Source of the DNA: Natrinema pellirubrum DSM 15624
GTDB lineage: Archaea; Halobacteriota; Halobacteria; Halobacteriales; Natrialbaceae
Reading direction: 5' to 3'
DNA length: 64,000 nucleotides
NCBI RefSeq assembly: GCF_000230735.2
Contig: NC_019962.1
Span: 1,922,001-1,986,000 of the forward strand
Of the stretch, positions 1 to 64,000 are shown piece by piece. Position 1 is the stretch's first letter; every line of letters begins with the position of its first letter. Both the position numbers and the translations under genes were made by a program. The notes under the pieces were generated by a model. That model had not been told where the DNA came from and made no database searches. It was given only the letters and a program-made list of their open reading frames with translations.

Positions 1-841
1 GTTTTCGATATAGTTCTCGGCGTAGCTGGAACGCTCTGAGATACTGTGTCAGCTTATCTTTCGAGATACCTCGATGGGGCGAGAGCCACCGTCGCGTCAG
101 CGACGCGTGGCTCTCGCAGGTATTGACGTGGACCTCTTCGTCGGCGTATTCACCGTCACCGTGGACGACGTATTCACGGGTGAATGCGTCGTCCGCTTCG
201 AGTGGCTCGTACGCTCGAAAGACGTCAGTATAGACAGTCAACGGCTCCTCTTGGCGGTCTGCCAAGAGGAGTCGAATCGTCGATTCGTCGGCGGCTTTCG
301 CTGGGATCACGTACCGCTGTCCAGTTCCGCGGTCAGCGAGAATGAACACGGGTGGCTTGTCGCCATCATATAGACCACGTCCACGCGTGGACAGGCCACG
401 CGAGCGCGACGGTTGGTCGCGCTCGCGGCCTTTCTTCCCAGCAGAGACGTACACTTCGTCGATTTCGACTGGTCCGACAAGATCGAGGGAAGGCGCATCG
501 AGCGCTTCACCAGAGCGCTCGATGCGCCGGTGGATCGTCTTGTGTGTCACCTCGATTTCGTACTGTAGCTGCCGAAAACTCGTGTTAAAGCGGAGAAACG
601 CGTAGGTCGAGAACAGCCACCGACGGAGCGCAATCTTCGAGTGAGCGAAGATCGTGCCTGTCTTGTCGTTGAACGTGCGGTCGCAATTCTTACAGAGATA
701 TCGTTGAAACTCTCTGTAGCTGCCGTTTCTGACCGTACGGTCAGAACGGCAGCGAGGACAGGTAACACCGTCACGCCAGCGAACCTGTTGCAGCAGGTCC
801 ACTGCGATCGATTCCGACCCGAACACATCTAGCGGAATCAT
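1..841 (-). CDS. IS1595-family transposase, runs off left edge
   Basis: One open frame runs on the minus strand from an ATG at 841 to the window edge, so the C-terminus is missing. The N-terminus has a zinc ribbon (CPRC near residue 25, CKNC about 20 residues later), followed by the IS1595-type DDE domain beginning VEIDEVYVSAGKKG. The catalytic core is followed by the CHVNTCESH-like region typical of this family. Several perfect hairpins lie inside the reading frame, for example at 79-113 and 249-275. Upstream of the start, 850-880 contains a GC-rich inverted repeat that may belong to the element end. The gene looks intact as far as it can be seen. A decayed relative lies at 6746-7375. Family assignment is firm; the exact ISfinder name is not known to me. 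Confidence 0.85.
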   Translation of the reverse strand, partial: MIPLDVFGSESIAVDLLQQVRWRDGVTCPRCRSDRTVRNGSYREFQRYLCKNCDRTFNDKTGTIFAHSKIALRRWLFSTYAFLRFNTSFRQLQYEIEVTHKTIHRRIERSGEALDAPSLDLVGPVEIDEVYVSAGKKGRERDQPSRSRGLSTRGRGLYDGDKPPVFILADRGTGQRYVIPAKAADESTIRLLLADRQEEPLTVYTDVFRAYEPLEADDAFTREYVVHGDGEYADEEVHVNTCESHASLTRRWLSPHRGISKDKLTQYLRAFQLRRELYRK

Positions 842-965
842 TCGTGTCGGACACCGCTGACGCGGTGCCCTTGTCCTCTTCGACTCCACAGCGACCGCTC
901 AGTAGTATCAACAATCACCTACGGATGAGCGTCGTCGAAAGATAACTCAGAGTCCTTCGACAGGG

Positions 966-1118
966 GATATGAGTAAAGTTGGTTGGTACAGCCCGGTGTC
1001 TTCGTGTTTGACTGGGAGAGTGGGACGTTCAAGACGAGAGAACAGGGAGTCTGCAACCTTACTATCCCAACGCTCGGAACTTCTCCGCCTTCAACCGGCG
1101 GAGGATGTCAAAAACACA
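966..1118 (+). repeat. Orphan right end of an IS200/IS605 (IS1341-type) element
   Basis: The stretch resembles 37985-38125, the 3' end of the complete TnpB element in this window. It shares a GGTTGGYACAGCCCG block (end of tnpB) and a terminal hairpin CTCCGCC/GGCGGAG followed by GATGTCAA. No transposase remains, so it is a solo end or deletion scar. Confidence 0.6.
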
Positions 1119-1174
1119 TTCCTTGGTGTTGATAGCCTCGATCAGAGACGCACTTTTCTCTCACTGCCATCCCC

Positions 1175-1963
1175 TTAATCAAGGAGGGGTACAGAATTGG
1201 ACCACAGCTGTTGGAAGTGTTTCTCAAACTCGGAGACAACTTGCGGATCTTTAATTCCAATTACACCGATTCGGTCTTCATCAGATACTGGATGCAAAAC
1301 ATCAATCGTCGTCTCTACATTGTCCACGATATCAAACGAAAGCGCAATATCAGGAATCGTTCTGACAGTTATGTCTGTAGACTGACTTTCAATTAGGTGT
1401 GGGAATCGGTCAGGGAGTACAGTAACTGCTTTTTCACTGAAAAGGAGGTTGACAGACAAATCTGCATTAGCGCCTTCGAAGAAGCCTTCCACTTCAGATT
1501 GGAGTGTCTCCCACGTCGCATCTTCGTATGGAGGCCCAATAGCTGCTTGGACAACGTTCTCCGCAGTTCGCATATGCTGCTGGAGTGCTGTACTCATTTC
1601 ATCGCTCCCGAGAGATCCAAGCCAGAAACTACTCTCTGTTGGTGGTGTCGGCAAAAGGTTCGAACGAACTGTGTCTGCTTTCTTGCGGTAACGATCCCAC
1701 TCTTGTTTCAGCTCATATGCTCGTTCAGCCAGAAGTCTGTCGACGACGGTTTCTGGCTGTACGGCCACGTATCGATTTGGATTGCTTGACTGTCTCCAGA
1801 TCAGTTTGCGAGACTCAAGGCCGTTTAGAACGTCGTAAATACGTCCTTTTGGAACCCCACTAGTATCAGAGAGTTCGGCTGCCGTCACTGCTCCTGTCAC
1901 GAGAAGCGTTCGATAGACCTTCTCCTCGTAACTTGAGAGTCCAAGCTCGCTCAATTCCGTCAT
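1175..1963 (-). CDS. TrmB-family transcriptional regulator
   Basis: The 262-residue protein has an N-terminal winged helix (residues about 5-70, including LSSYEEKVYRTLL and a recognition region around GVPKGRIYDVLNGLE). A coiled linker (about 75-100) and a C-terminal effector domain of the TrmB type follow. The ATG at 1963 fits the usual start of the family. It is divergent from the SMR efflux gene at 2047 across an 83-bp gap with a short inverted repeat, so control of that pump and of itself is a reasonable inference. TrmB proteins commonly bind sugars, but the ligand here cannot be read from sequence. Confidence 0.85.
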   Translation of the reverse strand: MTELSELGLSSYEEKVYRTLLVTGAVTAAELSDTSGVPKGRIYDVLNGLESRKLIWRQSSNPNRYVAVQPETVVDRLLAERAYELKQEWDRYRKKADTVRSNLLPTPPTESSFWLGSLGSDEMSTALQQHMRTAENVVQAAIGPPYEDATWETLQSEVEGFFEGANADLSVNLLFSEKAVTVLPDRFPHLIESQSTDITVRTIPDIALSFDIVDNVETTIDVLHPVSDEDRIGVIGIKDPQVVSEFEKHFQQLWSNSVPLLD

Positions 1964-1982
1964 AGATTATTATTGTACCTCC

Positions 1983-2009
1983 AAACAAATTGTAAGTGCT
2001 GTTTTGTTT
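1983..2009. promoter_or_regulatory. Possible operator between trmB-like and SMR genes
   Basis: The divergent intergenic region contains AAACAAA at 1983-1989 and its reverse complement TTTGTTT at 2003-2009, separated by 13 bp. Position and symmetry suit a dimeric regulator site. This is inference from symmetry alone. Confidence 0.35.
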
Positions 2010-2046
2010 CAATAGCCGTATATTAGCGGCTTCGAGACCTAAGGGT

Positions 2047-2379
2047 ATGCATCCGTACGTACTGCTCGCTGGCGCAATACTCTCCGAATTATTCGGGACA
2101 ACTGCCCTCAAACTCTCTGAGGGATTTTCACAACCGGTTCCCAGTATTGGGGTTGTCCTCGGATATGGAGCGGCGTTCTATCTACTATCCCTGACGTTAG
2201 AAGAATTACCGATGGGTGTCGTCTATGGGACATGGGCAGCATTGGGTATTGTTGGTGTGGCAGGTATCGGGACCATTGTTTTTGGTGAATCAGTTGACCT
2301 TGCAGGCCTTCTCGGAATTGGTCTCATTATCGGTGGCGTCTACTGCGTTAACGTGGTGTCACAGATGTCTGCCCACTAA
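2047..2379 (+). CDS. Small multidrug resistance (SMR) family transporter
   Basis: The 110-residue protein has four predicted membrane helices. It keeps the signature residues of EmrE-like proteins: Glu14 in helix 1 (GAILSELFG), and Tyr60 and Trp63 in helix 3 (GVVYGTWAALG). Length matches the family (about 105-115). A longer in-frame start at 1996 would add an unlikely polar extension, so the ATG at 2047 is preferred. Proton-coupled export of cationic compounds, or guanidinium as in the SugE/Gdx branch, is the family function; the substrate is not determinable here. It probably works as an antiparallel dimer in the membrane and is likely regulated by the divergent TrmB gene. Confidence 0.88.
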   Translation: MHPYVLLAGAILSELFGTTALKLSEGFSQPVPSIGVVLGYGAAFYLLSLTLEELPMGVVYGTWAALGIVGVAGIGTIVFGESVDLAGLLGIGLIIGGVYCVNVVSQMSAH

Positions 2380-2394
2380 GATGGTGGACACCGG

Positions 2395-2452
2395 GATTTG
2401 TGTGACCCACCTCGGGGTTAAGTCCCGAGACACTCGCCTTGCTGATCTGTAG
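2395..2452 (+). repeat. Orphan IS200/IS605-like right-end hairpin
   Basis: CCTCGGGG...CCCGAG stem-loop followed by CACTCGCC. The same arrangement (about 85 percent by eye over 48 bp) recurs inverted at 45005-45070. I read both as solo transposon ends; no transposase is attached. Confidence 0.45.
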
Positions 2453-2521
2453 AAACAACCGAAAAGTGGCACTCTGTTCCAACATCTTGTTCGTCCTCTT
2501 TTGAGTAGTTGTTCTCCAACG

Positions 2522-3766
2522 ATGTCCAACAATTATGATGTGATCATCGCTGGGGCAGGTCCAGCGGGGGCACAGTGTGCACGAGATCTGGCTGACCGTG
2601 GATACGATGTTGTTGTTCTGGAAACCGAAGCAGAAGATGAGTTCCCAGCTCAAAGTAACAAATCTACTGGCGGAACGTTTGCATCGATGATGACCTCCTT
2701 CGGCATTCCGGACGATGTCGTCATGCACGCGACTGAATCAGTAGTTCTTGAGTCTCCAAATGAATACTTTATCCAGGACCAGCCGGGATTTGTCTTGGAT
2801 TTTGAGGCGTTCAAGAAGTTCCTTGTCGAGGATGGTCGTCACAAGAGTTCTGAGTATCGGTTTGATGCTCGCGTTCGTGACCCAATCGTCGAAGATGGTG
2901 ATCTCGTCGGTGTCCGTTATAATCGTGATCAGGAGGTCTTTGGCGAAATCATCATCGATGGTACGGGTCCGGCCGCGCCATTGGCCAAAGATCTGGGGAT
3001 AGCCAATCTTGAGCGGGAGAACCACGCGATTGGTATTGAATACTTATTCGAGGGCGTCGATCTCAATCATCCTGATTTTGCTGATCTCACTGATGCGATG
3101 ATGTTGCGGTTGGACCACGAATACGCTCCTGGGGGTTACTCATGGATCTTCCATACGGGCAACGACACAGCGAAAGTCGGTATCTGTTATATCCAGAATG
3201 AACGCTATCAAGAAAACGCCATTCACGATCGCACCGTCGACGGGTATCTCGAACATTGGCTCGATACTGATCCGCGGTTCGAGAATGCCAGACAAATTGC
3301 AGCGAGTCCGGTTCGGGGATCAGCACATGTACAGCCACCAGGATCGATGAGTACTGATTCGTTTATGGCGATCGGTGATACTGTCCCATCGGTTGATCCT
3401 GTCTGGGGTGAGGGAATCTACAAGTGCATGAAATCAGCTCGAGCAGCTGCGATGACAGCCGATCGTTGTCTGACGAGGAAGATAGACACCTCTGCTGAGG
3501 AGATGAGAGTCTACGACGACCTCTGGGAGGAGCAAGTCGCCCCCAAACAAGACCGTCGATTGATGATGACGAGGTTGCTATACCTTGCACCAAACGAACG
3601 ATACGACCTGCTAATGAGAGATCTGAACAAGCTCTCTCGAGATACCCTGTCAGATATTAACGATGGGAGCAAGCGGGGAATTGTAAAACTATTGTACCCC
3701 AATGATCTATCCTATCTCTGGAAGTATTGGCAAGAAATACAACCTGGAATTTTCGGCGCCGTCTAG
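2522..3766 (+). CDS. Geranylgeranyl-reductase-like FAD-dependent oxidoreductase
   Basis: The 414-residue flavoprotein begins MSNNYDVIIAGAGPAGAQ, with a dinucleotide-binding GAGPAG at residues 9-14. It continues with an E-rich second strand and a late FAD motif (FMAIGDTVPSVDPVWGEGI, about residues 280-300) typical of the geranylgeranyl reductase family. Members saturate isoprenoid chains of archaeal lipids or quinones, or halogenate/oxidise small molecules; the specific substrate here is unknown. An upstream TTG at 2501 is in frame, but the ATG at 2522 gives the standard N-terminus. The gene stands alone between mobile-element remnants, so it may be an accessory homologue rather than the main lipid reductase. 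Confidence 0.8.
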   Translation: MSNNYDVIIAGAGPAGAQCARDLADRGYDVVVLETEAEDEFPAQSNKSTGGTFASMMTSFGIPDDVVMHATESVVLESPNEYFIQDQPGFVLDFEAFKKFLVEDGRHKSSEYRFDARVRDPIVEDGDLVGVRYNRDQEVFGEIIIDGTGPAAPLAKDLGIANLERENHAIGIEYLFEGVDLNHPDFADLTDAMMLRLDHEYAPGGYSWIFHTGNDTAKVGICYIQNERYQENAIHDRTVDGYLEHWLDTDPRFENARQIAASPVRGSAHVQPPGSMSTDSFMAIGDTVPSVDPVWGEGIYKCMKSARAAAMTADRCLTRKIDTSAEEMRVYDDLWEEQVAPKQDRRLMMTRLLYLAPNERYDLLMRDLNKLSRDTLSDINDGSKRGIVKLLYPNDLSYLWKYWQEIQPGIFGAV

Positions 3767-3849
3767 TTCTGCACCGGCTAAACTGGCACGTTTCCGCCAG
3801 GAGCCTGATTCGGTCTCTGAGCCGGGTTAAGGGCGCTTGATCAGATCGA

Positions 3850-4405
3850 ATGAGTGTCTGTCGAGCGCTACTGCGCCACTCAGCGCAGTTGCACAACCCT
3901 TCTGAACACGTTGCTATCGACGCAACATTCTACGAACGTGACCGTGCGAGCCGCCATACTGCCACCGAACGAATTACCGCGTTCAAACGCTCAAAGTCAC
4001 AAAACTCGTCGATACAGCAACGCAAGCCGTTCTTGATCTCCACTGTTCGACGACGTTAGAAGGAAGCGACGCAGACCTCGCCGAGCAGATCGCCCGCCGA
4101 AATACGGGCGATCTGCGGTCACTTGCCGCTGACAAAGGCTATGACAAGCAACAACTCCGAGAACGACTGCGTGAACTCGACATTCGCCACTGATCAAACA
4201 CCGGATCTTCGCTCCGTACGATCACGCACATACCGCCCGCATTGACGAAGATCGGTACGCTCAGCGATCAATGACCGAAACCGTCAATTCAGCTGTCAAG
4301 CGCTCGCTCGGCTACGCCGTACGAGCGCGTACCTGGTATCGAGAATTCCGTAAAATTGCCTTGATATATATCATATGGGACATTAAGCAGGCCGTCAAAC
4401 AGTGA
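3850..4405 (+). pseudogene. Degenerate IS5-family transposase
   Basis: Translation in shifting frames recovers IS5-type DDE segments: HVAIDATFYERD (first Asp block), then LRSLAADKGYDKQQLRERL, an RPLIKHR-like region interrupted by a stop near 4193, and YREFR...IKQAVKQ at the end. At least two frameshifts and one stop are needed, and the N-terminal part is missing. It is an old remnant with no visible terminal repeats. Confidence 0.7.
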
Positions 4406-4484
4406 AATCCAATACAGTATGGCGATTCAACACAGCCTCCCGATCAGATATTATGATGAGAACCGATAGGCGACAGCGTCGGTG

Positions 4485-4892
4485 TCAGGTCTCCTCGAGC
4501 AGTGACCGGGCACGTTGCACGTAGCTGTTTGTGTCCCAGCTGCGGGCATCGCTGATCTCGTCGAGAATAGCACGAGCATCGGCAGCTAACAGCTGTTCGG
4601 TGCGAACAAGTACTGAGAGCAGCGTTGGCGTCGTGACGAGCCGGGTATCGGAGAGCGAGGCGTGGACTAGACCGAGTTGATTGAACTCATCACAGAGCAA
4701 TAGTGTGGCGTCAAGGTCATTCGCGAGGGTGACAGCAGCGTTTTCGCCGTCATCAAGCGGAAATTCGGCGTCGAGATCGACCGATCGTGCCTCGAGCGTC
4801 TCAGTTCGATCGAGGACGGTCGTTGCAGCCCGACCGTGTACGTCATCATACGAGGCGATCTCTCGGAGTTCCTCGAAGTACTGACGACTGGT
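4485..4892 (-). pseudogene. PIN-domain protein, N-terminus lost
   Basis: The frame reads through ...LDRTETLEAR, LDDGENAAVTLANDL and LLLCDEFNQL to a stop at 4485. The GEN.A..LA..L block followed by LLLCDE matches the C-terminal half of PIN (VapC-like) nucleases. Upstream an in-frame TGA and foreign sequence replace the expected start with its first catalytic Asp. The replacing sequence is the partial duplicate at 4915-5050. Function is therefore presumably lost. Confidence 0.55.
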
Positions 4893-4914
4893 GATTATCT
4901 CTCGTCAGTCCGTG

Positions 4915-5050
4915 GTCCTGTTCGCAGTTTCCACGTTAGCTTCACCCTGAACGTATCTGGTTCCTCAACAGAATGGGGATGGCTCTGATTCGTCGCCAGT
5001 GACGCGGGCCGTGCGAGGTGGTTGAGTAGTTCATCACGTACGTCCGTCAA
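4915..5050 (-). repeat. Partial duplicate of the 3' end of the gene at 5973-6437
   Basis: The stretch matches 5998-6130 at roughly 85 percent by eye (shared blocks TTCACCCTGAACGTATCTG and GTGACGCGGGCCGTGCGAGG). It has no start codon and abuts the truncated PIN gene, so it looks like a recombination scar between related modules. Confidence 0.6.
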
Positions 5051-5112
5051 CCACGTGTAGCGAGAACAGAAAGCGAAGGGTTCGGTTACTGGATGTCCAA
5101 GAACAGGATCTT

Positions 5113-5517
5113 TCAGGGTGCTGCTGCACTGACACTCCCGTTCGATCCTGCGAACGGGATGTCGATTTCAAGACCATCGTAGGCCAGTTTCGGTTTCTTT
5201 GCCTGACCAGGCCCGCCATTTTCAAACTCAATGACGCCGATGTCTTCAAGTTCGGAAAGGTTCCGATGGACCTGTTTGTAGTCTCGTTCCACCAGATCAG
5301 CGGCTTCGCGGATGCTCTCGGGCTGGTGTTTGGAGATTGCTTCCAACAGCTCTAGATTCTTTGGGCTGAGCAGGCGACTGAGTTCTGCATACGATCCGAA
5401 GTTCAACACCGGCTGGGCATCGTCAAGATCTTCACCCTCCTGGGCGGCCTTGATGCGGCTACGCGTGCGCTGGTTGAGGCGATCACGTTCACCGACGGTG
5501 ACTTTGAGCGTGGGCAT
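5113..5517 (-). CDS. HVO_A0114-type HTH protein, probable antitoxin
   Basis: The 134-residue protein begins MPTLKVTVGERDRLNQ. A winged helix occupies about residues 45-110 (SPKNLELLEAISKHQPESI, DYKQVHRNLSELEDIGVI). This is the haloarchaeal HVO_A0114-like DNA-binding family, usually found next to a DUF6516 protein. It lies 22 bp downstream of the TumE-like gene (5540-5845) on the same strand, so the two probably form one operon. Neutralisation of the partner and autorepression are inferred from this arrangement and from the family, not shown directly. Confidence 0.75.
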   Translation of the reverse strand: MPTLKVTVGERDRLNQRTRSRIKAAQEGEDLDDAQPVLNFGSYAELSRLLSPKNLELLEAISKHQPESIREAADLVERDYKQVHRNLSELEDIGVIEFENGGPGQAKKPKLAYDGLEIDIPFAGSNGSVSAAAP

Positions 5518-5539
5518 GTGTATACCTCCTGGAGACGTC

Positions 5540-5845
5540 CTACTCCGACCAGTTCCATGAGACAGGCGACATCTCCTCGGTTTCGCGTTGAAAGCGATCG
5601 TAGAGCGTCAACATCCCGGGGAATTCGATGATTTCAACACCGTTTCGGGTGTGACGCTCATGGCCTTTCGTCTGTTCATGGGCGTTGCCGTATCGAAGGA
5701 TGGTGTCGCCGCCGACTTCCCCGTGGTGGAGGCTGTAGTCCCATCCACACGGGTACTTCTTATCCTCCGTCTGCCGGATGGTCACATCGATGACGTACCT
5801 ATCTTCGACATCCTGCCAATCTTCAATGGTGGTGTAGGACGCCAT
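5540..5845 (-). CDS. TumE-like (DUF6516) toxin candidate
   Basis: The 101-residue protein includes YVIDVTIRQTEDKKYPCGWDY, then LRYGNAHEQTKGHERH and VEIIEFPG. The His-rich block with the conserved GWDYSLH and DN/GNAH.....HH pattern is typical of DUF6516 (TumE) proteins, which are annotated as toxins of type II-like systems. It is the first gene of a pair with the HTH protein at 5113-5517. An AT-rich promoter-like region lies at 5860-5900. Toxicity is inferred from family and gene order. Confidence 0.7.
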   Translation of the reverse strand: MASYTTIEDWQDVEDRYVIDVTIRQTEDKKYPCGWDYSLHHGEVGGDTILRYGNAHEQTKGHERHTRNGVEIIEFPGMLTLYDRFQRETEEMSPVSWNWSE

Positions 5846-5972
5846 CCGTCATCTTATGTGATGGCCTCCATAGGCATAAATCTATGGACTTCATAACATA
5901 GGTATGTGGTTTGCTTCTTTACGAGAGGATGAGACGCTTGATCAACCTGATTCAGAGACATTGAGAGCGAGT

Positions 5973-6437
5973 TCACCTCTCGCTGGCCCACAGATCTGTT
6001 CGCAGTTGCCACGTCGGCTTCACCCTGAACGTATCTGATTCTTCAACAGGATGGGAATGACTCTGATTCGCCGCCAGTGACGCGGGCCGTGCGAGGCGAT
6101 TGATCAGTTCATCACGGACGTCCTGCCGAGAAATCGTCTGCTCGTGCCAGCCGAGCCGTTCGTCATAATGGCGCTTCTCGAATCTCTCGCCAACCGTATC
6201 GGCAGCGATGTACTGCGTCAGTTTAACTCCCCAGACGTTCGACGATCGATACTCGGCACCGACGTCTGCATGCGTGAGTTCGACGAGAACACACTCGACG
6301 AATGAAATGAGTGATTCCCGACTTCGGTCGTTCGGAACGCGTAACTCGAGGTCAGACCAGGGTGGCTCGGAGGGCTGTCGGTAAGTTGGTGTCCGATCAA
6401 TATCACGATCTCGTGGATGCTGTCGCTCAGTGGTCAT
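5973..6437 (-). CDS. Uncharacterised haloarchaeal protein
   Basis: The 154-residue hydrophilic protein has no domain I recognise. The N-terminal 25 residues are Arg/Pro/Asp rich. The centre (about 35-110) alternates predicted strands and helices (LISFVECVLVELTHADV, WGVKLTQYIAADTVGERF), and the tail repeats TFRVKPTWQLRTDLW. Its last third was copied to 4915-5050. A second start is possible because the first 25 residues look unstructured. It follows the TumE/HTH pair and may belong to the same defence-like cluster. Confidence 0.55.
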   Translation of the reverse strand: MTTERQHPRDRDIDRTPTYRQPSEPPWSDLELRVPNDRSRESLISFVECVLVELTHADVGAEYRSSNVWGVKLTQYIAADTVGERFEKRHYDERLGWHEQTISRQDVRDELINRLARPASLAANQSHSHPVEESDTFRVKPTWQLRTDLWASER

Positions 6438-6439
6438 TC

Positions 6440-6745
6440 GCTATCTCGGGGCAGTTCGATCGCCCCGCACCCATCTCAGGGCGAGAAAATACTCCGGTGG
6501 GATCGTTTTAGAATACGTAGTTCTGTTGAAACCCTATTCTTTAGATATTTATTTCCGTGGAACTACTGCACACTACAGGTGTGAGTAGCCCGTGTCCCAC
6601 TATACTGAGTTGAACTACTGTGAATCCACAGAACGTTTGAGATTTTTGATACCAAAATAGACGACTGTGCCTACGAAAAGATCCTCTATAGCTGCATTCA
6701 CCACAGTAGATTCGATGAACGCTCTTGTGTAGCACTTTGTTGATC
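6440..6745. other. Intergenic stretch with a solo TCTGTTGAAACCCT end
   Basis: No convincing gene. At 6520-6535 there is TTCTGTTGAAACCCT, matching the inner part of the GGCTCTGTTGAAACCC terminal repeat of elements at 21608 and 34310, but no second end is near. The rest is A+T-rich relative to its surroundings. Confidence 0.4.
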
Positions 6746-7375
6746 TCACAGCGTAGCTTTGATAGCGTGTTTGAGCGCTTCTCTTCCCGGTTTCCGCAGT
6801 AGTTTTCGTCGAAGCTGGAACGCTCGGAGATACTGTGTGAGCTTATCTTTTGAGACGCCTCGATGAGGCGAGAGCCACGGTCGCAGCAGCGATCCGTGGC
6901 TCTCGCAGGTATTGACGTGGACGTCTTCATCCGCGTGTTCGCCGTCGCCGTGGACGACGTATTCGCGGTCGAATGCATCGTCCTCGTTGAGTGGGTCGTA
7001 GGCACGAAATCCGTCCGTGTAGATAGTCAGTGGCTCCTTCTCGAGGTTTGCGAGAAGGAGCCGAACCGTCGATTCGTCGGCGGATTTCGCGGGGATCACG
7101 TACCGATTGTCGGTGCCGCGATCGACGATCGTGAACACCGGCGGTTTGTCCTGATCGTACGATCCTCGTCCACGCGTGGACAGGCCACGCGAGCGCGACG
7201 GTCGGTCGCGCTCGCGGCCTTTCAGCCCTGCAGAAACGTACACTTCGTCGATTTCGACGGGATCGACGAGGTCAAGTGAAGGCGCGTCGAGCGCCTTCGA
7301 AGCGCTCGACGCGCTGGTAGATCGTTTTGTACTGAACGTCGATTTCTAGCTGGAGTTGGCGAAGACTCGTGTTAA
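6746..7375 (-). pseudogene. Decayed IS1595-family transposase
   Basis: Translation from 7375 down gives TSLRQLQLEIDV, then a frameshift near 7300, then VEIDEVYVSAGLKGRERD and the rest of the DDE domain to a stop at 6746. It closely parallels the copy at 1-841. The zinc-ribbon N-terminus is absent because an ISH8 element abuts it at 7376. The frameshift lies in the loop of a hairpin with 11-bp GCGTCGAGCGC arms; compared with the intact copy the loop is two bases shorter. Confidence 0.8.
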
Positions 7376-7388
7376 CATTCGTCTTTAG

Positions 7389-8664
7389 CTAAGACTCACA
7401 CCTCGGTTGTGTAGCGGTAGCGAGCGTCTCTTGCAAGATCGGTCGTTGTTGGTGGATCTTCTGAGCATCCTCGATCAGCCGCTCCAGCAACGGCGGTGGC
7501 GAGTAGCCAAGGTACTCTCCGAGTTCGTGGAGGATGAGCTGGGCGTGCGACCGAAAGGTCGCCGCCCAGCGTTCCGGCGGAAACACGATCTCATCGTTGG
7601 CCTGCTCGGTGACCAGATCCAACAGCTCACGACTCACCAGCAGTGACAGCAACGCCGCGTACAGCAAGATTTCTACGACATCACGGTTGCTTGTGTCGAA
7701 TTCGTCCAGTTCATACTGCGTCTTCAGCTCACGGAACAGCGTTTCTACCTCCCATCGACACCGATACAGCGTTGCTAGATCTTCCGGGAGGAACTCTTCT
7801 CTCGGTAAATTCGTGATGTACAGATGGTAGTCGTCGGCGTCCTCGTTGCGGACGCCGACGACGCGGAAACGCTTCGTATCCAGTGACTGCGTTCCATTGT
7901 ACGGCCCGCGTTTGAACTCCGCTTCGACCTCTACGTCGATGTACTTCCGCGAGAGATCATCGACCACATCGTGGATCTGCTTGCCCTCCAAGGGAATGGC
8001 GCGGACCGCGCCATTCCCGCAATTCTGCCGTTATCACCGGATTTGCGTTCTGCTTCAGCCGACTCACGAAGTAGCCGTCGTTCTCGTCGATCAATGCAAA
8101 GCGACGGTACTTGAAGTACGCTAGATCGAGCAGAACGAGCCGTCCGCACAGCCACGAACCCGTCTTGAACAACGTGCTGTCGTGCGTTTTCTCGTCGGTC
8201 ACGTCGATGCGTTCGATCGTCTGATCGGTGGCATTGTGGAGCAGGTGGAGCTTCGCTCCAGCCTGCTCCTCGTGGCGGGCTTGGAACTCCTCAGAGAGGA
8301 ACTCGTGTAACCGCAACACGGTACCATCAGCGATCATTACGTCTCTGAACCGGTCGATATCAGCGTCAACAGCGTCAGGGACAGCGACCTCGTCGAGGCC
8401 ACGCTCGACGAGGTCGCAGAGGTACTCTGCGAGTGACGGCGTCAGCCGATGGTAGAAACCCCCGGGAGAGATCGTCTCGTCAGCAGTCGAATTGTAGCTG
8501 CGTCTGAACCCAGCGAGTGTTCGGCTCTCGCCTGCGGCGAAGCCGAACACGAGCGCCCACACGAGGACTGGAATCTGAAGCTTGCCATCCCGTTCGACCA
8601 CGCCGAGTTCCTCGGCGTGCTCTTCGAGGAACTCGGATGGAAACAGTGTAGTAAGCCGACGCAT
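7389..8664 (-). pseudogene. ISH8 transposase, one frameshift
   Basis: Two frames join into one IS4-type DDE transposase of about 430 residues. The N-terminal part (8664 to about 8010) includes VMIADGTVLRLHEFL (first Asp), KTHDSTLF and LIDENDGYFVSRLKQNAN. The C-terminal part (about 8005 to 7389) includes LYRCRWEVETLFRELKTQYEL, the YREK-like signature with the catalytic Glu. One extra base at the junction (after LREWRG, before IPLEGKQIHD) breaks the frame. The junction lies inside the perfect palindrome at 7992-8018. Confidence 0.85.
7992..8018. repeat. Perfect 27-bp palindrome at the ISH8 frameshift
   Basis: Thirteen-base arms around a single central A at 8005. The right reading frame on either side differs by one base here, so the palindrome and the mutation coincide. 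Confidence 0.9.
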
Positions 8665-8930
8665 GATTCTCGATGAGGAGGCGTCTGTGTGTACAGCGGA
8701 TACCTCCTCATCCCTCTCGAAAAGAAGCCTCGATAAGCCGCCGCTGTCACGTGGTTTTCCTCTTAGCTAAAGACGGATGGCGGCCTCCGTATGGTATTGT
8801 TCGCTGACTATCCTTTATCTACTTGATCCCGTCGATGAAAACGATCTCGAGTGATCGTGGGTGAAGGATGCAACCGATCGGTGGCACCGCGTACCTTCCG
8901 TTATTGAGAAAGAGAGTAGTGATAAACGAG

Positions 8931-9158
8931 ATGTCATCTGTGGGGGATACCCTCGAGGACAACGAGCTTGAGCAGATGACTATGCATGATCTATCCAATC
9001 AAGACTCAGTCGATCACATCGAGAGACTCACGAGCGCTGCCACAATTCAGAGACAGTTACCGGAAGAACCGGTCGTCAAGTGGGTGATTCGCTGGGACAG
9101 CTCTGCGCACAACGAGGGCTGGTCAGGTAGTATGAACTACCATCTACAGAACCCGTGA
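8931..9158 (+). CDS. Small uncharacterised protein
   Basis: A 75-residue acidic reading frame starting MSSVGDTLEDNELEQM and ending GWSGSMNYHLQNP. No recognised domain. An in-frame start at 8868 is also possible but adds a basic, non-halophilic-looking segment. It sits between ISH8 and the Shedu remnant and may be spurious. Confidence 0.35.
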   Translation: MSSVGDTLEDNELEQMTMHDLSNQDSVDHIERLTSAATIQRQLPEEPVVKWVIRWDSSAHNEGWSGSMNYHLQNP

Positions 9159-9536
9159 ACGATCACTCGCAGAGGCGGCGCTACGGCGGGGTACCGCCAC
9201 GTACATCCAGTGGAGGTCACGCCAGATACTTAATCGCTCTCTTCGGCTGAAATAGTCCCTCCCTCTCGATAGAACTCTTCCATTCGTCTACCTCGTTCCA
9301 GTAAGTCAGAGAATGTCACGAGATTCACTCGTGTAAGATGGCTTTCAATTATGCGTAGTCCGTCTCGCTGCTCCTGAGTGAGGTCGGATCCAATGACTAC
9401 TGTACCGCGAGGTTTGAGAACCTGAACTCCTTGTTCGTTTTCGATATAATTTGAAGTTGTTCAGATTCTTGAATATAGTTCTGGAGTTGAACAATTGCTT
9501 TTGTCAGTCCCGCTCTGGGGACCCAGTTATCGTGAG

Positions 9537-10233
9537 GGTAGTGTTCAGATAAGCTGATTCCATGCGAAGGCGAACGCTTGGAGCCAATTTTCGACGGTGT
9601 CTGCTTCGGCATGGCTAAAACAGTTTGAGAACTGGTTAGTTCTGCGTTTTAGTTCTCGAAATACACGTTCAACACTGTTCCGATTACCGTGTTTTTCGTA
9701 TCTGTAATCGAGGCCATGTCGGTGGAGTGCCGCTTGCAGCCACGGTGCAGAATCGACGAGAAAGAGCGCGTCATCGACGAGATGTTTGTCGCGGAGTTCC
9801 GCGAGGAACATCTCGGTAATTGCTTGATTTCTCGTCGGTGAGAGCTTGACGTGTAGCAAGCGGTTTGTTGCGGGATCAACGGCGGCGTACAGCCAGAATC
9901 GTTCGTCATTCAGTTGGATCACGGTCTCGTCAACCGCGACGTGATCCGGATTTGCGCCATCAAGCGGCTGTAAATCTGCCTTCTGCACCCAGTTGTGAAC
10001 GGTCGATCGACAGCGTTCGACACCCAACCTCTCGAGAATAGAGATGGTATCCGAAAGTGATAGTCCAGCCAGATGGAGCCGGATACCGAGCTTCATCGCG
10101 GGCTCGGGTGTCGCCTCTCGCTCCAGAAAATCTAACTCGAAGCAGTCGCTACCTCTGTTGAGGCGGGCGGTTTCGAGCATAGACCACTCACAAATCGTTC
10201 CACCTCACCTTTCATCCTCATCTGAACACCGCC
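9537..10233 (-). mobile_element. IS6-family insertion sequence, copy 1, in the Shedu gene
   Basis: A 697-bp element with ends GGTAGTGTTCAGATAAG and GGCGGTGTTCAGATGAG (reverse strand), flanked by a perfect 8-bp direct repeat ATCGTGAG at 9529-9536 and 10234-10241. Eight bases is the usual IS6 duplication. A near-identical copy lies at 41899-42595. Confidence 0.92.
9545..10180 (-). CDS. IS6-family transposase
   Basis: The intact 211-residue transposase has an N-terminal HTH-like region (LAGLSLSDTISILERLGV, TVHNWVQKAD) and the DDE core: DHVAVDETVIQ (first Asp), LFLVDSAPWL (second Asp) and GNRNSVERVFRELKRRT (Glu). Length is slightly below bacterial IS6 transposases but normal for haloarchaeal ones. 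The element is flanked by a clean target duplication, so insertion was probably recent. Confidence 0.92.
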   Translation of the reverse strand: MLETARLNRGSDCFELDFLEREATPEPAMKLGIRLHLAGLSLSDTISILERLGVERCRSTVHNWVQKADLQPLDGANPDHVAVDETVIQLNDERFWLYAAVDPATNRLLHVKLSPTRNQAITEMFLAELRDKHLVDDALFLVDSAPWLQAALHRHGLDYRYEKHGNRNSVERVFRELKRRTNQFSNCFSHAEADTVENWLQAFAFAWNQLI

Positions 10234-11152
10234 ATCGTGAGAACCATCAAACTTAACCACACTCGCATCTGACGTTTTGAGTTCGATAATATCCAAATAA
10301 CCGTTTACTGATTTAAGCGCAAAATCTACTTGTGCTCCATGCAGTAGTTCTCGGTCAACACGCTCAATATACTGATTACCAAAGAACCATGGATGCTTTT
10401 CAAAGAGATCTTGGAAGTCATCTTCTGAATCGTATTTTTCAATTTTGGATTCTAATCGAGAGACAGCATTGCTGATTTTTGCTTGCTGTATCATGCTTTC
10501 TGCACGAAGAGCATCTGTGTCAAGGACCTCTTGGGAGAGGTTCATACCGTCAAGACTGTCACCTAGAGCAGCGATACATTCGATCATTTCGTCTAGTACT
10601 TCTCGTGGACGGTCACCATCGACTTCTTCGACTCGCTCAATGATTTGAGATAGAATTTCAACAAGGTCTGAATCGTCACTCGTTAGAATATAGTCTCGGC
10701 TATCAAGCTCAGCAATTTCCTCAAAGTTCTTAATAAATTCGCGTAGCGCAACAGACTCACTACCAGTTACCTGAATTTCAAAATCCTGTTCAAACCCGCC
10801 AAATACTGTTTCCTCGCCTCTTTCCAAACTGATGACGTGCTTTCCAGTTCACGGAATCTCCCATACTGAGGCACGTTGCTTTCCATTGTTGTCCTGTTCA
10901 ATAGTCAACTGTATCCCGTTCTGTAACTGGCCCCCTTCATCTGAATCCTCAAATGTCTGGACGGCATATTCATTTCCGTCAATTACGACATTTTCCATAT
11001 AACTTGGATCTCATGATAGGTCTATAAATCCCAACCCTATCTGGCTTTAGTTAGGAATAGTATACTATATATCAATTCAATAACTCACATGAAAATTTAA
11101 TGAATATTTACTGTCTACTTTTATATGGGAGAAACGTCCTGGAATTTATTTG

Positions 11153-11284
11153 TCAAGTATCATTCAAGCCACGTTCATCAAGTATTGTAGTAAGTTCGTC
11201 TCGGATCAGTGCACGGAGCTCTGCCTCTGATCGATTATTATCATTCCTTAGAGCAGCAATTTCTTCATCTATTGAGGATGTCAT
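11153..11284 (-). pseudogene. Detached C-terminus of the beta-CASP gene
   Basis: A 43-codon frame continues as DEEIAALRNDNNRSEAELRA and ends GLNDT. Removing the ISH11-type element at 11274-12342 and one copy of its 9-bp repeat joins this segment in frame to the beta-CASP gene: ...RIQAID|EEIAALRN.... It is the original coiled-coil-like tail of that protein. An ATG at 11284 within the element end could still start it, but that is doubtful. Confidence 0.8.
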
Positions 11285-12342
11285 AGAACAGTTCTCATAC
11301 CAGAGAGCAGGGTGAACGCTGAGGTGGTATGAGCCCAGCGACCCTGCAAGAGAATCCTACGGTAGAGACGTTCTTCAATGTCGTGGAAACTGAGACACTA
11401 GCGCTGTTTGAGCATCTCTCCTTCGAGTTTCTCGAAGAGTTCGACGTGTTCGCCCCGGCGCAGACGGGGCGAACACGAGTTCACAAACCACCCGAAATGA
11501 TGCGTGGGTTTCTGCACTGCTACTACAAGGATATCTACGGCATTCGTCCGGTTGCACGAGAACTGAACAACACAGTCGTCTGGCTCAGCTGTGGCTTCGA
11601 TCGACCGCCGTCCAGAGACGCGGTCGATCGCTTTCTCACCGATCTCGAACACGTCATCGACAAGATTTTCGACCACCTCGTCGAGCAGGCCGCCTTGCGC
11701 GGCCTGCTCGACTTGACCTACTCGATTGATTCGACAGACGTGAGAACGATGCCTGCCGATCCTGACGCATCGAAATGCTACGATCCAACGGCTGAAGAGT
11801 ACTACTACGGCTACGGCTGCACGATCGTTTCGACCGGCTCGAAGATCCCGATTGCAGCGGAGTTCACCGAGAGCAAACAAGCACCAGAGGAGACGGCGAT
11901 GCGCGTCACCCGTGACGCGCTCGCCGTCGCTAAACCGATATGGATGCTTGGTGACAGCGCCTACGATACACTTGACTGGCACGACCACCTGCTGGCCGCA
12001 GGGGTCGTGCCAGTCGCCCCCTACAACCCACGGAACACTGATGACCCGAAGGACATCGAGTACAGGGTCGAAGACCGCATCGAACAACACAGCGAGGACG
12101 TTCAGCTGAAGCAATCGACGCTAAACGAGACGTACAACCGCCGAACAGGCGTCGAACGAACCAACGAATCAGTCAAGGGCTGCGGCCTCGGGCGAACGCA
12201 CGCCCGAGGCCGCGTCCACGCACGAGCACAGGTGTTCCTCGCGCTGTGCCTTCGCCTCGTTATTGCAATCACCAACTATGAACGCGGAGACAATCCGGGA
12301 AGCACGATCATCACGGTGTGACAAGAGTTCTATGACACCCTC
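11274..12342 (+). mobile_element. ISH11-type insertion sequence, copy 1
   Basis: A 1069-bp element with ends GAGGATGTCATAGAA and GAGGGTGTCATAGAA (reverse strand) and a perfect 9-bp direct repeat TCATCTATT at 11265-11273 and 12343-12351. Size, 15-bp ends and a single transposase gene fit ISH11-type elements. Copies 2 and 3 lie at 21996-23064 and 35504-36573, and a 151-bp non-autonomous relative at 48320-48470. Confidence 0.9.
11329..12321 (+). CDS. ISH11-type (IS5-like) DDE transposase
   Basis: The intact 330-residue transposase has LTYSIDSTDVR (first Asp, about residue 136), IWMLGDSAYDTLDWH (second Asp, about 206) and RRTGVERTNESVKGCGL (Glu, about 275). It carries at least five perfect hairpins inside the coding sequence: 11446-11476 (12-bp arms), 11680-11712 (14-bp arms), 11900-11920, 11978-12017 and 12182-12213 (13-bp arms). 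These stems are kept in the diverged copies 2 and 3. Confidence 0.92.
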   Translation: MSPATLQENPTVETFFNVVETETLALFEHLSFEFLEEFDVFAPAQTGRTRVHKPPEMMRGFLHCYYKDIYGIRPVARELNNTVVWLSCGFDRPPSRDAVDRFLTDLEHVIDKIFDHLVEQAALRGLLDLTYSIDSTDVRTMPADPDASKCYDPTAEEYYYGYGCTIVSTGSKIPIAAEFTESKQAPEETAMRVTRDALAVAKPIWMLGDSAYDTLDWHDHLLAAGVVPVAPYNPRNTDDPKDIEYRVEDRIEQHSEDVQLKQSTLNETYNRRTGVERTNESVKGCGLGRTHARGRVHARAQVFLALCLRLVIAITNYERGDNPGSTIITV

Positions 12343-14168
12343 TCATCTATTGCTTGAATCCGCCCAGAGAGCGTAGCGATTCGCTCTTCGGGCGGTTTCT
12401 CCATGTCGTTATCAACACTGCTAGTCGAAGAACCGTTCCTGTCTGTATCATCTTGTGTGAGTTCATCCGTTACGTGGTTTGAATCGTCTTCGTCTGCAGG
12501 CCGAATCTCAGCTTGCGAATGGGCGACGTCATCTTCGCCTTGGACTGTGATGAGATTTTCACTGGATGGGTACACCGGAATGGGGGAATGCATAGCTGCA
12601 CGAGTTACGATATCTGCTGAGACATTGCCGTCAAGATAATTGACCATCGGGCGCTGATTTTCTGGATCACCATGTACAAGCGCAACGTGATTGGCATCAA
12701 CCTTTCGGGCGAATTGAAGGAGTGTGTTACGAGCCGCATGCCCACTGAGTCCAGAGACAGTATCAACCCAATCAGTGGGAACATTAAGTGTGTACGTCGA
12801 CGGACCATCTGTTTCCTCTGAACTCATCTTCTCGCCTGACGAGAAGTTCTCGTCAAAGTCATTCGAGATTGGCCAACATGAAACCGAGACAGTTGCTATA
12901 TCACCTTCTGCTTGCTGGAGATCGTAACCGGGCGTACCAGGTGCTTGATAACCAGTAAAGAGGATACGGGCCTCGTCGTAGTTTTCGACCAATTCAAGGA
13001 GATAAGCAGGTGACAGACCTCCAGTAAGCATCCCTGAAGGGCAGACAATGATTGGGGCCGTATCTGAAGTGAGTAACTCACGGCGATCACGAGCGTGTGA
13101 AGGGCGTTGAGCAATTTCGGGAACAAATGGTTCGAAGTCAGCAGCATTTTCCACGTAGTTCATCACGCTCTCGTTGATGTAAGCTGGTGACGTGTAGGCG
13201 TGATAGCGATCCGTCGCGTCTGTTGCCATCCCATCATAGATGATTTGTAATTTCTCCTGGGTCTCTTCTGGGAGGGTCCGCCAACGCTCTCGGAAAATCT
13301 GGAGAATTTCTTGAGCGCGTCCGACCGCAAACGTCGGGATTAAGACAGGGATTCCTTCCTCAATACAGGAAATTGCAGTGTTATAGAGTTCCGTTCGAGC
13401 GTCTTGGAACGAGTCGTGGGTGTCTCGGTTGCCATAGGTCGATTCGAGGAATAGCGTGTCTGCACTTGGTGGATCTTCAATATCGTGAAGATGAGCTGAC
13501 CGTCCGCCAAGATCACCCGAAAAGCATACTCGTCGACCGCTGGCCTCTAATGTCACCCAAGCACTTCCGAGGAGGTGACCAGCATCACCAAAGCAATACT
13601 GAAGATCTTCGTCTTGCGTTCTGATGTGTTCTCTGACGCGACCACTACGATAACCGTTTAGAGGCTCAAAGCGGGCAAGTACATCCTCGACATCATTCCG
13701 TGTAAAGCGGCTGTCCCGGCCGGGCTTCTTTGCTTCTTCCTGATGAATTTTCAGCGAATCGTGTAAGAGGACGTGAGTCAGTGCGGCAGTCCCCCTCGTA
13801 CAGATGATCTTTGCGTCCGGAGCGAGCAAATTTCGACTTTCGAGGACGGGAAGCCCGCCAGAGTGATCAATATGAGCGTGTGTAAGGAAGACCGCATTGA
13901 TCGATTCAGGTTCAAGACCGCAGAGATCGGGGAATTGTCCGTTTTTGCCCTGCTTGAGACCGCAGTCAACGAGATACGTTCCCTGTTGGGTTTCCACTTG
14001 GTAGCAACTACGACCAACTTCGCGTGCTCCACCTCGTGGCAAGACAACCATCGGATTCTCACCATCGACACTATCACTTACGTCTATTGGTGAGGGTGGG
14101 TCATTGTCTCCATCTTCGTCTATTCCGTGATCTTGGGCTTCGTTAGTGGTATTTGTGCTGTGAGTCAT
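12330..14168 (-). CDS. Beta-CASP metallo-beta-lactamase RNase-like protein, 3' end replaced by IS sequence
   Basis: The 612-residue product has the metallo-beta-lactamase motifs HAHIDHSGG (about residue 97), GDAGHLLGSAW (about 195) and CFSGDLGG. The beta-CASP insert follows: FLESTYGNRD (motif A), IVCPSGMLTGG (motif B) and ALVHGDPENQ (motif C). Such proteins are Zn-dependent endo/exoribonucleases related to CPSF73 and RNase J. They lack the KH domains of archaeal aCPSF1, and so does this one. The last residues, DERVS and the stop, come from the inserted ISH11-type element; about 40 residues of tail were cut off. The catalytic domain is complete, so activity may persist. It follows the gene at 14180 by 11 bp, suggesting an operon. 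Confidence 0.85.
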   Translation of the reverse strand: MTHSTNTTNEAQDHGIDEDGDNDPPSPIDVSDSVDGENPMVVLPRGGAREVGRSCYQVETQQGTYLVDCGLKQGKNGQFPDLCGLEPESINAVFLTHAHIDHSGGLPVLESRNLLAPDAKIICTRGTAALTHVLLHDSLKIHQEEAKKPGRDSRFTRNDVEDVLARFEPLNGYRSGRVREHIRTQDEDLQYCFGDAGHLLGSAWVTLEASGRRVCFSGDLGGRSAHLHDIEDPPSADTLFLESTYGNRDTHDSFQDARTELYNTAISCIEEGIPVLIPTFAVGRAQEILQIFRERWRTLPEETQEKLQIIYDGMATDATDRYHAYTSPAYINESVMNYVENAADFEPFVPEIAQRPSHARDRRELLTSDTAPIIVCPSGMLTGGLSPAYLLELVENYDEARILFTGYQAPGTPGYDLQQAEGDIATVSVSCWPISNDFDENFSSGEKMSSEETDGPSTYTLNVPTDWVDTVSGLSGHAARNTLLQFARKVDANHVALVHGDPENQRPMVNYLDGNVSADIVTRAAMHSPIPVYPSSENLITVQGEDDVAHSQAEIRPADEDDSNHVTDELTQDDTDRNGSSTSSVDNDMEKPPEERIATLSGRIQAIDERVS

Positions 14169-14179
14169 AGGAGATTAAA

Positions 14180-15073
14180 TTAGCTTCCGAGGATCTCTTC
14201 GGCGTGGAACCGTTCTCGTGTCTGTGTCTGTCCGCTGAACGTCACCGATTCGATCAGGTCAGAATCTGCGAATGCCGGAAGGAAAGAATTGAAGTCCTGG
14301 ACTACGGGAGAGAGCGGACGGATATTCTCGCTCGAATCGGATACACGACGCGCTTGCCAGATACCCGGTGTTGCGTCTAATTTGTTATGCGATTCTGCCT
14401 CTGAGGTGGTATAATACTGGCATCGACTGGCTTGCCGTGTCGTATTCTGGCCTGTTCGAGCAGGCTTTGCTGTTACTTCGTCGACTCGTATAAGCTGGAG
14501 TGGGCTTCTGGACTGGCCAGGGAGTGCGTCCCCGAGGTCATCTCGGACATTGTGTGCGGACAGCGAGGAATCTTTCTGGAAATATGCCAGAGTCATTTCA
14601 CCGTTCTCGTTATACAGTTCAGGACTGACACCATGTTCACCGCTATTCGAGGTCAGATATCGGGGCGGGACTTCGACAAAGACAATGTCTGATAACTTCA
14701 GTCGATCCGGATCTGCGTCGCTCTCCGTATCAAGATAGTCAACAATAGTCTGGAGTTCATTCGTACAGTGACGTCTACCCCAAACTGTTGCTCCATCTGG
14801 AGCGCGTTCAGCGGGATTGTCGAAGTAAATTCTCGTCTCAGGAATGTATGGGGTATCTACGGGTTGTTGAACTTCCACCGGGTAAGACGGTTCTTGGTAT
14901 TCGGAATGTGGTTGGTCGTCGCTCTGAGTTCGATCGAGTTTCACCGTCGCTGTCACGGGGAATACTGTTGTAGGGAGGGACTGGAGGACAGCAATGGGAT
15001 CCTGTTCTTGAAGCAGTATAGCGCGTTCCCGCTCTGACAGAGCGCTAGATGCTGTGTTGGAATTTCCATTCAT
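14180..15073 (-). CDS. Uncharacterised partner of the beta-CASP gene
   Basis: The protein of about 297 residues begins MNGNSNTASSALSERERA. A start farther upstream at 15145 is possible but adds a Cys/Arg-rich segment unlike the rest. No known domain is visible. The sequence alternates acidic loops with strand-like segments (TVFPVTATVKLDR, TPYIPETRIYFD, SDIVFVEVPPRYL, LQLIRVDEVTAKPART). PVQDFNSFLPAFADSD and ESVTFSGQTQTRERFHAEEIL end it. The tight spacing to the RNase-like gene suggests that the two products act together; I cannot say how. Confidence 0.6.
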   Translation of the reverse strand: MNGNSNTASSALSERERAILLQEQDPIAVLQSLPTTVFPVTATVKLDRTQSDDQPHSEYQEPSYPVEVQQPVDTPYIPETRIYFDNPAERAPDGATVWGRRHCTNELQTIVDYLDTESDADPDRLKLSDIVFVEVPPRYLTSNSGEHGVSPELYNENGEMTLAYFQKDSSLSAHNVRDDLGDALPGQSRSPLQLIRVDEVTAKPARTGQNTTRQASRCQYYTTSEAESHNKLDATPGIWQARRVSDSSENIRPLSPVVQDFNSFLPAFADSDLIESVTFSGQTQTRERFHAEEILGS

Positions 15074-15316
15074 TGTTCTATGAGGACTCGTCTTCTCGCA
15101 CCCGTTTCCACGAATGCCAGAACACGAGTCAACTATTCTGGACAAGTGAATGAATATACTAAATTCTTATCCTTAAGAGTGTCCGTGATATTAGATAAGT
15201 TGGCTGTAACAGATAGAGAAAGCTTGGAAACAGTGACTGGTAGTCGGTGCTATAGAACGGCTCTCACACCTACTATCAACTGCTCTAATTCGATAAGTAC
15301 AGGCCCTGTACTTATT
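15074..15316. other. Intergenic stretch upstream of the beta-CASP operon
   Basis: A+T-rich, with ATGAATATACTAAATTCTTATC near 15150-15172 as a possible promoter for the leftward operon. No gene seen. Confidence 0.3.
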
Positions 15317-15937
15317 TCATGCTAATAATTGCGAAGCGGTAATCCAGAATAATATAAACAAGACTGTCGCCGTCCATTTGTTGATTCGAACACCAAGGGC
15401 ATCTCCTACAATCCTTCTTGTATATGGCATTCCGATGATAGCTGCAAACAATAGCAATATGCCGACAGCAATGTTACTTGACGCCAAATATAGGACACCG
15501 AGCAATAGCGCAATTCCACCGAACAAATATGCTATCCCTTTCAGTAGCAGACTGCCTAATTCAGGATTTTTGTTATTTTCATCTAGATTCAAAGTATCAC
15601 CATTTATTACTAATTGTAGGTCATCAACAACCTCGGTCAAATTACTTATCACAAAGAATTCCGGCTGACCATCTTTACGCTTGATACGTAGACGGTCTCG
15701 TAACCCACCATTTGTTAAACTAGATTTCACACCATTGCTGAATTTCTCTTCTATGCCTATACTTTCAATATATTTTACAGGAATGTAGAGTTCATTCTCA
15801 CCAGTTAGTTCATCCACTTTATTTGGCGAGGATTTGACTGCTTCAGGTGTGATTGTGAGTATACCACCAATAGCCCGGTCTTCGGACTGCGTATAGTTCG
15901 CATTAATTTCCTTCAATATTGTCTCTTCGTTAGTCAT
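15317..15937 (-). CDS. Membrane protein with cytosolic GRAM/PH-like domain, uncharacterised
   Basis: The 206-residue protein starts MTNEETILKEINANY; an in-frame start at 15961 would add eight residues. Residues about 20-125 form a soluble beta-rich region (GGILTITPEAV, YIPVKYIESIGIEE, FVISNLTEVVDDLQLV) resembling GRAM/PH-like membrane-associated folds. Two closely spaced hydrophobic pairs follow (GIAYLFGGIALLLGVLYLA, GILLLFAAIIGMPY, ATVLFILFWITASQLLA). Lysine and asparagine content is high for a haloarchaeon, which suggests horizontal acquisition. Confidence 0.55.
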   Translation of the reverse strand: MTNEETILKEINANYTQSEDRAIGGILTITPEAVKSSPNKVDELTGENELYIPVKYIESIGIEEKFSNGVKSSLTNGGLRDRLRIKRKDGQPEFFVISNLTEVVDDLQLVINGDTLNLDENNKNPELGSLLLKGIAYLFGGIALLLGVLYLASSNIAVGILLLFAAIIGMPYTRRIVGDALGVRINKWTATVLFILFWITASQLLA

Positions 15938-16054
15938 ACCCAAACTGCTTGAAACTCTCACTACTTAGTATTGATTCCGTGATATCCAACCGACCGAAAG
16001 CAGCTTGGGCGGAAGTTTAAACAGCTGTCTATCAAAACTGCATACAGAACTACA

Positions 16055-16327
16055 ATGGCTGGCATTACAGATCCACGGCCACCACTTCCGGAGTGGATTC
16101 TCGAGTGCTACGATCGGCTGTGTACGCAGGCATGTCGGCCAGATGCTGGCGAAGACAGTGTTCCACTGATCGACTACGACGACGCCGTTGACGTGCTGAT
16201 CTCCGATTCAGAGTTAGCACTCGAGCAACGGGACGTCGAGCATGCACTTACCCGCCTCCTCGAACGAGGCTACTTCTACGAAGTTGAAGACGAACTTCGG
16301 ATCACATCCCCAGAAGAGCAGTGTTGA
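16055..16327 (+). CDS. Small conserved-type haloarchaeal protein
   Basis: A 90-residue acidic protein (MAGITDPRPPLPEW...). Residues about 40-85 resemble a winged-helix fold (DYDDAVDVLISDSELALEQRDVEHALTRLLERGYFYEVEDELRI), with a helix-turn-helix followed by a beta wing. It is convergent with the GHKL gene. DNA binding is possible but unproven. Confidence 0.6.
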   Translation: MAGITDPRPPLPEWILECYDRLCTQACRPDAGEDSVPLIDYDDAVDVLISDSELALEQRDVEHALTRLLERGYFYEVEDELRITSPEEQC

Positions 16328-16429
16328 CGGCTCTTCGAAGAGCTATCCTGCGTATCGATAGATCAACGCACTATGCCGAACTCGAGCCACTGCACTCGAC
16401 TCGAGTCGGTCTTCCACCTCCCCGCCCCA

Positions 16430-18172
16430 TTATCGAACTTGGCCAGAGGAGACGTCTTCGCTTTGCTGGAGATCTATCTCATACTCTTCGAACACGGACT
16501 CGAATCCCTCGTCGACAACCTGCTGGACAAGCTTCGCGAACGAACGTCGATTATTTGGCTCCTCAACGAGCGACCGATACGTGCTCTCGAAGTGACGCCC
16601 ATGCGAGGGCCGATCCCGACTTGAGGTTCCGTGAGCGGCTTCGTGCAACATCACGAGATACAGGTCGTGCATCCAGACCGCACGCTGGCGGCTCGTCACC
16701 GCCGAGTCGGTAATCACGATGTATGTCCTGCCGTCGGTCCAGGCATCGGCACTCGCCTCGCCGTAGTACACATCTCGCTCGATCCCAAGTTCTCGTACGA
16801 GCACTCGAGCGAAGCGGAGATAGCGCTGCTGATCAGCGTTCAACTGCGATTCATCCTCGACGCGATGATAGCCAGTCCAGACGCCCTCCGACTCTGCTTG
16901 TTCGCCGACATCGAACGTCTCCGGTACCGCTATCGATGTATCTTCGTCATTGGCGAGATCGCGAAGCCGTTGGGTTGCTGCATCGCTCGTGTCGAGGACG
17001 ACGTAGCCACGCTCGACGAGCTTGTCCGCCCTTTTCTGGGCTCCATCGACCCATCCAATCTTTGGGGCCGCCTGGATCTCCTCGAGGCTGATACGGGACT
17101 CGGTTGCCAACTGGAACAGCTTGCGCTCGGCCCACTGCTCGTCCGATGCATCACTGCTGTCGGATGCCATCGCTTCGATCATCACCTCCCGACTCTCGGC
17201 AGTCAGCCGGTCGTCCGAGACATCCGCATACAGATCGTCACGTGCCTGCTCAAGTGCATCGTCGATCCGCTGCCAACGGTCACAGCCTGACTGGATGTCG
17301 TTGCGCGCAAAGTTCAGCATCAAGTTCCCCTTCGAGACGACGACTCCGCCGAGTCCGTACTCGCGTTTCGTCGTCACGTACAACCCGTTACTGTAGATAT
17401 CGAGTCCCTCGTGGGGTGTGTATTCGAGTGCGAGGATCGCATCTTCCGTTTTCCGTGTGATCGACGGATGTGGGGAGTCAGCCACCGCTTCGAATGGATC
17501 GCCCTTGTCAACCGGCTCGCCATTGATCACGACCGAGACGCCGGTTCGTGACTGCACGTACGCGAAGCGCTTGCGAAGATCGCGAACGTAGCGCCGCCAG
17601 CGGTAGCTGTCCGGGTCCGGCACTTCGTCTTCGTAGTGATCGATCTCGACGAGCATCCCCTCGAGATGATGTTCAGCGTCCACGAGTTGGCCATCGCGAC
17701 CGCTGACGTCTGCCCACGGCCCAGAGTCGCGTCGATCTCGGTAGTCGAAACACAATGCGGTGTCGTGACTCCAGATACGAACGGCACCCTTCGCGATGAT
17801 CGCGCCCTTGCCGATGCCCCACTCGCCGATTGTCTCGTCGTCCGACCGTTGCTTGCTTCCCGCACCAAGCACCGAAAGGTTGCGTCGTCCCTCGGTCGAC
17901 TCGAGGTCAACGCCAGCACCGTCGTCGAGGATGATCGATCGCTCGGGTGAGATGCTGACCAACACACGGGATGACCCAGGACTGTCGATGCCGTTTTGGA
18001 CCGCTTCACGGATCGCGTCTGTGAGATCCGCCATCTGGTCTTCGATAAGGTACGTTGCGACCCGCTCGTCAGCCGTCATCGTCACGGTCTCGTCAGCCGA
18101 TGGCTGACTGGCCGGCCTCGAGTCAGTCGCTTCGTTCGTCGCGAACTCCGATAACGTCGGATGATCTGTCAT
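16430..18172 (-). CDS. GHKL (Hsp90-like) ATPase fused to an HExxH metallopeptidase-like domain
   Basis: The 580-residue protein starts at the ATG at 18172 (MTDHPTLSEF); the longer frame adds an unlikely leader. Residues about 40-150 are a GHKL ATPase: AIREAVQNGID (N box), ILDDGAGVD (G1), WGIGKGAII (G2). Residues about 150-260 look like a transducer domain. The C-terminal third holds YLVMLHEAAHGTSS...HGRHF, an HExxH zinc site with a third ligand spaced as in SprT/WLM-like zincins. Such GHKL fusions appear in prokaryotic conflict and antirestriction islands. It is encoded near an ArdC-like protein (18840-19775) that has another HExxH site. ATP-gated proteolysis is a guess from domain order. Confidence 0.75.
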   Translation of the reverse strand: MTDHPTLSEFATNEATDSRPASQPSADETVTMTADERVATYLIEDQMADLTDAIREAVQNGIDSPGSSRVLVSISPERSIILDDGAGVDLESTEGRRNLSVLGAGSKQRSDDETIGEWGIGKGAIIAKGAVRIWSHDTALCFDYRDRRDSGPWADVSGRDGQLVDAEHHLEGMLVEIDHYEDEVPDPDSYRWRRYVRDLRKRFAYVQSRTGVSVVINGEPVDKGDPFEAVADSPHPSITRKTEDAILALEYTPHEGLDIYSNGLYVTTKREYGLGGVVVSKGNLMLNFARNDIQSGCDRWQRIDDALEQARDDLYADVSDDRLTAESREVMIEAMASDSSDASDEQWAERKLFQLATESRISLEEIQAAPKIGWVDGAQKRADKLVERGYVVLDTSDAATQRLRDLANDEDTSIAVPETFDVGEQAESEGVWTGYHRVEDESQLNADQQRYLRFARVLVRELGIERDVYYGEASADAWTDGRTYIVITDSAVTSRQRAVWMHDLYLVMLHEAAHGTSSRDRPSHGRHFESTYRSLVEEPNNRRSFAKLVQQVVDEGFESVFEEYEIDLQQSEDVSSGQVR

Positions 18173-18337
18173 GGTGTCCACCCATCTGGCACCACACAAA
18201 CCGAACCGTGCGGTCACTTGGGAACAGGAATGAACTCTGGTTCAACCTGACGTAGTCTTCTGGTGTTCTCGAGGAATGAGCCGAGTTGCCGAAGCGAAAC
18301 GACCTATAGCGTCTACTTCGAAGAAGTACTACAGACA

Positions 18338-18565
18338 GTGAGCAGCGCAAAAGAACGGCTCGAGGACTTGCCACCGAGTGCGAAGTTGGTCTACAAGACG
18401 CTGGAATTCGAGGGAGAGTGTACACAGAAAGAACTGGTCAAAGAAACTCGACTCTCATCTCGGACTGTTCGATATGCGATCTCTCGGCTTGAGGAAAAGG
18501 AGTTAGTTGAGCAACGAGTGTCCTTTCGAGACGCCCGTCAGAAGCTCTATTCGCTTGCGGAGTAG
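18338..18565 (+). CDS. MarR-like winged-helix protein
   Basis: The 75-residue protein MSSAKERLEDLPPSAKLVYK (GTG start at 18338) is one winged helix, with recognition helix LSSRTVRYAISRLEEKELV and wing QRVSFRDARQKLYSL. A longer frame from 18263 adds unrelated residues. The same family member at 21782-23084 starts MSELPPSAKLVYK, which supports the short start. It is divergent from the GHKL gene and might regulate it. Confidence 0.75.
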   Translation: MSSAKERLEDLPPSAKLVYKTLEFEGECTQKELVKETRLSSRTVRYAISRLEEKELVEQRVSFRDARQKLYSLAE

Positions 18566-18622
18566 CCAATAGTTCACGTGGACTCTGGAAACCCTTTGAC
18601 GGCCTTGTCTTGGTAGCCTGTT

Positions 18623-18845
18623 CTACGAAGTTTTGAGTATGGCCACATCGGATGGTGTCACCACTACATGGAGTTCGCCAACCGAGAGTCGAATCTCGAG
18701 ATTAGTATCGGTCTGTGGGCCCGTCGAGTCCACAAGCCGCTCGAGGGCTTCGGCGTCGATCATCCGCTGGAGTTGGTACTCGTCTCGATCGAGGCCCTGT
18801 TCCTCGAGTGCAGTGATGATCTCGAGCAGAAGCGGTCGATCACTC
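18623..18845 (-). CDS. HalOD1-like domain, no clear start codon
   Basis: The frame translates as DRPLLLEIITALEEQGLDRD, then YQLQRMIDAEALERL and VTPSDVAIL before a TAG at 18623. This resembles the HalOD1 output domain (helix, short helix, strand). It overlaps the stop of the ArdC-like gene in a different frame, and an in-frame TGA precedes it without any ATG/GTG/TTG. It may therefore be translated by coupling or be a frameshifted tail. Confidence 0.45.
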
Positions 18846-19775
18846 GTTGTCGATCACCTCGCTGACGATGTCGATGATCTCTTGGGCGGTCGAACTGATC
18901 CGCTCGAGACGGTCAAGGATCGTCTCCGGTTCGTCACCGTGCCACGTGGCAAGGTAGAATGCTGACCCACTGGTATCCAACTCGAAGTGCCGCCCAACGA
19001 TGTAACCGACCGCTTCGGCCTCGAGTTCACGTTTCGATCGCTCAGCCTCGTCGTCGACGCCGCTGTGTAACAGCGCATGGGCGTACTCATGAACGAGCGT
19101 GACGGCGAGATCAGCATTGTTCTCGCGATCTCGGACGGCGACGCGTGGCCGTTTCGCTGGCCGATACTGGCAGACGCCCTTGGCGTTCCCATGCGACCAG
19201 TCCTGGGGTGGCACGACCTCTACATCTACCTCGAGTGGGTCTGCTGCCACGAGGAGTGCGGGGAGTAACTCGTCAGCTTGTCCCCTGGCTTCGGTCTCGA
19301 GGTCGGGCAGTGGCTCGCCGTCAGTCTGTGAGATATCGAAGACGGGTGCTGGCCGAAAGCCAACGAGTCCTTTTTCCCAGCTGTCCGGAGGGGTTTCATC
19401 GTATTCACAGTCACTGCGCTCGTGATACGACGGCGAGTTTCCGCAGTCAGGACACTGCTTTGCGATGATCGGCGCCCAGATCCAGATCGCTGTCTCCCCT
19501 TCTTTCACGTGCCGGTCAAACTCGTTTTGCCACGTTCGATAGCCGGCAACGCGCGTTGCCTGCGGACACTGGAGCTTAATCAACAGCGTGTTTCGGTGCG
19601 AGTAGTCGTGGAAGCAACTCTGGACGTCCAACCACTCTGTGAACTGTTCGCTCGAGACGGCGTCGTCGACTTGGTTGATGAGGTCCTGGATCCATGCCTC
19701 GATCGTACTGTGCATCTCGTCGTGCCGGGTGTCCGAATCATCGAACGTTTCCCGGGAGCTGCTGCTCGTAGCCAT
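18840..19775 (-). CDS. ArdC-like antirestriction protein with ImmA/IrrE-type metallopeptidase
   Basis: The 311-residue protein has an N-terminal ArdC-like ssDNA-binding segment (SCFHDYSHRNTLLIKLQCP, VAGYRTWQNEFDRHVKEGE, AIWIWAPI, residues about 50-110). A zinc-ribbon-like insert follows (CPDCGNS...C). The C-terminal peptidase has the site LAVTLVHEYAHALLH plus a downstream ELEAEAVGYIVGRHF glutamate. This is the standard layout of plasmid/phage ArdC-type proteins that protect incoming DNA from restriction. The cysteine insert between the two domains is unusual. It suits the mobile setting and a link with the GHKL-zincin upstream. Confidence 0.82.
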   Translation of the reverse strand: MATSSSSRETFDDSDTRHDEMHSTIEAWIQDLINQVDDAVSSEQFTEWLDVQSCFHDYSHRNTLLIKLQCPQATRVAGYRTWQNEFDRHVKEGETAIWIWAPIIAKQCPDCGNSPSYHERSDCEYDETPPDSWEKGLVGFRPAPVFDISQTDGEPLPDLETEARGQADELLPALLVAADPLEVDVEVVPPQDWSHGNAKGVCQYRPAKRPRVAVRDRENNADLAVTLVHEYAHALLHSGVDDEAERSKRELEAEAVGYIVGRHFELDTSGSAFYLATWHGDEPETILDRLERISSTAQEIIDIVSEVIDNE

Positions 19776-19952
19776 GTTCGATCACTGCTTCCCGAGTCGG
19801 ATCGAATCGAACTGAACTCGAGAAGACCGCCACCCCTCAGGGGTCTCAAAAACACGTCTGGCTCGAGCAGCTGAAGAGCTGTTAGTTAAGCAGTTGTGTG
19901 GATCTCTACAGGCGGAACAGGTCGGATGTGTTGGGGCCAACCCCGTGACGGT

Positions 19953-20459
19953 TCACTTGGTGACAGAGACAGATGAGTCGAGTCCAGCAGGGTGTCCGTT
20001 CTCCCACACAGCTGAGACTGCATCTGGAAGAGCTGCAAGCCTGTGTGCGACGACATCAAGCGGATGTGAGTCAACAAACTGCGCCGGTTGATGAGTGACA
20101 GCCATTGAGCCATCGTTGACTTGCAAATGAACTGGCCCAAGGTCGTCATGCGTATCGTCCTGATGCCAGCCGACAAGTAGGTTTTGTTCTGGTTCGATCC
20201 AGTTGAACCAGTAGTACTCGTATGGGTCTCCGGTCTGCAGCTGAAAGCCGATCTCGATGCGAGCTACTGTTGCTGGATAGTTGCCGTCGCCAAGGTACTG
20301 TCGTGGGTTTACTTCGCCGACGACCCGATACGGGCCAGCTTCACGCGGTTCGGAACGTCGTCGACGAACATTGTCGAACTCGCTGCTGAGTCGATTCTGG
20401 ATACGGTCGTGAAGCCGCTTACTCTGCAAGTTCTTCCGGTTAGCGAGAAAGACAGCCAT
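19953..20459 (-). CDS. His/Asp-rich protein of a two-gene module, copy 1
   Basis: The 168-residue protein of unknown function. The core YPATVARIEIGFQL, YYWFNWIEPEQ, GWHQDDTHDDLGPVHLQV and DSHPLDVVAHRLAALP is shared with the protein at 32053-32505 although the ends differ. The invariant His and Asp residues in GWHQDxTHxDLGxxH and DxHPL suggest a metal or catalytic site. Its ATG overlaps the TAA of the HTH gene (TAATG at 20461-20457), so translation is coupled. A toxin-antitoxin role is a reasonable hypothesis with no direct evidence. Confidence 0.7.
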   Translation of the reverse strand: MAVFLANRKNLQSKRLHDRIQNRLSSEFDNVRRRRSEPREAGPYRVVGEVNPRQYLGDGNYPATVARIEIGFQLQTGDPYEYYWFNWIEPEQNLLVGWHQDDTHDDLGPVHLQVNDGSMAVTHQPAQFVDSHPLDVVAHRLAALPDAVSAVWENGHPAGLDSSVSVTK

Positions 20460-20998
20460 TAGACGAGTGCCGAGTGTGAGTCTGTTTTGGGTGAGGAGAG
20501 TTCAACCACATCACCATATAACTGCAATGCATGCTTCACGAGCCCGAGTTCCGTGTTGATCGACTCCCACGTCGCGATCACGTTGCGGCGTTCACGAAGC
20601 TCGTCGGCCGAGAGTTCGTCTGCAGCGAATTGCTCCCGAAACTCGTTGAGTGACTGGACGGCATACTCGTCTGCCAACTCTTCCTGCTCTTGTTTCAAAT
20701 CTGTGAGTTGACTCTCCAGTTCGTCGCGTGAATGCTTCTCGATCAGATTGGTGACCTCATCGAAGAGCATCCGAACAGGATTCAGATCATACGCTTTTGT
20801 TCCATTGACAGTCGTCTCTGTAACCCAGTCATCGCTCTGCAGTCGCTGGAGTTCATCGTCGGCTGTTGCACGTGAAACGTTCGCCCGGTCTGCGATTTCC
20901 TGCACTGGCGTAGGCTCCTCCAATAATTCTACGACGTACCGGATACGCTCACGGCCACTCATGTCTTCCCTCCATGACCTTGGATTTGATTCAGCCAT
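20459..20998 (-). CDS. HTH and coiled-coil protein of the same module, copy 1
   Basis: The 179-residue protein has a winged helix at residues about 15-70 (GRERIRYVVELLEEPTPVQEI, ANVSRATADDELQRLQ), then a long charged coiled coil (about 85-130). The C-terminal block RRNVIATWESINTELGLVKHALQLYGDVV matches RRKVITYWEENN...LITNALGLYDDL in the gene at 32507-33130. It is upstream of, and overlaps, the His/Asp-rich gene. Autoregulation by the HTH is likely by analogy with antitoxins and TrmB-like regulators. Confidence 0.7.
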   Translation of the reverse strand: MAESNPRSWREDMSGRERIRYVVELLEEPTPVQEIADRANVSRATADDELQRLQSDDWVTETTVNGTKAYDLNPVRMLFDEVTNLIEKHSRDELESQLTDLKQEQEELADEYAVQSLNEFREQFAADELSADELRERRNVIATWESINTELGLVKHALQLYGDVVELSSPKTDSHSALV

Positions 20999-21049
20999 CG
21001 TACTACCACTTGTACTATGCGACTCAAATAATTTTCTCTAGCTCAAATA

Positions 21050-21467
21050 ATCATACAGTAGCGATAGCGGTCTAGTACCTGAACTGTGCTTTTCGTGGTG
21101 ATTTTCCATTGCAATCGGCTATTCTGCTGCAGACTCGTTCCGGTGGACGAATCGGAGTTGACTTCGGGTTGCCATCGATTTCTCCGGCGCGAGTGCGCCG
21201 GCATCCATCACCGGCGCATACCAACTTCTGCGGACGGGGTGGTCTGGCGTCTCATTACGGTTCTGTCACTCTCTGTACCAGGTGGGATACATCTACAGGT
21301 TCGCCTATGGTGTTGGACTCGCCCTGCTCGAGAATCACTCTCCTCAGAGTGAATCATCTAACTGTTCACACTGTCCATATTGAGGTCTCCCGAATCGACA
21401 AGTACAGGCAGATACCATCTGTTTGAGGTGCGTTAGTACAAAAATAGATCGCTCTTGGGGGCACTGT
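21050..21467. other. Non-coding stretch
   Basis: No convincing gene in either strand. A short hairpin CCGGCGC/GCGCCGG lies near 21183-21200. Probably remnant sequence. Confidence 0.3.
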
Positions 21468-21607
21468 CTAGTTTAGCACCTCCGCTGGCATCTGTCTGTT
21501 GAGTGACTGGTGCGGTCGCTGTGTGTTGTAGTAGTGTACAAATTGTTCAAGCCATTCTCTGACGCTCGCCCGACTGCCCACCCACGAAGTATGGAAGCGG
21601 TCGATCC
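21468..21607 (-). pseudogene. C-terminal scrap of an IS481/IS3-like integrase-core transposase
   Basis: The frame reads HTSWVGSRASVREWLEQFVH then YYNTQRPHQSLN and ends AEVLN. The YYN..RPHQSL block is the typical end of rve-type transposases. The upstream part is cut off exactly by the 125-bp element at 21608. Confidence 0.7.
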
Positions 21608-21732
21608 GGCTCTGTTGAAATCCTTTAGCGTTGACATTCAGAAGAACCACTCTTCCCACCGAGTTCCGCGGATTCGATGCGAAACTAGCTTCTGAGCAAA
21701 TCGCAAGACGACAAGAGGGTTTCAACAGAGCC
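21608..21732. repeat. 125-bp MITE-like element with GGCTCTGTTGAAA ends, copy 1
   Basis: Terminal inverted repeats GGCTCTGTTGAAAYCC at both ends, no coding capacity. The full 125 bp recurs, inverted and almost unchanged, at 34310-34434. No flanking direct repeat here. The ends resemble haloarchaeal IS6-type ends. Confidence 0.8.
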
Positions 21733-21995
21733 GTCTATAATGTAAAATACAGATGGTAAATAATCGAATAGTGGAGCTCGTCTACTCACATGCAGTGTGT
21801 TTTGATTCCGTTATTTTGTACAGGCTTTGCCGAGCATCGGCGAAGTATATGTCTTCTTCAACGATTCCTATCTTTTTGAGTCGTTTCAGCGCATATCGGA
21901 CTGTACGGGATGCGAGAAGGGTTTCCTCGACGAGTTCCTTCTGCGTCAACTCTTCTTCGCTTTCCAAGACTTTGTAGACGAGTTTAGCACTGGGC

Positions 21996-23064
21996 GAGCG
22001 TGTCATAGAAAGCGTCACGTACGAAGCAGCAGGGTGCGGAAAGTGTGTCCAGCACAACCGCGACCCTGCAAGACGTTGCTTCGGTCGATGAGTTTTTGAA
22101 TGCAGCGGCTACGGAAACAGTTCCGCTGTTTGAGTATCTTGAGTTCGAGTTTCTACTGGAGTACGACGTGTTCGCCCCCGCTCGCCGGGGGCGAACACGA
22201 GTTCACCAGCCACCTGATCTCTTTCGCGCCTTTCTCCATTGCTACTACAAGAACATCTACGGAACACGCCCAGTCACGCGAGAACTCCAGCACGGCCTTG
22301 TCTGGTACTACTGCGGACTCGACAAACCGCCATCGAGAGACACCATTGACCGGTTTCTCACTGATCTCGAACACATTATCAACGATGTCTTCGACAGGCT
22401 CGTCGAGCAGGCCGCCGTCCGCGGCCTGCTCGACTCGACGTACTCTATCGATTCGACGCACATCGAGGCGATCCAGTACAACGACGCTGCCTCATGGAAC
22501 TACGATCCAACAGCCGAAGAGTACTACTACGGCTTCGGCTGTACGATCGTTTCAACCGGTGCAAAGATCCCGATAGCAGCGGAGTTCACACAGGCCAAAC
22601 AAGCAGACCAAGAGACGGCGATGCGCGTCACGGGTGACGCGCTCGCCGTCGATACACCGATCTGGATGCTTGGAGACAGCGCCTACGACATCCTCGATTG
22701 GCACGACTACCTGCTGACCGCAGGAGTCGTGCCAATCGCTCCGTACAACCCGCGAAACACTGACGACCCGAAAGACATCGAGTACAGGGTCGAAGACCGC
22801 ATTGAGGAACACAGCGAGGACGTTCAGCTGAAACGATCCATCTTGGACGAGACGTTCAACAACCGGACAGGAATCGAACGAACCAACGACGCAGTCAAGG
22901 ACTGCGGCCTCGGGCACGTCCGCGCCCGAGGCCGCGTCCACGCACGAACAGAAGTGTTCGTTGCGCTATGTCTTCGGATCGTCATTGCAATCACCAACTA
23001 CGAGCGAGGACACGATCCAGGACGTGAGATGCTCAAGCTATGAGTTGGATTCTATGACACGCTC
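21996..23064 (+). mobile_element. ISH11-type insertion sequence, copy 2
   Basis: 1069 bp, both ends GAGCGTGTCATAGAA, flanked by the 6-bp direct repeat CTGGGC (21990-21995 and 23065-23070). Confidence 0.92.
22045..23043 (+). CDS. ISH11-type transposase, copy 2
   Basis: The intact 332-residue DDE transposase (GTG start at 22045) is about 75-80 percent similar to copy 1. It keeps STYSIDSTHIE, WMLGDSAYDILDWH and RTGIERTNDAVKDCGL. The internal hairpins are retained with paired changes; for example 22168-22198 has 13-bp arms where copy 1 has 12. Confidence 0.92.
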   Translation: MSSTTATLQDVASVDEFLNAAATETVPLFEYLEFEFLLEYDVFAPARRGRTRVHQPPDLFRAFLHCYYKNIYGTRPVTRELQHGLVWYYCGLDKPPSRDTIDRFLTDLEHIINDVFDRLVEQAAVRGLLDSTYSIDSTHIEAIQYNDAASWNYDPTAEEYYYGFGCTIVSTGAKIPIAAEFTQAKQADQETAMRVTGDALAVDTPIWMLGDSAYDILDWHDYLLTAGVVPIAPYNPRNTDDPKDIEYRVEDRIEEHSEDVQLKRSILDETFNNRTGIERTNDAVKDCGLGHVRARGRVHARTEVFVALCLRIVIAITNYERGHDPGREMLKL

Positions 23065-23336
23065 CTGGGCGGCAACTCTGACATATCTAGTTCATTTTCC
23101 GACATTCAATGGATGCGTCACCATCTAGCGCGAATCCACAAATCATCTGTGGTCCTCTCTTTGAGGGATAGAGCGCTGTTAGAAGGCTGTGGAGAACTCA
23201 CCTCAAGACACGCCCATTAGTAGCGAAGCGGTAGTTAAACCATCCAGCGCCGCATTCCCGGGTGATAGGAACCAGCAGGCTTCGTTATGGCGTCGACACT
23301 GCTAGTGAACGCTATCTCACGGGACGAGAAATACCA

Positions 23337-23861
23337 ATGTCAGACACACGTCGACGAATCGAGCGTCACGTCCATGCGGACGCTGGCATCCACTTCAACG
23401 AACTCGTCAGAACGTCAGCGTTCGCCACGGGGCAGATCCAGTATCACCTCCGCAAACTGATCGACGACGACAAACTCGTCTGCGAAGGGCATTATGGCCG
23501 GACTCACTACTACCCCAGGACGTACGATGCACAGGAGCGGGCCGTACTGGCGTTGTTTCGGCGAGAGACCAGCCGCGAGATCGTGTTCTATCTGATCGAA
23601 GACGAGCCCGCCGACCCGGAGACGGTTGCTGATGCCCTCGATATCGCCAGAAGTACCCTCGAGTACCACCTCGAGCGACTGGTCGAACGGGAGGTCGTTT
23701 CGAAGCGGTACGGAGAGCGCAATTGCGTCGAGCTTTGTCTCGAAAACCATGAACAGACAGGACGGTTGCTAGCGACGGTCCAGCCCACGGCCCCAGATCG
23801 TCTGGTAGACCGGTTTACCCGACTCATCGATGACCTGCTAGAGCGGAATCCCGAACCGTGA
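23337..23861 (+). CDS. Double winged-helix transcriptional regulator
   Basis: The 174-residue protein starts MSDTRRRIERHVHADAG; an upstream frame from 23262 is less likely. There are two winged helices: about 5-60 (GIHFNELVRTSAFATGQIQYHLRKL) and about 75-135 (FYLIEDEPADPETVADALDIARSTLEYHLERL). This pattern occurs in haloarchaeal regulators. It lies about 120 bp upstream of the copper block in the same direction and may control it. The ligand is unknown. Confidence 0.8.
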   Translation: MSDTRRRIERHVHADAGIHFNELVRTSAFATGQIQYHLRKLIDDDKLVCEGHYGRTHYYPRTYDAQERAVLALFRRETSREIVFYLIEDEPADPETVADALDIARSTLEYHLERLVEREVVSKRYGERNCVELCLENHEQTGRLLATVQPTAPDRLVDRFTRLIDDLLERNPEP

Positions 23862-23982
23862 TAGGGCCGATCGGCTGAGTGGTTCGATGACCTGATAGTC
23901 ACGATAGGATCCCGGCGACTGACCGAACTATATTCGAAAATCGCACCACAATCACAATTACCTTGGCGACAGTATTCCCGAT

Positions 23983-25188
23983 ATGGACCGATCCGTCGAT
24001 CGACGGCAATTTGTACAGGTACTGAGCGGCGGCCTCGGGATCGGACTCGCTGGCTGTACCGGTGGTAATGGGAACGAGAACAGTGGCGAGGACGGTGACG
24101 AGAACAGTACCGGGAACGGAACCAACAACGAGGGGAGCGCCGGACTCGCCTATGCGTTCGGTCCGGAGACGATCGCCCTGATCGATCCGGCCGAGGGCGA
24201 GGTCGTCGACGAGATCACTGACGGCGTTGAGGGCTACGCATACGGTGACGCCGTCGTGACGAACGACGGCAGTCACCTCTTCGTCATCGAGACGTCGGCC
24301 TCCCAAGTACTTGTGATCGACCTCGAGAACCGCGAGATCGTCACTGAAGTCGCGATGGGACCCGCTGGAACCCACATGTACCACCCGAACGATGAGGAGA
24401 TGTGGGCTCACTCCGACGACGAAGGGACCTTTTACGTCATCGATACGACGGACCACGAGGTCGTCGAGACCGTCGAAGCCGGCCTCGATGCCGAGGGTCA
24501 CGGCAAACTCCTCTATCACGAGGACTTCGGCTCGACGGGGTACGCGACGAACGTCAACGACCCGGCGGCACACGTCATCGACATGGACGCCTACGAACGA
24601 GTCGACTCCATCGAACTCGGCGACGAAGGTGGCACCCACTATAAGGGCTACAGTCCACAGACTGGGCTCGCCTACTTCGAGCGCTCGGGCGGCGTCGGCG
24701 CAACCGCCGTGGTCGACACCGAGTCCAACGAGGTCGTTGACGAACTCGAGCTCACCGGCGGAATGTATCTCACCCCCGACGAGCAACTGCTGGGGAACAT
24801 CGGCGAGGAGGAGATTCGCTTCCTCGACGCAACGAGCGAGGATAGCGAGGAGGTCGGCGCTGTCGCCGTCGAGGGCGGCCCCGACGCCCTCGAGTACTAC
24901 GAAGCCGACGGCACGCTGTACGGATTCACCGCGAACACGATGAGCCCCGACGCGACCGTCGTCGACATCGACGCGTTCGAGGTAGTCGACCGAATCGACG
25001 CCGGTGAGATCGAACGTCCAGAGGACGCGCACAGCATCCACCGATCCGGCGTCTCGGGCGACGGCTACTTCTTCACGCCCGCAAGCGCCGACGGCACCGT
25101 TGCGGTGATCGACATGGCGAACCAGGAGCTGATCGAGCACGTTCCCGTCGAGGACGGCGTCGACACCGTCCAATACGTCCCCGAGTAG
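23983..25188 (+). CDS. YncE-like beta-propeller lipoprotein
   Basis: The 401-residue protein has a twin-arginine leader (DRRQFVQVLSGGLG) and lipobox LAGC, so it is exported folded and anchored at the cell surface. A Glu/Asn/Gly-rich linker (about 30-55) precedes repeated blades of the type VIDTTDHEVVETV, VIDMDAYERVDSI and VVDTESNEVVDEL, giving a seven-bladed propeller. It lies 2 bp before copC-copD and so is almost certainly co-transcribed. A role in periplasmic-side copper binding or sensing is inferred from context. Confidence 0.85.
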   Translation: MDRSVDRRQFVQVLSGGLGIGLAGCTGGNGNENSGEDGDENSTGNGTNNEGSAGLAYAFGPETIALIDPAEGEVVDEITDGVEGYAYGDAVVTNDGSHLFVIETSASQVLVIDLENREIVTEVAMGPAGTHMYHPNDEEMWAHSDDEGTFYVIDTTDHEVVETVEAGLDAEGHGKLLYHEDFGSTGYATNVNDPAAHVIDMDAYERVDSIELGDEGGTHYKGYSPQTGLAYFERSGGVGATAVVDTESNEVVDELELTGGMYLTPDEQLLGNIGEEEIRFLDATSEDSEEVGAVAVEGGPDALEYYEADGTLYGFTANTMSPDATVVDIDAFEVVDRIDAGEIERPEDAHSIHRSGVSGDGYFFTPASADGTVAVIDMANQELIEHVPVEDGVDTVQYVPE

Positions 25189-25189
25189 C

Positions 25190-27178
25190 ATGAGTTGTAC
25201 TGAATCGCTCGCACACGGCTTTGCAAGCCGACGCCGGCTGTGGCTGTTCGCGCTCCTCGTCGTCGCGGTCGTCGTCTCGGCGAGCGTCGCGACGCCGGTC
25301 GCGGCCCACGCCTACCTGAGCGATTCAGATCCCGCCAACGGCGAGCAGGTCGAGGCACTCCCCGACGAGATAACACTCACCTTCTCGGGTGACGGCGTCC
25401 AGACCGCTGACGTCACGGTCACCGGCCCTGACGGCGCTGACGTCAGCGGCGACGCCACGGTCGACTCCGACGACTCGCAGCTCGTACACACGCCGCTCGA
25501 GAGTGCCACCGACGGTGAGGCGGCCGAGGGGATGTACAGCGTCCAGTGGGAAATTCTCGCCGACGACGGCCACACGGTGACCGGATCGTTCGTCTTCAGC
25601 GTCGGCGACGAACCGCTCGACCGGGACGCCGTCCTCGAGGCATACGCGGACGACGAGACGGATGAGGGGGTGCCACCTGGTGAGACCGCCGCCAAGGGAT
25701 TGTTGCTGGTCGCACTCGTCGGTCTCGTCGGCGGTCCGATCACGGCCGGAGTCGCCGTCTACCCCATCGCCGATCGCGTCGGCTCGTCGACGCGGTCGGT
25801 CGACCGACGACTGAAACGGCTACTCGCCGTTGCAAGTGCGTTACTATTCGTCGCCGTCTCCGCACTCGGACTCACTCGAGCGACGACGGTCGGATCGCTC
25901 TCACCGACGACCATCCTCGAGTTCGCCGGCATGCCCCTCGGCCGAGCGTGGCTGGTTCAGCTCGCCCTCGCTGCCGCCGTGCTGACCCTCCTCGGAGCCG
26001 CCGTCGTCGGTAGGCTTCCCCGACGCGTCTGGCTCGGCGGCTCGCTGGCCGGAGCGCTCGGGGTCGGTGCGGCCGTCAGCTGGGGAAGCCACTCGGCGAC
26101 TGCGATCGATCGCCTGCAGGGGACGGTCCTCGACTTCGCGCACGTCGCCGGCGCGGGGCTGTGGGTCGGCGGCCTGGTCGTCCTCGCCCTGGTCGTCCCG
26201 CTCTTGCTCCGCGAGACGGCGCCAGCCGACCGCACGAGCGCCGCCGCGAGTGCGATCCGACGGTACTCGCTGCTGGCGCTCGCCGGCGTGACCCTCGCGG
26301 TCGCGACGGGACTCGGACTCGCCTCCTGGCACGTCCCGTCTCTCGCGGCGCTCGGCGAGAGCGTCTACGGTGCCGCCCTCTCGGTGAAGACGTTGCTGGT
26401 CCTGCTAGGGCTCGGCCTGGGTGGATTCACCAGGCTCGTCCTCCTCCGGCGACTCGAATCGCCCGACGGCGCGGATCGCGACGGGGTCCTCGGCAGCGTG
26501 CTGGGCGGCGCCGGGACGCGAATCTGCGAGGACGGCGGTCAGTCCGCCGACGGCGCAATCGCCGTCTTCATCCGCGCCGTTCGATTCGAAGTTGCAATCC
26601 TCGTCCTGATCGTCCTCCTCTCGGGACTGCTCACGTCCGTCCCGACGGCAGCCGTCGTCGGCGGTGACGACGGCCCCGGAACGGCGACGATCGAGCGCGA
26701 GGGCGATGTCGATCTCGAACTGACCGCGACGCCCGCCGACCGTGAGGCGAACGACGAGCGCTTCCGTCTGCAACAAGGGGAACCGGTCGTCCTCGAGGTC
26801 GCGTTCACAGACGGCGACGACTACCTCGAATCAGAACGGGTCGTCCGATTGCTCGCCGAGAGCGAGGCCGGTGACAGGTTCCAGATCGAACTCGACGAGA
26901 CCGAAGACGGCACCTACGCGACCGTCCAGACGCTGCCGTCGGACGGAGACTGGGAGCTACGGATTACCGGTGAGCCCGGCGGCGAGTTCGTCGCCCAAAC
27001 GGTCGACGCGCACGTGGAATCCGATGCCGGTACCCACGACCACGACGAAACGGACCACAGCACTGGCAGCGACGCCTCGCCGTTCGCGACACTGCTTCAG
27101 TTCGGGGCCGTCGCGGTCGGGGTGGTTGGCTCGGTCGCAGTGGCCGTCGAGGCGACGCAGTTCCGGAAGCGGTCGTAA
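25190..27178 (+). CDS. CopC-CopD fusion copper protein
   Basis: The 662-residue protein has a signal peptide to about residue 40 cut at VAA|HAYLSDSDPANGEQV, leaving the CopC N-terminal His. The CopC domain ends with DDGHTVTGSFVFSV (second copper-ligand His). Then come eight or so membrane helices of the CopD domain, including SWGSHSATAIDRLQG and FAHVAGAGLWVGGLVVLAL. A C-terminal extracellular beta domain (about 540-630) and a His-rich segment (HDHDETDHS) precede one last helix. CopC-CopD proteins bind and import copper. The operon also encodes SafE-like and P-type ATPase proteins. Confidence 0.9.
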   Translation: MSCTESLAHGFASRRRLWLFALLVVAVVVSASVATPVAAHAYLSDSDPANGEQVEALPDEITLTFSGDGVQTADVTVTGPDGADVSGDATVDSDDSQLVHTPLESATDGEAAEGMYSVQWEILADDGHTVTGSFVFSVGDEPLDRDAVLEAYADDETDEGVPPGETAAKGLLLVALVGLVGGPITAGVAVYPIADRVGSSTRSVDRRLKRLLAVASALLFVAVSALGLTRATTVGSLSPTTILEFAGMPLGRAWLVQLALAAAVLTLLGAAVVGRLPRRVWLGGSLAGALGVGAAVSWGSHSATAIDRLQGTVLDFAHVAGAGLWVGGLVVLALVVPLLLRETAPADRTSAAASAIRRYSLLALAGVTLAVATGLGLASWHVPSLAALGESVYGAALSVKTLLVLLGLGLGGFTRLVLLRRLESPDGADRDGVLGSVLGGAGTRICEDGGQSADGAIAVFIRAVRFEVAILVLIVLLSGLLTSVPTAAVVGGDDGPGTATIEREGDVDLELTATPADREANDERFRLQQGEPVVLEVAFTDGDDYLESERVVRLLAESEAGDRFQIELDETEDGTYATVQTLPSDGDWELRITGEPGGEFVAQTVDAHVESDAGTHDHDETDHSTGSDASPFATLLQFGAVAVGVVGSVAVAVEATQFRKRS

Positions 27179-27360
27179 CCGCTGCCGGCCGGTGGTCGCG
27201 GACGACGGTCGGCGTTCGGTCGGTCGGGCGGTTGGCGGGCGGTTGGCGGTCGGGCGGCCGATCGAAGTCGAAATTGAAGTCGAAGTCGAAACGCACAACG
27301 TCCGCAGGTGTGTAGACAGAGACGAGACTGACCGTCGAACGATCGAAATCTGAGACACTA

Positions 27361-28186
27361 TGGATCCCCTCACGCTCTTTGGCACCGACGTCGTTCTCTT
27401 CGTCGTCATTGGACTCCTCGCGGGCGCCCACTGTATCGGGATGTGCGGACCGCTCGTGACGCTTTATTCGAGTCGGATGGGCGGGACCGCGACCGACGGC
27501 GGGACCGCACCGTCGACCGGAGCGGCGAGCGGACGCCGGAGCCACTTCACGGTCCACGAGGTAACCCAACACGCGCTGTTCAACCTCGGCCGGGCCGCCA
27601 GTTACACCGTGCTGGGGGCGGCGTTCGGGGCGCTCGGTGCCGCCGTCGTCCTGACGACCGACCAGTTGACGCCGATCGTCGACGCGGTCCGCGGCGGGAT
27701 CGGCATCGTCATCGGCGGCTTCGTCGTCGCGACCGGCGTGTACTACCTGCTCGGTCGGACGACCGGCGGCGTTCACCTGCCGGGACTCGAACGACTCACC
27801 GGCTGGTTGACGGGGTACGTCGATCGGCTCGCGAGCGGTCCTGGGATCGTCGGACTTGCGTACTCCACGGCCTGTTGCCGTGTCCGGTCCTCTACCCGGC
27901 GTACCTCTACGCGTTCGCCATCGGATCGCCGACCGGCGGGGCGGTCGCGCTCGCGTCCCTCGGCATCGGGACGATTCCCGCGGTCTTCGCCTACGGGACG
28001 GTCATCGAGGCCGTCGACGTCGTTCACCGCCGCCGGGTGTACCGCCTGCTCGGTCTCGCATTCGTCGTCCTGGGGTACGTCCTTCTGGCACACGGGCTGA
28101 TGAGCGTCGGAATCCACCTGCCGCACCCGGAACTCCCGTTCTACGACGGGATCGACGCGCCCGCAGCGGGCGGACACGGCCATTAG
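27361..28186 (+). pseudogene. SafE/TauE-like membrane protein with one frameshift
   Basis: The first frame (27361 to about 27865) gives LLAGAHCIGMCGPLVTLYSS and further helices. The second frame resumes as LPCPVLYPAY and runs to GHGH and a stop at 28186. Restoring one G in the run before TACTCCACGG (about 27862) rebuilds a protein of about 275 residues. GxxHCxGMCG and LPCPVLYP are signatures of the SafE-like family often found with CcoI-type copper ATPases. This is a mutation or a sequencing error; both frames retain good codon use, so decay is recent at most. Confidence 0.8.
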
Positions 28187-28198
28187 ACTACTAGTACG

Positions 28199-28420
28199 AT
28201 GACTTCGAACTCGCCGACCGACGACGGCTGTACGCTGTGTGATCTCCCGGTCGAGGGAAGCGACGTGGTCCTCAACGGAGAGCGCTTCTGCTGTGTCGGC
28301 TGTCGCGACGTCTACGAGGCCCTCGACGACGTGGCGGACGTCGACGCCGAAGACGTCCGCGCGGGGCGGACGGGGACCGACGAGGACGACCGCGATCACG
28401 AACCTCACCCGGCCATGTGA
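28199..28420 (+). CDS. Cys-rich metal-binding domain protein of the copper ATPase
   Basis: The 73-residue protein contains CTLCDLPVEGSDVVLNGERF followed by CCVGCRDVYEAL. In bacteria this domain is the N-terminal part of CcoI-type P-type ATPases; here it is a separate gene. Its stop overlaps the GTG start of the ATPase gene (ATGTGA at 28415-28420), so the two are translationally coupled. Confidence 0.82.
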   Translation: MTSNSPTDDGCTLCDLPVEGSDVVLNGERFCCVGCRDVYEALDDVADVDAEDVRAGRTGTDEDDRDHEPHPAM

Positions 28421-28916
28421 CGAGGTTCCTCGAAGTCGACGGGATGTACTGTACGTCCTGCGAGGCGTTCATTGAGTCGGTCGCGACGGCTACCGAAGGC
28501 GTCAGCCACGCCAGTTCGAGTTACGTCACCGACACGGTGCGGATCGACCACGATCCTGACGCCGTTTCCGTCGACGACCTGAAGGCAGAGATCAGCGGCC
28601 TCGGCTACAGTGCCTTCGACCGCGACGATGCCTTCAGCCGCCGGCGGGCGGACGACTGGGAAGTCGGTCGAATTGCCGTCGGCGCCCTCATGGGAATGGC
28701 CGTGATGATGCAGTATCTGGTGATTATCTATCCTACCTACTTCGGCGGATTGTTCTACGACGAGCGGACGACGCAGTTCTTCGAGGAAACCCTCGCGAGT
28801 TCTCTCGCGACGCCGTTTTACCTCATTATCTTTGCGCTCACGACGATCATCCTGTTGGTGACCGGGAAACCGATCTTGCAGGGCGCCTATGTCGCCATCC
28901 AGACACGCACGCCGAA
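28417..28916 (+). pseudogene. Copper P-type ATPase, truncated by a TnpB element
   Basis: The first ~166 residues are an HMA domain (LEVDGMYCTSCEAFIESV, CxxC) and the first membrane helices (GRIAVGALMGMAVMMQYLV, ATPFYLIIFALTTIILLVTG). At about 28917 the gene enters the IS200/IS605 element and the rest (phosphorylation and ATP domains) is not found downstream. The original gene was probably over 700 residues. Loss of the ATPase should disable this export or delivery route. Confidence 0.85.
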
Positions 28917-28920
28917 CGTG

Positions 28921-29000
28921 ACATCCTCGCCCGCCGTAAACGGCGGGGCTTCCTACAAGGGAAGACTCGCGTTGGAGGTTTTAGGACCCGAAGGCCGCAA
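28921..29000 (-). ncRNA. Candidate omega (reRNA) scaffold at the tnpB 3' end
   Basis: TnpB systems make their guide RNA from the 3' end of tnpB and the right transposon end. Here that interval contains the end of tnpB and the strong CCCGCCG hairpin. The guide would read the flank, which is the interrupted P-type ATPase gene. Prediction by position only. Confidence 0.35.
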
Positions 29001-30222
29001 GCGTCGTCTGTCGGGATTGCCGACTCGGCGTGCGGTGTCCTGTGGCCGTGTCACAACGGCTCCCATCCCGAGGCGAGTCATCGCGTTCCGATTTCCAAGG
29101 AACACTCTCTCCCCACGGGTCAAAGCGACCGGCGATGTTCGCGGCCGCGTTGATATCTGCCTGATACTCCGTGACCCAACACTCCGCGTTCGTACACTTG
29201 AACTCGGCTTGCGACCCACGACTTCCGATGTGCCCGCACTCGTGGCAGGTCTGGCTCGTGTAGCGTGGGTTCACGAACCCGACCGGAATACCGGCTTCGA
29301 GAGCCTTGTCCTTGATGCGGTCGGTGAGGCGAGCGAACGCCCACGAGTGCAAGCGCCGGTTCATGTACTTCCCGTAGTCCAAGTTCTCGCGGATGTACGA
29401 CAAGTCCTCGAGTACGATTACCGGGTCCTCGAAAGACTCGGCGTACTCGACGGCTTCGCGAGACGCCTTCTCGACGATATCCGTGAGCGCGTTCTGGTAG
29501 TGGTCGAAACGTTCGTCGATCCGCCACTGGGCGGCGTCACGTTCCTGCAGGCGCTTGAGGGTCGTGTACATCTCCTTGCGGAGTGCCCGCGCACGGCCGC
29601 CGTCGTAGATGTATGGTTGGGTCGGAGTGTCGTTCTGACAGGCACAGCCCGTCAGAAGCTTAGACTCGCCAATATCGAAACCGATTCGAGTCGGATCGTC
29701 CGGCGTCTCTGGTTCGGCTACGTCGTACTCGACGGTGACGTGCAGCACCCAGTTCGTTCGGTACTGTTGCAGTCGGAACTCACCGACCGACACGTCGCCG
29801 TTGAGCAGATCGAACCACAGCGATTCCTGCTCGGGGTTAATTCGAAGTGGAATCCAGAACGCGTTGCCACGTCCAGCCTGTGGAACGCGCCAACAGAACT
29901 CGTACGCACGCTCGTCGGAGTGATCGATTCGGAAGCCACGGTTCGTGAATCGAACCGGGTGGTCGTCCCCGAGTTCCGAGGTGTTGTACGTCCGGCGGAG
30001 TTGTGGGACGTAGCTCTTGAGCGCGTCCTTGGCGTAGGACGTGAGCGTGTACGGCGTGACGATCTCGTTGACTGCGTTCTGCGTATCCGCGCCACTCTCG
30101 AAGGCATCCTCAAGGGCGCGGCGGTAAGTCGCCACAGTGCGCTCGAGACGTTGCTCTTTGCCCGTAGTGGGTGGCGCGAGAGTAGCTTCGAGCGTTTTCG
30201 TGGCGGTAGTTTCAGCGACCAT
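28981..30222 (-). CDS. tnpB: TnpB RNA-guided endonuclease, copy 1
   Basis: The 413-residue protein starts MVAETTATKTLEATL; the longer frame adds 42 unlikely residues. The RuvC motifs are present: TRIGFDIGESKLL (Asp), VIVLEDLSYIRENLDYGK (Glu) and YQADINAAANIAGR (Asp). A zinc ribbon CHECGHIG...CTNAEC lies between the last two. All catalytic residues seem intact. It has no detectable sequence closeness to copy 2 beyond the motifs, so the two belong to different TnpB lineages. Confidence 0.9.
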   Translation of the reverse strand: MVAETTATKTLEATLAPPTTGKEQRLERTVATYRRALEDAFESGADTQNAVNEIVTPYTLTSYAKDALKSYVPQLRRTYNTSELGDDHPVRFTNRGFRIDHSDERAYEFCWRVPQAGRGNAFWIPLRINPEQESLWFDLLNGDVSVGEFRLQQYRTNWVLHVTVEYDVAEPETPDDPTRIGFDIGESKLLTGCACQNDTPTQPYIYDGGRARALRKEMYTTLKRLQERDAAQWRIDERFDHYQNALTDIVEKASREAVEYAESFEDPVIVLEDLSYIRENLDYGKYMNRRLHSWAFARLTDRIKDKALEAGIPVGFVNPRYTSQTCHECGHIGSRGSQAEFKCTNAECWVTEYQADINAAANIAGRFDPWGESVPWKSERDDSPRDGSRCDTATGHRTPSRQSRQTTLAAFGS

Positions 30223-30280
30223 TCGACAGTACAGGCTACGACCGCAACCCACATAAACCACACGGGTAGTACACGTATGT

Positions 30281-30415
30281 ATGGGTACAGAAATCAGATT
30301 CGAGGTAGACGACGAACAGTACGAGCGACTGAAAGCGATCAAAGACAAGCGCGGCTACACTTGGAAGGGGCTGATGCTCGAAGGTGTCGAAGCGTTGGAC
30401 ACCGGGGAGCCATAA
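30281..30415 (+). CDS. Small ribbon-helix-helix-like protein of the TnpB element
   Basis: A 44-residue protein (MGTEIRFEVDDEQYERLKAI, then KDKRGYTWKGLMLEG). The strand followed by two helices is the CopG/MetJ pattern. It diverges from tnpB across about 58 bp and probably represses it; similar small genes accompany haloarchaeal TnpB elements. Confidence 0.65.
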   Translation: MGTEIRFEVDDEQYERLKAIKDKRGYTWKGLMLEGVEALDTGEP

Positions 30416-30538
30416 CAGGGCGAATTGAGACACGAACTCGTCGGGCACGCGCGTTGAGATCGTTCCCATACCATCGTATATAATGTAGACAACCGCTTCG
30501 GTGCCATTTTCCTACTCGAGTTCTAAGAGACACTATCA

Positions 30539-31765
30539 TTGAGATCACGCTACTCTAGCCCGCTTGCTGACCTCGACCAATCACAGACAGTCATCATCAT
30601 CTTTGCGAGCACGCTCGTGAGCGTGATGGGCGTCTCCCTCATCAGCCCAGCACTGCCGACGATTCAGACGGCGTGGAACATCTCGGCGAGCCAAGCGAGT
30701 CTCCTCGTCTCTGCATTCACCTTGCCCGGCATCGTTCTCACGCCGTTCGTCGGACTCATCGCCGACCGTGTTGGTCGCAAGCGTGTGCTCGTCCCCTCGC
30801 TGTTCCTGTTCGGCGTGAGTGGCATCGCAGTCGTGTTCGCCGAGGAGTTCACGACGCTTCTCGGGCTCCGCGTCGTACAGGGAACTGCCGGCAGTGCTAT
30901 CATGAGCCTCACCGTGACGCTGCTCGGGGACCTGTTCTCGGGCGAACAACAGAGTCGCCTTATCGGACTGAATGCAGCGATCCTCGCCATCGGCGCGGCT
31001 GGCTACCCCTTACTGGGCGGTGGCCTCGCACAGCTCTCGTGGGCCGCGCCGTTCGTCTGCTTCGCACTCGGTATCGTCGTCGCCGTTGCCAGCTCTGCGG
31101 TGCTCCCTGAACCCGAGAGCAGCGTGGGTTCATCCGGACTCTCGTACGTCGCTAACGCAGCACGATCGATCCCAACACGGGCGGCCCTCGGATTGTACGT
31201 GGCTATTTTCGGCATTTTCTTCGTTCTCTATGGCGCACAGCTCACGCTTGTTCCGTTCGTTCTCGACGCATCGTACGGCCTCTCCTCCGGAACGATCGGA
31301 CTGTTGCTCGGACTTCCGGCGGTGACGATGGGGGTGACATCTTCACAGTCGTCCCGTCTCATGCATCACCTTTCACCCCCGCGGCTCATCACACTCGGGT
31401 TTGTGACCTACGGTATCGGGATGACGATTGCTGCGGTAACCAACTCGATCGTCGTCCTCGCCGGCGCACTGTTTCTGTTCGGTATCGGTCAAGGATTCGC
31501 GGAACCGATCACCGACACGGCGTTGAACATGCTCGCGCCCGATGCGTTCCGCGGTGGAATCATGAGTATCCGAACGAGCGTGCTGCAGTTCGGAACGACC
31601 CTCGGCCCACCAGTGTTCGTTGCCGTCGCCTCGATCGTGGGCTACACCGATACACTCCTCCTCGCCGGTTTCGTTGCCCTCGCTCTCGGGGGTTCCGCGT
31701 TCGGCATTCTCTCCCTCTCAGAGGCTGGGCGGGAGACTCACCGTCGCCCATTCACAAACGAGTGA
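30539..31765 (+). CDS. Major facilitator superfamily efflux transporter
   Basis: About 408 residues with 12 predicted helices. The MFS motif GLIADRVGRKRVLVPSL lies after helix 2, and RVVQGTAGSAIMSL in helix 4 is the proton-antiporter-type motif. The start is uncertain: a TTG at 30539 gives MRSRYSSPLADLDQ, and an internal start is possible. The nearest relatives by motif are 12-helix drug or metabolite exporters. It lies just beyond the TnpB element and continues in the direction of the broken copper operon. Confidence 0.85.
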   Translation: MRSRYSSPLADLDQSQTVIIIFASTLVSVMGVSLISPALPTIQTAWNISASQASLLVSAFTLPGIVLTPFVGLIADRVGRKRVLVPSLFLFGVSGIAVVFAEEFTTLLGLRVVQGTAGSAIMSLTVTLLGDLFSGEQQSRLIGLNAAILAIGAAGYPLLGGGLAQLSWAAPFVCFALGIVVAVASSAVLPEPESSVGSSGLSYVANAARSIPTRAALGLYVAIFGIFFVLYGAQLTLVPFVLDASYGLSSGTIGLLLGLPAVTMGVTSSQSSRLMHHLSPPRLITLGFVTYGIGMTIAAVTNSIVVLAGALFLFGIGQGFAEPITDTALNMLAPDAFRGGIMSIRTSVLQFGTTLGPPVFVAVASIVGYTDTLLLAGFVALALGGSAFGILSLSEAGRETHRRPFTNE

Positions 31766-31833
31766 TCGATCCGCTCTACGAGCGTGTCTCGGTCCCGAGC
31801 ACGGTCGCCTTGCATCCACGAAAATCGGACGTA

Positions 31834-32025
31834 GATGGCCTGTTGGGCACTCCACATCAACTTCGGTCCGGACGTCTCCGGTGGTGCGATGTTCCCGTTC
31901 CTCGAAGCGTTCACCGCACTCTCGGAGGGGATCTCCGTTGCGACCGGTGGCGCGTCGGCGATCCCCGATGCATTGATGACTTTATATTCTGATGGACTAA
32001 CCTGTTTGGCAACCTCGTTAACTTA
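31834..32025 (+). pseudogene. Fragment of a CrtI/phytoene-dehydrogenase-like flavoprotein
   Basis: The short frame contains FGPDVSGGAMFPFLEAFTAL and GGASAIPDAL. This is a typical internal block of haloarchaeal FAD-dependent CrtI-like proteins. The N-terminal FAD motif and the rest are missing. Confidence 0.55.
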
Positions 32026-32052
32026 GTTGGGATTTCTATTACTTCTTAGGGG

Positions 32053-32505
32053 CTACTCAATAGAGATTTCCACAAGCTTCTCTGGAAGACTTTGGAGTCG
32101 AGTTTCGACGACTGATAGCGGATGAGCATCTAGAAATGTGGCTTCCTCTCGGTCTACGCACCCATTTGGATAATCAATCTGGAAGTGACACTGACCTAAG
32201 TCTGAATGAGTATTGTCCTGGTGCCACCCGCAGGAAAGGCCACGTTCGGGTTCAACCCACTGAATCCAGTAGTGGCTCCAGTCCTGCCGAAACATGAATT
32301 CGATTTCGACTCGAGCGGTCGTCGACGGATACGACTGCTGGAGAAACTGCGCAACGTCAACATCAGCATGGATCTCGCGGGGTCGGTTTTTGGAGGGGAG
32401 ATACTGGACGTCAGAGAACTCCGGTTGCGTACTCAGTCGTTGATGAATTCGCTTGTAGACACGCCGCTTGTCGTACGGATTCCCACCGCTGGTGAACCGT
32501 CCCAT
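32053..32505 (-). CDS. His/Asp-rich protein of a two-gene module, copy 2
   Basis: The 150-residue protein shares the core YPSTTARVEIEFMF, HYWIQWVEPERG, CGWHQDNTHSDLGQCHFQID and DAHPLSVVETRLQSLP with the protein at 19953-20459. The N-terminal 50 residues are basic (YDKRRVYKRIHQRL) and could bind nucleic acid. It follows its HTH partner with one base between TAA and ATG. Function unknown. Confidence 0.72.
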   Translation of the reverse strand: MGRFTSGGNPYDKRRVYKRIHQRLSTQPEFSDVQYLPSKNRPREIHADVDVAQFLQQSYPSTTARVEIEFMFRQDWSHYWIQWVEPERGLSCGWHQDNTHSDLGQCHFQIDYPNGCVDREEATFLDAHPLSVVETRLQSLPEKLVEISIE

Positions 32506-32506
32506 T

Positions 32507-33130
32507 TTAATCCGCGTATTGGGGGTGATTGGAATCCGAAGCGTGACTCTGTGCCGAGAGATCGTCGTACAACCCGAGAGCGTTCGTGATTAGCTGTCGG
32601 TGGTGGTTATTCTCTTCCCAGTAGGTGATGACCTTTCGGCGATCTCGGATTTCCTCTGGCGGAAGTTCCTCGCCGAGCGATGCCTCGAGTTCCTCGAGAG
32701 AGTCGACGTCGTACTCGCGCTTCCAGTCTGCAATTTCTGCGGCGATTGCTTCGAGTTCGTCTCGCAGTTCGTCTTTCGTGTTCTCGACAACGAGCTCCTG
32801 GATGTGATCGAGATATGCGCGCATCGGATCGATTTTGTAGAGCGTATCCCCGTCGACTGTAACGACAGTCAACTGTCCAGCGTCGACAAGTGACTCGAGA
32901 TGGGATTTCGCCGTTTCCCAGGAGCCAACTTCTGCTTGCTCTTTGATCCAATTAACTGACCGCGGCTTGCGGAGTGTGAGAGCAACGTCCTCGATCCGAT
33001 CGCGGGCGGTCATCGTTTCAGTCCAGTCATCCATGGGCTTGCTCAAGAGTTTGACCTGCGCACCCTTATAGATTGAGAATGGTTCGTTATATTCGAGATT
33101 AGTTAATGTCTTATCGTTGAAGAGTCCCAT
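32507..33130 (-). CDS. HTH and coiled-coil protein of the module, copy 2
   Basis: The 207-residue protein may start at 33130, or at an internal Met (MDDWTETMTARDRIE, 33034) that aligns better with copy 1. The winged helix is at about residues 40-105 (DRIEDVALTLRKPRSVNWI), then a coiled coil, ending in EIRDRRKVITYWEENN and ALGLYDDL. It is the regulator-like partner of 32053-32505 and has the same gene order and orientation as copy 1. Confidence 0.72.
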   Translation of the reverse strand: MGLFNDKTLTNLEYNEPFSIYKGAQVKLLSKPMDDWTETMTARDRIEDVALTLRKPRSVNWIKEQAEVGSWETAKSHLESLVDAGQLTVVTVDGDTLYKIDPMRAYLDHIQELVVENTKDELRDELEAIAAEIADWKREYDVDSLEELEASLGEELPPEEIRDRRKVITYWEENNHHRQLITNALGLYDDLSAQSHASDSNHPQYAD

Positions 33131-33147
33131 CTAGAATGGGAATAAGT

Positions 33148-33160
33148 GGCTCTGTTGAAA
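33148..33160. repeat. Solo GGCTCTGTTGAAA end
   Basis: One perfect copy of the 13-base terminal repeat seen at 21608, 34310 and 35010, with no matching partner or direct repeat nearby. Confidence 0.55.
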
Positions 33161-33350
33161 TATTATTAATTCGACGATTTCGCCGCTGGAACAGCCACTA
33201 AGTAGGACTTCGAACATACCGCTGGATTTCCTACCAGTAGCAGATGATGTTCTAAGCGTCGTGCAAGATACAGGGCGCGTATCTCGCACAGACAATCTGG
33301 ATCGATCAGTACCGATCAATTTTATCACAGTCTATTGACTGTCGTATAAT

Positions 33351-33806
33351 ATGAACCGGCGCTCGTATCTCGCTCTCGGGGTTACTATCGGTCTCTCTGG
33401 CTGTCTTGAACGCCTCGATCAAGAAGTCTATCTCGGTGCGTTACGTCTCGAAAATATTGCTGAGACAACTCAAAGTGTCGATATACAGGTGCGAAAAGAC
33501 GGAGATCAAGTTCACGGAACTACTGTGGAGATCCCCGGTATGGAAGACGACGATAACGTGTTGAACACGGAATTCGTAGAGTGTGCGTGGCCGAACGACG
33601 AACCCGGCGAATTTGAAATCACTGCGCGTCTGACCGGAGATGACTCGTGGGTAGAAACAGCATCAGACGATTCGAAAGGCGATGACCCCTGTCAGATGGT
33701 GTTTCTACGCATTGAAGAGTCTGGAATACTCGGGTTCAGCTGGGACGACTGTGAGCGCTACGAAGCAGAGACTCCAGATACCGTCTGTAACTACGGAACT
33801 GAATGA
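33351..33806 (+). CDS. Small secreted lipoprotein
   Basis: The 151-residue protein has a twin-Arg start (MNRRSYLALGVTIGLSGC) and lipobox LSGC, so it is membrane anchored outside the cell. The mature part looks like a beta-sandwich (GALRLENIAETTQSVDIQV, GEFEITARLTGDDSW) with four Cys. No specific family recognised. A TATA-like TTTATCACAG lies 30 bp upstream. Confidence 0.75.
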   Translation: MNRRSYLALGVTIGLSGCLERLDQEVYLGALRLENIAETTQSVDIQVRKDGDQVHGTTVEIPGMEDDDNVLNTEFVECAWPNDEPGEFEITARLTGDDSWVETASDDSKGDDPCQMVFLRIEESGILGFSWDDCERYEAETPDTVCNYGTE

Positions 33807-33930
33807 GCGCGGCCCTCAGAATCAATAGGCCAGGTCCCGACGGGCGATGGCTGGCAAGATCGCTCTGTTTAGGCGAACTACGTAACACTCAAGGATGCTG
33901 AATCCTGAATATCGAAACTAACCAATCAAC

Positions 33931-34074
33931 ATGCCTGAATGTTCTAACTGTGGAAGCCATGTTACCTCAGCCTTCGTCCGTGTCTTTGCCGTTGATGAGA
34001 ATAACGTCCACGGATGTCCCTCCTGTATGACCTACGCCGAGATCTCAGACGGTGAGTCAGCAGAAGAGACGTAA
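33931..34074 (+). CDS. Small zinc-finger protein (DUF7563-like)
   Basis: A 47-residue protein MPECSNCGSHVTSAFVRVFA, then CPSCMTY. Two CxxC knuckles make a zinc ribbon, a common haloarchaeal small-protein type, often found beside plasmid or virus genes. Good codon use and a clean ATG support it. Confidence 0.75.
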   Translation: MPECSNCGSHVTSAFVRVFAVDENNVHGCPSCMTYAEISDGESAEET

Positions 34075-34093
34075 CAATTTAAGAAACGAACCA

Positions 34094-34270
34094 ATGAAAT
34101 CTGAATTCGTTCTTCCAGCTCACGGCCTTGAACATGGTCATATTCCAGGCCCTGCTGGCCATGCACCACGATTGGCGGTGACATTTACTCGAGCGGGGCT
34201 CTGTGTCCACGAAGAAGGAAATCCAGACGCATATCTCCTGGCGAAAGATCCAGTCGAGACCCAGCGCTGA
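34094..34270 (+). CDS. Small uncharacterised protein
   Basis: A 58-residue protein (MKSEFVLPAHGLEHGHIPGP...) that starts 20 bp after the zinc-finger gene. It is His/Pro rich at the N-terminus. The frame has haloarchaeal codon use, but no family is recognised. An upstream in-frame start at 34052 overlaps the preceding gene. Confidence 0.45.
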   Translation: MKSEFVLPAHGLEHGHIPGPAGHAPRLAVTFTRAGLCVHEEGNPDAYLLAKDPVETQR

Positions 34271-34309
34271 TCGCGAAAGATCGTCGCCAGAGCCCCGTTA
34301 CAAACGGGC

Positions 34310-34434
34310 GGCTCTGTTGAAACCCTCTTGTCGTCTTGCGATTTGCTCAGAAGCTAGTTTCGCATCGGATCCGCGGAACTCGGTGGGAAGAGTGGCTCTT
34401 CTGAATGTCAACGCTAAAGGATTTCAACAGAGCC
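34310..34434. repeat. 125-bp MITE-like element, copy 2
   Basis: Inverted copy of 21608-21732, differing at only a few bases. It forms the left end of the larger unit 34310-35010. Confidence 0.8.
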
Positions 34435-34551
34435 TCTATTTTTGATTGAGAGCCGCTATAACTGTTATGTGATGAATTGGGTGACCGTCATCAACTGCTC
34501 AGTCTAGGGCAAGTATTGTGCGCTCTACGGCTATTAGCGGGGGCCAAGCGT

Positions 34552-34824
34552 TTACCCTGTTTTCACGAACTTCGCATTACCGTTCTGCTCGACAGTAATC
34601 CGATACCTGTGATAACTGAACGTGACCTCCATTTGGGCTTCTGGTGCCGGTGGATTAGAAAAGAGTTCATTAAGAGTTCCATCAATACAGTCGTAGATCG
34701 TGGGTAACTCGGTAGAAGTTGCTCCTTCAAAATTCATGATCGCTTCAATTACCTGTACTGAAGGATTCTCGTCATCTGGGTCAAGTTCTCGATTGATAAC
34801 TTCCCTATCAGGTTGATCAGACAT
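34552..34824 (-). CDS. HalOD1 output-domain protein
   Basis: The 90-residue single-domain protein has VIEAIMNFEGATSTELPTIY, then CIDGTLNELF and VTFSYHRYRITVEQNG. The ELPPLYD-type core and the final strand pair are HalOD1 features. HalOD1 is a haloarchaeal output domain, usually attached to receiver or sensor proteins; stand-alone copies are common and of unknown role. It is the only cargo gene of the mobile unit 34310-35010. Confidence 0.82.
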   Translation of the reverse strand: MSDQPDREVINRELDPDDENPSVQVIEAIMNFEGATSTELPTIYDCIDGTLNELFSNPPAPEAQMEVTFSYHRYRITVEQNGNAKFVKTG

Positions 34825-35051
34825 TGCGGTACAGTCTATTGTGAATCGCTGGTATAACTGTTCAGATAGGAAATCATGAGACTATCGTTGAAATAATCTC
34901 TCAAATGAGTTTATTAGTGGTTTGACGACTCTAAATCGGTCAGTAAGCACGTGTAGTGTGCAGTAGATTCACGTGAATAATTCTCTAAAGAAGTGGATTT
35001 CAACAGAGCCAAACGGGCAGTTTTATTCTTGTGAACGATAAATTCACTCTC

Positions 35052-35330
35052 ATGTATGATATAACAGCTTTCCAACGCGACTTGCTGTACGTCATTGCTG
35101 GCCACGAAGAGCCTCATGGCTTGGCGATAAAAGATGAACTCCAAGACTACTACGAAGCAGAGATCAACCACGGACGGCTCTACCCAAATCTCGATACGCT
35201 CGTCGAGAAAGGGCTGGTCAAGAAGGGGACACTCGACAAACGGACGAATTCATACACGATTACCGATCGGGGATATCGAGAACTCGAGGCCCGCCGTGAG
35301 TGGGAAAGTCAGTACGTCGAAGACGTATAG
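35052..35330 (+). CDS. PadR-family regulator, copy 1
   Basis: The 92-residue protein starts MYDITAFQRDLLYVIAG. A winged helix with INHGRLYPNLDTLVEKGLV is typical of haloarchaeal PadR/phage-repressor-like proteins. A paralogue lies at 43191-43466. The mobile unit ends 33 bp upstream, so its promoter may have been changed by the insertion. Confidence 0.85.
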   Translation: MYDITAFQRDLLYVIAGHEEPHGLAIKDELQDYYEAEINHGRLYPNLDTLVEKGLVKKGTLDKRTNSYTITDRGYRELEARREWESQYVEDV

Positions 35331-35344
35331 CAGTAGATAGTAGC

Positions 35345-35401
35345 CCGATTTCTTTATTCAGAACTCTGATTGAAACTGAATCGGGCGGTTCAGTAACTAC
35401 G
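35345..35401 (+). repeat. 57-bp dispersed inverted repeat, left member
   Basis: About 80 percent identical by eye to the reverse complement of 38166-38222. Shared core GAAACTGAATCG and GTAACTAC. The pair brackets ISH11 copy 3 and the second TnpB element. Confidence 0.6.
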
Positions 35402-35503
35402 TGTGCGAACTGAACGACGAAAAATCCTTACTGCTGATAGCCGTTTGATTGGTATGGGAAAGTGGTTTCGAGTATGGACAAAAATACACCACTATCAAAA
35501 GAC

Positions 35504-36573
35504 AAGGGTGTCATAGAAGACTTCTCACACCGTGATCACGGTACTTCCCGGATTGTCTCCTCGTTCGTCGTTGGTGATTGCGACGACGAGGCGCAGACAC
35601 AGCTCGAGGAACACTTGTGCTCGCGCGTGGACGCGGCCTCGGGCGTGGGTGCGCCCGAGGCCGCAGTCTTTGACTGATTCATTGGTTCGTTCGACGCCCG
35701 TACGACGGTTGTACGTCTCGTCTAGGGTCGATTTCTTCAACTTGACGTCCTCGCTGTGTTCCTCGATACGGTCTTCAACCCTGTACTCGATGTCTTTCGG
35801 CTCGTCAGTGTTTCGCGCGTTGTATGGGGCGACTGGCACGACCCCTGCGGCCAGCAGGTGGTCGTGCCAGTCGAGCGTGTCGCAGGCGCTGTCACCAACC
35901 ATCCACATTGGTTTCTTGACGGCGAGCGCGTCACGTGTGACGCGCATCGCCGTCTCTTCTGGCGCTTGTTTACTCTCGGTGAACTCGGCTGCAATCGGGA
36001 TCTTTTGTCCGGTCGAGACGATTGTACAGCCGTAGCCGTAGTAGTACTTGTCCGCGGTGGGATCATAGCAGTTTGACGCATCTTGGTTGGCAGGCATCGC
36101 TCTCACGTCGGTCGAATCGATGCAGTAGGTCAAGTCGAGCAGGCCGCGGCGGGTGGCCTGCTCGACGAGTCTATCGAAGACATCGTCAACGACATGTTCG
36201 AGGTCGGTGAGAAATCGATCGACCGCCGTCGAGAGACGCGGTCGATCGAAGCCACAGCTGAGCCAGACTATCGTGTTCTGAAGCTCTCGCTCAACGGGAC
36301 GGATACCGTAGATGTCCTTGTAGTAGCAGTGGAGAAAACCACGCATCAACTCTGGTGCCTCGTGGTCTCGTGTTCGCCCCGTCTCCGCCGGGGCGAACAC
36401 GTCGAACTCTCTGAGAAACCCGAAGGAGAGATGCTTCAAACAACGCTAGCGTCTCTGTCTCCACGACATTGAAGAACGACTCTACCGAAGGATCATCTTG
36501 CAGGGTCGCTGAGTACATGCCACCTCAGCATTCACCCTGCTCTTTGGTGTGGTAACTGTTCTATGACGCCCTC
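35504..36573 (-). mobile_element. ISH11-type insertion sequence, copy 3
   Basis: 1070 bp with ends AAGGGTGTCATAGAA and GAGGGCGTCATAGAA (reverse strand). No flanking direct repeat, so an old copy or rearranged site. Confidence 0.85.
35525..36518 (-). pseudogene. ISH11-type transposase, copy 3, frameshifted
   Basis: The N-terminal frame MYSATLQDDPSVESFF...LALFE continues in another frame as HLSFGFLREFDVFAPAETG to the end. One extra A near 36438 (in TTTGAAGCATCTC) breaks it. The catalytic segments IDSTDVRAMPA, MVGDSACDTLDWH and GVERTNESVKDCGL remain. Confidence 0.85.
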
Positions 36574-36599
36574 AGTAGTTGCCAATACGCTTTCTTTAT

Positions 36600-38125
36600 A
36601 CGCTGAACAGGCGCAATACCACGGCCTGAAGGCCGTGGATACGCGCCGTCACTCCGTGACTCATTCCACAGTCCCCGACAGGGCTGGATATTCTATTGTT
36701 CTTAATCCAAACTTTTACAATTTGAGCGAGTATAAGTGATTATAGAGGCGTTCCACGAATGCTGGAAGTCCACCGCACCCACCGAGCGAAAATCCGCAAC
36801 CACTCACAGGTAGCGGACTCGCTCGACCGGCATGGCTGGAGTGTCAGCAAACTCTGGAACGTCGCCAACTACCACTCCCGAGAAGTCTGGGAGGAGACGG
36901 GCAAAATTCCGGACCATAAGGAATTGAAAGACGAGTTGAAAGGTCACGACAAGTACAAGGGACTGCACAGTCAGTCCAGTCAGCGGGTTCTGGAGGAACT
37001 CGCTGAAGCCTTCCACTCGTGGTACTCCAGTGACGATGACAGGGACAATCCGCCCGGCTACCGCAAAGAAAACTACTACGACTCGCAAGGCCGTCGCGTC
37101 CACGAAGAACACCCACGCAGCACGGTCACGTGGAAACAGAACGGCATCCGTCACGACACCAAGAATAACCGAGTTCGACTCTCGAAAGGGGCGAACCACA
37201 AGGAACACCCTCGAGCATGGGAATACATCCTTGTCGAGTACGAGACACGACCTGGAGTCACGGTCGAGAACCTGCAACAAGTCCGCGCCGTCTACGATCA
37301 GCAGAACGAGCGGTGGGAACTCCACCTCGTCTGCAAAGACGAAATCGAGACACCCAACGCTCCCGGCGAGGAGACAGCAGGCATTGACCTTGGTATCAGC
37401 AACTTCGCCGCTGTCGCATACAGCACAAACGAAGCCGACCTGTACCCCGGCAACCGCCTAAAGCAAGACGGGTACTACTTCCTGAAAGAAATCGCTAACT
37501 GTGACGACAGCGGTGGTGAACGGGCCGCCCGCTTGCACCACAAGTGGTCAGAACGCCGTACTCACTTCTTCCACAGTCTCGCCAAACACATCATCCAACG
37601 ATGCGTGGAGAACGGCGTTTGCCGCATCAACGTCGGGGACTTGGAGGGGGTTCGAGAGGACGAACACGGCGAGTCGAAAAACTGGGGTAAGCACGGCAAC
37701 CTCGACCTACACGGGTGGGCATTCGATCGCTTCACCAAGATTCTCACGTACAAGGCGAAGGTCGAGGGTATCGAAGTCGTAGAAGTGTCTGAACGGGACA
37801 CGAGTAAGACGTGTTGTATTTGCGGTAGGGAAGACGATAGTCAGCGTGTTCAACGCGGCTTGTACGTGTGCGAGGCGTGTGACGCGGCGTTCAACGCTGA
37901 CGTGAACGGGGCTGAGAACATCCGTCTCAACATCAACGACGAAAGTAACTCCGAGTCTGCACCCAGTTTGGGTGGAGATAGGAGTACCGGCTGGTTGGCA
38001 CAGCCCGAAGTCTACCTTCATAGCCTCTCCTGCGGATTCCAACCGCAGACAGAGGTGGTGGACTGCAAACCCTAATATCCCAACCGCGGTCGGGATTCCT
38101 CCGCCTTCAGGCGGAGGAGGATGTC
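36600..38125 (+). mobile_element. IS200/IS605-type element with TnpB only, copy 2
   Basis: Left-end hairpin CCACGGCC/GGCCGTGG at 36617-36636. Right-end hairpin CCTCCGCC/GGCGGAGG at 38100-38116, followed by GATGTCAA. The only gene is tnpB. Boundaries are set by these hairpins. Confidence 0.8.
36759..38075 (+). CDS. tnpB: TnpB RNA-guided endonuclease, copy 2
   Basis: The 438-residue protein has an N-terminal HTH-like region (about 1-60), then TAGIDLGISNFAAVAY (RuvC Asp), INVGDLEGVREDE (region of the second acidic residue), zinc ribbon CCICGRED...CEACD, and FNADVNGAENIRLN (last Asp). The frame is open and the ends are present, so it may be active. In the second motif the Glu follows DL rather than preceding it as in copy 1; this is seen in some haloarchaeal TnpB proteins. 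Confidence 0.9.
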   Translation: MLEVHRTHRAKIRNHSQVADSLDRHGWSVSKLWNVANYHSREVWEETGKIPDHKELKDELKGHDKYKGLHSQSSQRVLEELAEAFHSWYSSDDDRDNPPGYRKENYYDSQGRRVHEEHPRSTVTWKQNGIRHDTKNNRVRLSKGANHKEHPRAWEYILVEYETRPGVTVENLQQVRAVYDQQNERWELHLVCKDEIETPNAPGEETAGIDLGISNFAAVAYSTNEADLYPGNRLKQDGYYFLKEIANCDDSGGERAARLHHKWSERRTHFFHSLAKHIIQRCVENGVCRINVGDLEGVREDEHGESKNWGKHGNLDLHGWAFDRFTKILTYKAKVEGIEVVEVSERDTSKTCCICGREDDSQRVQRGLYVCEACDAAFNADVNGAENIRLNINDESNSESAPSLGGDRSTGWLAQPEVYLHSLSCGFQPQTEVVDCKP

Positions 38126-38352
38126 AATCAGAGTAGTGGGTGAAAAAGCTGGTCTGTACAGCCTCTGTAGTTACCGAATTGCTCGATTCAGTTTCAGGCA
38201 TATTTCTGAATGAAGAAGTCGTGGGACGGATTCATGCGGTGGCGAAAGCCCGGCAGCGAAACGGCCATCGGCCGTGAGCAGCCCGGACCATGGAGGTGGT
38301 GGGAGGTAGCGGTGACTGCGTTCACACCAACAAAAAAGGGGCACAGGCCTGG

Positions 38353-39249
38353 CTATTCCCACCAACGACCGCGCTCGGGGAAGTGGATCGTCGTCCAGCC
38401 AGTCACGGCCAGTGAGACACGGCCTTCGTGCCAGTTCCGGGCAGCCTTGTGAATGCGCACTTGCTCACCTTCCTCGATCCACGGCGCGTCTGAGGACTTC
38501 CAGATCGTCACGCGTGTCTGTCCACTGTCGTCTGCGATGAGCCCAACCTGTGCAATGCTTGGATGCGAGGGATCCCACAGGGTTTCGACACGCCCTTCGA
38601 TGCTCACCTCTTTCCGAGAAACCTCCTCGAGTTTTCCGATGGGGATGACGTGTCCGGGCGCCGTCTGCAGCTCCTCGAACACGTTGACGACCGCACTCGT
38701 CAGGTCCTGACCACTGACGACGGCCTCTCCCAACCGCCGGCTGATCGCCGCTCGGGACCAGCCATCTAACTGCTTTGTGAGTCGCATCGACTGCTTGTTC
38801 ACAGCCGCCAACTGTTCTCGAGAGAGTTCTGTCCGGGGATCTGGTCGCTCCGGATCCGCCATTGGGTCCACGCTCGCCGCCCGTTTCTGGAATTCCACAC
38901 GCCGCACTTTGCTCTGGTTCGCAGCGATCACTCGTGTCCGCTTTGCACGACCTTCCTGCGGTCCCATTTCGGCCTGGGCACTGATCAGTTCGAGTTCGTC
39001 CTCTCGTGCTCGAATGCGCTCTTCCTGCTTGAGGGTGGCACCGTGAACCCGCTCATCGCTCGTATCTGTAATGCCGTCTGGGTGGTTTGCATCCACCTTT
39101 GCTTGGACCTCTTGTTCGACCGTTGCCTCGAATTCCGGCGCCTCGTTGACGACCGGGAAGCCGTCTTCATCGATTGCCTGCTCGTCCGCCTGTTTGAGTG
39201 CCTGTTCATCGACCGTAACGACCTTGTTACTCGAGTTGTTACTAGACAT
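38353..39249 (-). CDS. RPA-like single-stranded DNA-binding protein
   Basis: The 298-residue protein has a charged N-terminal half (about 1-130). A helical region follows (LTKQLDGWSRAAISRRLGEAV), then an OB-fold C-terminus: GKLEEVSRKEVSIEGRVETL, VGLIADDSGQTRVTIWKSSD and VRIHKAARNWHEGRVSL. It matches the haloarchaeal RPA-like DNA-binding family often coded on plasmids near replication genes. It likely binds ssDNA in replication or repair. Its upstream region (39270-39960) is unusually structured. Confidence 0.8.
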   Translation of the reverse strand: MSSNNSSNKVVTVDEQALKQADEQAIDEDGFPVVNEAPEFEATVEQEVQAKVDANHPDGITDTSDERVHGATLKQEERIRAREDELELISAQAEMGPQEGRAKRTRVIAANQSKVRRVEFQKRAASVDPMADPERPDPRTELSREQLAAVNKQSMRLTKQLDGWSRAAISRRLGEAVVSGQDLTSAVVNVFEELQTAPGHVIPIGKLEEVSRKEVSIEGRVETLWDPSHPSIAQVGLIADDSGQTRVTIWKSSDAPWIEEGEQVRIHKAARNWHEGRVSLAVTGWTTIHFPERGRWWE

Positions 39250-39269
39250 TGGATCTCACTGATCCGAAG

Positions 39270-39960
39270 GCGCTCACGCGCCTGCCACCGCGATGTCCCT
39301 GCATCGCGGTTTTCCGACGACACCGACCGACTAGATCTATCTGCGCGCTCTCGCTCGCGCCTTCGTGAGCGCCCATCTGGGCGCGAGCGAGAGCGGGCCT
39401 GAATGCGGTGTCCCAACCAGCACCGCGCGGTGTCCTGCCGAGCGGAGCGAGGCAGGACTCGAGGCGCGAACGGAGTGAGCGCCTCGGCGACCCGCCCGGA
39501 GCGAGCGGCCAGCTTTAAGCCGTTTCTCGTGTCCGGCCCGGACTGCGGGTTCCAGCGCGACTGTCGTCGAGAACGCGCGCCGCGGTGTGGCGCGCGACAG
39601 CGCAGGCGGCACCAAGCGCTGGAACGCGAAAGCCCGCGAGGAGCGCAACCGAAAACGCGCTTAATGCTGGCGTCGAGACCAGATTCATTGGAGCCCGGAA
39701 CGGTGAGCGACGTCAGGAGCGAACCGCAGCCCGGAATGGTCGGTCGCGAGCGACGCGGAGGGCGGCACGCGGCGAGCGGGGCGGGCCGATACCCAAGCGC
39801 GAGCAACCGACGCAACAGCAGCCCGATCAGTCCACATGGGTGGGATCAAAAGGGGCTGGCGCACTCGAGGAACCCCGCCGACGCAAGCACCGCAACCTGT
39901 GAGGTGCGCAGCGAGACGCGGGACTCGAGCGTGCCAAGGGCTTTCTCCCTGTTATCAAAA
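39270..39960 (+). other. Hairpin-rich G+C-rich stretch without a credible gene
   Basis: No ORF here has haloarchaeal composition. Strong stem-loops: 39346-39361 pairs with 39380-39395 (16 bp perfect). Several hairpins share loops of the type GAGCGGAGCGA with different stems (near 39431-39453 and 39460-39484). The 3' part, about 39855-39945, can fold as a long three-tier arm (GGC..CTCGAG/CTCGAGCGTGCC, CCCGC/GCGGG, GCACC/GGTGC). It could be a structured RNA, leader or replication-linked region. Confidence 0.45.
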
Positions 39961-40167
39961 ACGATGGTTGCAAGCCACTTACCGAGACCTACTCCTTCAC
40001 AACTGTTTCAGTGACCCATCCGCACACTACAGATGCGAACTAATCGCTAAATATTCTATCAGTTTGGATGTTTCGATACTCTTGCGGCAGACAATGCATT
40101 ATAACAAATTCGTCGGTAATCTACCTCCCAAAGGTTTATTCACATCGAGAAAATACAATATGAGGTA

Positions 40168-40311
40168 ATGGCTAAAAGCGTCCTCAACCGCATCTGGAAT
40201 CGCCTCATAAACCGTTACGACCAAGATGGCGAGTCAGGCTGCTGCAGCCTCCGCATCGAAGAAGTTCAATCTGACTCGGAAGAGGACAAACCGGACAGTT
40301 GCTGTGAATAA
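40168..40311 (+). CDS. Small Cys-rich protein of the metal-efflux operon
   Basis: A 47-residue protein MAKSVLNRIWNRLINRYDQD, then GCCSLRIEEV and a terminal DSCCE. The paired cysteines suggest metal or metalloid binding. It lies 21 bp before the ArsR gene, in the same direction and probably the same transcript. Confidence 0.65.
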   Translation: MAKSVLNRIWNRLINRYDQDGESGCCSLRIEEVQSDSEEDKPDSCCE

Positions 40312-40332
40312 ATCGAATCGGAAATCCACGAT

Positions 40333-40716
40333 ATGACTGGAACTGAATCACCACCTGACGACGCCTACAACGCCTTGGATCGCCTCTACGATGATCCAGA
40401 CGAACGAGTCACCGCGCTCCAAGAGATCAAACCACCCGAGCAAGATGTCTCCGGTCAGGAGTCCGTCTTCAAGGCACTTGGGAATAAAGACCGACTTCGC
40501 GTTCTCAGCGCACTCCGTGAATCCGAGTGCTGCGGCTGTGAGCTACAGGTCGTCCTTGATGCACCACAGTCAACAGTTGCCACCCACCTCCGGAAACTGA
40601 AAGACGCAGGGTTGGTCAAGTCCCGGAAGAAAGGCAAATGGAGCTACTACCGTATCGCTGATACCGCCGTCTTCGAATTACTCGATCTCGCCCACGCAAT
40701 TCAGGAGGACGCCTAA
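40333..40716 (+). CDS. ArsR-family metal-responsive repressor
   Basis: The 127-residue protein has a winged helix at about 45-115 ([46 protein letters not shown]). The CCGC cluster at the start of helix 3/4 is a typical As(III)/metal site of ArsR-type sensors. It overlaps the operon with the permease 2 bp later, so it likely represses that operon until metal binds. Confidence 0.88.
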
Positions 40717-40718
40717 GA

Positions 40719-41675
40719 ATGCTCTCTCCCAGTCTCTCCAACGCACTCCTCGACTCGTGGGACTACTTCCTTCACCTCGCAGTCCTCCTCATCCCCCTGT
40801 TCATCGGCGCGTCTTTCCTCGTCGGGCTCGCCCAAGAGTATCTTCCCCCAGAAAAAGTGGAACGGAAACTCCGTGGACACGACGAAGGCACCGGCAACAT
40901 CGCAGCCGCTGGTCTCGGCGCAGTAACGCCATTTTGCTCCTGTTCGACCGTCCCGGTATTAGCAGGGCTGCTTCAAGCAGGCGCACCACTCGGACTGGCG
41001 TTCTCGTTCTTACTCGCATCGCCACTGGTCAACTGGATTGCCGTTCTGCTGCTGCTCGGGCTCTTCGGCGTCGAAATCACCGTCTGGTACGTCATAATCA
41101 CGCTCCTCGCAGCAATCGTCGGTGGGTTCGTCATCGGTCGGCTTGAGCTTTCAGAATACGTGAAGGATGTTCGAATCGGCGATGACCAAGGACAAGCGGT
41201 TGCTGCGGATGGTGGGGCAACCGCTTGCTGTGCTGCTGAGACGACGCCGACAACGACGCACCGTGACCACATCGAGACTGCGGCCCGCGAAGCGTGGTCG
41301 TTCTTCATCGATACGCTCCCATACCTCCTTCTCGGCATGACAATCGGTGCACTGATTCACGGTGTCATCCCGGTTGAACTCCTCCACGCAGTGCTTGGGC
41401 CGGAGAATCCGCTTGCGGTTCCGTTGGCTGCCCTGGCAGGTGCACCAGTATACATCAGTCTCAGTGGGATGTTGCCTATCGCGGCGTCTCTCAGCGAGCA
41501 GGGGATCGCCATCGGAACCGTATTGGCGTTTGTCATCGGCGGGGCCGGAGTTAGCATCCCTAATCTGATCCTTCTAAATAAGTTGTTCAAGCGCAGGCTT
41601 TTGCTCGTCTACGCGGGAACCGTCGTGACGATAGGCATATTCGTTGGCGTCGTATTCAACTTCCTTATCGCCTAA
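40719..41675 (+). CDS. Permease of the ArsP/SO_0444 type, metal or metalloid efflux
   Basis: The 318-residue protein has about eight helices in two halves. The first has [20 protein letters not shown] (TPFCSCS motif) and the second [20 protein letters not shown] cytosolic loop with CC ([10 protein letters not shown]) separates them. The [10 protein letters not shown] motif is shared by ArsP and the SO_0444 Cu/Zn permeases; the exact substrate (organoarsenical, Cu or Zn) cannot be told. It is the last gene of the ArsR operon. Confidence 0.85.
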
Positions 41676-41814
41676 TCAGTCTCATATCCGTTTGAGAAGT
41701 GTACTACAAGATAGACGATACAGAACCGCCGTTGAGTCTTCGTTGTTACGTTAGTCACGCTCCTCTGTTCCGTTCTGGTCAGTTCAACCATTTGTACTTC
41801 CTATCTTTTTTCAA

Positions 41815-41895
41815 GGCGAGAATCCCGCCGTTCACGGCGGGCGTGAAGCCGACAACTGCCTCGCGTTCCACCGTCGGTTGCAGGCCGAATACCCC
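41815..41895. repeat. Orphan IS200/IS605-like right end
   Basis: A hairpin CCCGCCG/CGGCGGG at 41828-41845, preceded by GCGAGAAT, resembles the right end at 28929-28950 inverted. No tnpB attached; cut on its right by the IS6 element. Confidence 0.5.
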
Positions 41896-41898
41896 ACG

Positions 41899-42595
41899 GG
41901 TAGTGTTCAGATAAGCTGATTCCATGCGAAGGCGAACGCTTGGAGCCAATTTTCGACGGTGTCTGCTTCAGCATGGCTAAAACAGTTTGAGAACTGGTTA
42001 GTTCGGCGTTTTAGTTCTCGAAATACACGTTCGACACTGTTCCGATTACCGTGTTTTTCGTATCTGTAATCGAGGCCATGTCGGTGGAGTGCCGCTTGCA
42101 GCCACGGTGCAGAATCGACGAGAAAGAGCGCGTCATCGACGAGATGTTTGTCGCGGAGTTCCGCGAGGAACATCTCGGTAATTGCTTGATTTCTCGTCGG
42201 TGAGAGCTTGACGTGTAGCAAGCGGTTTGTTGCGGGATCAACGGCGGCGTACAGCCAGAATCGTTCGTCATTCAGTTGGATCACGGTCTCGTCAACCGCG
42301 ACGTGATCCGGATTTGCGCCATCAAGCGGCTGTAAATCTGCCTTCTGCACCCAGTTGTGAACGGTCGATCGACAGCGTTCGACACCCAACCTCTCGAGAA
42401 TAGAGATGGTATCCGAAAGTGATAGTCCAGCCAGATGGAGCCGGATACCGAGCTTCATCGCGGGCTCGGGTGTCGCCTCTCGCTCCAGAAAATCTAACTC
42501 GAAGCAGTCGCTACCTCTGTTGAGGCGGGCGGTTTCGAGCATAGACCACTCAAAAATCGTTCCGCCTCACCCTTCATCCTTATCTGAACACCGCC
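41899..42595 (-). mobile_element. IS6-family insertion sequence, copy 2
   Basis: 697 bp, nearly identical to 9537-10233, with the same ends GGTAGTGTTCAGATAAG and GGCGGTGTTCAGATAAG. The flanks (ACCCCACG and GTTCGTTC) do not match, so this copy probably took part in a deletion or cointegrate resolution. Confidence 0.9.
41907..42542 (-). CDS. IS6-family transposase, copy 2
   Basis: An intact 211-residue protein identical to that at 9545-10180 as far as I can compare. The DDE residues are in DHVAVDETV, LFLVDSAPW and SVERVFRELK. Near-identity of the two copies implies recent movement within this replicon. Confidence 0.92.
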   Translation of the reverse strand: MLETARLNRGSDCFELDFLEREATPEPAMKLGIRLHLAGLSLSDTISILERLGVERCRSTVHNWVQKADLQPLDGANPDHVAVDETVIQLNDERFWLYAAVDPATNRLLHVKLSPTRNQAITEMFLAELRDKHLVDDALFLVDSAPWLQAALHRHGLDYRYEKHGNRNSVERVFRELKRRTNQFSNCFSHAEADTVENWLQAFAFAWNQLI

Positions 42596-42674
42596 GTTCG
42601 TTCGATCCATCGCCTGGATTACTGAGCAGCAACAGCAGAAGAAAGCAACCGACTGTCAGCCAGTCGCTCTGTAG

Positions 42675-43001
42675 TTACTGTTCAGGGACGCCATAATCGA
42701 CGTGAATAGTTGGCGTACTCGCGGATTCGGCCCCTTCGACGCCGTTCCAATCGGTGACGTGGATGTTTGCTAACTCACCGGAGAATCGGAAGCGCTGGAC
42801 ACCGACCTCGATCGATCCTTCAACGGCGTTCTTCGTGACGACGGTCGCCTCTTTCACTGGATCGGCTGTCATCATTTCGATGTCGCCGGCAACTGAGAGT
42901 TCGAAGTTCGACGGGACGCCGCGTCCGACAACCGTAATGCGGTTCGGCAGGAGTTGAGTATTTGACTCGCTTGATGCGGTTTTCCCGTTGGTGCGTGTCA
43001 T
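42675..43001 (-). CDS. Uncharacterised small haloarchaeal protein
   Basis: A 108-residue beta-rich protein: NRITVVGRGVPSNFELSVAG, EGSIEVGVQRFRFSGELANI, TPTIHVDYG. It is similar in type to plasmid-borne haloarchaeal proteins with a short sandwich fold. No function known. Confidence 0.6.
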   Translation of the reverse strand: MTRTNGKTASSESNTQLLPNRITVVGRGVPSNFELSVAGDIEMMTADPVKEATVVTKNAVEGSIEVGVQRFRFSGELANIHVTDWNGVEGAESASTPTIHVDYGVPEQ

Positions 43002-43190
43002 ACCTCGATAATTCGATCACCTCTGTATAGGCCTTCTTATCTGGAAAAATACATGAACGAGAGAGTTTGTGGAATCCGGGAATTGGAACAGGGATGAGAG
43101 CTACGGGTAGAATGTATTTAGCAGGCGATAACCTCCACGAGTTGCATATACAAGCACGATAACAAATACGCTGGTTCTGGAGAACAGCAT

Positions 43191-43466
43191 ATGCACGATT
43201 TGACTGGCTTCCAACGCGATCTCTTGTACGTGATCACAGGTGCCGACCAGCCATCCGGCCAGGACGTCAAAGATGAAGTCGAGCAGTACTACAGTTCCGA
43301 GATCAATCATGGCCGGCTGTATCCAAATTTGGATACGCTTGTCAACAAGGAATTAGTCGAAAAAGGGCAGTTAGACCGCCGGACGAACTATTACGCGATC
43401 ACGGACGCCGGGCGTGACCTAATCCAAGAACGGCGTGAATGGGAGGAACAATACGTCGAAGTTTGA
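43191..43466 (+). CDS. PadR-family regulator, copy 2
   Basis: The 91-residue protein starts MHDLTGFQRDLLYVITG, with EINHGRLYPNLDTLVNKELV. It is a close paralogue of 35052-35330. It sits immediately left of the candidate origin 43607-43992 and may regulate replication or maintenance functions there. Confidence 0.85.
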   Translation: MHDLTGFQRDLLYVITGADQPSGQDVKDEVEQYYSSEINHGRLYPNLDTLVNKELVEKGQLDRRTNYYAITDAGRDLIQERREWEEQYVEV

Positions 43467-43606
43467 TTCTTCGCAGAGAGTAGTTGCTCCCACTCTCCAA
43501 CTCACTCTTGGGATGGTGACCTCAAACAGTGAGGTGGACATGGTCGGTGGATCCACACTGCCCGCTACTGTGTCGTTCATCTTCCGCTCACTTTAGGGGG
43601 GACGCC
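43467..43606. other. Left flank of the candidate origin
   Basis: No gene. It ends in GGGGGGACGCCCCCC at 43596-43610, a short GC palindrome next to the first origin box. Confidence 0.4.
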
Positions 43607-43992
43607 CCCCTCGTTTCCGCTCCAAGTGCTGCGAAGAGCAGCGGAGAGAAGCGAAAATAGTGATCCCTCGATTCTGAATTGTCGGGTTCTGGACGAAGAG
43701 GCGTTCTCTTCACCGATTAGACGCTACCCCCGATAAAAAGAAGTGAATACTGGCGATTGATTACTGGGTGTTGAATTTGCTGATCTGGTTTTCGTGGTTG
43801 ATAGAACACCCTCTACATACTGCTTCTGTGATTGGCATATGTATGTATATGTTGCCTATACAAGTAAATATATAATAAGAGTCCAAGAATGGCGCTCAGA
43901 TAGCCAGATTTATCAACGATCCTCAATTCCCGCTTCTCGAAATCTCTGGGGGGAGGGGGACTCTCGGAGGGTTTTGGAGCGGAAACGAGGGG
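43607..43992. other. Candidate replication origin with inverted ORB-like boxes
   Basis: Two perfect 19-bp inverted copies of TTGGAGCGGAAACGAGGGG lie at 43607-43625 (reverse) and 43974-43992 (forward). Each is followed by a G-rich run. GGAAACGAGGGG with a G-string is the haloarchaeal origin recognition box pattern for Orc1/Cdc6. Between them lies a strongly A+T-rich stretch (about 43833-43885, e.g. ATGTATATGTTGCC and AAATATATAATAAG), suitable as the unwinding element. No orc1/cdc6 gene is in the window. Confidence 0.65.
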
Positions 43993-44073
43993 CGGGGGTG
44001 TTCTGGGGGGATACTCTTGATCAATCCAATTATCAAGTTGATTCGGCAACTACTGTTCAGGGCGGGGAGAATG

Positions 44074-44874
44074 TCAATCTGACGTCAACACTGTGGGTTC
44101 GAGTGGCTCTGCATCCGCCCGGTGTTCCTTATACAGAGACTCAGCCCACGAAACAACATCTGAGTGAGTACTCTCTAAGAGCCCCTTCACAAGCACGTCG
44201 TTACCGGCCTGATTTTCGTCACACAACCAGAGCAGGACAGTTCCATCGACGATGTGCATATTAAGCGGGACGCGCCCGTTGTATAGCCACATCCGATCAG
44301 CGATGTCCTGCCAGAGCGCCGCCCGCTCCGGGTCATTACCCACAACATCGATAAAGTTCGTTTCGACAACTCCCTCGAAATCGAATTGCCCTTCAACGAC
44401 ACGACCGTGAAGCACGTTCATGTACTCCGGGAGTGAGTTTTGTGTGAGTCCTCGGTAGCGGTCGCTTCCGCGGAGGTACTCCATCGCACGGTCGAAGTGG
44501 GCGGTCGGATTGGCTTCCGTCGGTGTTGTCACCTCGGCCTCACGGAAACAGCGAAAATCGAGATCCCAGGCTGGTTCGGGTAACCACTCGATCGCCGGGC
44601 CAAGGTGATGAATTCCCTCCGTCGCCGTCAGATACCGACGGAATTCCGTAACCATTGCCTTTCCCAGCGATGTGATTCGGTAGCGACTCCCTTCCGACCT
44701 GACCCAGCCACGGGCTTCAGCATCATCAAGTACCCGTGCAGCTGTCGATCGCGGTACCCCGGTCGCGTCCTGTAGTTCTCGGCGGGATGCTTCGCCACTG
44801 GTGAGTGCCTCCAGCACCCGGATACGATTAGCCGAATTCGCTAGGAATTGGCTATCGTCTAGCGTAGCCCCCAT
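44074..44874 (-). CDS. Winged-helix regulator with C-terminal ligand-like domain
   Basis: The 266-residue protein begins MGATLDDSQFLANSANRIRV; a longer frame to 45213 runs through unlikely sequence. The HTH is at about 15-75 (RIRVLEALTSGEASRRELQD, GVPRSTAARVLDDAEARGWV). The C-terminal region (about 110-250) resembles the haloarchaeal HTH-associated domain with YLRGSDRYRGLTQ and RVPLNMHIVDGTVLLWLCDE. This kind is common in Halobacteria. It flanks the candidate origin on the right. Confidence 0.78.
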   Translation of the reverse strand: MGATLDDSQFLANSANRIRVLEALTSGEASRRELQDATGVPRSTAARVLDDAEARGWVRSEGSRYRITSLGKAMVTEFRRYLTATEGIHHLGPAIEWLPEPAWDLDFRCFREAEVTTPTEANPTAHFDRAMEYLRGSDRYRGLTQNSLPEYMNVLHGRVVEGQFDFEGVVETNFIDVVGNDPERAALWQDIADRMWLYNGRVPLNMHIVDGTVLLWLCDENQAGNDVLVKGLLESTHSDVVSWAESLYKEHRADAEPLEPTVLTSD

Positions 44875-45004
44875 GTGTGTCAATACCACCCTAGTCGGTA
44901 AAAATGCAGTAGGCGATAGACTAAGAATTTCCGTGGATTCGATACCCGGACGAACAAGGTAGATAAGATACCCGCTCACCACACCAAGCGAGGGACTCTG
45001 AGGC

Positions 45005-45070
45005 ACATCCATTGTGTCTACAGGCAGAGCAGGCCGAGTGTCTCGGAGCTTGACCCCGAGGCAGTTCACA
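45005..45070 (-). repeat. Orphan IS200/IS605-like right-end hairpin, inverted
   Basis: Reverse complement shares CCTCGGGG..CTCCGAGACACTCGGCC and the following CTGTAGA with 2395-2452. It is followed at about 45074-45158 by a short zinc-knuckle-like scrap (CCGPNQQVDP, YQCPDCGNVLAE) that ends at a stop and has no start. Confidence 0.4.
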
Positions 45071-45206
45071 GGTCGTAATGCTGTGGTCCAAACCAGCAGG
45101 TCGATCCCCTGTACAATGAAATCTATCAGTGTCCAGACTGTGGGAACGTTCTCGCCGAGTAAGGCCAACTGCTTGCAGTCCTTCAGTGAGGATGGGTGGA
45201 CCACCC

Positions 45207-45632
45207 ATGGCACAAGCTACCTCAGACATCGAACAGTGCGTCAAAGAGTGGATAGATATCTGGAACAACGGGGCGTACGAACGACTTCCAGACGTCCTCG
45301 ACGAATCAGCGACAGTGTACGACCCCGGTGCACCAGGCGGAGTGCTAGAGGGACGTGACGAGTTCGAAGTCCACCTGCAAGAACTTCGAACAGGATTTCC
45401 AGATTTTACCATCGAGATTGGGGAGATGCTTTCGGAGGATGGAGTCGTCATGACAGAGTGGACTGCAACGGCCACACACGACGGGCAATTCAACGATATC
45501 CCAGCAACCAATCGTAAGATCGAACTCCAAGGAATGTCGAAAACCGTGGTCCGAGACGGACAAATCGTGGAAGATCAGGTGTGTCACGATTTCTACGCCT
45601 TCTTGGAACAGCTTGGTCTTACCGACGAATAG
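45207..45632 (+). CDS. SnoaL-like ester cyclase family protein
   Basis: The 141-residue protein starts MAQATSDIEQCVKEWIDIWN. It has the NTF2/SnoaL fold pattern: VYDPGAPGGVLEGRDEFEVH, GFPDFTIEIGEML, VVMTEWTATATHDGQFNDIP, VVRDGQIVEDQVCHDFYAFL. Such proteins bind small hydrophobic substrates and sometimes catalyse aldol-type cyclisations. The substrate is unknown. It stands alone between transposon scraps. Confidence 0.82.
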   Translation: MAQATSDIEQCVKEWIDIWNNGAYERLPDVLDESATVYDPGAPGGVLEGRDEFEVHLQELRTGFPDFTIEIGEMLSEDGVVMTEWTATATHDGQFNDIPATNRKIELQGMSKTVVRDGQIVEDQVCHDFYAFLEQLGLTDE

Positions 45633-45687
45633 GGGTAGACCTCACTCTCCCACTTAAAATACTATTGTACTAACACTACACGAACGC

Positions 45688-45812
45688 TACAGGGATCTAC
45701 ACTCGCAATCCAGCCAGCGAGTTCTCCAAGAGTTCGCTGAAGCGTTCATCGGCTGGTATGCAAGCGACGACCCAGACGATACCCCGCCAGGGTATCGCAA
45801 ACGAGGTAACGG
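45688..45812 (+). pseudogene. Fragment of tnpB
   Basis: Translates as YRDLHSQSSQRVLQEFAEAF, then GWYASDDPDDTPPGYRKRGN. This matches residues about 65-108 of the TnpB at 36759-38075 (YKGLHSQSSQRVLEELAEAF). It ends at unrelated sequence. Confidence 0.8.
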
Positions 45813-46019
45813 GCCGAGTCTGCCCTGCTCATTGATCGCTCGTCTCGTCGTTCCTGTTCTCGCTAGGTGCGCTCAGCGAGAACGTGTGCGGGATTGATCA
45901 TCAACACGTGTCATCCTCCCCGTGAGCCGCGCGGCGTGTAAGCGCAGCCTCTCGCCCTGCAAGGAATGTCAATGAATAGATACAGGCGGGTTGAATGCCC
46001 CACTACACCACGGTACATC

Positions 46020-46618
46020 TTAGGAAAATTCACCGGGGTATAGAACCGTGGCAAGTCGCAGCCACGGTTTTAGATACCTCCCCACGGTCGCTAAAGGCTT
46101 CAAAAACCGTGGTTTGGTTTAGGTATGACGATTTTCTGATATAGGGTTTTGCTGAATTTCTATTGGTATTTGGAATGGTGTTGTGGAAATCGCATGGCGT
46201 CGCGGGGGTGGCGATCCGATTTCCGGGCGAATTTGAGAGGTCCTCGATCGAGGTAATTGAAATCTGAAACGGTGGCGTTTAACCGGTCAATGTAAATCTG
46301 CAACGATAGAGTGAAAATGGCAAGACGTCGTGGGGGTGGTGTTCGGTATTTCCGGTTCTTCTCTTCGTTTTCAATTGGTTTTTGGAATGGTTTCGTAGGA
46401 GCCCGTTTGTGCTTTCGCGGGGTGTTTCGCCAGGGTAGTAGTGACGGACCTTCTCTTTTCGCAGGGTTTTCCGCCGGGTAATGCACGGGTCAGTTGTTTT
46501 TCGCAGGGGGTGTGAGAGAAGGAGATTGAAAGTCTACAACTTCTGCAAGGATTTCCGCTCTCCTGCAAGAACCCCTGCGAAAGCATTTACGTAACCCAGA
46601 TATCGATCGAAATGAGTC
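46020..46618. repeat. Repeat-rich A+T-shifted stretch upstream of the resolvase-like gene
   Basis: Several ACCGTGG/CCACGGT repeats at 46047-46113, including AACCGTGGC...GCCACGGTT. Paired blocks TATTTGGAATGGTGTTGTGG (about 46168) and TTTTTGGAATGGTTTCGTAGG (about 46378) each occur about 30-40 bp upstream of a GGGGTG run. This could be iterons or a regulatory region. No gene seen. Confidence 0.4.
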
Positions 46619-47479
46619 ATGATAGATACGACGATTGAGGATTACAATTCGGTTGGAAGATCCTCTGAGACAGAGGCAGAGATCGACGGCGAGGAATTCC
46701 CGTCCAAAACAGAGGAAGAGACGGGAGTCGAGTCCGATAACGAGGACACCCCTCAATTCCTCGCGGTAGCGACCGCAAAAGCTCGTACATCGCTCTCGGA
46801 TCCGATCCGAGCAGTCCTCAAATATGCCGCGGAGCAGGAGGGAGCAGAGAGCGACTACAAGGATCGGACCGAGCTCGTTACCGACGTCACAACTGGCACG
46901 AGCCAGTCCGCACCCGTCGCTGCCCACGGTGGAATCATTACCTGGAGCGTTCGCCCGGATCGATCTGCGGTCGATGCTGGGCTTGAGTTGCTTGATGACA
47001 CGGAGAGCCTTTCGGTAGTGGTTATTGACAAAATCGAGAGTCTCGGGGCGACCGCGGCAGACATGGAGGAGCGAGCGGCGCGGATCCTCGATTCGCATGG
47101 TTGTGACTTGGTCCTTCTCGAATCAGGTCTCCACCTCGAAGCGGAGAGTGAGGCAGCGCAAGCGCACATCCGAACGCTCGCCGCGGTTGATCGTGCCGGG
47201 ATCGAAATACAGCGGGAAGCGACTGTGTCGGACCTTCGTGCGCGCGGCGCGGACCTGCCCTCGGGTGGGCGAGCTCCGCTGGGTTTCGAATGGCGAGATG
47301 GCGAACTCGTAACCTCGGATCAGTACTCTCGCGTGTGTTCGACGTTGGAACTCATCGAAGCGGAGTCAGGTGACGTAGGGATCTCCAAGGGGGAAGCAGC
47401 GCGGCGTCTGGACACGTCACACCGCACTATCAACCGGTGCCTCGATGACCGGCCTGATCTGTACGGGCTCGACAATTAA
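46619..47479 (+). CDS. Resolvase-like DNA-binding protein
   Basis: The 286-residue protein has an acidic N-terminal tail. A Rossmann-like region follows (SVVVIDKIESLGATAADMEE, CDLVLLESGLHLEAESEAAQ) that resembles a serine-recombinase catalytic fold but lacks a clear YxRxS start. The C-terminus has LPSGGRAPLGFEWRDGELV and an HTH SKGEAARRLDTSHRTINRCL. The GRAPLGFEW block is the recombinase-like linker seen in many integrated haloarchaeal elements. It may be a resolvase relative or a regulator; catalysis is doubtful. Confidence 0.65.
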   Translation: MIDTTIEDYNSVGRSSETEAEIDGEEFPSKTEEETGVESDNEDTPQFLAVATAKARTSLSDPIRAVLKYAAEQEGAESDYKDRTELVTDVTTGTSQSAPVAAHGGIITWSVRPDRSAVDAGLELLDDTESLSVVVIDKIESLGATAADMEERAARILDSHGCDLVLLESGLHLEAESEAAQAHIRTLAAVDRAGIEIQREATVSDLRARGADLPSGGRAPLGFEWRDGELVTSDQYSRVCSTLELIEAESGDVGISKGEAARRLDTSHRTINRCLDDRPDLYGLDN

Positions 47480-47632
47480 CCATCATATATGGTTGAATTA
47501 CCATTTTACCCAAAATGTCCCAACAGACGTCTAAGAGCCTAGCCACTTGAATCTCTCCTCATTTCGGAGATTCGATCCAATGCGGGGATAGACTCTAACG
47601 ATGATTCCTTGAAATGACTTCACGTTCCGTTC

Positions 47633-48974
47633 ATGACGAACGCTGACACTCATATCGAGACGCTTCGAGAGAAGATTCGCAATGGCGACCGAGAGCTTGA
47701 TGAGGCTAACCAGAACGCCCTGATCGAATTCAGTGACGAACTTTTCCTCATCCCCAGCCAAGTCGGCGATTATCGGCACCTCAAACTTCTTCGACATAAT
47801 GTGAGGATGGCTGAGCATGCTGGTAGTCCCGTAGAGGCGCTTGAAGATGAGGACGCTGCGAAAGAGATCGTTCGCTGGATTCACCGCACATACGACAACG
47901 AGGAAACCAACCGGGATTACCGAGTCGCGCTGAAACAATTCGGACGGCGAGTCACTGACGAGAACGGAGATGATCCGCCTGAATCGATGGAGTGGATTCC
48001 ATCGAACACTCCGAGTACGTACGACCCGGCTCCAGAACCCAGTAACATGCTTCAGTGGAAGAAGGACGTGCTTCCACTGATCGACGCTACTCGAAACCCT
48101 CGTGATGCAGCCCTCATCGCTGTTGGATGGGATGCAGGACCGCGGTCAGGTGAGCTTCGGGACCTCACGGTTGGGGATATTACTGACTACGAACACGGCT
48201 ATCAGATCACTGTTCAAGGGAAAACAGGGCAGCGAACGGTTCCACTCATTCCCAGTGTTCCGTTTCTCCAGCGATGGCTTGCAGCCCATCCGAGCGATGA
48301 TCCACAGGCACCTCTTTGGTAGCGTGTCATAGAATACGTCTCATACCCTCAACTTGGCGATTATACAGCTTCCAATTCGCGTGTAATCCTATGAATTTCG
48401 TCAGCCATGGGTTTTGCTCAAGGGCGAAACCGTGAACAACGCCTCCTGAGAACTATTCTATGACACGCTCCTTTGGAGTAAATTGAGCGAGCCAGAGGCA
48501 CCGAGCTACAACGCTCTTCGAACAGCTGTGAAGGACGCCGCAGATCGAGCAGGAGTGAGTAAGCCAGTGACGTTCACAAACTTCCGTAAGTCCAGCGCGT
48601 CCCACTTGGCTTCACGCGGACTGAATCAAGCTCATATAGAGGATCACCATGGTTGGACTCGGGGGAGCGATGTTGCTTCTCGATACGTTTCTGTATTCGC
48701 CGATGATACTGGCCGAGAAGTCGCTCGTGCCCACGGATTAGAAATAAGCGAGGCAGATGAACCCGAATCTACCGCACCAATCGAATGCCCTCGATGTCAT
48801 CAACGAACGCCGCGTGAAATAGACCAGTGTCTTCATTGCCGACAAACGATAGATAAGGAAACCGCACTCCAACAAGAACAAACCTGCGACTGGTGTGGAT
48901 CCGTTATCTCAAGCTACTCCGATCATATTCCGAACTGTCCTAGCGTTGAGATAGCCCAAGAAGAACCGTACTAA
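47633..48974 (+). pseudogene. Tyrosine recombinase (integrase), split by a 151-bp MITE
   Basis: Joining 47633-48319 and 48477-48974 gives one 394-residue protein. The N-terminal SAM-like core-binding part runs about 1-120. The catalytic domain has AGPRSGELRDLTVGDI (Arg), FTNFRKSSASHLASRG (His/Arg-type box) and HHGWTRGSDVASRYVSVF (His and the Tyr). The C-terminus has two zinc knuckles (CPRCHQRT...CLHC, CDWCG...C). Excision of the MITE and one CTTTGG restores ...APLW|SKLSEP.... The insertion separates the Arg from the Tyr, so this copy should be inactive. It probably served the att site at 51472. Confidence 0.9.
48320..48470. repeat. 151-bp MITE of the ISH11 type
   Basis: Ends TAGCGTGTCATAGAA and GAGCGTGTCATAGAA (reverse strand) match ISH11-type copy 2. 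Flanked by 6-bp direct repeats CTTTGG at 48314-48319 and 48471-48476. No coding capacity. Confidence 0.92.
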
Positions 48975-49034
48975 TTCCCGTCAAATCACTCATTCTGCCA
49001 TCACAAGGGGCTGCAAATTCTGCCCTCTCTGTAC

Positions 49035-50417
49035 TCATGAGTTACTTTTGGGAGTAACCAGATCAGATAATTCGAAGAGAAGGACATCGTCACGCGCATC
49101 AGCGACGCGATCGAGGTCGTCGGTGTATCCGGAGCGGCTGAACAAGACGTACAGTGTCTCCCCGTCTGCTGGCTCTTCTGACCATCGTATTTCGGACGCT
49201 GTTCGTTCGAGATCGGCGAGGACACCTTCACTCACAGGTCGGGAGGTGAATTTGCACTCGCCAGCGACGAGCCCCTCGTCGGTGAGGCCGAGGACGTCCA
49301 GTTCGTGTTCCTTGAACCACCACTGCCCGACGTCATGGAACCGTCGGTCGATGAGGTCAGGGAGTTCGCGCTGGCAGAACCGTTCGAACAACGGGCTCAC
49401 GTAATCCGCCAGCTCGGGCGCGACGAGTTCGTCGTATGCGTCGTCACCGAGCATACGAAGTTGGTCCTGGGTTCCGTACACGAACCGGAACCAGAACCGG
49501 AACAAGGGAGCCGCGATGCGATACCGACCGCGTTTCGAGGACGTCGGCGATTCCGTTACGGGGATATGGCGTTCGACGAGGCGGAGTCGGCGGAGTTTCT
49601 GGAGGTACGTGCTGAGCGATCCGGAGTCCACGCCGGCCATGCCCGCAATCTCGTTCGGGGTGCGACGGCCGTGGGCGAGCGCACGGAGGATGCTGAAGTA
49701 CGTATTCGGCTGTCGGAGTTCGGTGCGGAGCAGGAATTCGGGCTCGGAGTACAGGAGGCCACGCTCCGATAGAATCGACTGCTGGACGTTCGTTCCTAAC
49801 GGTTGGTCGGGATCGATGGTCTGGAGGTAGTACGGTGTGCCCCCGTAGATCGACCACGCGGTGATAGCGGTCTCGGGGTCGTACTCCGGGAAGAACTGGT
49901 GTGCATCGGCTACGTCGAGTGGTTTGAGATCGATCGTCGCCGTCCGCCGACCGTACAGCGGTGCGCTTCCAGAAAGCACCTTGTCCTCCATGACACTGAT
50001 CGACGAGCCGACGAGTACGAGCGTCATCCCCGTCTCCTGTAACACCATATCCCAGACGCGCTGAATTCGGGACGGCAACGACTCGTCCTCCTCAATGAGG
50101 AACGGAAACTCGTCGATGACGACGATCGCGTCTTCCTCGCCGAGTGCTTCAAGGAGTGCTTCCCAGTCACGGCGGACGTTCCGCAGCGACGGGAACTGTG
50201 CGGTGGCGGTATCGACGAACTGTTCGAGTTGGTTCTGTGCTGTGGACTCGACCGCTTGGTAGTAGACAGCGTCGTCCCGATCAGCGATGGACTGGCGAAC
50301 GAGCTCACTCTTACCGAGGCGACGCCGGCCGTAGATCACGACGAGATCCCCAGTCTCGGACTCATAGCAGTCCGTGAGTTGATCGAGTTCGATGTCTCGA
50401 TCAACGAAGTGCTCCAT
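49035..50417 (-). CDS. Archaeal AAA-type ATPase with C-terminal PD-(D/E)XK-like DUF234 domain
   Basis: The 460-residue protein starts MEHFVDRDIELDQL (ATG at 50417; longer frame unlikely). Walker A-like VVIYGRRRLGKSELVRQSI is near residue 27 and Walker B AIVVIDEFPFLIE near 100. A winged helix (about 250-310) follows, and then DUF234-like WWFKEHELDVLGLTDEGLVA, GECKF with E...D...ECK nuclease-like residues. These haloarchaeal/thermococcal ATPases are widespread, often mobile, and of uncertain function. Confidence 0.85.
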   Translation of the reverse strand: MEHFVDRDIELDQLTDCYESETGDLVVIYGRRRLGKSELVRQSIADRDDAVYYQAVESTAQNQLEQFVDTATAQFPSLRNVRRDWEALLEALGEEDAIVVIDEFPFLIEEDESLPSRIQRVWDMVLQETGMTLVLVGSSISVMEDKVLSGSAPLYGRRTATIDLKPLDVADAHQFFPEYDPETAITAWSIYGGTPYYLQTIDPDQPLGTNVQQSILSERGLLYSEPEFLLRTELRQPNTYFSILRALAHGRRTPNEIAGMAGVDSGSLSTYLQKLRRLRLVERHIPVTESPTSSKRGRYRIAAPLFRFWFRFVYGTQDQLRMLGDDAYDELVAPELADYVSPLFERFCQRELPDLIDRRFHDVGQWWFKEHELDVLGLTDEGLVAGECKFTSRPVSEGVLADLERTASEIRWSEEPADGETLYVLFSRSGYTDDLDRVADARDDVLLFELSDLVTPKSNS

Positions 50418-50441
50418 ACAGCCAGTAGCATCTCCGACCAA

Positions 50442-50657
50442 ATGGAATTTTCGATTTCAGAAATCACGATTTCCAAACGTGTGATTTCTTTCTATGGGGA
50501 GAGAAGCTGGAGGCGAATGTCCCAAACGCTGTGTAACGGGATCCCAATCCTTTGCATGCCGTGGGATTTTCCGGCTCTATACCCTCAGCACCATCTATGG
50601 CTGGATTGATCCAGCGAACGGCACAGGCGATCGATGATATGTAGCAGCCGATATGGC
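50442..50657. other. Intergenic
   Basis: A+T-richer stretch between the ATPase and a small membrane gene; holds the ATPase promoter region. No gene seen. Confidence 0.3.
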
Positions 50658-50765
50658 ATGGATCGAGTCGCGCCGAAAGCCGTGATCGCCATCGTGCTTT
50701 TGATCACCGGATTGGCCATCCCGGTGATCCCAATTGTCTGGATCGCCCGGATTATTGCCAAGTAA
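50658..50765 (+). CDS. Tiny single-helix membrane protein
   Basis: A 35-residue frame: MDRVAPKAVIAIVLLITGLA followed by IPVIPIVWIARIIAK. One hydrophobic helix with positive ends. Small proteins of this kind occur in haloarchaeal viruses and plasmids. Could be chance, but composition is coherent. Confidence 0.4.
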   Translation: MDRVAPKAVIAIVLLITGLAIPVIPIVWIARIIAK

Positions 50766-50829
50766 TCAATGGAGCAGCGGGGGCGAAATACACACTGTTT
50801 ATTCAACGAGATTCTGTCAACAACACCGG

Positions 50830-51100
50830 TAGAGGAGGAACAGATCTACGCTCCGTTCGGACACATAGCAGTCCCATGGTACACTGACGTGGAACGCTAC
50901 TGTGTATCCAGTTCGTGGGACACAGACGTGATACAGAATCATGGTTCTGTAACGCGGTACAGTATCTTGGTCTGCTGATCTGGTACTGTCCGATGGTACG
51001 GTATCATGGTACTGGTACCCGTTACAGTCCCATCGAAACCTACCTCAATACAGTACAATGCAGATGTGAGTGTTCCGAGCTATATTCCAGAATCATGGCT
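50830..51100. repeat. GGTAC-rich repeat stretch
   Basis: Repeated TGGTAC, CGGTAC and ATCATGGT words (e.g. 50874, 50938, 50955, 50984, 50996, 51005, 51012, 51017). No gene. May be an iteron-like or regulatory region near the island edge. Confidence 0.35.
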
Positions 51101-51471
51101 ACGGCCAGCCCCATCTATCACACTCTGAGAAATGAAATAATACCGATTTGGTGAATTCTCCCTTCGCTTATAAAGGGAATGAGGCAATCTTTGTCGGAAT
51201 GGGACTTCTGGATGAATAGAACCATGGCTGACTTAAAGAATCTCGAAATTGGCGATCCCGGTTCGGTGCCTCTATTTGCCCACAACGAACACTCATCTGG
51301 GTACGCTTAATCGAGTCGCAAATCGTTAGGATAGGTCGGGTGTCCCACTAAGGCAATTAACTGGGTGCCTTTTTAACCTCCAGACCATAGTATCGCTCAC
51401 ACGGTCGAAAACCATGGTCTCAGCGGACGGGTAATTGTGTGAGACGGGAATTGCCAGCGAGGTGAAGTATA

Positions 51472-51514
51472 CCCTCTCACGGCAATGACCAGGGTTCGAA
51501 TCCCTGTCGGAGCA
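51472..51514 (+). other. 3' half of tRNA-Glu(CUC): probable attachment site
   Basis: From the anticodon loop CTCTCAC through the T arm (CAGGG TTCGAAT CCCTG) to acceptor strand TCGGAGC and discriminator A, the sequence is a haloarchaeal tRNA-Glu 3' half. The 5' half is missing (the preceding ATACC does not pair properly with GGCAA). It marks the boundary between IS-rich and stable DNA, with an integrase gene 2.5 kb to its left. Confidence 0.7.
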
Positions 51515-51632
51515 TTTCTCTCACTCCGAGTCGACCAGTGATATTTGGAGGCAGACTCCAGTTTTGATCCCGTTACCGACGCGACTGCGACGGGAGACGA
51601 GCCGATGGCAGCCAAAGTGAACGCTGTCGGAA

Positions 51633-52706
51633 CTACGATCGTCCCTGTAGCAAGCCGTCGTTCACGTCGAGCGGGTCCTCGAAGTCACCGACCAGTGCCT
51701 CGAGGGCGTCGGTCGCCGTCAGGAGTCCGACGACGGTCCCGTCAGCCTCGACGAGCGCGAGTTCCTGCTGTGCCGCCTGTAGTTTGTCGATCGCGTCGCT
51801 GACGTGCATATCGGCGGGAAGCGTCATCGGCGGTGTCGCGATGTCGGCGAAGGATACGTCGCCGGTTCGCAGCTCGTCGATCCGGTCGACGACCGTCGGG
51901 GCGTAGACGATCCCGACGAACGACTCCGGACTCTCCTCGATCAGTGGAAACCGGGTGTGAGGACTCGAGCCGATCCGGTCGACGTTCTCCGCAGTGGAGG
52001 TCGTCGTCGAGAGGAACGTGACGTTCTCGACGGGCGTCATCTCGTCCTCGACCGGCCGGTCGCCGACCGTCAGGGCGTTGATGATCTCCTCGCGTCGGTC
52101 GTCGGGGACGTCGCCCCGTTCGAGGACCGACGCGAGTCGGTTCCGGAGTTCGGCACGCGTTTCGATGATCTCCGTCTCGGTCTCGAGCCACGCACCGGTC
52201 ATCTCGATCCCGAACCGGTGTAGCGTCCACTTCGCGACGGCATCACCGAACCAGATCACAGGCGAGAGGAGTTTCGCGAACCAGTACAGCGGGGTGGCCC
52301 CGTACCTCGCGACGAACTTCGTTCGCTCGACGCCGAGGTAGGTCGGCGTCTGTTCGCCGTGGGTGAGATGGAGGAGGTTGATGATGACGAACGCGAGGAC
52401 GGCACCGGAACCCGCGGAGGCAAGCGCGGTGTTCTCGAAGACGGGACGGATGATCGTCGCGAGCGCCGGTTCGGCGACGATACCGACGGCGATGCTCGTT
52501 CCGCTGATGCCCACCTGACAGCTGGTCAGGTAGATCTCGAGTTCGTTGGTCATTTCCCACGCACGCCGCAGCCCCGGTTCGTCGAATTCCGACTCGGGGT
52601 ACTGTCGGACGCGAGTGAGCGCGAACTCGATCGCGACGAAAAAGGCGTTCGCCAGAATGAGGGCGATGCCAGCGACCAACCGTCCGCCGATTTCGACCGG
52701 CTCCAT
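51633..52706 (-). CDS. CNNM/CBS-domain membrane protein (CorC/HlyC-like)
   Basis: The 357-residue protein has a DUF21/CNNM membrane domain of three to four helices (residues about 8-170: LVAGIALILANAFFVAIEFAL, LTSCQVGISGTSIAVGI, SAGSGAVLAFVIINLLHLTHG). Two CBS domains follow: about 215-275 (MTPVENVTFL) and 280-345 (MTLPADMHVSDAIDKLQ). This family includes Mg2+/Co2+ efflux proteins. The C-terminal CorC_HlyC transporter-associated domain is absent. Confidence 0.88.
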   Translation of the reverse strand: MEPVEIGGRLVAGIALILANAFFVAIEFALTRVRQYPESEFDEPGLRRAWEMTNELEIYLTSCQVGISGTSIAVGIVAEPALATIIRPVFENTALASAGSGAVLAFVIINLLHLTHGEQTPTYLGVERTKFVARYGATPLYWFAKLLSPVIWFGDAVAKWTLHRFGIEMTGAWLETETEIIETRAELRNRLASVLERGDVPDDRREEIINALTVGDRPVEDEMTPVENVTFLSTTTSTAENVDRIGSSPHTRFPLIEESPESFVGIVYAPTVVDRIDELRTGDVSFADIATPPMTLPADMHVSDAIDKLQAAQQELALVEADGTVVGLLTATDALEALVGDFEDPLDVNDGLLQGRS

Positions 52707-52871
52707 GAACTGACGATTCGTCGAGAGTTCATATGAAAATACTTCTACTTTCCGGCAGGCTGGAACGTCGGTATCTACCGACGGCGCTGCCAGTACACTG
52801 TCACTTCGATCGGTGGCCGGCCGTCCTCGTCCGACCGACGGGGTCGGTTCCGAGGAGAGCCGTCGATCGAT

Positions 52872-53300
52872 TCAGTCGCGGACGACGATGACTGGCACCG
52901 GTGATCGGCGGACCACCTTTTCCGCGACGCTGCCGAGCATGATACGCGACATTCGCTCGCGGCCGTGGCTTCCGATAACGACCGTCTCGTAGTCGTCCAC
53001 CGTCACCAGCTCGACGATCTCCTGGTCGGGTTTCCCCGTCGCGATTTCGGTATCGATATCGTGGCCGTGGTCCGTGGCGATGTCGACTGCTTCGTCGAGG
53101 ATATCGCGCCCGTCATCGCGGCCGCGTTCGACGGCCGGAACCCGATCCTCGGGGTCCTGAAACGCCGTCCAGTACCCGTCCGGAACCGGAACGACGTACA
53201 GGGCGGTGACGTCCGCATCCGGGAACTTCTCGAGCGCGTACTCGAGTGCGTCTTTCGCCGGCGCTGACCCGTCGTAGGGAACGAGGAGTCGGTCACTCAT
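52872..53300 (-). CDS. Universal stress protein UspA, single domain
   Basis: The 142-residue protein has MSDRLLVPYDGSAPAKDALE at its start, and the ATP-binding pattern VIGSHGRERMSRIMLGSVAE. It belongs to the ATP-binding branch. It is the first of four Usp genes in a row, all on the minus strand with their own gaps, which suggests separate promoters. Confidence 0.9.
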   Translation of the reverse strand: MSDRLLVPYDGSAPAKDALEYALEKFPDADVTALYVVPVPDGYWTAFQDPEDRVPAVERGRDDGRDILDEAVDIATDHGHDIDTEIATGKPDQEIVELVTVDDYETVVIGSHGRERMSRIMLGSVAEKVVRRSPVPVIVVRD

Positions 53301-53451
53301 ACCGACCGCTACGACGACCGGCAGTATAATACCGGCACCGTGTTCGAACCGCCGGCCGATCGGCCGGCGACAGCGACCCGTCGGCCGGACTCGCCGACTG
53401 TCTCCGGTTGATGTGGTCGGCGGGGGACATCCAGCGTCCCGGTTATCGCTC

Positions 53452-54366
53452 TCAGGTGGCGTTCATCGGAACACAAAACACCGGCAATTCGGCGTTCCGG
53501 ACGACGTTTTCGGTCACGCTCCCGAGGAAGTGTCGCTCGAGGCCCGAGCGGCCGTGTGTCCCCATCGCGATGAGATCGATATCGTTGCCGTCGGCGTAAT
53601 CCAGGACGACTCTCGCCGGCGGCCCCGTCGCGACGGTTCCCGTGAGGGTGCAGCCGCGCTCGCGCGCTCGTTCGCGGACCGACTCGAGGGCGTCCTCCCC
53701 GGGGCGCTCGAGTTCGGACAGGACCTCACCGGGCGCTCGCTGTGGCGAGAACCGTCTCGTGTCGACCGAGTAGACCGCGTGGGTCATCGCGTCGAAGGCC
53801 GCCGCGAGCGCCAGTCCCCAGTCGACGGCGACCGCCGCACCGTCGCTCCCGTCCGTCGGCAGGAGGACGTTCCGGACGGTGTCCTCGGTGAGCGGCTCGT
53901 CACTCGCCGCTGGCGGCACGACGAGTATCGGGGCCCCGACGGTCCGGAGGACGTTTTCGGTGACGCTCCCGAGAACGACCCGTTTGACACCCGTTTGCCC
54001 CTTTGTTCCCATCGCGACGACGTCGATATCGTGTTCATCGACGTAGCGATCGATGACCCGAAAGGGCGTCCCCTGCTCGGTCGCCGTCGTGACCTCGAGA
54101 TCCGGATACCGGTCGCGGATCATCGACGAGACGGATTCGACGGCCGACTCGGCGTCGGCCTCGAGCGCGGCCCGCTGTTCGTCCGCGTCCGACTCGAGAA
54201 CGGACGTAATACCCTCGATCGCGGAGGTGTCGACGGCCGAGAGGACGTGGACGCTCGCGTCGGCCATCGCGGCGAGATCGACGCCTCGTTTCGCCCCTGC
54301 GAGCGCACCGTCGCTGCCGTCGGTCGGTATGAGGACCGAATCGATCGTATCGATCGTCGGTGACAT
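53452..54366 (-). CDS. Tandem UspA-domain protein
   Basis: The 304-residue protein has two Usp domains, each with a G-2x-G-9x-G-S pattern: AMGTKGQTGVKRVVLGSVTE (about residue 120) and AMGTHGRSGLERHFLGSVTE (about 270). The two halves are similar, so it arose by duplication and probably forms an intramolecular dimer. It begins MSPTIDTIDSVLIPTDGSDG. Confidence 0.9.
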   Translation of the reverse strand: MSPTIDTIDSVLIPTDGSDGALAGAKRGVDLAAMADASVHVLSAVDTSAIEGITSVLESDADEQRAALEADAESAVESVSSMIRDRYPDLEVTTATEQGTPFRVIDRYVDEHDIDVVAMGTKGQTGVKRVVLGSVTENVLRTVGAPILVVPPAASDEPLTEDTVRNVLLPTDGSDGAAVAVDWGLALAAAFDAMTHAVYSVDTRRFSPQRAPGEVLSELERPGEDALESVRERARERGCTLTGTVATGPPARVVLDYADGNDIDLIAMGTHGRSGLERHFLGSVTENVVRNAELPVFCVPMNAT

Positions 54367-54424
54367 CGCGAGTGACTTCGGTTTCCCGTTGATTAATGCT
54401 GTGGGGGGGGCGGCCGGCAGCCGG

Positions 54425-54826
54425 TCACTCGACGAGTAACACCGGGACCATCGCCGCCTCGGAGACGCGTTTCGACACGCTCCCGCGAACGAGATGGTCG
54501 AGTTCCCGATGGCGACCGATAACGATCAGGTCGATATCATGGTCGGCGGCGTAGTCGAGGATCGCGCGATGGCGAAGGCCATGTGTCACGTCACCCGTGA
54601 TCCGATCGACACCGGCGGCCGTCGCCCGATCGCGGACGTGTTCGACCGCCTGTCTGCCGACGTCCTCGAGATCGCTAAAGTCGATGCCGGGAGCGATCGC
54701 AGCGGAGTTGACCACGTACAGCGTGTGCAGCGTCGCGTCGTGTTCGGCAGCGAGCGCGATCGCTTCGTCGATCGCCCGGTCGGTCTCCTCGCGCCCGTCG
54801 GTCGGAACGAGAATTCGGTCGTACAT
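54425..54826 (-). CDS. UspA-family protein
   Basis: The 133-residue protein starts MYDRILVPTDGREETDRAID. The nucleotide motif is VIGRHRELDHLVRGSVSKRV, where the usual second Gly is replaced, so ATP binding may be weaker. Third member of the Usp row. Confidence 0.88.
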   Translation of the reverse strand: MYDRILVPTDGREETDRAIDEAIALAAEHDATLHTLYVVNSAAIAPGIDFSDLEDVGRQAVEHVRDRATAAGVDRITGDVTHGLRHRAILDYAADHDIDLIVIGRHRELDHLVRGSVSKRVSEAAMVPVLLVE

Positions 54827-54937
54827 ACCGTCTCCTTGGTCGACGGGATCATTAATCGCTGGGCTCGGTGGCGACGTTCGTCCGACGGCGGAGGCGACGG
54901 GTTCGCCTCGAGTCGACCGGTGATCACTCGTCGGTCG

Positions 54938-55432
54938 CTACGTCGAGTCGGATTCCCGGTAGAAGTCGGGATGGGGGTCGAGGGCCTCGAGCGCTGGCGG
55001 CGTCGGCTGGCGAACGATGAAGACGTCGTACGCTTCATCGGCGGCGACGTGAACGCCGACGCTCGTCAACGGCGTGACGACGCGGCCGACGTTGTCGCTG
55101 CCGAGGAACACGACGCTCGGATCGTGGTTCCGTATCAGTCGCTCGATGTGGCCGGCCAGCTGGGCCTCGGGCGGAAACTCGCGGATCCGTTCGCACTCGA
55201 ACGCCGCCGACGGTGCGAGCGTCCGCACTCGTTCGCGAAGGCGGTCGACGACCGCATCGACGTCGTACGGTTCGTCCTCGTCGATCCAGCCTTTCTCCCG
55301 TGCGTATCCTTTTCGCTCCGGGACGACGACGACGGCCGCGATTCCCTCCTCGAGTGCGGCGTCGTATTCGACGGCTCTGACGAGCGCGGCTTCCGCGAGT
55401 GCCGATCCGTCGAACGGGACGACAAAGGTCAT
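54938..55432 (-). CDS. UspA-like protein, divergent
   Basis: The 164-residue protein starts MTFVVPFDGSALAEAALVRA (ATG at 55432; the longer frame is antisense-like sequence). A Usp fold is evident, but the ATP loop reads VVFLGSDNVGRVVTPLTSVG, so it is of the non-ATP-binding type. It lies at the end of the Usp cluster, divergent from the propeller gene. Confidence 0.85.
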   Translation of the reverse strand: MTFVVPFDGSALAEAALVRAVEYDAALEEGIAAVVVVPERKGYAREKGWIDEDEPYDVDAVVDRLRERVRTLAPSAAFECERIREFPPEAQLAGHIERLIRNHDPSVVFLGSDNVGRVVTPLTSVGVHVAADEAYDVFIVRQPTPPALEALDPHPDFYRESDST

Positions 55433-55665
55433 ACGGTCCGTCTCGACGCCGCGGCCAATAACTCCGAGGGTAATCGCCGCCCGTCCGGAAGCCCGCCGCG
55501 CGCTCGTGTGTCGCGTGCTTTTCCGTCCGCGGCTGGGCCGTGGCCGCCCTCGAGCGGACATCACGATCCACCCCGACCCGGCTCGGCTCACTGTCCGTCG
55601 TCCGTCCCGAACGTCTTCGCGGACGTGTATTTTCGAGTCAGGTCGAAAGGGTAGCGAGAGACTCG

Positions 55666-56922
55666 ATGAGCGAGCAACTCGCCGCCAGCACCGTCAGACC
55701 GCCGTCGTTTCGCGAATTGGGGCTCGAGGAGATCGCCGATTCCCTCGAGGTTCACCGTGAGGAGACTGATCCACCGGCAACACCACAATATGACTGTCCG
55801 GACCTGCGGGACCTGCTGCTCGTTGCGGAACGCCAGCCGGGGTCGGTGTCGCTGATCGATACCACGCGTCACGAGCGGCTCGGTCGCATCGAGAACGTGG
55901 GGAGAGCGCCCCACTCGATCGTCTTTCACCGGTCGCTCGCCGACACCGATTCCGAGGCGTCCGCGTACGTCCAGTCCCGGCAAGGGTGGGTGAGCAAGCT
56001 CGATCTCTCCAGCGGCGACCTCGTCCGCCGCGTCCGGGCCGGTACCTCCGGGCGAGCCATTGCGATCTCGGCGGACTCGAACTACCTCCTCGCGGGGTAC
56101 TACAACCCCAACCACGCGGTCGTCCTCGACGCCGAGACGCTCGAGCCGCTGCATCGGCTCCCGGCCCACGCGGTCGATCCGGACGGCCAATCGATCGCCT
56201 CGCGGATCTGTACCGTCCGGGACGTGCCGGGCGAGCGCTGCTTTCTGGTCGTCCTGAAAGACGCCGGCAGGGTCTGGTTCGTCGACTACGACGATCCCTC
56301 GTTCCCGATCGTCGATGAGGTCCCCGTCGGCCGGACCCTCCACGACGGCGTCTACGGACCCGACGAGCGATACTGCTATCTCGCCTCGCAGGGCGACGAG
56401 TGTCTGTACGTCCTCGACGTCCGGGAGCGGGCGGTCGTCGACCGGGTACCGACGGCCGGCCCGCCGCATCCGACCCCCGGTGCGATCGACGAGTACCGCG
56501 GGCTCGGCTTTACGGGGACCGTGATGAGCGACGCGATCACGGCGTGGGACCTCAAGGCCCGCGATCCCGTGGCCGATATCGAGGTGCCGGGCCACGGCAT
56601 GTTCTGCAACTCCCACCCTGACAGCGACTACGTCTGGGGCGACGTGATCTTCGACGACACGGATCGAGACAACGAGGGGGTCATCTACGCGATCGACCCC
56701 GACGACCTGGTCGTGTCGACGGTCATCGACACGACCGAGTGGGCTCCCGGCCGGTCGCTCCATCCCGAGTTCACCCGCGACGGCGGCCACGTCTACGTCA
56801 GCTGCTGGGACGCGGGGAAACTGTTGGTCTTCGACAGTTCGACGGGGGCATTGACCGCCGAAATCGACGGGTTAGAGACCCCGACCGGGACTTTCCTCGG
56901 GGACCGGGCTACCGAACCCTGA
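55666..56922 (+). CDS. Cytochrome-d1-type beta-propeller protein
   Basis: The 418-residue protein starts MSEQLAASTVRPPSFRELGL. It has repeated propeller blades (SVSLIDTTRHERLGRI, WVSKLDLSSGDLVRRV, VVLDAETLEPLHRL, CLYVLDVRERAVVDRV). Invariant-looking His residues (HPTPGAIDEYRG, GHGMFCNSHPDSDYVWGDV, LHPEFTRDGGHVYVSCW) are typical of the NirS/NirF heme-d1 propeller. There is no signal peptide and no c-type heme CxxCH, so it is more like cytosolic NirF-type proteins than a nitrite reductase. Confidence 0.78.
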   Translation: MSEQLAASTVRPPSFRELGLEEIADSLEVHREETDPPATPQYDCPDLRDLLLVAERQPGSVSLIDTTRHERLGRIENVGRAPHSIVFHRSLADTDSEASAYVQSRQGWVSKLDLSSGDLVRRVRAGTSGRAIAISADSNYLLAGYYNPNHAVVLDAETLEPLHRLPAHAVDPDGQSIASRICTVRDVPGERCFLVVLKDAGRVWFVDYDDPSFPIVDEVPVGRTLHDGVYGPDERYCYLASQGDECLYVLDVRERAVVDRVPTAGPPHPTPGAIDEYRGLGFTGTVMSDAITAWDLKARDPVADIEVPGHGMFCNSHPDSDYVWGDVIFDDTDRDNEGVIYAIDPDDLVVSTVIDTTEWAPGRSLHPEFTRDGGHVYVSCWDAGKLLVFDSSTGALTAEIDGLETPTGTFLGDRATEP

Positions 56923-56941
56923 CCGACGGGACCCGTGCCGG

Positions 56942-57442
56942 TCACTCGATTCGTGAGAGCGCCACGTTCTTCGCGGTGTCGTCCGCCGTCGGTTCCGTCT
57001 CGCGGACCTCGAGTTCGCGCACCCACTTGACGCTCTCCCAGCAGTCGGCCCCGTCGCCCGTCGGCACGAGCCGCGCCGGCCCGCCGTGTTCGACCGGGAG
57101 CGGGTCGCCGTCGAGTGCCACGGCCAGCACCGCCTCGGACAGCCGCTCGAGGGAAATCGAGCAGGCGTAGCCGTCGTCCATCCCGCCGACGAGCGCGTAC
57201 GCGCTCCCGTCGACCGGCTCGACCCGCTCGAGCAGTCGGGCGACGGGTACGCCCCGCCACGACAGCCCCTCGGCCACCCACCCCTCGGCGCAGGCAAAGT
57301 CATGGGTATAGGTCTCGAGCGGGAGATCGGTGAGGTCCGCGAGCCCGAAGTCGGTCGGGTGCCGGACCGCGCCGGTCACCGACAGTCGCCACTCGTCGGG
57401 GTCGACGCTCTCGGGCACGTCGAACTGCCTGAGGTCGCCCAT
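56942..57442 (-). CDS. Stand-alone molybdopterin oxidoreductase domain (sulfite-oxidase-like)
   Basis: The 166-residue protein contains WRLSVTGAVRHPTDFGLADL, HDFACAEGWVAEGLSWRGVP (Cys ligand of molybdenum) and GGPARLVPTGDGADCWESVK. This is the Oxidored_molyb fold without the dimerisation domain or a Tat leader, so it is soluble and cytosolic. It converges on the propeller gene (stop-to-stop gap 20 bp). The substrate is unknown. Confidence 0.85.
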   Translation of the reverse strand: MGDLRQFDVPESVDPDEWRLSVTGAVRHPTDFGLADLTDLPLETYTHDFACAEGWVAEGLSWRGVPVARLLERVEPVDGSAYALVGGMDDGYACSISLERLSEAVLAVALDGDPLPVEHGGPARLVPTGDGADCWESVKWVRELEVRETEPTADDTAKNVALSRIE

Positions 57443-57523
57443 ACCGACGGAACGGTGGCGAATCGAATAAGCAACGATCCGAACGGGTTCGGGCCGAAAT
57501 CGACCCGCGGTCGCCGCGAGGGG

Positions 57524-58048
57524 TCAGGGCCGCCAGCCGACGAACGCCTCCTCGGTCGCGACGTCGAACGCGTCCAGCACCCGGGCCGTCGCGACGTAGT
57601 GGGCCACGAGCATGGCGACGCCGACGACGGTCTCGACGTCGTAGTACTCGCCGAGCCGGTCGTGGTCGCCGTCGCGGGGATCGCCAAGGGCGACGCTGCG
57701 GGCGTAGGTGACCAGCGCCGCGTCGCGGTCCGAAAGCGCCGCGAGATCACCCTCACTGATGGCGGTGATCTCGGCGTCCGTCACGCCGGCCTCGCGGCCC
57801 AGCCGAACGTGCTGGTGCCACTCGTACTCGTGTTCGAGGGCGCGGGCGGCCGCCAGGATGACCACCTCGCGTTCACGCGCCGGCAGGACGTCCCAGAGCC
57901 GCGTCGAGTAGCGCATGTACCACTGTAGCAGTTCCGGAGCGTTGGCCATCGCCTGGAAGATGTGGGCGTCGCCCACGTCGTTCTCGGTGAACAGATAGCG
58001 GTACTCCTCGGGGAGGTCGTCGGCCTCGAGCAGCGGCACCCGGGCCAT
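57524..58048 (-). CDS. Carboxymuconolactone-decarboxylase/AhpD-like protein
   Basis: The 174-residue protein starts MARVPLLEADDLPEEYRYLF. It has the all-helical CMD fold with LAAARALEHEYEWHQHVRLG. The Cys pair of true AhpD is missing (E....EWHQH instead of ExxCxxxH), so peroxidase activity is unlikely. It sits 3 bp downstream of the MaoC gene and is probably co-transcribed; a joint role in a CoA- or acid-degradation step is plausible. Confidence 0.82.
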   Translation of the reverse strand: MARVPLLEADDLPEEYRYLFTENDVGDAHIFQAMANAPELLQWYMRYSTRLWDVLPAREREVVILAAARALEHEYEWHQHVRLGREAGVTDAEITAISEGDLAALSDRDAALVTYARSVALGDPRDGDHDRLGEYYDVETVVGVAMLVAHYVATARVLDAFDVATEEAFVGWRP

Positions 58049-58050
58049 CC

Positions 58051-58506
58051 TCACTCCTCCGCGTCGTCCGGTCGACGGGCGATCATCCCCAGGCCGATCC
58101 AGGAGATGACTACGTCGCCGTCCTGGTTGATCCCCTCGAGTTTGCTGTCGACGTAGCCGCGAGTCGGATCGCTCTCGGAGACGCGTTTGTCGACGATCTC
58201 GGTCCGGACCGAGAGGGTGTCCCCGGGCTTGACCGGTCGTTTCCACCGGAGTTCGTCGACGCCGCGAGCGCCCATGCTGGCGCGGTCCTGGATCGGCCCG
58301 TCGACGAGCATCCGCATGCACATCGCGGCGGTGTGCCAGCCCGAGGCGACCAGTTCGCCGAACGCGGAGTCCTCGGCGGCCGCCTCGTCGGTGTGGAACG
58401 GTTGCGGGTCGTACTGTCCGGCGAACTCGAGTACCTCTTCTTTGGTCACGTGGTACTCGCCGAACTCGCGGGTCTCCCCGACCTCGATGTCCTCGTAGTA
58501 GCGCAT
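58051..58506 (-). CDS. MaoC-family dehydratase/hydratase
   Basis: The 151-residue protein starts MRYYEDIEVGETREFGEYHV. The hydratase-2 motif FAGQYDPQPFHTDEAAA is at about 28-45 and the second block ASGWHTAAMCMRML at about 55. It has a single hot-dog domain of normal length. It likely hydrates enoyl-CoA or an analogous acid. First gene of a pair with the CMD protein. Confidence 0.9.
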   Translation of the reverse strand: MRYYEDIEVGETREFGEYHVTKEEVLEFAGQYDPQPFHTDEAAAEDSAFGELVASGWHTAAMCMRMLVDGPIQDRASMGARGVDELRWKRPVKPGDTLSVRTEIVDKRVSESDPTRGYVDSKLEGINQDGDVVISWIGLGMIARRPDDAEE

Positions 58507-58588
58507 GACCGTGTGGTGTGGTACGTATCGGCAAGTAGCTGTGGGCTGAGGCAGGCGACGGCGGGGGACCGACCGTCTCGAGCCTGAA

Positions 58589-59911
58589 TCACCCGGCCGG
58601 CTGCTCGACGTCAGCGCCGGACTCGAGGGGCCGTTCCGCCCGCGTCCGGACGTGAAGCAGGATCGCACAGGCCGCGGCGAGCAACCCCGCAGCGGCCGCG
58701 ATGGCGAACGCGACCCGGTAGCCGAACTCGGTGTAGACGCGGGTGCCGTTGACGGTGTCGCCGGTCCAGTAGGCGTCGAGGGCGGCCCCGAGGACGACCG
58801 GGAAGACGGCCGCGCCGACCCAGCCCATCGTGTTGACGATGCCGATCACGGTCCCGCTGGCCCCCTCCGGGTGGCGTTCCTTGATGACGGTGAAAGCGAG
58901 CGGCACGCCGCCACGCAGGACGCGAGAGAAGAGGAAGATCGCGCCGACGAGCAACAGGGGGACGGTCCCGAAGACGGCGAAGACCGTCCAGGTCAGCCCG
59001 AAGACGACCGTCGAGAAGACGATGAGGCCGGTTCGCTGTCCCCATCGGTCCGAGAGCCAGCCGAAGGCCGTCGGCCCGATCATGCCGCCGACGTTGCCCA
59101 CCAGCAGGTAGACCGACGCCTCCGTCACGGAGATCCCGTGAGTCTGGACGAGATAGGGGATCCCCCACAGGCCGAAGATCGTGATCCCGATCCCGGTCAT
59201 GAAAAAAAGCATGATCCCCAGCAGCCACGTTTCCGGTTCGCGAACCGCGTCCGAGACGTACCGCTTGAGCGTCGCGGCGTCGGTCACGTCCGGCCGATCC
59301 GGCACGTCGTCGATCGGCTCGAGGCCGGCGTCGGCCGGCGAGTCGTGGGAGACGAGGAGGATGCCGACCGCGGCCGCGAGGCCGAACGCACCGAGCCCGA
59401 CCATCGACCCCCGCCAGCCGAGCCGCGAGACGGCGACCGCGAGCGGCGTCGTCGCCGCGAGGCCGCCCAGAATGCCGACGCTGAACGTCGCGCCAGTCAT
59501 CGTACCGAACTCGTCGGGTCGGAACCAGTTCGCACAGAACCGCAGCGCCGCGACGAAGAGGACGCTGGCCCCCAGCCCGACCAGCACGCGGCCGCCGAAC
59601 GCGACCGGATAGGTCGACGCCAGCCCGAACGCGACCGCGCCGGCGCTCATCACGGCAGTCCCCGTTGCAGCGATCGCCCGCGATCCGTACCGGTCCGTCA
59701 ACAGTCCCGCGGGCACCTGAAACGCCGCGTACAGGTAGAAAAACGAGGAATGCAGCAGTCCGAGGCTCGTCGCCGTCGTGTCGAACGCACGCATCAGCTC
59801 CCCCGAGAGAACCGCGGTCGACGACCGGTGGAGGCTGACGAGGAAGAACGACGCCACGAGCAGTCCCCAGCCGATCCAGCGCCGTCGATACGGGTTCGAA
59901 AGCAGGCTCAC
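58589..59911 (-). CDS. MFS transporter
   Basis: About 440 residues starting with the GTG at 59911 (MSLLSNPYRRRWIGWGLLVA); the longer reading frame adds a Ser/Arg stretch. Twelve helices are present. The first-loop motif is AGLLTDRYGSRAIAATGTAV, and GWLSDRWGQRTGLIVFST is its second-half counterpart. It resembles anion or organic-acid symporters of the MFS. It is divergent from the epimerase gene. Confidence 0.88.
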   Translation of the reverse strand: MSLLSNPYRRRWIGWGLLVASFFLVSLHRSSTAVLSGELMRAFDTTATSLGLLHSSFFYLYAAFQVPAGLLTDRYGSRAIAATGTAVMSAGAVAFGLASTYPVAFGGRVLVGLGASVLFVAALRFCANWFRPDEFGTMTGATFSVGILGGLAATTPLAVAVSRLGWRGSMVGLGAFGLAAAVGILLVSHDSPADAGLEPIDDVPDRPDVTDAATLKRYVSDAVREPETWLLGIMLFFMTGIGITIFGLWGIPYLVQTHGISVTEASVYLLVGNVGGMIGPTAFGWLSDRWGQRTGLIVFSTVVFGLTWTVFAVFGTVPLLLVGAIFLFSRVLRGGVPLAFTVIKERHPEGASGTVIGIVNTMGWVGAAVFPVVLGAALDAYWTGDTVNGTRVYTEFGYRVAFAIAAAAGLLAAACAILLHVRTRAERPLESGADVEQPAG

Positions 59912-60094
59912 CGTTTGGAGTATGCTATCATATTTGTTAAAGCTACGGCTCGAGCGGCGGATCGGTACCACCGCGGCGACTCGAGCGTCGATCCCCGGCC
60001 TGTCGTCGACTGCTGGCCGGTCACGTCAGTCGCAGTCGTTGCCACCGCTCGGGCTTTCAAAACACCTATGGATCACCGAACTGGGAGTTCCGAT

Positions 60095-61024
60095 ATGACT
60101 CTGGACGATCGGACCGTTCTCGTCACCGGAGGGTCGGGATTCATCGGCTCGAACCTGGCGAACCACCTCGCTGCGGACAACGACGTGACAGTCGTCGACG
60201 ACCAGTATCTGGGCACGCCGGAAAACCTCGATGAAGACGTCGACTTCGTCGACGCGAGCGTCCTCGAGGACGACCTGCCGACCGATGTCGACGTCGTCTT
60301 CCACCTCGCGGCGCTGTCGTCCTATGCGATGCACGAGGAGGACCCAACCACGGGCGCTCGCGTGAACGTCGAGGGCTTCGTCAACGTGGTCGAGCAGGCG
60401 CGACAGGACGGCTGTGACACGGTCGTCTATGCCTCCACGTCGTCGATCTACGGCAGCCGTACCGAACCCTCGCCCGAGGACATGGACGTGGGCGTCGACA
60501 CCGGCTACGAGGCCTCGAAGCTCGCCCGCGAGCGCTACGGCGAGTACTTCGCGAACCACTACGACATGTCGATGGCCGGCATGCGCTTTTTCTCGGTGTA
60601 TCAGGGCTACGGCGGCGCGGAGGAACACAAGGGCGAGTACGCTAACGTGATCGCGCAGTTCGCCGACGACATCGCAAACGGCGAGTCGCCGGTCCTGTAC
60701 GGCGACGGCACCCAGACGCGGGACTTCACCCACGTCTCCGACATCGTCCGCGGGCTCGAGGGCGCGGCGGCGGCCGAACTCGACGGGATCTACAACCTCG
60801 GGACCGGCGAGGCCTACGACTTCGAGACGGTCGTCGAAATGATCAACGACGAACTGGGGACTGACGTCGAGCCCGAGTACGTCGAGAACCCTATCCCCGA
60901 GGATGTCTACGTCCACGACACCTGCGCCGACGCCTCGAAGATCCGCGAAGCGATCGGCTGGGAACCGCAGATCGATTTCGAGGAGGGGATTCGGCGGGTG
61001 TGTGCGCAGTACACCGACGAGTGA
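60095..61024 (+). CDS. NAD-dependent nucleotide-sugar epimerase/dehydratase
   Basis: The 309-residue protein starts MTLDDRTVLVTGGSGFIGSN. A Met 9 codons earlier (60068) is a second choice. It belongs to the extended short-chain family: NAD site GGSGFIG, active site YASTSSIYG and YEASKLARERYGEYF (Y-x3-K). Length is typical of UDP-glucose 4-epimerase-like enzymes that feed surface glycans. The exact sugar is unknown. Confidence 0.9.
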   Translation: MTLDDRTVLVTGGSGFIGSNLANHLAADNDVTVVDDQYLGTPENLDEDVDFVDASVLEDDLPTDVDVVFHLAALSSYAMHEEDPTTGARVNVEGFVNVVEQARQDGCDTVVYASTSSIYGSRTEPSPEDMDVGVDTGYEASKLARERYGEYFANHYDMSMAGMRFFSVYQGYGGAEEHKGEYANVIAQFADDIANGESPVLYGDGTQTRDFTHVSDIVRGLEGAAAAELDGIYNLGTGEAYDFETVVEMINDELGTDVEPEYVENPIPEDVYVHDTCADASKIREAIGWEPQIDFEEGIRRVCAQYTDE

Positions 61025-61376
61025 CGAATCGCGGGCTGTGATCTCCCGGAGTCCGATCGAGAACCCGCCGCCACCTCGGTCGTCGCATCCGGCACGGATA
61101 CGTTTCGTGCGACTAGTGAGTTGGTGAACCAATTGGGGGCGAGGACTACCCGCTATTCGAAATTGAATGCCGCAGTCGTTCGTATAGTACAGCCGAAACC
61201 AACCAGCTAGAGGTATAATTTATACTTATAGTAAACATTCCTGGTCCTGGTTGTGGTGTCGATAGCGATTGGGCCGGCGAGCGAACGGATCGGCAGGAGC
61301 CGCTCGTCGGCCCAACATCACCGCCAGTAACTATCACGGAAAACGATGTATGAGTCGGGTAGCACTCCTGCTAGGG

Positions 61377-61390
61377 GTTTTTACTATGGC
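61377..61390 (+). promoter_or_regulatory. Possible ppc promoter
   Basis: TTTTTACTAT lies about 28 bp upstream of the ppc ATG, the spacing expected for a TATA-type element of a leaderless haloarchaeal transcript. A second A+T-rich stretch is at 61212-61236, TATAATTTATACTTATAG. Both are unproven. Confidence 0.3.
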
Positions 61391-61407
61391 ACGCACATCC
61401 ACACGAT

Positions 61408-64000
61408 ATGCGACTTCACAACAGGAACGTCCGCCAGGACGTCCGCGAACTCGGGGCGTTGCTCGGCGACGTCCTCGAGGACCAGACTTCCCGACGCGCG
61501 TTCGAGACCGTCGAGTCCTGTCGCCGGACCGCGATCGAGTACCGGTCGGGCGACCTCGAGTCCCGGGAGCCGCTGATCGCGGAACTCGAGGGACTGTCGC
61601 CCCACCAGCAACGGATCGTCGCCCGGGCGTTTACCACCTACTTCGAGTTGATCAACCTCGCTGAGGAACGCGAGCGGGTTCGGACCATTCGGACCGCGTC
61701 TCAGGAGGGGACCCTCGAGGACAGCCTCGAGACCGCGGCCGCCGAGTTGGGCGAGGCCGACGTCGAGACCGTCCGGCAGGTCCTCGACGACGTCCTGATC
61801 GAGCCGACGTTTACCGCCCACCCGACCGAGGCCCGCCGGAAGACGGTCAAGTCCAAACTGCGGGAGATTTCGACGTCGCTCGAGACCGTCGACGAGCGGC
61901 TGCTGACCGACAAGGAGGAGGGGCAGGTCTGGCGGGACGTCGACGCGGAGGTCACGAGCCTCTGGCAGACCCCGCAGGTCCGCAATCGCCAGCCCGAACC
62001 CGAAGACGAGGCGCGCAACGTCCAGTGGTACCTCGAGAACACGCTGTTCGACGTGGTCGGCGAGGTCTACGACGAACTCGCCGATGCGATCGACGAGGAA
62101 GTCCCCGGCAGTCTCGAAATCCCGAAGCTCTTCGAGTTTCGGTCGTGGGCCGGCAGCGACCGCGACGGCAACCCCTACGTGACCCCCGAGGTCACGGCGA
62201 ACACCCTGGAGCGCCAGCGTTCGGTCGTCTTAGAGCAGTACCGCGATCAGCTCAAACGCCTCTCCGGAGTCCTGAGCCAGGACGGCAGCCGGATCGACGC
62301 CGGCTCGGCGTTTCAGGCCTCGCTCGAGGAAGATCGCGAGCGGCTGCCGGGGACCGCTCGGACGGCCGAGGAGCGCTACCCCGACGAGCCGTACCGACAG
62401 AAGCTCAAGCTGATGCGCGAGCGACTCCGCCGGGTCGGCGACGTTCGCCCCGGCGGCTACGAGACGGTCGAAGGCCTGCGCGACGACCTCGCGGTCATCG
62501 CCGAGAGCCTCCGGGACAACGGGGCCGAAAGCGTCGTCGACGCTCACGTCGACCCGATCCGGCGGCGGGTCGCGACCTTCGGCTTCTCGCTGGCGAGTCT
62601 GGACCTGCGGGATCACCAGCAGAAACACACCGACGCCATTGCCGAGGCCCTCGAGGCCGAGGAGATCGACTACCACGGCCTCTCGGAGGACGAGCGGGTC
62701 GAGTTCCTGACCGACGCGGTCCTGCAGGACGAGCCCGTCATCGACCTCGAGCGGACGGCGGACCTCTCCGAGGAATCGGCACGAGTCCTCGACCTGTTCG
62801 ATCGCCTCGCGGCGTGGCAGACCGAGTACGGGAGCAACGCGATCGACACCTACTGCATCTCGATGACCGAGGAGCCGAGCCACGTCCTCGAGGTACTCTT
62901 CCTCGCGGACCAGGCCGGCGTCGTCTCCCTGCCCGAACACTCGGGGCTCGATATCGTCCCGCTTTTGGAGACCGAATACGCCCTCTCGGGGGCCCGCCGG
63001 ATCATGGGCACGCTGTTCGAGAACGAGGCCTACGCGCAGGCGCTGGCGGCCCGCGGGCGGACCCAGGAGATCATGCTGGGGTACTCCGACTCGAACAAGG
63101 AGAACGGCTTTCTCGCGGCCAACTGGTCGCTGTACAAGAACCAGCGCCGGCTCGGCGAGATCTGCGACGATCACGACGTGACGATGCGGCTGTTCCACGG
63201 TCGCGGCGGCTCGATCTCGCGGGGCGGCGGCCCGATGAACGAGGCGCTGCTGGCCCTGCCCAACTCCACGGTCACGGGGCAGGTCAAGTTCACCGAGCAA
63301 GGCGAAGCCATTGCCGAGAAGTACGCCAACCCCCGCATCGCCGAGCGCAACATCGAACAGATGCTCAACGCCCAGTTGCGGGCGCGCAAGCAGGCGCTGG
63401 ACCAGCCCGAAGAGGAGGTCCCCGAGGAGTGGGTCGACGCGATGGAAACGATGGCCGACGCCGCCCGCCGGGAGTACCGCGACCTCTTGGAGAGCGACGG
63501 GTTCGTCCGCTACTTCGAGCAGGCGACGCCGATCACGGTCATCGAAGATCTCGATCTGGGCTCGCGGCCGGCCTCCCGCAGCGGCGAGCGCACGGTCGAG
63601 GATCTGCGGGCGATCCCGTGGGTGTTCTCCTGGACCCAGTCGCGGTGTATCCTCCCGGGCTGGTACGCGCTCGCGACGGGAATCGACGCCTACGCAGACG
63701 ACGGCGGCTCGATGGAGACGCTCCAAGAGATGTACGAGGAGTGGCCGTTCTTCCGGACCACGCTCGACAACGCCGCGCTCTCGCTCTCGCGTACTGAACT
63801 CGAGATCGCCGAGCGCTACGCCGAAATGGCCGACGACGACCTCCGGGAGCGCTTTTTCCCCCGGGTGACCGACGAGTACGAGCGGGCAAGCGAGTTGATC
63901 ACCGAAATCGGCCAGCGCGAACAGTTACACACCCGCGACTGGCTCGGCGAGAACCTCGAGCGACGAAACCCCTACGTCGACCCGCTGAACATGCTTCAGG
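61408..64000 (+). CDS. ppc: Phosphoenolpyruvate carboxylase, 3' end beyond the window
   Basis: 864 codons are visible from the ATG at 61408 (MRLHNRNVRQDVRELGALLG). It has the bacterial-type PEPC signatures TFTAHPTEARRKTV (His site), FRSWAGSDRDGNPYVTPEV, EIMLGYSDSNKENGFLAANW and LFHGRGGSISRGGGP. The full enzyme is usually about 880-900 residues, so only a short tail is missing. It carboxylates PEP to oxaloacetate, feeding the TCA cycle. It is stable chromosomal DNA without IS interference. Confidence 0.96.
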   Translation, partial: MRLHNRNVRQDVRELGALLGDVLEDQTSRRAFETVESCRRTAIEYRSGDLESREPLIAELEGLSPHQQRIVARAFTTYFELINLAEERERVRTIRTASQEGTLEDSLETAAAELGEADVETVRQVLDDVLIEPTFTAHPTEARRKTVKSKLREISTSLETVDERLLTDKEEGQVWRDVDAEVTSLWQTPQVRNRQPEPEDEARNVQWYLENTLFDVVGEVYDELADAIDEEVPGSLEIPKLFEFRSWAGSDRDGNPYVTPEVTANTLERQRSVVLEQYRDQLKRLSGVLSQDGSRIDAGSAFQASLEEDRERLPGTARTAEERYPDEPYRQKLKLMRERLRRVGDVRPGGYETVEGLRDDLAVIAESLRDNGAESVVDAHVDPIRRRVATFGFSLASLDLRDHQQKHTDAIAEALEAEEIDYHGLSEDERVEFLTDAVLQDEPVIDLERTADLSEESARVLDLFDRLAAWQTEYGSNAIDTYCISMTEEPSHVLEVLFLADQAGVVSLPEHSGLDIVPLLETEYALSGARRIMGTLFENEAYAQALAARGRTQEIMLGYSDSNKENGFLAANWSLYKNQRRLGEICDDHDVTMRLFHGRGGSISRGGGPMNEALLALPNSTVTGQVKFTEQGEAIAEKYANPRIAERNIEQMLNAQLRARKQALDQPEEEVPEEWVDAMETMADAARREYRDLLESDGFVRYFEQATPITVIEDLDLGSRPASRSGERTVEDLRAIPWVFSWTQSRCILPGWYALATGIDAYADDGGSMETLQEMYEEWPFFRTTLDNAALSLSRTELEIAERYAEMADDDLRERFFPRVTDEYERASELITEIGQREQLHTRDWLGENLERRNPYVDPLNMLQ

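What the first reader, a model, noticed from the sequence alone, without database searches (positions are those of the whole stretch)
11446..12213. Long perfect hairpins kept inside transposase reading frames, with paired changes between copies
The ISH11-type transposase contains stems at 11446-11476 (12 bp), 11680-11712 (14 bp) and 12182-12213 (13 bp). The diverged copy 2 keeps all three; for example 22168-22198 has 13-bp arms because substitutions on both sides changed together. Copy 3 (35525-36518) keeps them too. IS1595 copies (79-113 and 6863-6900 region; 249-275) and ISH8 (7834-7861, 8391-8415) also carry strong internal stems. This exceeds codon needs and suggests selection on mRNA or ssDNA structure, e.g. 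limiting transposase translation.
Basis: seen in the sequence. Interest (0 to 1): 0.65.

Follow-up and report, generated by a model that had tools for sequence, protein, structure and literature searches.

The report
Hairpins built into haloarchaeal transposase genes
In salt-loving archaea, the transposase genes of many unrelated jumping DNA elements carry several near-perfect hairpins, spelled out by the choice of synonymous codons; this looks like a shared and apparently undescribed way to hold back transposase production.

Summary
The ISH11-type transposase has five perfect stems (11-14 bp), not three. Across haloarchaea, six IS families (ISH11, ISH28-like IS5, IS4/ISH8, ISH3, IS1595, IS66) carry 2.6-4.7 perfect stems of at least 10 bp per kb. 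Synonymous-codon shuffles give 0.04-0.13. A blind scan of 864 kb found 54 stem clusters; 53 lay in DDE transposase genes, including two IS630 genes not used to define the pattern. TnpB genes, ordinary genes, bacterial IS66, E. coli ISs and DDE_Tnp_1 transposases of non-halophilic archaea lack them. Stems keep their positions, vary as pairs, decay in broken copies and avoid wobble-to-wobble codon phasing. This indicates selection on structure, not codon needs.

The likeliest mechanism is at the mRNA level: multiple stable hairpins (-23 to -36 kcal/mol in ISH11), some over start codons in ISH3/ISH8, hold back translation. It fits published Halobacterium data (abundant transposase mRNA, proteins mostly undetected; three of the four detected mobilome proteins are TnpB). 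The mechanism is inferred, not shown: tolerance of G.U over A.C is only 1.2-1.9-fold, and one IS5 subfamily lacks stems. A DNA-level or antisense-RNA role is not excluded.

The parts
11278..12338 (+). ISH11-type insertion sequence, copy 1, bounded by GTGTCATAGAA-type terminal inverted repeats (left end with one mismatch)
   Evidence: pattern search; annotated relative ISH11 in Halobacterium NRC-1, 92% identity
11329..12321 (+). ISH11 transposase ORF, 330 aa, DDE_Tnp_1
11445..11477 (+). hairpin S1, 13 bp, loop 7, -26.8 kcal/mol
   Evidence: kept in 71 of 78 family representatives
11598..11630 (+). hairpin S2, 11 bp plus an inner 3-bp stem across a bulge, -23.0 kcal/mol
   Evidence: kept in 52 of 78
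11680..11712 (+). hairpin S3, 14 bp, loop 5, -30.3 kcal/mol
   Evidence: kept in 76 of 78
11974..12015 (+). hairpin S4, 13 bp plus an A bulge plus an inner 5-bp stem, -36.2 kcal/mol
   Evidence: kept in 73 of 78
12182..12213 (+). hairpin S5, 13 bp, loop 6, -30.8 kcal/mol
   Evidence: kept in 72 of 78
22000..23060 (+). ISH11-type copy 2 (71% protein identity to copy 1); stems 22167-22199, 22402-22434, 22695-22738, 22904-22935 and an extra 10-bp stem 22510-22542
35508..36569 (-). ISH11-type copy 3, frame broken near 36435; all five stems kept
2..898 (-). IS1595 transposase ORF (cut by the window edge) with four stems: 79-117, 245-271, 399-427, 492-528
6749..7345 (-). second IS1595-type copy with four stems: 6868-6906, 7032-7062, 7188-7216, 7282-7314
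7389..8664 (-). ISH8/IS4 transposase, frame split in two ORFs, with five stems: 7830-7862, 7992-8018, 8384-8417, 8517-8550, 8603-8636
36759..38075 (+). control in the window: TnpB (IS605-type) gene with no stem of at least 10 bp
9545..10180 (-). control in the window: IS6/IS240-like transposase (second copy 41907-42542) with no stem of at least 10 bp
48324..48466 (.). 143-bp MITE with perfect ISH11-type terminal inverted repeats, no ORF and no stem of at least 8 bp

Best explanation
Haloarchaeal DDE insertion sequences carry several short, very stable hairpins inside the transposase coding sequence, kept by selection acting mainly through synonymous codons. Shown: the excess, the fixed positions, paired changes, decay in broken copies, restriction to DDE transposases, and occurrence in at least seven IS families. 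Inferred: the hairpins act in the sense mRNA, where they hinder ribosome loading or elongation (or create a pause that limits output), so the element is transcribed but makes very little transposase. In ISH3 and ISH8 some copies also bury the start codon in such a hairpin. Helpers that melt or bind RNA, such as the Sm-like protein SmAP1, could release the block.
For: Stem density 2.6-4.7 per kb against 0.04-0.13 in synonymous shuffles in six families; core ORFs 0.159 against 0.100; non-halophile DDE_Tnp_1 0.096. TnpB: 6 stems of at least 10 bp in 35 kb, none of 12 or more. Blind scan: 53 of 54 clusters lie in DDE transposase genes. The excess holds only for spacers of 20 nt or less, with no excess of direct repeats. 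Longer spacers mostly hide an inner helix offset by a bulge, as expected of a folded strand. Local RNA folding z = -4.9 to -8.0. Stems over the start codon in 21 of 41 ISH3 and 19 of 52 ISH8 genes. Doubly varying pairs are 78.1% Watson-Crick against 56.5% shuffled; slid partners 24-32% against 87.6%. Broken copies: 3.04 against 4.09 stems per kb in the nearest intact copy. Inside stems a synonymous change giving G.U is seen more often than one giving A.C: 1.40 vs 0.75% p=0.03, 1.27 vs 1.02% p=0.38, 1.52 vs 0.89% p=0.019. An ISH11-type MITE with the same ends has no stems, so hairpins go with the gene, not the ends. Literature: in Hbt. salinarum mobilome mRNA is high but only 4 of 33 proteins were detected, three of them TnpB; deleting SmAP1 lowers ISH3 and IS4 transposition (PMC10134880).
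Against: No expression, ribosome or structure-probing data were available. The G.U preference is small (1.2-1.9-fold) and marginal once columns rather than cells are counted (p=0.05 to 0.13), whereas a purely RNA-level constraint would usually tolerate G.U more. An IS5 subfamily of 11 sequences has almost no stems (0.18 per gene), and IS6 elements have none or one, so stems are not required of every haloarchaeal IS. ISH11 and IS66 do not cover their start codons. A fourth detected mobilome protein comes from ISH2, which was not examined. The count tests treat related sequences as independent.
Confidence: 0.55

Rival explanations
1. Strand-symmetric RNA role: hairpins are needed in both the transposase mRNA and its antisense RNA, for example as kissing loops or as protection from antisense pairing.
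For: G.U and A.C changes are both about 10-20 times rarer inside maintained stems than outside and differ by less than 2-fold. Antisense RNAs to transposases are common in Hbt. salinarum (PMC6523106) and Hfx. volcanii (PMC5892119).
Against: In published plasmid and IS antisense systems (own knowledge) loops are the conserved part and stems carry bulges that help pairing; here stems are the conserved part. The slight G.U preference points to the sense strand.
Confidence: 0.15
2. DNA-level role: hairpins form in single-stranded or supercoiled IS DNA and act on replication, transposition or recombination.
For: Near-symmetric intolerance of both wobble types; stems conserved as DNA sequence.
Against: Stems sit in the transposase ORF; a MITE with ISH11-type ends has none. 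Long spacers hide bulged inner helices. No shared sequence between stems of different families. Start-codon hairpins in ISH3 and ISH8 have an obvious RNA reading.
Confidence: 0.15
3. Ribosome pause sites that help the transposase fold or act in cis on its own element, rather than repression as such.
For: Several stems per ORF; the first stem of ISH11 lies 116 nt downstream of the start. Published ribosome pile-up at the 5' end of an ISH3 transcript (PMC10134880).
Against: Positions differ between families; no data on pausing or cis preference in haloarchaea were found.
Confidence: 0.1
4. Mutational bias: template switching or arm-to-arm conversion keeps palindromes perfect without selection.
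For: Would give paired changes and no wobble preference.
Against: Fails to explain restriction to DDE transposases of haloarchaea, the lack in TnpB and core genes, the avoidance of wobble:wobble phasing, or the decay in broken copies.
Confidence: 0.04
5. Chance or codon bias of GC-rich genes.
For: None after controls.
Against: 33-106-fold over synonymous shuffles, 10-40-fold over dinucleotide-preserving synonymous shuffles.
Confidence: 0.01

Closest known systems
Structured transposase mRNAs of IS10, IS50 and IS200 (own knowledge; IS200 and IS10 work is cited in PMC10134880)
   Same: RNA secondary structure that keeps transposase translation low; start-codon occlusion, as in part of ISH3 and ISH8
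   Different: Those are one structure at the 5' end of one element; here 3-7 near-perfect hairpins lie along the whole coding sequence, in many unrelated families of one archaeal class, and ISH11 and IS66 leave the start free
Post-transcriptional repression of haloarchaeal transposases by SmAP1 and antisense RNA (PMC10134880, PMC6523106, PMC5892119)
   Same: Same elements, same outcome (mRNA without protein); RNA-level control proposed there
   Different: Those papers name trans factors; the passages read do not describe hairpins in the coding sequences (term searches in PMC6523106 and PMC5892119 found no 'hairpin')
Genome-scale ordered RNA structure of some RNA viruses (own knowledge)
   Same: Coding sequence shaped by structure through synonymous sites
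   Different: Here only short local hairpins (spacer 20 nt or less), in DNA mobile elements
Palindromes of IS200/IS605 elements and PATEs in Haloquadratum (PMC3119063)
   Same: Hairpins in haloarchaeal mobile elements
   Different: Those lie near the element ends; TnpB genes lack internal stems

Membership tests
ISH11-type IS5-like insertion sequence | DDE transposase domain | tested here: met
   PF01609 E=4e-26
ISH11-type IS5-like insertion sequence | close relative annotated as ISH11 | tested here: met
   92% identity to ISH11 of Halobacterium NRC-1 pNRC100
ISH11-type IS5-like insertion sequence | terminal inverted repeats | tested here: met
   GTGTCATAGAA at 11278 (1 mismatch) and 12338
ISH11-type IS5-like insertion sequence | passes a curated NCBIfam IS5 model | tested here: not met
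   best curated models are below their cut-offs (IS1182 61.9 of 270 bits, IS5_2 26 of 140), so 'IS5-like ISH11 group' rests on the annotated relatives
IS10/IS200-type control by mRNA structure at the start codon | hairpin covers the ribosome-binding site or start codon | tested here: inconclusive
   ISH3 21 of 41, ISH8 19 of 52, IS5s 12 of 75, but ISH11 1 of 130 and IS66 0 of 10
IS10/IS200-type control by mRNA structure at the start codon | structure lowers transposase translation | not testable with these tools
   needs expression data
Functional RNA structure (covariation) | paired substitutions beyond expectation | tested here: met
   78.1% vs 56.5% (maximum of 200 shuffles 58.1%) in 86 doubly varying pairs; slid partners 24-32% vs 87.6%; no tree-aware test was run
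Functional RNA structure (sense strand) | G.U tolerated over A.C | tested here: inconclusive
   1.2-1.9-fold, p from 0.019 to 0.38 depending on sample
Genome-scale ordered RNA structure | pervasive structure including long-range pairing | tested here: not met
   excess limited to spacers of 20 nt or less; a weak 3-fold excess at 101-200 nt was not followed up
Rfam RNA families | match above the gathering score | tested here: not met
   no match in the window

The most novel reading that the evidence does not exclude
A class-wide, convergently acquired hairpin code: in haloarchaea unrelated DDE insertion sequences recode their transposase genes to carry 3-7 hairpins that a host RNA factor (for instance SmAP1 or a structure-specific RNase) recognises by shape, giving one shared switch for many transposons.
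Probability: 0.25. Interest if true: 0.92.

Novelty: new variant of a known kind. Interest (0 to 1): 0.8.

Why it matters
It links an unexplained finding in haloarchaea (transposase mRNA without detectable protein) to a concrete cis feature that can be tested with synonymous recoding. It would show that unrelated transposons in one host class converged on the same self-restraint. Because stem clusters pointed almost only to DDE transposase genes in a blind scan, they may also be a practical sequence signature for finding IS elements in haloarchaeal genomes.

Tried and rejected
Chance or codon usage: rejected by two kinds of synonymous shuffle. Palindromic protein-binding sites: disfavoured, since no sequence is shared between families and long spacers contain offset inner helices. 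General property of DDE transposases: rejected, since non-halophilic Halobacteriota, pNGR234a and E. coli K-12 elements and five bacterial IS66 genes lack the stems. Long-range RNA structure: little sign. Purely mutational upkeep: disfavoured by phase and by decay in broken copies. An early count without opportunity correction gave equal G.T and A.C (144 vs 139); correcting for the base mix of the arms changed this to a slight G.U preference. Salinibacter pSR35 was fetched as a halophilic bacterial control, but its only annotated transposase is a 234-nt CDS, so it was not scanned. Whole-gene MFE comparison timed out and was replaced by local windows. Literature searches found no description of these hairpins in open-access text; subscription papers could not be searched.

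Full report
Setting. The window is part of a haloarchaeal chromosome (G000:C1:1922001-1986000, 57% G+C). It holds three ISH11-type copies (11278-12338, 22000-23060, 35508-36569; ends), two IS1595-type copies, one broken ISH8, two IS6/IS240-like copies and a TnpB gene.

The observation. A scan for perfect inverted repeats (arms of at least 10 bp, spacer 3-20) finds 36 stems in 64 kb, most of them within the six DDE transposase genes of ISH11, IS1595 and ISH8 type. The ISH11 gene has five, not three. The two IS6-like genes and the TnpB gene in the same window have none. The paired change claimed for copy 2 is real: the innermost pair of S1 is G-C in copy 1 and C-G in copy 2, and in the family the two states are split about evenly (29 to 28).

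Is it more than chance? In 103 unique ISH11 coding sequences there are 4.23 stems of at least 10 bp per gene against 0.094 after synonymous codon shuffling, and 2.6 against 0.007 at 13 bp or more. In sets thinned to below 95% identity, stems per kb (shuffle in brackets) are ISH11 4.30 (0.091), ISH8 3.89 (0.061), ISH3 4.43 (0.133), IS1595 4.67 (0.113), IS66 3.81 (0.036), ISH28-like IS5 2.64 (0.038); long ORFs of core chromosome 0.159 (0.100). A synonymous shuffle that also keeps codon-boundary dinucleotides leaves 10-40-fold. At least two stems are present in 76/78, 44/45, 35/35, 18/18, 18/18 and 29/44 genes of these families.

Who has it. On annotated plasmids of Halobacterium NRC-1 and Haloarcula marismortui, stems fall in ISH3, ISH8, ISH11, ISH28, ISH10 (IS66) and related transposases and not in ISH7A, TnpB, integrases, RepH or the gas vesicle genes listed; IS6 elements carry one. 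A blind scan of 864 kb (window, 400 kb of G000, 400 kb of a second genome, the latter chosen partly around transposase hits) for three or more stems close together gave 54 clusters. Fifty matched family seeds; three more proved by Pfam or NCBIfam to be DDE transposases, two of them IS630 and one DDE_Tnp_1; one is an intergenic repeat. Twenty-eight TnpB genes of the same class have 6 stems in 35 kb and none of 12 bp. Twenty DDE_Tnp_1 transposases of non-halophilic members of the phylum have two stems in all. IS1, IS5, IS30 and IS911 of E. coli, IS21, IS110 and IS5 of pNGR234a, and five bacterial IS66 have none of 10 bp or more within the genes. So the trait belongs to DDE elements of haloarchaea and occurs in several unrelated families. 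It is not universal: one IS5 subfamily of 11 sequences has 0.18 stems per gene.

Anatomy. The excess is confined to spacers of 0-20 nt and falls to background beyond 25, apart from a weak and unexplained excess at 101-200 nt; direct repeats show no excess (95 vs 101); arms are 10-16 bp. Many of the longer spacers contain an inner helix offset by a bulge or mismatch, e.g. S4 of ISH11 is 13 bp, an A bulge, then 5 bp. ISH11 hairpins have -23 to -36 kcal/mol each, and local RNA folding is 4.9-8.0 standard deviations below synonymous shuffles in a representative of each of six families. In 16 sampled genes the protein would permit a 12-bp stem at 6-18 places, of which 1-5 are used. Only 7 of 55 conserved helices pair third codon positions with each other, as expected if stems are made by adjusting third positions to fixed first and second positions.

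Evolution. In maintained stems synonymous third-position transitions are roughly 10-20 times rarer than outside. Where both columns of a pair vary, 78.1% of cells are Watson-Crick against 56.5% with shuffled partners; sliding the partner by 1-3 bases gives 24-32% against 87.6%. These controls do not correct fully for shared ancestry. Broken copies carry fewer stems than their nearest intact relative (3.04 vs 4.09 per kb, 24 pairs), which speaks against upkeep by mutation alone. One ISH11 relative (L093) has a 330-residue reading frame without internal stops and no stems.

RNA or DNA? A sense-RNA constraint should tolerate G.U more than A.C. Corrected for opportunity, G.U-producing changes occur in 1.40, 1.27 and 1.52% of cells and A.C-producing ones in 0.75, 1.02 and 0.89% in three overlapping samples. 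The direction is consistent but small. Start codons are covered by a stem in 21 of 41 ISH3 (9 bp or more) and 19 of 52 ISH8 (10 bp or more) genes, but not in ISH11 or IS66. A MITE with ISH11-type ends has no stems. I therefore favour the mRNA, at 0.55, and leave antisense or DNA roles open.

Fit with published data. In Hbt. salinarum mobilome mRNA is abundant, yet only 4 of 33 mobilome proteins were detected, three of them TnpB and one from ISH2. A ribosome pile-up at the 5' end of an ISH3 transcript was seen, and deleting SmAP1 lowered ISH3 and IS4 transposition (PMC10134880). The authors inferred translational repression by trans factors. The hairpins offer a cis basis: the families with stems are largely those without detected protein, and TnpB, which lacks stems, is detected. 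This is a correlation drawn from a published summary, not a test.

Verdict. A real, class-wide pattern under selection, whose mechanism is inferred. No description was found in the searched open-access literature; subscription literature was not searched.

Noticed in passing
48324-48466: 143-bp MITE with perfect ISH11-type terminal inverted repeats and no coding sequence or stems.
   Followed up: partly
36759-38075: TnpB (IS605-type) gene beside the third ISH11 copy, without internal stems.
   Followed up: partly
9536-10180 and 41898-42542: Two IS6/IS240-like copies (99% identical over the 300 nt compared) without stems; IS6 elements on other haloarchaeal plasmids have about one each.
   Followed up: partly
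39346-39395: 16-bp perfect inverted repeat with an 18-nt spacer, in no DDE transposase found here.
   Followed up: no
L525, L535, L542 (IS5 subfamily of 11): Haloarchaeal IS5 subfamily about 55% identical to ISH28 that almost lacks stems; a natural comparison for the function of the stems.
   Followed up: partly
L093 (about 2001-2990): ISH11 relative with a 330-residue open frame and no stems: structure can be lost while the frame stays open.
   Followed up: partly
L255 32073-32113 and other ISH3 starts: Hairpin of 10-13 bp with the transposase start codon in its 17-20-nt loop, one arm upstream of the gene.
   Followed up: partly
L492 1040-1320: Intergenic repeat with strong hairpins in genome G052, the only non-transposase stem cluster in the blind scan.
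   Followed up: no
four IS families, spacers 101-200 nt: Weak 3-fold excess of inverted repeats at this distance (63 vs 20); may be one conserved family-specific pair counted many times.
   Followed up: no
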